Source of the DNA: Anaerolineae bacterium
GTDB lineage: Bacteria > Chloroflexota > Anaerolineae > B4-G1
Assembly: GCA_016783285.1 (NCBI GenBank)
Contig: JADHWW010000048.1
Coordinates: 1 to 15,019, forward strand
DNA: 15,019 nucleotides
Direction: 5' to 3'
Below are positions 1 to 15,019 of this stretch, piece by piece. Within the stretch, counting starts at the first letter, position 1. Each line of letters starts with the position of its first letter. The position numbers and the translations under genes are program-made. The notes under the pieces were generated by a model. The model saw nothing but the letters and a program-made list of their open reading frames with translations. It did not search any database and was not told the origin of the DNA.

Positions 1-2
1 CT

Positions 3-1337
3 CACAAAGCAATCGTGATGGAAGCAGATGGGACGTTCATCACACCAGCCTTATCGTTCCACACGTGTCGGGACGAGATTGAGGGAGTGGTGATCCGAGC
101 ACGGGAGGGGGTACCTCCCGACTACCCACTGCGAGCGGTGATGGAGCCAACCGGGATGATGTGGCTACCTGTGTCGGTGCCTCTGGAGCAGATGGGTGTA
201 ACCGTCTACCTGGTAAACGGTCGCCGGGTGCACGATCTGCGGCGCTTCTACAAGCGCCACAGCAGCAGCGATCGCATCTCGTGCCGGGTGCTGGCCAAGC
301 TGCCCCTCGTAGACGAGGAATCTCTGTACCCTCTGGAGACTCCGTCCGACGTTCAGTTCGCCTGTCAGCGGGGCTGCAAAGAGCTCGGCCGGCTGAGTAC
401 ACAGATCACGGCCATCAAGAATCGGCTGCGAGACACCGACCGCTTCGCCTGGCCGGGGCTGGAGGGCATATTCAAGAACATCTACAGCCCGACAGCCCGG
501 CTCTTCCGGCGGACCTGGTATGACCCCGCCCGGGTGGTAGCCACTGGCGTAGAGGAAGTGCGCCGTACCTTTGAGACCCTCTCTGAGCAGAAAGTTGACC
601 TGAAATGGGTGGACTACCTGGTCAAACTGGCCTCTGAGGTGGTGCAACTGTATGGTCCGACTCCACCAGACTATGCTCTGTTGCAAGAAGAAGTCTGTCG
701 TGAGCAGCACCAGTTGGCATACCTGGAAGAGAGGGCAGAAACCTTGTGGCAAGATACCGTCCGTTCTCTGTACCGTCAATTACATCCCAGTCGTCACCTG
801 GAGACCCTCTATGGCGTAGGTGAAGAGAGTGGGGCGGTGTATGCCAGCTTCATCGGCCGAGCAGGACGTTTCCCTGACAATCGCCACTTCCGAGGTTGGC
901 ACGGACTGATACCGGCCAGCCGCCAGAGTGGTGACGCCGAGAGCAAGGGGTTGCACATCTCTCAGGCCGGGCCCGACCCCATCAAGAAGTACGGCTACCT
1001 GAGCGGTAACGTCGCTCGCCGTTATGACCCGCAGATCGCCGCCATCTACCACGACCAGATGGTCAACAAAGGGAAGCACCACAACCAGGCGGTCTGTGCC
1101 TGCGCAACGCACCTCCTGGATCGGGTCTTTGTGATCCTGAAGGAGGATCGGCCTTACGAACTGCGGGACGTGGACGGCACACCGGTCACCCCGGCACAGG
1201 CCAGGGCCATCATCGCCGAGCGATACACCGTGCCCGAAGAGGTGCGCAAGCGCAACAACCGCCGCGCTCGCAAAGAGCGGGCTGAGCGGCGGATGGAGCG
1301 CAAGCAAAAACAAAGAGAGAGCCGCCGAAAGAGGTAA
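3..1337 (+). CDS. IS110-family transposase, 5' end outside window
   Basis: A DEDD recombinase of the IS110/IS1111 type, which moves its element and in this family is guided by a bridge RNA. The frame is open to the window edge and reads HKAIVMEADG across position 15, matching the stretch just after the first catalytic Asp in this family. The true start and that Asp are therefore upstream, and the GTG at 15 is not the start. Counting from that GTG: E44 lies in MEPTG, D86 in SSSDRIS, and the C-terminal Transposase_20 part (about 265-345) carries GVGEES, the RQSG serine and KKYGYLSG. The last 35 residues are very basic. The fourth acidic position (D+3) is serine 89 instead of Asp. The family call is firm; activity is doubtful. 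Confidence 0.9.
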   Translation, partial: HKAIVMEADGTFITPALSFHTCRDEIEGVVIRAREGVPPDYPLRAVMEPTGMMWLPVSVPLEQMGVTVYLVNGRRVHDLRRFYKRHSSSDRISCRVLAKLPLVDEESLYPLETPSDVQFACQRGCKELGRLSTQITAIKNRLRDTDRFAWPGLEGIFKNIYSPTARLFRRTWYDPARVVATGVEEVRRTFETLSEQKVDLKWVDYLVKLASEVVQLYGPTPPDYALLQEEVCREQHQLAYLEERAETLWQDTVRSLYRQLHPSRHLETLYGVGEESGAVYASFIGRAGRFPDNRHFRGWHGLIPASRQSGDAESKGLHISQAGPDPIKKYGYLSGNVARRYDPQIAAIYHDQMVNKGKHHNQAVCACATHLLDRVFVILKEDRPYELRDVDGTPVTPAQARAIIAERYTVPEEVRKRNNRRARKERAERRMERKQKQRESRRKR

Positions 1338-1517
1338 GAGGCGAACTGGAGTTCCCTCAACCTTCGGTCAACTCCCTCCTTGCCCTGTGTCTTCATTATA
1401 GATGACACTGAGTTCCTTGTCAAACCCCGCTTCAGGCGTGGGAGGGTTCTCTGCGGCTCATGCCCAGTTGGCAGAGGAGTCAGTGCTATTCGAGAATTTT
1501 AAGGTTCAACTACTTGA
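1338..1517. other. Non-coding IS110 right flank, possible structured RNA region
   Basis: There is no coding frame between the transposase stop and the open frame that begins at 1518. Several short stems can be drawn: GGAGTT 1348-1353 with AACTCC 1370-1375, GTGTC 1387-1391 with GACAC 1404-1408, and CTTGTCAA 1416-1423 with TTGACAAG 1514-1521. In IS1111-type relatives the bridge RNA lies downstream of the transposase, so this is where it would be expected. I could not locate the element's right end or a target core, so the RNA call is inference only. Confidence 0.35.
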
Positions 1518-1568
1518 CAAGACTTAGAATATCTCAGCCATCTGTTCGCCGGTGGGAGCAACTTCCGT

Positions 1569-2705
1569 GTGCGCCCCCGGGTCTACCAGCGGCACGCCGG
1601 CATCTTTCGCCTGATTTTCGCCGCCGAATTGGTGAGCTGGGCCAGCTTCAGCACCCTGGCCCTGGAACCCGACCCAGCCGGGGGGCAGGTGATTCGATTG
1701 TCCTACCCCATCTTCCTGCCGGGCCGCTATCCCAAGGCAGGCCCTAACCCCCAGGGTGAGCAGTTCTGGCGATGGGATGCCAAGGCCGGTCGCTACCACC
1801 TGGCCTGGCAGACCGTGGGCCCTTACAGCGAAGGACCGGTGGAGTCGGGCGCAGCCGAGCGGGCCTTTGTCAACGGTGACTATCTTGCCGCCCTCGGGTT
1901 TTACGAGGCCTTCCTGGCCAACGAGGCCTGGCAGCAGGATTACCAGGACAGCCATGGCTTGGCCTGGCCCGACAGCGTGGGGCCACGGGGACTGGCGGCC
2001 TGGTTGGACCTGGCCCGCCTGCACCGGGGCCTGTGCCTGGCGCTTACGGGACAGGCCGAGGACGCCCGGACCGCCCTGGCCGGGGTGGAGACGACCGAAT
2101 CCCTGGCCGAACTGGCCCAGGTCTTCCTGGATACCTACGACGACCCGGCTGGGGATCTGCTGGCCGGGCTGGCGGCTTACGAGCGCCGGCTGGCCGCCGG
2201 TCCCAAGGATGTGCTTTCCGGCGGGTTGGACCGCCCGGCCGCTGTCTATCGAGCCTTCACGGTTCAGACCGCCCTGGTTCGGACCGCCCTGGCCCAGGTC
2301 GGCCCGCAGGAACTGGCAGCGACGCTGGCGGCCTACGACGCCCCTGTAGCCGATCTGACGGTCAGCGACCTTGACGGGGATGGGGCGGCGGAAGTGGTCT
2401 GGCTGAGCCCGCCGTCCTGGCATGCTTATGCGCCGAACGAGACCCCGGTGGGCAACTGGCAGCAGGCCTTGGTAGCCTGGCAGGACGGCAACCGCTGGCA
2501 GATGACGGGAATCGCCGCCGCTGACCGGATCACGTTGCTCGGCGTCATGTCGCCGGATGCGCGGGGGCAGCGCGGCATCCAACTTCGCCTGATAGATACG
2601 GATCAGACTCAGCAAGTGGCCTTGTTCTGGGATGGAGAGGTAAAGCGGCCTTATGCAACCGTCCGGCAGGCAGGCTGGCCCACCGTAGGCTGGCCGGAGT
2701 CCTGA
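1569..2705 (+). CDS. FG-GAP/VCBS-like exported protein, truncated at 5' end
   Basis: No exact family is recognised. The C-terminal third has a calcium-loop-like DLDGDGAAEVVW motif (FG-GAP/VCBS type), preceded by an Ala/Leu-rich helical section containing a TPR-like GDYLAALGFYEAFL stretch. This layout resembles large surface or lipoprotein genes of Chloroflexota in which a DxNxDG beta-repeat part precedes an 'accumulating-item' helical part. There is no signal peptide. The frame stays open upstream to 1518 with protein-like sequence, and no Shine-Dalgarno precedes the GTG at 1569. The likeliest reading is therefore a 3' fragment whose front was cut off by the IS110 insertion, with the missing part to the left of the window. 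The stop TGA touches an ATG at 2705, and the next gene's SD follows directly, so the two were probably one operon. Confidence 0.6.
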   Translation: MRPRVYQRHAGIFRLIFAAELVSWASFSTLALEPDPAGGQVIRLSYPIFLPGRYPKAGPNPQGEQFWRWDAKAGRYHLAWQTVGPYSEGPVESGAAERAFVNGDYLAALGFYEAFLANEAWQQDYQDSHGLAWPDSVGPRGLAAWLDLARLHRGLCLALTGQAEDARTALAGVETTESLAELAQVFLDTYDDPAGDLLAGLAAYERRLAAGPKDVLSGGLDRPAAVYRAFTVQTALVRTALAQVGPQELAATLAAYDAPVADLTVSDLDGDGAAEVVWLSPPSWHAYAPNETPVGNWQQALVAWQDGNRWQMTGIAAADRITLLGVMSPDARGQRGIQLRLIDTDQTQQVALFWDGEVKRPYATVRQAGWPTVGWPES

Positions 2706-2731
2706 TGGAGCACGATCGGAGGTACTCTGCG

Positions 2732-3997
2732 ATGAAACGATGGCATCTTCTACTCGCTGGACCTTTAGTATCCGCTGTGTTCCTTGCCGCCTGCACGGGC
2801 CCCGCGTGGAAACAGAACCCCGACGTGCAGGCCGCCCAGGCCGCGTGCGCGGGCCTGCCGGAAGCAGAGCGCTACGCCTGCATCGAGCGCCACGCCACAG
2901 AGCGCCTCAACCCGGATGTCTGTCGCCTGGCCGGGATGTGGGTAGACGATATGTGTCTGCAAGCGGTCTACGAAGCGGCTGACGACCCGACCATCTGCGA
3001 CCGGCTCTACCTGGAGGGCGTACGCCCCACCTGCCGGGCCTACTACGCGAGTCTGGAGATGGCGGCGACACCTCCCGGCACCCCCCTGGCGCTGACGGAG
3101 ACCTACACGGATCCGGTACTTGGACTGGCAGTCGACTATCCGGCCGGGTGGCAGGTCGATGCGGTGGCGGACGCCTTTGTGCACTTCAGCGCACCCGTGC
3201 CATCCACATCCACTGTGGGCATCGTGCGCTATCCCCAGCCGACCGATCCCACGCTGGACACGGTGCTGGATGAGGTTCTGCAGGGTAGCGAGGGACCGCG
3301 CGCCACCCGCACCCAGACTCTCACCGTCGGCGGGCAGCCGGCGGTCCAGGTCTTTTTCGGCCCGCACGAGGACTGGCGTCCCGACACGGTCGTCTTGGTT
3401 GCTGACCCGGTCGGGGAGTGGTGGACCCTGGATGGGTACGGCGAGTTGGCCGTTTTCGATCAAATCGTTAGCACGCTGCGCTGGCTGCCCCGCAGCCTCC
3501 CTGCTCCCACAACGACTCCGGCAGGCACGCCCGTCGCCGGCGGCATCCCCTTCACCGTCTGCCAGTCGTCGGAGACCTGGACCCGGCCCAGCAGCTACGC
3601 GAAGCCGTGCCCTGGGGCGAAGCCGCCCAAGTACCTCATTCGCGACCGGGACAGCAAGTATGGCCGACGGTTCTCGACCATTGCCGCCAGTAGTGGTATC
3701 AAGGAACTGAAGACGCCGTTTCAAGCCCCAAAAGCCAACGCCCACTGCGAGCGGTTTATCGGCAGCCTCAAACGGGAATGCCTGGACCACTTTCTCATTC
3801 TCCGCCGCGACCAACTGCATCGCCTCGTCACCCAATTCGTAGATTTCTACAACCACTCCAGACCGCATCAAGGCATCAGGCAGCGCATCCCGGCTCGATT
3901 CAACGAAGACTACCATCCCCAAGCGGGCAGAATCACATCAATGCCTGTACTAGGTGGCCTCCATCATTCTTACGCCCGCGTCGCCTATCTAATCTGA
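2732..3997 (+). CDS. Chimeric ORF: lipoprotein fused to integrase remnant
   Basis: Start chosen at ATG 2732 (GGAGG at 2718-2722, 9 nt spacing) rather than the upstream ATG 2705, because it gives a classic lipoprotein signal: MKRW, hydrophobic core, lipobox LAAC. After the lipid-anchored Cys comes a short Cys-paired region (about six cysteines within 70 residues). Next is a PsbP/LpqN-like section with VDYPAGWQV and repeated beta strands up to about residue 260, then a Pro/Thr linker. From about residue 280 the sequence is no longer lipoprotein. From KYLIRDRDSKYG onward it is the second half of an rve integrase core (Asp in RDRD, Glu in NAHCERFIGS, ending PVLGGLHHSYA). The native lipoprotein C-terminus is lost. 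The cell-surface role is unknown, and the fused protein is probably non-functional as an integrase because the first catalytic Asp is missing. Confidence 0.7.
   Translation: MKRWHLLLAGPLVSAVFLAACTGPAWKQNPDVQAAQAACAGLPEAERYACIERHATERLNPDVCRLAGMWVDDMCLQAVYEAADDPTICDRLYLEGVRPTCRAYYASLEMAATPPGTPLALTETYTDPVLGLAVDYPAGWQVDAVADAFVHFSAPVPSTSTVGIVRYPQPTDPTLDTVLDEVLQGSEGPRATRTQTLTVGGQPAVQVFFGPHEDWRPDTVVLVADPVGEWWTLDGYGELAVFDQIVSTLRWLPRSLPAPTTTPAGTPVAGGIPFTVCQSSETWTRPSSYAKPCPGAKPPKYLIRDRDSKYGRRFSTIAASSGIKELKTPFQAPKANAHCERFIGSLKRECLDHFLILRRDQLHRLVTQFVDFYNHSRPHQGIRQRIPARFNEDYHPQAGRITSMPVLGGLHHSYARVAYLI
3565..3997 (+). mobile_element. Decayed IS481-like integrase fragment
   Basis: This is the 3' remnant of a DDE/rve transposase. 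Reading across frames recovers ETWT, then (frame +2, after an apparent 2-nt insertion near 3584) AQQLREAVPWGEA, then (after an apparent 1-nt insertion near 3627) PKYLIRDRDSKYG and the rest to the stop at 3995. The two insertions add to three, so the lipoprotein frame runs into the integrase frame. The N-terminal HTH part and first catalytic Asp are absent. The left boundary is uncertain by about 30 nt. IS481 is the best guess for family; a related rve group is possible. Confidence 0.65.
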
Positions 3998-4251
3998 CAT
4001 CTCCTCAATTGTGTCTCCATAACAGCGAAACGCCAGCAACAACCCGTTGCTGGCCGGGTTGAGCTTGCCTGGTCCAATCTTGCTGCGAAAAGCTGTCTGT
4101 AGCCGGATTGTTCTGATCTGTGTCAGTTGTCAACCGGCAGCGCTGTCGCTGGCAAAGCCCAAGCCTCCAACCAGGACAGCCTGATCTTTCCCGTCAGATC
4201 CGGCAGATAGGAAAAGTAGCCAGGACAGGGTAATCACCAAAAAATCGCCCC
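3998..4251. other. Non-coding stretch between IS remnant and PadR promoter
   Basis: No frame here looks coding. It holds one strong hairpin near its left end (4032-4054) and otherwise featureless sequence. Part of it is probably the 3' end of the decayed insertion sequence, but no terminal inverted repeat could be paired because the other end of the element is missing. Confidence 0.5.
4032..4054. repeat. Perfect 9-bp inverted repeat (hairpin)
   Basis: GCCAGCAAC (4032-4040) and GTTGCTGGC (4046-4054) pair perfectly around the 5-nt loop AACCC. It sits 35 nt after the stop of the chimeric ORF, where a terminator would be expected, but no T-run follows. It could stop transcription before the PadR promoter or be part of the IS end. 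Confidence 0.55.
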
Positions 4252-4280
4252 TTGACACGGCCATCCGGATCTGCTATACT
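4252..4280 (+). promoter_or_regulatory. Sigma-70 promoter of the PadR operon
   Basis: TTGACA (4252-4257), exactly 17 nt spacer, TATACT (4275-4280), with the extended -10 TG two bases upstream (TGC at 4272-4274). The -35 is the consensus and the -10 matches five of six bases. Transcription would start near 4287, about 50 nt before the PadR start codon. Confidence 0.8.
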
Positions 4281-4282
4281 TG

Positions 4283-4307
4283 TTATATGTCAGTATCCGA
4301 TATATAA
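4283..4307. promoter_or_regulatory. Palindromic operator candidate, probably PadR autoregulation
   Basis: TTATATGTC (4283-4291) and GATATATAA (4299-4307) form an inverted repeat with one mismatch and a 7-nt spacer. It covers the predicted start site right after the -10. PadR-family proteins commonly bind AT-rich palindromes in their own promoters. The site is seen in the sequence; PadR as its binder is inference from position. Confidence 0.55.
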
Positions 4308-4337
4308 TGACTTGCCCTTTAAGACCTGGAAGGTATC

Positions 4338-4721
4338 ATGACAAGAACGCAGTCCGAAGTCTCAAAATCGCTACCCCTACGAGAACCTACTTTTTTCATC
4401 TTGCTCAGCCTGGCGCGAGGAGAGAAGCATGGGTATGCAATTATGAAAGACATTGATGAACTCAGCCTTGGAAGAGTAAAGCTGAGCACTGGAACCTTGT
4501 ACGAGGCGCTGGCTCGGCTGTTGGATCAGAACCTAATCGAGCGCATCGACGAGACCGAGTCAGGAGAGAGAGAATTCCAGAAGCGCCAGAATCATCCCGG
4601 CCGTCCTCGAAAGTCTTATCGCTTGATGCAAATGGGGTGGCGTGTGCTCGAAGCTGAAACCAATCGCATGCGAGCTCTGGTCGCCGCCGCTCCACTGCGG
4701 TTCGGAGGGGAGCAGGTTTGA
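4338..4721 (+). CDS. PadR-family transcriptional regulator
   Basis: A 127-residue winged-helix DNA-binding protein. Residues about 14-65 carry the family pattern: EPTFFILLSLARGEKHGYAI, then KLSTGTLYEALARLLDQNLIE. The wing and C-terminal helix follow (GRPRKSYRLMQMGWRVLEAE). Length and layout fit the small PadR group with one C-terminal dimerisation helix. The ATG at 4338 has GGAAGG four bases upstream. The stop overlaps the TTG start of the membrane gene at 4718, so it heads a translationally linked operon. It most likely represses its own promoter through the palindrome at 4283-4307. The inducer is unknown; in similar operons PadR responds to membrane or antimicrobial stress, but nothing here shows that directly. 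Confidence 0.9.
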   Translation: MTRTQSEVSKSLPLREPTFFILLSLARGEKHGYAIMKDIDELSLGRVKLSTGTLYEALARLLDQNLIERIDETESGEREFQKRQNHPGRPRKSYRLMQMGWRVLEAETNRMRALVAAAPLRFGGEQV

Positions 4722-5808
4722 CCAAGATGATGACCATTCGCGTGTTTGGGTCGCTGTATAAGCTGCTTCTGCGTCTCTACCCACGCCATTTCCGCGACGA
4801 ATTCGCCAGGGAGATGCGGGCTGTGTTCTCCGAATCGCTTGATCAGGCGGCGAAGCAGGGGATCTTGGCGCTGGTAGGCGTAGGCCTGCGAGAATTGCTC
4901 GATGCGCCGCTCACTCTCCTGAGAGTGCACTGGATCAGTTGGAAGAAGAAAGGGAAGGCGACGAGTGGTTCAACCGCCAGATTCCCGCCAGTTCCCAGCC
5001 CTTCCCTCCCGCTGCCCTCCCCGGACGGGCATGAATCTTGGATGCAGGCAGGGCTGGAAATCAGCCTGTTCCTGTCTATGGGGGTAGTCCTCGTCTTGCA
5101 GACCTATCTTCCTCTTACCTGGCCAGTGTCAGGCCCGCTGCGCGGTATGGGAAGCATCAACACAGCAATTCTCCTTCTATCCGCTCTCGGCTTCCTAGTT
5201 GGTCTGGCGCGTGGTTTGCCGCGCTGGGCCTACCCGTTCGGTGGGATTTTGCTGGGTTACGGCTTTCTGGCTGCGATCCGTTTCGACATGTTGTCATTCC
5301 TGATTGCTTCTCTGCTGGCATTCGTTGTCCTGGCGGTCGCGGCGGCGGTCGTCAATGCACGAGCCCGGCCTTTGCCGCCTTTACTGCGGCGCCTGGGGCA
5401 GAGCATTGGATTGGATTGGATTGGACCCGGTTATCCTTTTGCATCTACGGCGCTATGCCCCTGATGATCACCACTGCTTTCGACGATGCCCGCTATGACA
5501 ACCGGACCCCTTACCTGGTCATCTCTGTGCTGCTCATGGTCGCCGGAGCGTTTGCCTATATCAGGAGTCGCCGGACTGTTCTGCAGATGACCGCTCTACT
5601 GGGAGGAATGTCGCTCTCTTTTTGGTGTGCCCTATTGGATCAGGCTACCTTTTTTGGCGGGTTGGCATCCTGGTTCTCTTCTCCCGGCTCCTGGCTCGCA
5701 GAAATCGGCTGGATGTTGAAATTGTGGGCCAATGTAACTGCTTTGATGTTGGTGCCGTTCCTGATCAGGTTGGCGCACCGTGCTTTGGCCCCAGGGCGTG
5801 CGGCGTAA
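4718..5808 (+). pseudogene. Permease-prefix membrane protein split by frameshift (possibly phase-variable)
   Basis: The N-terminal 75 residues contain a soluble helix pair (RLYPRHFRDEFAREM) of the type found at the front of PadR-linked membrane proteins. They are followed by a Pro/Ser linker and four membrane segments in the frame starting at TTG 4718 (SD GGAGGGG 4704-4710, 7 nt spacing; ATG 4727 is an alternative). That frame stops at 5464. The rest, with about four more membrane segments (ISVLLMVAGAFAYI, LWANVTALMLVPFLI and others), continues in another frame to 5808. The switch falls at the (ATTGG)4 run. Removing one copy gives SIGLDWTRLSF and one 361-residue, eight-helix protein. As written, the product is a 248-residue truncated form. 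Possible causes are phase variation, a fixed mutation or a sequence error. Confidence 0.75.
5405..5425 (+). repeat. Tandem pentanucleotide (ATTGG)4 inside a gene
   Basis: Four uninterrupted ATTGG copies (5405-5409, 5410-5414, 5415-5419, 5420-5424) plus one further A. The unit length is not a multiple of three, so each gain or loss by slippage changes the reading frame. Three (or six) copies join the two halves of the membrane gene; four copies put it out of frame. Confidence 0.9.
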
Positions 5809-5826
5809 TCGGGAGGTTCTCGAACT

Positions 5827-7170
5827 ATGACGGAGACTCTTTTGATCCAGATCGCAGTCATCCCCGCCCTGCTGGTTGTCCTGGCGGGGATGCTCGTTCT
5901 CCACGTGGGATCCGACCGCACGGCAGGCCGGCGCTTCCTGCTCTTTCTGCTGGCCACGGGCGTGCTGCTGATTGTTACCGTGTTTGTCGCCAGGCAGTTT
6001 TGGCCCGAGTGGTCGGCGTACCAGGTCTCAAACCTGCTGGCCCCCGTCCTGACCGGCGTGCTGGCCCTGATTCTGGTCAACCTCAAGCTGCTGGCCCAAT
6101 TGAGGACCGGCGAAAAAGCCGTAGCCGCCCTGCTGGGACTGGTTCTTTTGGTGCCCCAGGCCGGCATCTGGAGGGAACCCTCTGATATGACCTATGCGTT
6201 CCTACCCGGCGCGCTGCTGTTAGCTGCCGCCTGGGCCCTGGTGGGTTTCCCTAACGCCCTTGCTGTCTCTCTCAGTCTGGCGTCCCTGGTCCTCCTGGCG
6301 CTTTTTAATGCCGTGGTGCTCGTCAGCCCGGACCTACAGCTTCCCACCTGGCTACGCCTACCGGTTGCGATCTCGTTTTACGTCCTGCCTGGGCTGGTGG
6401 TCGCATTGGCGGCGGTGTTGATCTCGGCCGGGCTCAGGCTGCTCTCCCGGCCGGGAAACGTCGGCCAGCCGGGAGCGGCTCCGTCTTCCTGGTTCCCGGC
6501 CGCATGGCGATTGGGGTTGGCTGCCCTCCTGCTGGGTTACCTGGCCTACACCATCCTCCGGGCCTCGATCTGGGATCAGACCAGCGACGGCCTGGGTGGG
6601 CTCGTGCTGTCGATGCTGGCAGGCCCGGTAGCCATCGCCGCCGGCATGCTGATGGGAGTGACTGCCACCGGCTGGCGCAGGTCGGCAGGATTGGCTTTCG
6701 CCGTGTTGGTACCCGTTTTGATGTTCGGGGCATTCAACTACGGCTGGGACGTCTCTTACCACGCGATCACCGAAGCGCGCGCGGCCCGCATCCAGCGCGC
6801 CGTGGAACGCTTTCACGCCCGTGACGGGCGTTATCCGGATGAACTGAAGGAACTGGTCCCGCGCGATCTGTTATGGATCCCTGGGCCGGTCATCCTGCGA
6901 GGCCAGAGCTGGTGCTACCAGGGCGGCCAGGACTGTTACCGGTTGGGCGCCTTCTATCGAGAGTACTTTGGCTTCCCGCTCTCTCTGCGCATTTATGCTT
7001 CGGCCGGCAGCGCGCCGGAATCCGGCTGGGCGTGCGAAGAAAAGCTGGTTGAGCTAAAGGCCCGTTATGACCCACCGCCGATGTATGAACGCGACACCGT
7101 CTTAAGAAACCGCACGGATTGCGCGAACTGCATTCCCAAAAGGCAATGTCTATATGACAATGCGCGATGA
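5827..7170 (+). CDS. Multi-pass membrane protein with pseudopilin-like C-terminal domain, 3' end disrupted
   Basis: No named family is recognised. Residues 1-310 hold about nine or ten hydrophobic segments separated by short polar loops. Around 312-350 is a stretch like the N-terminal helix and YP turn of type II secretion G-type pseudopilins (ARAARIQRAVERFHARDGRYPDELKELVP). A Cys-containing extracytoplasmic part follows (WCYQGGQDCYRLG). GGGAGG at 5810-5815 precedes ATG 5827, only 18 nt after the previous gene, so it is the third gene of the PadR operon. The last 20 or so residues (from about 427, LRNRTDCANC onward) are IS1182 sequence read in the wrong frame, because transposase-coding sequence begins at about 7106. 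The native C-terminus has been lost and the protein may be shortened. Its function cannot be given. Confidence 0.7.
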   Translation: MTETLLIQIAVIPALLVVLAGMLVLHVGSDRTAGRRFLLFLLATGVLLIVTVFVARQFWPEWSAYQVSNLLAPVLTGVLALILVNLKLLAQLRTGEKAVAALLGLVLLVPQAGIWREPSDMTYAFLPGALLLAAAWALVGFPNALAVSLSLASLVLLALFNAVVLVSPDLQLPTWLRLPVAISFYVLPGLVVALAAVLISAGLRLLSRPGNVGQPGAAPSSWFPAAWRLGLAALLLGYLAYTILRASIWDQTSDGLGGLVLSMLAGPVAIAAGMLMGVTATGWRRSAGLAFAVLVPVLMFGAFNYGWDVSYHAITEARAARIQRAVERFHARDGRYPDELKELVPRDLLWIPGPVILRGQSWCYQGGQDCYRLGAFYREYFGFPLSLRIYASAGSAPESGWACEEKLVELKARYDPPPMYERDTVLRNRTDCANCIPKRQCLYDNAR

Positions 7171-8097
7171 ATTGGGTCCACTGTTCAGCGATGGTGATTT
7201 CGTGACGCTATTCTCGCTGCAAGGTCAAGCCGGTGAACCTCCAGCAATTCTGGCGACGGTGACAGTGCTGCAGTACATGGAAGGCCTGACCGATCGGCAA
7301 ACAGCCGAAGCAGTTCGCAGTCGCATTGATTGGAAGTATTTGCTGGGTTTACCACTGACTGACCCAGGATTTCACTACTCAATATTGAGCCCTTTTCGAG
7401 ATCGCTTGCTGGAAGGCAGCCGGGAAGCCCTGCTGTTGGACAGGGTCCTGGAGCGGCTGAAGGAATGTGGTTTTCTGAAAGGCAAACGGCAACAACGGAC
7501 TGACTCGACTCACATTCTAGCGGCGGTCCGTAAGATGAACCGTCTAGAGTGTGTGGGAGAGACCATTCGACGAGTGTTGAATGACTTGGCCCGTGTGGCA
7601 CCAGAATGGCTGTTGGGGCAGATTGCGCCTGACTGGTTTGATCGCTACAGAGCACGGTTTGAAGTCTATCGTCTGCCGAAAGAGAAGACCAAGCGAGAAG
7701 CGCTGCAACTGCAGATTGGTCAGGATGGCTTGCATTTGTTGGATGCGATCTACGGTGAAGACGCGCCATCCTGGTTGCATGAGATTCCATCGGTGGGGGT
7801 AATGTGCCGTGTGTGGATGCAGCAGTACTACACCGAAGATGATCAAATCAAATGACGGGATGACGAGGGCCTGCCGCCCCACAAGCTGCTGATCGTCTCA
7901 CCCGATGACATTGAGGCTCGCAACCGCACCAAACGAGAAAGCGGTCACGTTATATCGGACTGGCCAAAGCCCATCTACAACGCCTGGCTACAGCAGCAGC
8001 GATGAATTTGACCAGGACAGTAAGCTGGTTGATGGAAAAAGAGAAGCCAAAGGCACCACATCATCGCTCTCCATTCGCGGCTCTTGCTCCACCTTGA
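7106..8097 (+). pseudogene. IS1182-family transposase remnant, nonsense-mutated and internally deleted
   Basis: Coding similarity to IS1182 transposases starts at 7106 (ETARIARTAFPKGNVYMTMRDELG, no start codon left). It runs through the N-terminal DUF772-type region (LSLQGQ, LTDRQTAEAVRSRIDWKYLLGL, LTDPGFHYSILSPFRDRLL, RTDSTHILAAVRKMNRLE) to QQYYTEDDQIK. A TGA at 7853-7855 stands where this family has Trp (TGG). The same frame then goes on (RDDEGLPPHKLLIVSPDDIEARNRTKRE) to about 7940. It next jumps frame into a typical IS1182 C-terminus (RYIGLAKAHLQ ... RSPFAALAPP) ending at TGA 8095-8097. The section between, which holds most of the catalytic core, is deleted. The longest intact piece is a 233-codon ORF at 7154-7855. 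The element is dead; no terminal inverted repeats were found. Confidence 0.85.
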
Positions 8098-8124
8098 CGT
8101 AAGAATGCCCAACAAAGTCTTCTA

Positions 8125-8140
8125 ATTGTCGCTTGACAAT
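8125..8140. repeat. Short inverted repeat upstream of PHP gene
   Basis: ATTGTC (8125-8130) and GACAAT (8135-8140) pair perfectly over a GCTT loop. It lies 10 nt before the -35 of the predicted PHP promoter and 28 nt after the transposase stop. It could be an operator or a weak terminator, or it may have arisen by chance. Confidence 0.35.
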
Positions 8141-8149
8141 CCTTACCCC

Positions 8150-8178
8150 TTGCCCCTTTTGCCCATCTGCGGTACAAT
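8150..8178 (+). promoter_or_regulatory. Promoter of the PHP-aminotransferase operon
   Basis: TTGCCC (8150-8155), 17 nt spacer, TACAAT (8173-8178): four of six and five of six consensus matches with ideal spacing. It lies about 58 nt before the ATG at 8236, in the only sizeable gap in front of this gene run. Confidence 0.55.
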
Positions 8179-8235
8179 CCCGCCCAATTGAATCCGTTAC
8201 TGTCCTGTAATCCGAGTTCTATTTGTACGAGTTCT

Positions 8236-9063
8236 ATGCGCATTGACTTACACATTCACACCATCGCCTCCGACGGCTGCTGGACACCGGAGCGAGTTGT
8301 CGCCGAGGTTCAGGTTCGGGGTATCGGCCTCTTTGCCATCGCCGACCACGACTCCGTCGCCAGCGTGCTCACTGCCGAACCGCTGGCGCGCGAGGCAGGA
8401 TTGGCCTTCTTGCACGGTGTTGAGGTCTCCACTCTCTTGGATAGCCATCTCTTCCACGTCCTGGCCTATGGCTTTGACCTGGACGACCTCCCGTTGGCTG
8501 CATTACTACGTGAGAACAGAGTCGGGCTGAACCAACACAACGATGAGACCATCCGCCGTCTTATTGCTGCTGGTTACGAGATTGACCTGGACGACTACGC
8601 CGCCTATGAGTACGACCCCACCTGGGGCGGCTGGAAGGCGCTCAACTTCCTGATTGACCGGGGCTTCTGCACAGACGTGCACGACTACCTCCGTAACCTG
8701 ATGGCGTCTCTGCCCACCGAATGGCCGTCGTTCCCTCACCCTGCCGAAGCCATGGCCACCATTCGGGAGGCCGGTGGTGTGCCCATCCTGGCTCATCCTG
8801 GCATCAGCCTGCGCGGCGAGGGGGTCAGCGAAAAGACGCTGCACCCCTTCCTCGACTTCGGCATCGCCGGGCTGGAATGTTACTCCTACTATCACGACGA
8901 GGCTACGACCCGCTTCTGCCTGGACTGGTGCAATCGCCACGACCTGCTCATCACCGGCGGTTCCGACTGCCACGGCGGGTTCGTCGGGCGCGAACTGGGT
9001 GTCCCGGTCGTGGACATTGCCGACCTGCGGCTGGGCGAACTGGAGGAGCGGATCATACGCTGA
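8236..9063 (+). CDS. PHP-domain metal-dependent phosphoesterase
   Basis: A 275-residue protein of the polymerase-and-histidinol-phosphatase superfamily, in the group that includes YciV/TrpH 3',5'-nucleotide phosphatases. Metal-ligand positions are all present: H6 and H8 (DLHIHT), D13, H38 (ADHDS), E63 (GVEVS), H74 (HVLAY), H187 (AHPG), D244 and H246 (GSDCHG). It is expected to be a cytoplasmic enzyme that hydrolyses a phosphate ester using two or three metal ions; the substrate (nucleotide, RNA 5' end or a sugar phosphate) cannot be told from sequence. The ATG at 8236 is chosen because the HxH motif begins five residues in, as usual for the family. An upstream TTG (8188) would overlap the start of transcription. 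The next gene's SD follows its stop directly, so it is the first gene of an operon. Confidence 0.85.
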   Translation: MRIDLHIHTIASDGCWTPERVVAEVQVRGIGLFAIADHDSVASVLTAEPLAREAGLAFLHGVEVSTLLDSHLFHVLAYGFDLDDLPLAALLRENRVGLNQHNDETIRRLIAAGYEIDLDDYAAYEYDPTWGGWKALNFLIDRGFCTDVHDYLRNLMASLPTEWPSFPHPAEAMATIREAGGVPILAHPGISLRGEGVSEKTLHPFLDFGIAGLECYSYYHDEATTRFCLDWCNRHDLLITGGSDCHGGFVGRELGVPVVDIADLRLGELEERIIR

Positions 9064-9076
9064 TGGAGGATTTGTA

Positions 9077-10285
9077 GTGACTGAACCATCCATTTCTTTA
9101 CGCAGTACCGAGATGCCGATGTCGGCCGTGCGCAAGTTGGTGCCCCTGGCCCAGGCCGCCAAGGGGCGCGGCATGCGCGTGATTCATCTCAACGTCGGCC
9201 AGCCTGACATTGAGACGCCACCCGAGTTCTGGGAGGCAGTGCGTAACTTCCCGGAGCGCACGTTGGCCTACGCCCCCTCGGCCGGTCGCCCCGAGTGCAT
9301 CGAGGGTTTGATAGAGTACTACGCCCGCTTCGACATCGAACTATCGCCGGAGCAGGTTGTCGTCACCACCGCCGGCTGCGAGGCGCTGTTGTTCGCGCTG
9401 CTGGCCTGCGGCGATCCCGGCGACGAGATCATCCTGCCCGAGCCCTACTACTCCAACTACAATGGCCTGGCGGCGATGACCGGCCTGCGTCTGGTGCCCT
9501 TCACCACTCGCGCCGAGGATGGCTACCGGCTGCCCCCACGCGAGGTGATCGAGCGGCTGGTGGGGGAGCGCACCCGTGCTATCCTCTACTCCAGCCCTGG
9601 CAATCCCACCGGCGTGGTCTACACCCGGGACGAGGTTGCCATGTTGGGGGAGGTCGCCCGCGAGCATAACCTGTTCCTCCTGGCCGACGAGGTCTACCGC
9701 GAGTTCACCTACGACGACCAGATCGCCACCAGCGCGTTCCATATCCCCGGTCTGGAGGAGCACGCCGTCATGTTAGATAGCATCTCCAAGCGCTATTCCG
9801 CCTGCGGCGCGCGGATTGGCTGCGTCGTCTCGCGCAACGCGGCTTTTATGAAGGCGATCCTGAAACTGGCGATGGTGCGCCTTTCGGCCCCGGCGCTAGA
9901 CCAGATCGGGGCTGCCGCGTGCGTGCGTACTCCGCCCGCCTACTTCGACCGCGTGCGGGTTGAGTACACCCGCCGCCGTGACATCGTCTTCGAGCGTTTG
10001 AACCGCATCGAGGGAGTCATCTGCCCCAAGCCGGCAGGCGCTTTCTATGCTATGGCCAGGATTGAGGGGGTGGATACGGAGGACTTCGCCCGCTGGTTGC
10101 TGACTGACTTCGAGCAGGATGGCGAGACGGTGATGGTCGCGCCAGGGGCGGGCTTCTATGGTACCCCGGGCCTGGGCCGCGATGAGATTCGCATTGCCTA
10201 TGTATTGGAGACGGAGACACTCGCGCGGGCGATGGATCTGCTGGCGACGGCCATCCGCCGTTACCGCCGGGAACGGCCGGGATAA
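9077..10285 (+). CDS. Class I/II pyridoxal-phosphate aminotransferase
   Basis: A 402-residue fold-type I aminotransferase of the AspC/AlaT kind. Residues seen: G70 region (YAPSAGRPE), Y124-Y125 in PEPYYSNY, N176 in SSPGNPTGV, D204 and Y207 in LADEVYREF, the PLP lysine K238 in DSISKRYS, R246 in GARIGCV, and a late Arg in IRIAYV that should hold the substrate carboxylate. It transfers an amino group between an amino acid and a 2-oxo acid; an aspartate-type or broad substrate range is likely but not proven. Start GTG 9077 is fixed by GGAGGA at 9065-9070 (6 nt spacing), although the frame is open further upstream. It lies 13 nt after the PHP gene and before proC, suggesting an amino-acid metabolism operon. 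Confidence 0.9.
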   Translation: MTEPSISLRSTEMPMSAVRKLVPLAQAAKGRGMRVIHLNVGQPDIETPPEFWEAVRNFPERTLAYAPSAGRPECIEGLIEYYARFDIELSPEQVVVTTAGCEALLFALLACGDPGDEIILPEPYYSNYNGLAAMTGLRLVPFTTRAEDGYRLPPREVIERLVGERTRAILYSSPGNPTGVVYTRDEVAMLGEVAREHNLFLLADEVYREFTYDDQIATSAFHIPGLEEHAVMLDSISKRYSACGARIGCVVSRNAAFMKAILKLAMVRLSAPALDQIGAAACVRTPPAYFDRVRVEYTRRRDIVFERLNRIEGVICPKPAGAFYAMARIEGVDTEDFARWLLTDFEQDGETVMVAPGAGFYGTPGLGRDEIRIAYVLETETLARAMDLLATAIRRYRRERPG

Positions 10286-10297
10286 GAAGATCAAACC

Positions 10298-10340
10298 CTG
10301 GCGAAGGTTTGACTGCATCTTTATTCGTAACCTTCGCCAG
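10298..10340. repeat. Perfect 12-bp inverted repeat before proC
   Basis: CTGGCGAAGGTT (10298-10309) and AACCTTCGCCAG (10329-10340) pair perfectly with a 19-nt loop. The hairpin begins 13 nt after the aminotransferase stop and ends 15 nt before the proC Shine-Dalgarno. No T-run follows. It could be a partial terminator or attenuator, or an mRNA stabiliser that sets different levels for the two genes. Confidence 0.7.
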
Positions 10341-10368
10341 CGTGACTGTTAGTCAAGGAGGAGGAGAT

Positions 10369-11250
10369 ATGGCCACCGACGAATTACAGGGACTGAGACT
10401 CGCTTTTGTCGGCAGCGGGACGATGGCCGAGGCGATAATCCAGGCACTGCTGCGCGCTGGCGAGGTGACCCCGGAACAGATCGTCGCCAGTGGCCCGCGG
10501 ATTGAACGGGGTGAGAAACTACAAGCCCGCTACGGAGTGCGCATCACCACCAGTAACGTCACCGCCGCCAGCGGGGCTGACATTGTGGTTCTAGCGGTCA
10601 AGCCCCAGGTGCTGCTCCCAGTGCTGGCCGAATTGCGCGGCCATGTGCAGCCCGCCACACTGGTGTTTTCCATCGTCGCCGGTATGCCCATCGCCACCAT
10701 CTGTGCCGGACTCGACCACACGGCCGTCGTGCGCACCATGCCCAATACCCCGGCCCAGATCGGGGAAGGGATGACCGTGTGGACCGCTGCGCCAGCGGTC
10801 ACTGAACCACAGCGTGCCCAGGCGCAGACCATCCTACAGACGATGGGCCTGGAGATGTACGTCACCCACGAGGACGCGCTGAACATGGCGACTGCCGTCA
10901 GCGGCACCGGCCCCACCTACGTCTTCCTGCTGATGGAGGCACTGGTGGATGCGGCGGTGCACCTGGGCTTCTCCCGCCGCCAGGCGCGCTTGCTCGTCGT
11001 CCAGACGGTGCTCGGCTCCGTCAAGTTTGCCCAGCGGTCGGATCTCCACCTGGCCCAACTGCGGAACATGGTCACCTCCCCTGGCGGAACCAGTGCCGAG
11101 GCGATCTACCAGTTAGAGAAGGGGGGGATGCGCACGGTCCTCTCCAAGGCCATCTGGGCAGCCTACAAAAAATCGCGCTTGCTGGGGGAACGTGCCCAGC
11201 AGCCGATAGAAGGCCCGCTGGAGGTCGGTGGTGAAGAGAACAGCAGTTAG
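10369..11250 (+). CDS. proC: Pyrroline-5-carboxylate reductase
   Basis: Last step of proline synthesis: reduces 1-pyrroline-5-carboxylate to L-proline with NAD(P)H in the cytoplasm. The 293 residues match the family in length and order. The Rossmann start is LAFVGSGTMAEAI (11-23). VLAVKPQ (74-80) and VRTMPNTPAQIGEG (121-134) follow, then AVSGTGPTYVFLLMEAL (176-192). The family signature is VTSPGGTSAEAIYQLEKGGMR (235-255), where the conserved Thr/Ser residues bind substrate. ATG 10369 has a very strong AAGGAGGAGGAG at 10355-10366; the upstream in-frame GTG at 10309 would lie inside the hairpin. The short C-terminal extension (about 25 residues after KKSRLLGE) is hydrophilic. It is the third gene after the PHP and aminotransferase genes and its stop lies inside the terminator stem. 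Confidence 0.97.
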   Translation: MATDELQGLRLAFVGSGTMAEAIIQALLRAGEVTPEQIVASGPRIERGEKLQARYGVRITTSNVTAASGADIVVLAVKPQVLLPVLAELRGHVQPATLVFSIVAGMPIATICAGLDHTAVVRTMPNTPAQIGEGMTVWTAAPAVTEPQRAQAQTILQTMGLEMYVTHEDALNMATAVSGTGPTYVFLLMEALVDAAVHLGFSRRQARLLVVQTVLGSVKFAQRSDLHLAQLRNMVTSPGGTSAEAIYQLEKGGMRTVLSKAIWAAYKKSRLLGERAQQPIEGPLEVGGEENSS

Positions 11251-11284
11251 CCGTTAGTGGACAGTGACCAACGGCTAACTGCTG
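11241..11284. terminator. Bidirectional terminator between convergent genes
   Basis: CAGCAGTTAGCCGTT (11241-11255) and AACGGCTAACTGCTG (11270-11284) form a perfect 15-bp stem with a 14-nt loop. The left arm contains the proC stop codon TAG (11248-11250), and the right arm ends 5 nt before the cupin gene's stop on the minus strand. There is no clear U-tract on either side, so it is not a textbook intrinsic terminator, but the position between converging genes supports the role. Confidence 0.7.
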
Positions 11285-11288
11285 ACTG

Positions 11289-11747
11289 CTAAGTAATCTT
11301 CGGCCCCGCCGTCCAGTCGTAGCCAATCTCTGGGGCGTCGGGAGGGATGCGTCCCTCATCGGTACCGTCGTACTCGTGCGATACGATGTAGAAGACGTGC
11401 GCCGGCCCGTTCAGTACCCGGTAGCCGTGGGCCACGCCGGGTGGGATTTTGAGCACGATTGGCGGCTGTCCTTCCCCCATCAGCAACTCCTGCAATTCGC
11501 CGTGGGTGGGCGAGTCGGGCCGCGTATCGTAGAGCGCCGCCTTGATAGTGCCCACCGCCACGTACCACCAGTCCGTCTGTTTCTGATGCACGTGCCACGC
11601 CTTGGCGACTCCCTGGAAGGACATTGTGTGGCTCCATTGGCCGAAGCCCTCCGGGAAGATGTCGTCGCTGGCGCGGATGACCTCGCAGAAGAAGCCTCTC
11701 TCGTCTGTGTGAATCGCCAGTTCCTTGACCTCGACGCCGTGTATCAT
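11289..11747 (-). CDS. RmlC-like cupin, dTDP-4-dehydrorhamnose 3,5-epimerase family
   Basis: A 152-residue single-domain cupin. HTDERGFFCEVIRA (13-26) matches the conserved DERG region of sugar 3,5-epimerases. WHVHQKQTDWWYV replaces the usual GLHYQ stretch but keeps its His. IPPGVAHGYRVL and the late DAPEIGYDW also match. Classical RmlC epimerises C3 and C5 of dTDP-4-keto-6-deoxyglucose; this one is shorter than the usual ~180 residues and differs at the first active-site loop, so it may act on another sugar nucleotide or be a relative. SD GAGGAG (11754-11759, minus strand) overlaps the TGA stop of the upstream protease gene, so the two are translationally linked. No other sugar-nucleotide gene lies in the window. 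Confidence 0.8.
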   Translation of the reverse strand: MIHGVEVKELAIHTDERGFFCEVIRASDDIFPEGFGQWSHTMSFQGVAKAWHVHQKQTDWWYVAVGTIKAALYDTRPDSPTHGELQELLMGEGQPPIVLKIPPGVAHGYRVLNGPAHVFYIVSHEYDGTDEGRIPPDAPEIGYDWTAGPKIT

Positions 11748-11757
11748 TGGACGCTCC

Positions 11758-12936
11758 TCACTGTATGCGAATCTCCCGCAGTGGCGCGGGCATAAACGTC
11801 AGGATGAAGATAACCAGTACTGCCAGCCCAAGGGCGACCCGTCGCCAATCGAGCCGGGTGGCGTCGTCGAGCGGCGGCGGGTGGCGTGGGTTTATGATCA
11901 GGTTCAGGAAGCCCCACGTTATCCAGAACCCGCCGGCCTGGTTACCTATCATCAGTAGCCATCCTCCCCAGCCCACCATCGCCGCGATGAGGACGTATCC
12001 CAGAGTGCGGGCCCTGCGGCCCAACAGCGCGTAACTGATGTGCCCGCCGTCCAGTTGGCCCACCGGTATCAGGTTGATCATCGTGACCAGCAGGCCGGCC
12101 CAGGCGGCGAAAGCGACCGGATGCAGCCAGACGTCCTCCCCGTTGCTGGGGAGAATCTTCCCGAACACCAGGTACTTGAGCGCCACGTAGAGCAGCGAAT
12201 TACCTTCTTGCAGAGCGATCTCTACATCGGGAGGAGGTGGTCCAACATTGGAAAGCGCCAGTCCCAGGATTAGCAGGGGAATGGCGATGATCAGGCCACC
12301 CAGAGGGCCGGCGACACCGATATCGAACAGCGCCCTGCGGTTGCGCATCGGCGACCGCTGCACGATGACCGCCCCCATTGTCCCGAGGATATTGGGCGGC
12401 AGCATAGGGATGAAGTAGGGCAGGCTGACGGGCGAACCGTACCGCCGGGCGACGAAGTAGTGGCTCAGTTCGTGGGCCAGGAGGATACCTAAAAGTGTGG
12501 CTGCGAAGGGGATGCCATACTGCAGGTGGGTCAGCGGCATGAGCAACGCACCGCGAGCTGGTGTCTCGTCTGTGAGCATCCCAACTTCTTGCAGCCCGTA
12601 TCCAGCGCCGATGTAGAGCACGCTGAGGAGTGTCGCTAGAAACAGCACCACGTTGATCCACGTCCGGCTTGGCTTGTGCTCAATCACGCCTTTGATGGCG
12701 ACAACCTCGTGGCCTCCACCCGGCTGATCACGGAGCGAGGCGGTGTAGTCGTAGTTGGCAAACCGCTGCGTCATGTGCTCGAAGGCGGTCTCCGTGTCGC
12801 CATACACCTGGCCACGGAAGGCGAGCACCGCGTCGGGTGGCTTTACCACCGTGTACTCCTCGACGCGCATCAAATCCGCGAGTTGCCGTCGTAACTGCTC
12901 GATCGCCGTCGGCTCAGCCAGAACTGCAGGTTCCAT
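11758..12936 (-). CDS. M50-family site-2 protease (intramembrane zinc metalloprotease)
   Basis: A 392-residue membrane protein. The zinc site is H155-E-L-S-H159 (LLAHELSHYF) in one membrane segment and D296 in PVGQLDGGHI in a later one, the S2P layout. GVAGPLGGLIIAIP (207-220) is also typical of the family. About six or seven membrane segments lie between residues 92 and 385. The N-terminal 90 residues are soluble (LRVEEY-type start, then VLAFRGQVYG), resembling the regulatory front of chloroplast EGY-like and bacterial relatives; no PDZ domain is seen. It should cut membrane-bound proteins, for example an anti-sigma factor, but no partner is encoded nearby. AAGGAGA precedes the ATG, and a promoter is visible at 12975-13002. 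The RmlC-like gene follows 10 nt downstream. Confidence 0.9.
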   Translation of the reverse strand: MEPAVLAEPTAIEQLRRQLADLMRVEEYTVVKPPDAVLAFRGQVYGDTETAFEHMTQRFANYDYTASLRDQPGGGHEVVAIKGVIEHKPSRTWINVVLFLATLLSVLYIGAGYGLQEVGMLTDETPARGALLMPLTHLQYGIPFAATLLGILLAHELSHYFVARRYGSPVSLPYFIPMLPPNILGTMGAVIVQRSPMRNRRALFDIGVAGPLGGLIIAIPLLILGLALSNVGPPPPDVEIALQEGNSLLYVALKYLVFGKILPSNGEDVWLHPVAFAAWAGLLVTMINLIPVGQLDGGHISYALLGRRARTLGYVLIAAMVGWGGWLLMIGNQAGGFWITWGFLNLIINPRHPPPLDDATRLDWRRVALGLAVLVIFILTFMPAPLREIRIQ

Positions 12937-12974
12937 ATTTCTGTCTCCTTGTTCCCTCGTTGGCTTGGCCCCTG

Positions 12975-13002
12975 ATTATACCCCATAAGAGTAAAACGTA
13001 AA
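12975..13002 (-). promoter_or_regulatory. Promoter of the M50 protease-cupin operon
   Basis: On the minus strand, TTTACG (12997-13002), 16 nt spacer, TATAAT (12975-12980), a perfect -10. The start of transcription would be near 12968, about 30 nt before the ATG at 12936. The -35 matches four of six bases. Confidence 0.6.
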
Positions 13003-13042
13003 GCGCGAAACGTGATCGTGATCTGTCCCTGTAAGGGCTGCC

Positions 13043-13522
13043 TTATGCTTCACTTTTTTCTCCGGCGATGAGCTTCTCTATCTGACCGCGCATTGCCCGC
13101 AAATGACTGCCTGGCCAGTAGACCCGCCCGCAGCCGGAGCAGCGGCGGAATTCGGTCTGGGTCTTCAACACGTAGGGAGGCACGCGGTCGGCGATTTCGG
13201 CGGGAGAAATGGGTTCCAGCACAGCGTTGCACACAGAGCAGCGGGAGAGGGCCGGGTGGGGTGACCCGCCGAGCCCGTCCAGTACCTCCTGTACCTGCTC
13301 CTCCAGCACCTCCGACTGGATCAGCAGCGTGCGCAGGCCGCGGCGGGCCGCCAGTCCGCGGTCGCGGGTGAGCAGCACGCGACCTTCGGCACGGGCACGG
13401 CGGGCCAGTTCGCGGTCGCTGGCGGCATTGTCGTAGGCGGTGTCGTAGCCCAGCAGCCGCAGCCATTTCGCCAGTTTGCCTAGCATGCCGTCAGCCAGGA
13501 GTTGCAGTGGTTTGTCATTCAT
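13043..13522 (-). CDS. Mut7-C RNase-domain protein with zinc ribbon
   Basis: A 159-residue protein matching the Mut7-C family (PIN-like fold RNase domain plus zinc ribbon). Residues 6-60 carry LQLLADGMLGKLAKWLRLLGYDT and, later, EGRVLLTRDRGLA, with D11 and D54 as likely metal ligands. The ribbon has C95-x2-C98 (CSVC) and C128-x2-C131 (CSGCG), followed by the family-typical YWPGSH. It is a predicted cytoplasmic ribonuclease; the natural substrate is unknown. The start is the ATG at 13520-13522, just before the conserved region. The SD is weak, and the frame continues open upstream only because it runs antisense to GC-rich coding sequence. It diverges from the Amt-like gene with 87 nt between them. 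Confidence 0.88.
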   Translation of the reverse strand: MNDKPLQLLADGMLGKLAKWLRLLGYDTAYDNAASDRELARRARAEGRVLLTRDRGLAARRGLRTLLIQSEVLEEQVQEVLDGLGGSPHPALSRCSVCNAVLEPISPAEIADRVPPYVLKTQTEFRRCSGCGRVYWPGSHLRAMRGQIEKLIAGEKSEA

Positions 13523-13563
13523 CGCGCTTGGCGAAAACGGCAGAGTCTGGTAAGATTGGTGGG

Positions 13564-13592
13564 TTGGTAAATTCGTACATTGGTAGTATTCT
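13564..13592 (+). promoter_or_regulatory. Possible promoter of the Amt-like gene
   Basis: TTGGTA (13564-13569), 17 nt, TATTCT (13587-13592), with four of six matches in each box. It is the best candidate in the 87-nt divergent region, but weak; the region also contains several TTGGT repeats that could bind a regulator. Confidence 0.3.
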
Positions 13593-13609
13593 ACTTGAAA
13601 GGGACAATT

Positions 13610-15001
13610 ATGACAATCGAGACCTGGCTTCCTGCATTGCTGGGCTACCTGATCCCGGTGGGGCTGTTCCTGCTGGCGTGGGGTGGGATGGAACCGCAGC
13701 GAGCGCGCCGGTCGGCGGCGGTGGGCGCGCTGGCGCTGGCATTGGCCGCGCTGGGGTACTTCATAGTGGGTTTCGCCTTCCACTTGGGCGGCGCGGGCCT
13801 GATGAGCGACCAGCCGGGCCTGGAAGGGCTGGTGCGGCTCTTCGCCGGCGAGGGGGAATTGGAGTGGGGGTTGATCGGCCTGGCCGGCTTCTTCCTGGCC
13901 GACGAGGCCGCCACGCCCGAGGCGCTGGCGTTGTTCGTGACCTATCTGCCGCTGGCAGCAACCGCGGTGCTGCTGTTGGTACTGAGCGTGAACGGACGAG
14001 CGCGCATCTGGCAGGTCGCCGTCGGCGGGCTGGTGGTGGCGGCAGTACTCTTCCCGGTGGCTGCCTGCTGGGTCTGGGGCGGCGGCTGGCTTTCTAACCT
14101 GGGCATCACGCTTGAGCGAGGGCACGGATTCGTGGATCACGCTGGCTCCGTGGTGGTCTACCTGCTGGGTGGGATGGCTGCGTTGGGGGCATTGGTGGGG
14201 TTGGGGCAGCGATTGCCCCACGGTGACCCTGGCGAGCCGGCGGAGATGCCGCCAGCCCATTTCCCGCTGCTGGCGAACCTGGGCGCGCTGCTGTTCGGCC
14301 TGGGCTGGCTGGGCTGGTCGCTGAGTCTTCCCTTCCACGTCGCCGGAGCGGAACTGAACCTGCCGCTCATTGCGGTCAACGGGATGCTGGCCGGGGCGGG
14401 GGCGAGTCTCGTCTCGCAAGCCTACTGCTGGATCACGGTGGGCCACGCTGATGCGCTTATGGCCGCGCGTGGGGCGGCGGCCGGGTTCGTCGCCATCTCG
14501 GCGGGTGGGCCGTTCGTGCCACCGTGGGCGGCGCTGGTCATTGGTGCACTGGCCGGGTTGCTGCTGCCGCTGGGGGTCTATCTGGTAGAGCGGGTGTTGC
14601 GCCTCCCCGACGGGACGGCGGCGGTACCGCTGGGTATCGTAGGCGGGCTGTGGGGAGCGCTGGCGGTACCGTTCTTCGCCGATGGGCGCTGGGGGCAGGG
14701 TTGGAACGGGGTGGGGATGGAGGAGTACCACACTGTGGTCGGGCAGGGCGTGACTGGCTTTCTGGCTACGTCAGGTTTTATCGGTGATGGCCCGGGTCAA
14801 TTGATCGCTCAACTGGCTGGGATCGGGGCCATTGGACTTCTGGCCTTTCTGGTCGGCTGGTTGGTATTCCTGGGGCTGAACGTACCGTATCGCCCGCGCC
14901 GGGAGCGTAAGCCGAAAATAGGGAAAGCGGAGGAAGCGAAGGAAACGGAAGAACAAGAGGCAGAAGAACAAGAGACAGAAGAAGCAGGAGCAAATCCCTA
15001 G
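13610..15001 (+). CDS. Amt/Mep/Rh-family membrane protein lacking the pore twin histidines
   Basis: A 463-residue protein with about eleven membrane segments, the size and order of ammonium transporters. Family marks are VWGGGWLSNLG (155-165), DHAGSVVVYLLGGMAALGAL (176-195), LGALLFGLGWLGWS (224-237), GFVAISAGGPFVPPWAALVIGALAGLL (292-318) and GGLWGALAV (345-353). D176 equals the conserved Asp160 of E. coli AmtB, but the pore His168 position is Tyr184 and the His318 position is Gly342. Transport of ammonium by the usual route is therefore doubtful; a different substrate, a sensor role or a divergent sub-family are options. ATG 13610 follows GAAAGGGA (13597-13604). The last 40 residues are a charged Glu/Lys tail built on a 15-bp repeat. 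No GlnK (PII) gene is adjacent within the window. Confidence 0.82.
   Translation: MTIETWLPALLGYLIPVGLFLLAWGGMEPQRARRSAAVGALALALAALGYFIVGFAFHLGGAGLMSDQPGLEGLVRLFAGEGELEWGLIGLAGFFLADEAATPEALALFVTYLPLAATAVLLLVLSVNGRARIWQVAVGGLVVAAVLFPVAACWVWGGGWLSNLGITLERGHGFVDHAGSVVVYLLGGMAALGALVGLGQRLPHGDPGEPAEMPPAHFPLLANLGALLFGLGWLGWSLSLPFHVAGAELNLPLIAVNGMLAGAGASLVSQAYCWITVGHADALMAARGAAAGFVAISAGGPFVPPWAALVIGALAGLLLPLGVYLVERVLRLPDGTAAVPLGIVGGLWGALAVPFFADGRWGQGWNGVGMEEYHTVVGQGVTGFLATSGFIGDGPGQLIAQLAGIGAIGLLAFLVGWLVFLGLNVPYRPRRERKPKIGKAEEAKETEEQEAEEQETEEAGANP
14948..14992 (+). repeat. Three 15-bp repeats encoding an acidic tail
   Basis: Units at 14948-14962, 14963-14977 and 14978-14992 (GAAGAACAAGAGGCA, GAAGAACAAGAGACA, GAAGAAGCAGGAGCA) encode EEQEA, EEQET and EEAGA. 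The unit is a multiple of three, so copy-number changes would alter tail length without breaking the frame. Confidence 0.8.
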
Positions 15002-15019
15002 GGTGGCTTGCCGGGCCGC

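Follow-up and report, generated by a model that had tools for sequence, protein, structure and literature searches.

The window, which is the whole 15,019-nucleotide stretch of DNA analysed here, contains a PadR operon in which a padR-family regulator is followed by a membrane protein gene carried in two reading frames and by a third gene that runs towards the remnant of a mobile element (Table 1). Two further transposase-like frames lie upstream of the operon. Just before it, window positions 2705-3997 contain the C-terminal end of an IS481/IS3-type integrase (NF033577, E 1e-15, below the curated cut-off; rve_3, E 8.8e-12), joined without a frame break to an N-terminal part that matches no family; judged by these matches, it is apparently another insertion remnant. 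An IS110-family transposase frame (NF033542, E 7.2e-34, below the curated cut-off) occupies positions 3-1337 and is open at the left end of the window.

Table 1. Features of the PadR operon and of the element remnant behind it (window positions).
Feature	Position	Strand	Remarks
padR-family regulator, first operon gene	4338..4721	+	127 aa, fully open; PF03551, E 7e-15
Membrane gene, upstream part (frame A)	4718..5464	+	TTG at 4718; likely start ATG at 4727
Membrane gene, downstream part (frame B)	5404..5808	+	without internal stop; matches homologues along its length
(ATTGG)4.2 array	5405-5425	+	at the frame change, within the overlap of frames A and B
TGATG	5462..5466	+	frame A stop overlaps frame B ATG; candidate re-initiation point
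Third operon gene	5827..7170	+	homology ends near residue 424 (about 7098, by eye)
IS1182-type transposase remnant	7154..7855	+	about the N-terminal half; TGA at 7853-7855

Frame A is open from 4658 and is closed by the TGA codon at 5462-5464, 12 codons past the array. Its likely start lies just past the padR stop, and is preferred to 4718 because MMTIRVFG is the N-terminus of the close homologue P0002. Frame B, shifted by -1 from frame A, stays open between 5035 and 5805, with its stop codon at 5806-5808. The first-pass annotation had placed four ATTGG units exactly where the membrane gene changes frame; this location (5405-5425) was confirmed, and with it the frame change on a repeat array in the second gene of a PadR operon. 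The outer coordinates that it had given for the gene (4718-5808) are borne out by the limits of the two frames, and its length of 361 residues, counted from the TTG with five fewer bases, agrees with the arithmetic of the coordinates, a count made on the two halves unjoined.

At 5 bases, one ATTGG unit does not correspond to a whole number of codons; the tandem tract lies inside a reading frame. Among exact arrays with unit sizes of 4-9 bases, (ATTGG)4.2 is the only one in the window with at least 4 copies. When windows were simulated with a second-order Markov model, at least 4 copies of any pentamer were obtained in 0/400 windows and at least 3 copies in 13/400. Pentamer arrays of at least 3 copies were not found in 94,142 bases of related DNA, a set from which loci L006-L010 were dropped as duplicates and in which some overlap remains.

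Protein searches with the two halves of the membrane gene were made against a database holding one representative per 90% cluster. The upstream half, for which scoring was limited to the 7,999 candidates sharing most words, matched 41 proteins, and the downstream half matched 27 in a set overlapping the first, giving 51 homologues together. The closest in-frame homologue found was P0002 (366 aa), which aligned with 93% of the upstream query (92% identity) and was 89% identical to the downstream half. P0003, P0004, P0005 and P0007 run through the junction as 'GQSIGLDWTRLSFCIY'. A strict junction pattern was present in 38/51 homologues, followed by 93-128 residues, and a looser pattern in 45/51. 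Of the six proteins without the looser pattern, P0001 shares the frameshift of the window, P0039 and P0041 are divergent, and P0040 is too short at 140 aa. The region is missing from the other two, P0043 (208 aa) and P0046 (220 aa), which retain the N-terminal part together with the last helices; the middle, with the junction, is apparently deleted in both. It had been proposed that homologues be checked for full length at this point; the longer proteins do continue, in the frame that three units would give. Both halves of the window gene match the same longer read-through proteins, and therefore the window allele is out of frame; by this protein comparison it is frameshifted relative to its family.

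A structure model of P0002, of moderate confidence (pLDDT 72.9, pTM 0.58), contained about eight long helices after an N-terminal helical part. These are presumably membrane helices; the junction lies past helix four, and the window allele loses about four of the eight predicted helices. The membrane gene had no family in Pfam (0/26 homologues matched), its downstream half gave only a sub-threshold match in NCBIfam (E 0.032), and a fold search with the membrane-protein model returned nothing at E <= 0.001. A literature search pairing PadR with 'permease prefix domain' found no paper.

The downstream half, although unread in frame A, showed no clear sign of decay: the window had no excess of unique changes there and frame B contained no stop. 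With P0003 as the outgroup, unique changes in the window and in P0002 numbered 4 versus 5 in the downstream half and again 4 versus 5 in the upstream half. With P0004, P0005 and P0006 as outgroups, the counts were 4 to 5, 4 to 6 and 6 to 5 downstream, and 2 to 7, 2 to 7 and 3 to 5 upstream, respectively. At columns invariant in ten homologues, the window departed at 1/50 downstream and 1/66 upstream. The absence of clear decay indicates that the frameshift is recent or, less likely, that it is reversible or an assembly error.

That the two halves diverge unevenly was considered as a sign of decay or switching and was dropped. The window differed from P0002 at 11/225 positions upstream and 14/129 downstream (Fisher p 0.051), and P0002 versus P0003 showed the reverse lean (63/226 upstream, 22/129 downstream). 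Some in-frame pairs among the 15 pairs compared lean the same way as the window: P0004/P0005 (10/239 upstream, 17/128 downstream, p 0.003), P0020/P0021 (18/222 and 37/122) and P0008/P0015 (33/197 and 36/128). The uneven divergence between the window and P0002 thus carries no weight, since in-frame homologue pairs show it too.

In this frame, (ATTGG)3 encodes IGLDW only. This peptide was present in 5/45 homologues with a readable junction; the other junction motifs would be 1-5 base differences away from a perfect array. The probability of coding IGLDW as (ATTGG)3 under the codon use of the window was about 0.002, which counts against a repeat that arose by chance coding, although the value was computed after the repeat had been seen. 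A scan of genome contigs with the 248-aa protein gave no relatives, and a scan with alignment A1 gave five distant loci (L001-L005, 43-48% identity). In the five relatives whose junction DNA was inspected, the repeat was absent. Given that IGLDW is found in 5/45 homologues and the repeat in 0/5 relatives, the repeat is not conserved in the family. We infer the three-unit state from the protein frame of the homologues. Neither two scans of viral contigs nor a search of plasmids gave a match to the membrane gene.

Searches with P0002 recovered the gene in 5/5 whole genomes of loci L001-L005 (E 1e-5) and, in a sample of the class, in 5/396 genomes at E 1e-20, the centre G001 itself included. At E 1e-30, matches were found in 4/56 genomes in the order of G005 and in the same 4/56 in the order of G001, in 0/2 genomes in the family of G059, and in 0/11 in the family and 0/48 in the order of the nearest genome, G380. 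An (ATTGG)4 array was also found in 0/48 genomes of this nearest order, which says little because the gene too was found in 0/48. The lineage of the window belongs to Chloroflexota, close to Anaerolineales, as judged from the names of P0001 and P0003 and from an 85% ProC match in G380; G380 falls in the class of G002, which is the genome of L002 (Anaerolineales bacterium UBA5797). Several related membrane-gene matches lie close together on G002:C47, G003:C19 and C27, and G004:C32. This clustering suggests tandem paralogues in the relatives, which could buffer the loss of one copy.

The record closest to the window, P0001, comes from a Chloroflexi MAG and is 98% identical over 248 aa. It leaves the frame at the position where the window does, and no other protein among the 51 homologues stops there. 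It has V for I at unit four, and this residue implies that the fourth unit would be GTTGG, i.e. an interrupted array. By eye, P0001 and the window differ at five residues, all in the last 35 of P0001. The end of P0001 may be of poor quality, because the differences are clustered there and the record is marked 'partial' and lies on a 2,568-base contig. Intact alleles above 92% identity were not found among the 51 homologues, which are cluster representatives only. Such an allele may be hidden, since the database holds one representative per 90% cluster and the cluster of P0001 has four members.

The arrangement of the operon is partly shared with relatives. A padR match immediately precedes the membrane gene in L005, L016 and L021 and lies about 1.2 kb before it in L002-L004; in L001 none was found. 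A homologue of the third gene follows the membrane gene in L001-L005, L016 and L021. In L002-L005 the membrane gene is followed by two consecutive matches to the third gene, the second being closer to the copy in the window. The third gene of the window is shortened: its closest relative found, P0053 (77% identical, 723 aa), extends 287 residues past the matched part, and its BLAST matches end at window residues 405-437 in 39/41 other homologues, P0053 included. The homologous open frame has 898, 872, 872 and 906 codons in L001, L002, L004 and L005, and only 480 codons in L003. Past its homology end, the third gene runs towards the IS1182-type remnant (NF033551, E 3.8e-39, profile positions 31-252 of 488), around which no inverted repeat was found at 6900-8250. 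Three contigs, of which the longest has 79,473 bases, encode the identical 447-aa product of the third gene. The shortening need not mean lost function, because third-gene relatives of only 419-441 aa exist (P0058-P0060 and P0065-P0067 have 419-432 aa); to judge from their lengths, the remaining part may be functional alone.

Pentanucleotide repeat-mediated phase-variable genes occur in Neisseria, and the first-pass annotation had proposed that the array acts as such a switch, with slipped-strand mispairing setting the gene on at three units (in frame) and off at four. We regard this as unlikely. The locus does resemble the Neisseria-type genes in that the frame depends on the number of units in a pentanucleotide tract within the coding sequence; the downstream half is apparently still constrained, and the simulations indicated that the length of the array is not expected by chance. 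It differs from them in that there are here four units, the repeat is not conserved among relatives, no surface role is assigned, and the window and P0001 are both out of frame, which leaves one state seen here. The implied interruption of the array in P0001 also speaks against a switch, as does the lack of a same-species intact allele among the 51 cluster representatives, the nearest being 92% identical, an argument weakened by a database with one representative per 90% cluster; the 0/48 count for (ATTGG)4 in the nearest order does so weakly, the gene itself being missing there. Four units are, moreover, below the cut-off of a survey of penta-repeats that required at least five units (PMC6321876). 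Of the earlier reading, the frame change on the array is supported, homologues staying in frame across it, and the switch role is not, the tract being short and not conserved, the nearest record being out of frame as well and the neighbouring gene being shorter than its closest relative. A more elaborate version, a low-copy pentanucleotide switch in a PadR-controlled membrane operon whose off state would make both halves via the TGATG overlap, is very improbable. Slippage-driven phase variation in uncultured Chloroflexota was not apparent in titles and abstract openings among the literature matches listed.

Short tandem repeats are a common place for assembly errors, and an assembly or consensus error would mean that the genome truly has three units and an intact gene. 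The lack of clear decay in the downstream half fits this explanation; against it, the separate record P0001 has the same frame at the same place, although it may not be independent. We consider such an error doubtful, ranking it after phase variation and before a re-initiating split gene. In the latter, ribosomes would terminate at TGA 5462-5464 and re-initiate at the ATG at 5464 that overlaps it, and the two chains would assemble. The TGATG overlap and the open frame B down to 5808 allow for this. The overlap is, however, probably an out-of-frame reading of Leu-Met codons that are common in close relatives, and in the structure model the split would fall between helices 4 and 5 or inside the start of helix 5 and would cost about 20 residues. 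Nor is the split conserved, with P0001 as the only one of the 51 homologues that stops here. Translationally coupled split genes are a class in the GeneTack study (PMC3711429). The window shares with this class a first-frame stop overlapping a second-frame start, and differs from it in that the homologues are single proteins with no conserved split, which makes a split gene improbable here. A programmed -1 ribosomal frameshift restoring the protein would be consistent with frame B lying at -1 to frame A and overlapping it up to 5464. The homologues need no frameshift, and no X XXY YYZ heptamer starts in 5038-5464; programmed frameshifting was therefore rejected as highly improbable.

The explanation that we favour, and consider probable, is a recent chance slippage in a fortuitous (ATTGG)3 coding of a conserved motif, in an operon that is possibly losing function. 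The conserved IGLDW motif of the PadR-operon membrane protein would have been coded by chance as (ATTGG)3 in this lineage, and replication slippage or a 5-bp tandem duplication would then have produced the fourth ATTGG unit. The extra unit would shift the frame and end the protein 12 codons after the array, leaving a product with about four of the eight predicted membrane helices. The change would be recent, given that the downstream half, though unread, still has the appearance of a functional gene. In agreement with a loss of function, which the operon may be undergoing in this lineage, the third gene is cut short beside a mobile-element remnant. A fixed mutation had been named earlier as the alternative to a switch and fits best with the short, non-conserved tract, the out-of-frame nearest record and the shortened neighbour. 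As in a recent pseudogene, one non-triplet indel separates the gene from its longer homologues, here in the one narrow lineage seen, and the neighbouring gene is shortened too. Unlike in a typical case, the unread half is without clear decay and the indel has precisely the length of one repeat unit; the half that is no longer read does not appear to be under relaxed constraint, which fits only a recent event.

As read here, the finding is minor: one more gene has probably been lost to a repeat slip. Nothing found shows an on/off role for the array, and the change has the look of an unremarkable, recent slippage event in an operon to which a mobile element also seems to have done damage and on which selection may be weak. 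If the repeat varied within a population, it would represent slippage-driven phase variation in uncultured, apparently environmental Chloroflexota. The case is also a warning against reading every conspicuous repeat at a frameshift as a switch: the codons of a conserved peptide may happen to form a perfect repeat, which then slips.
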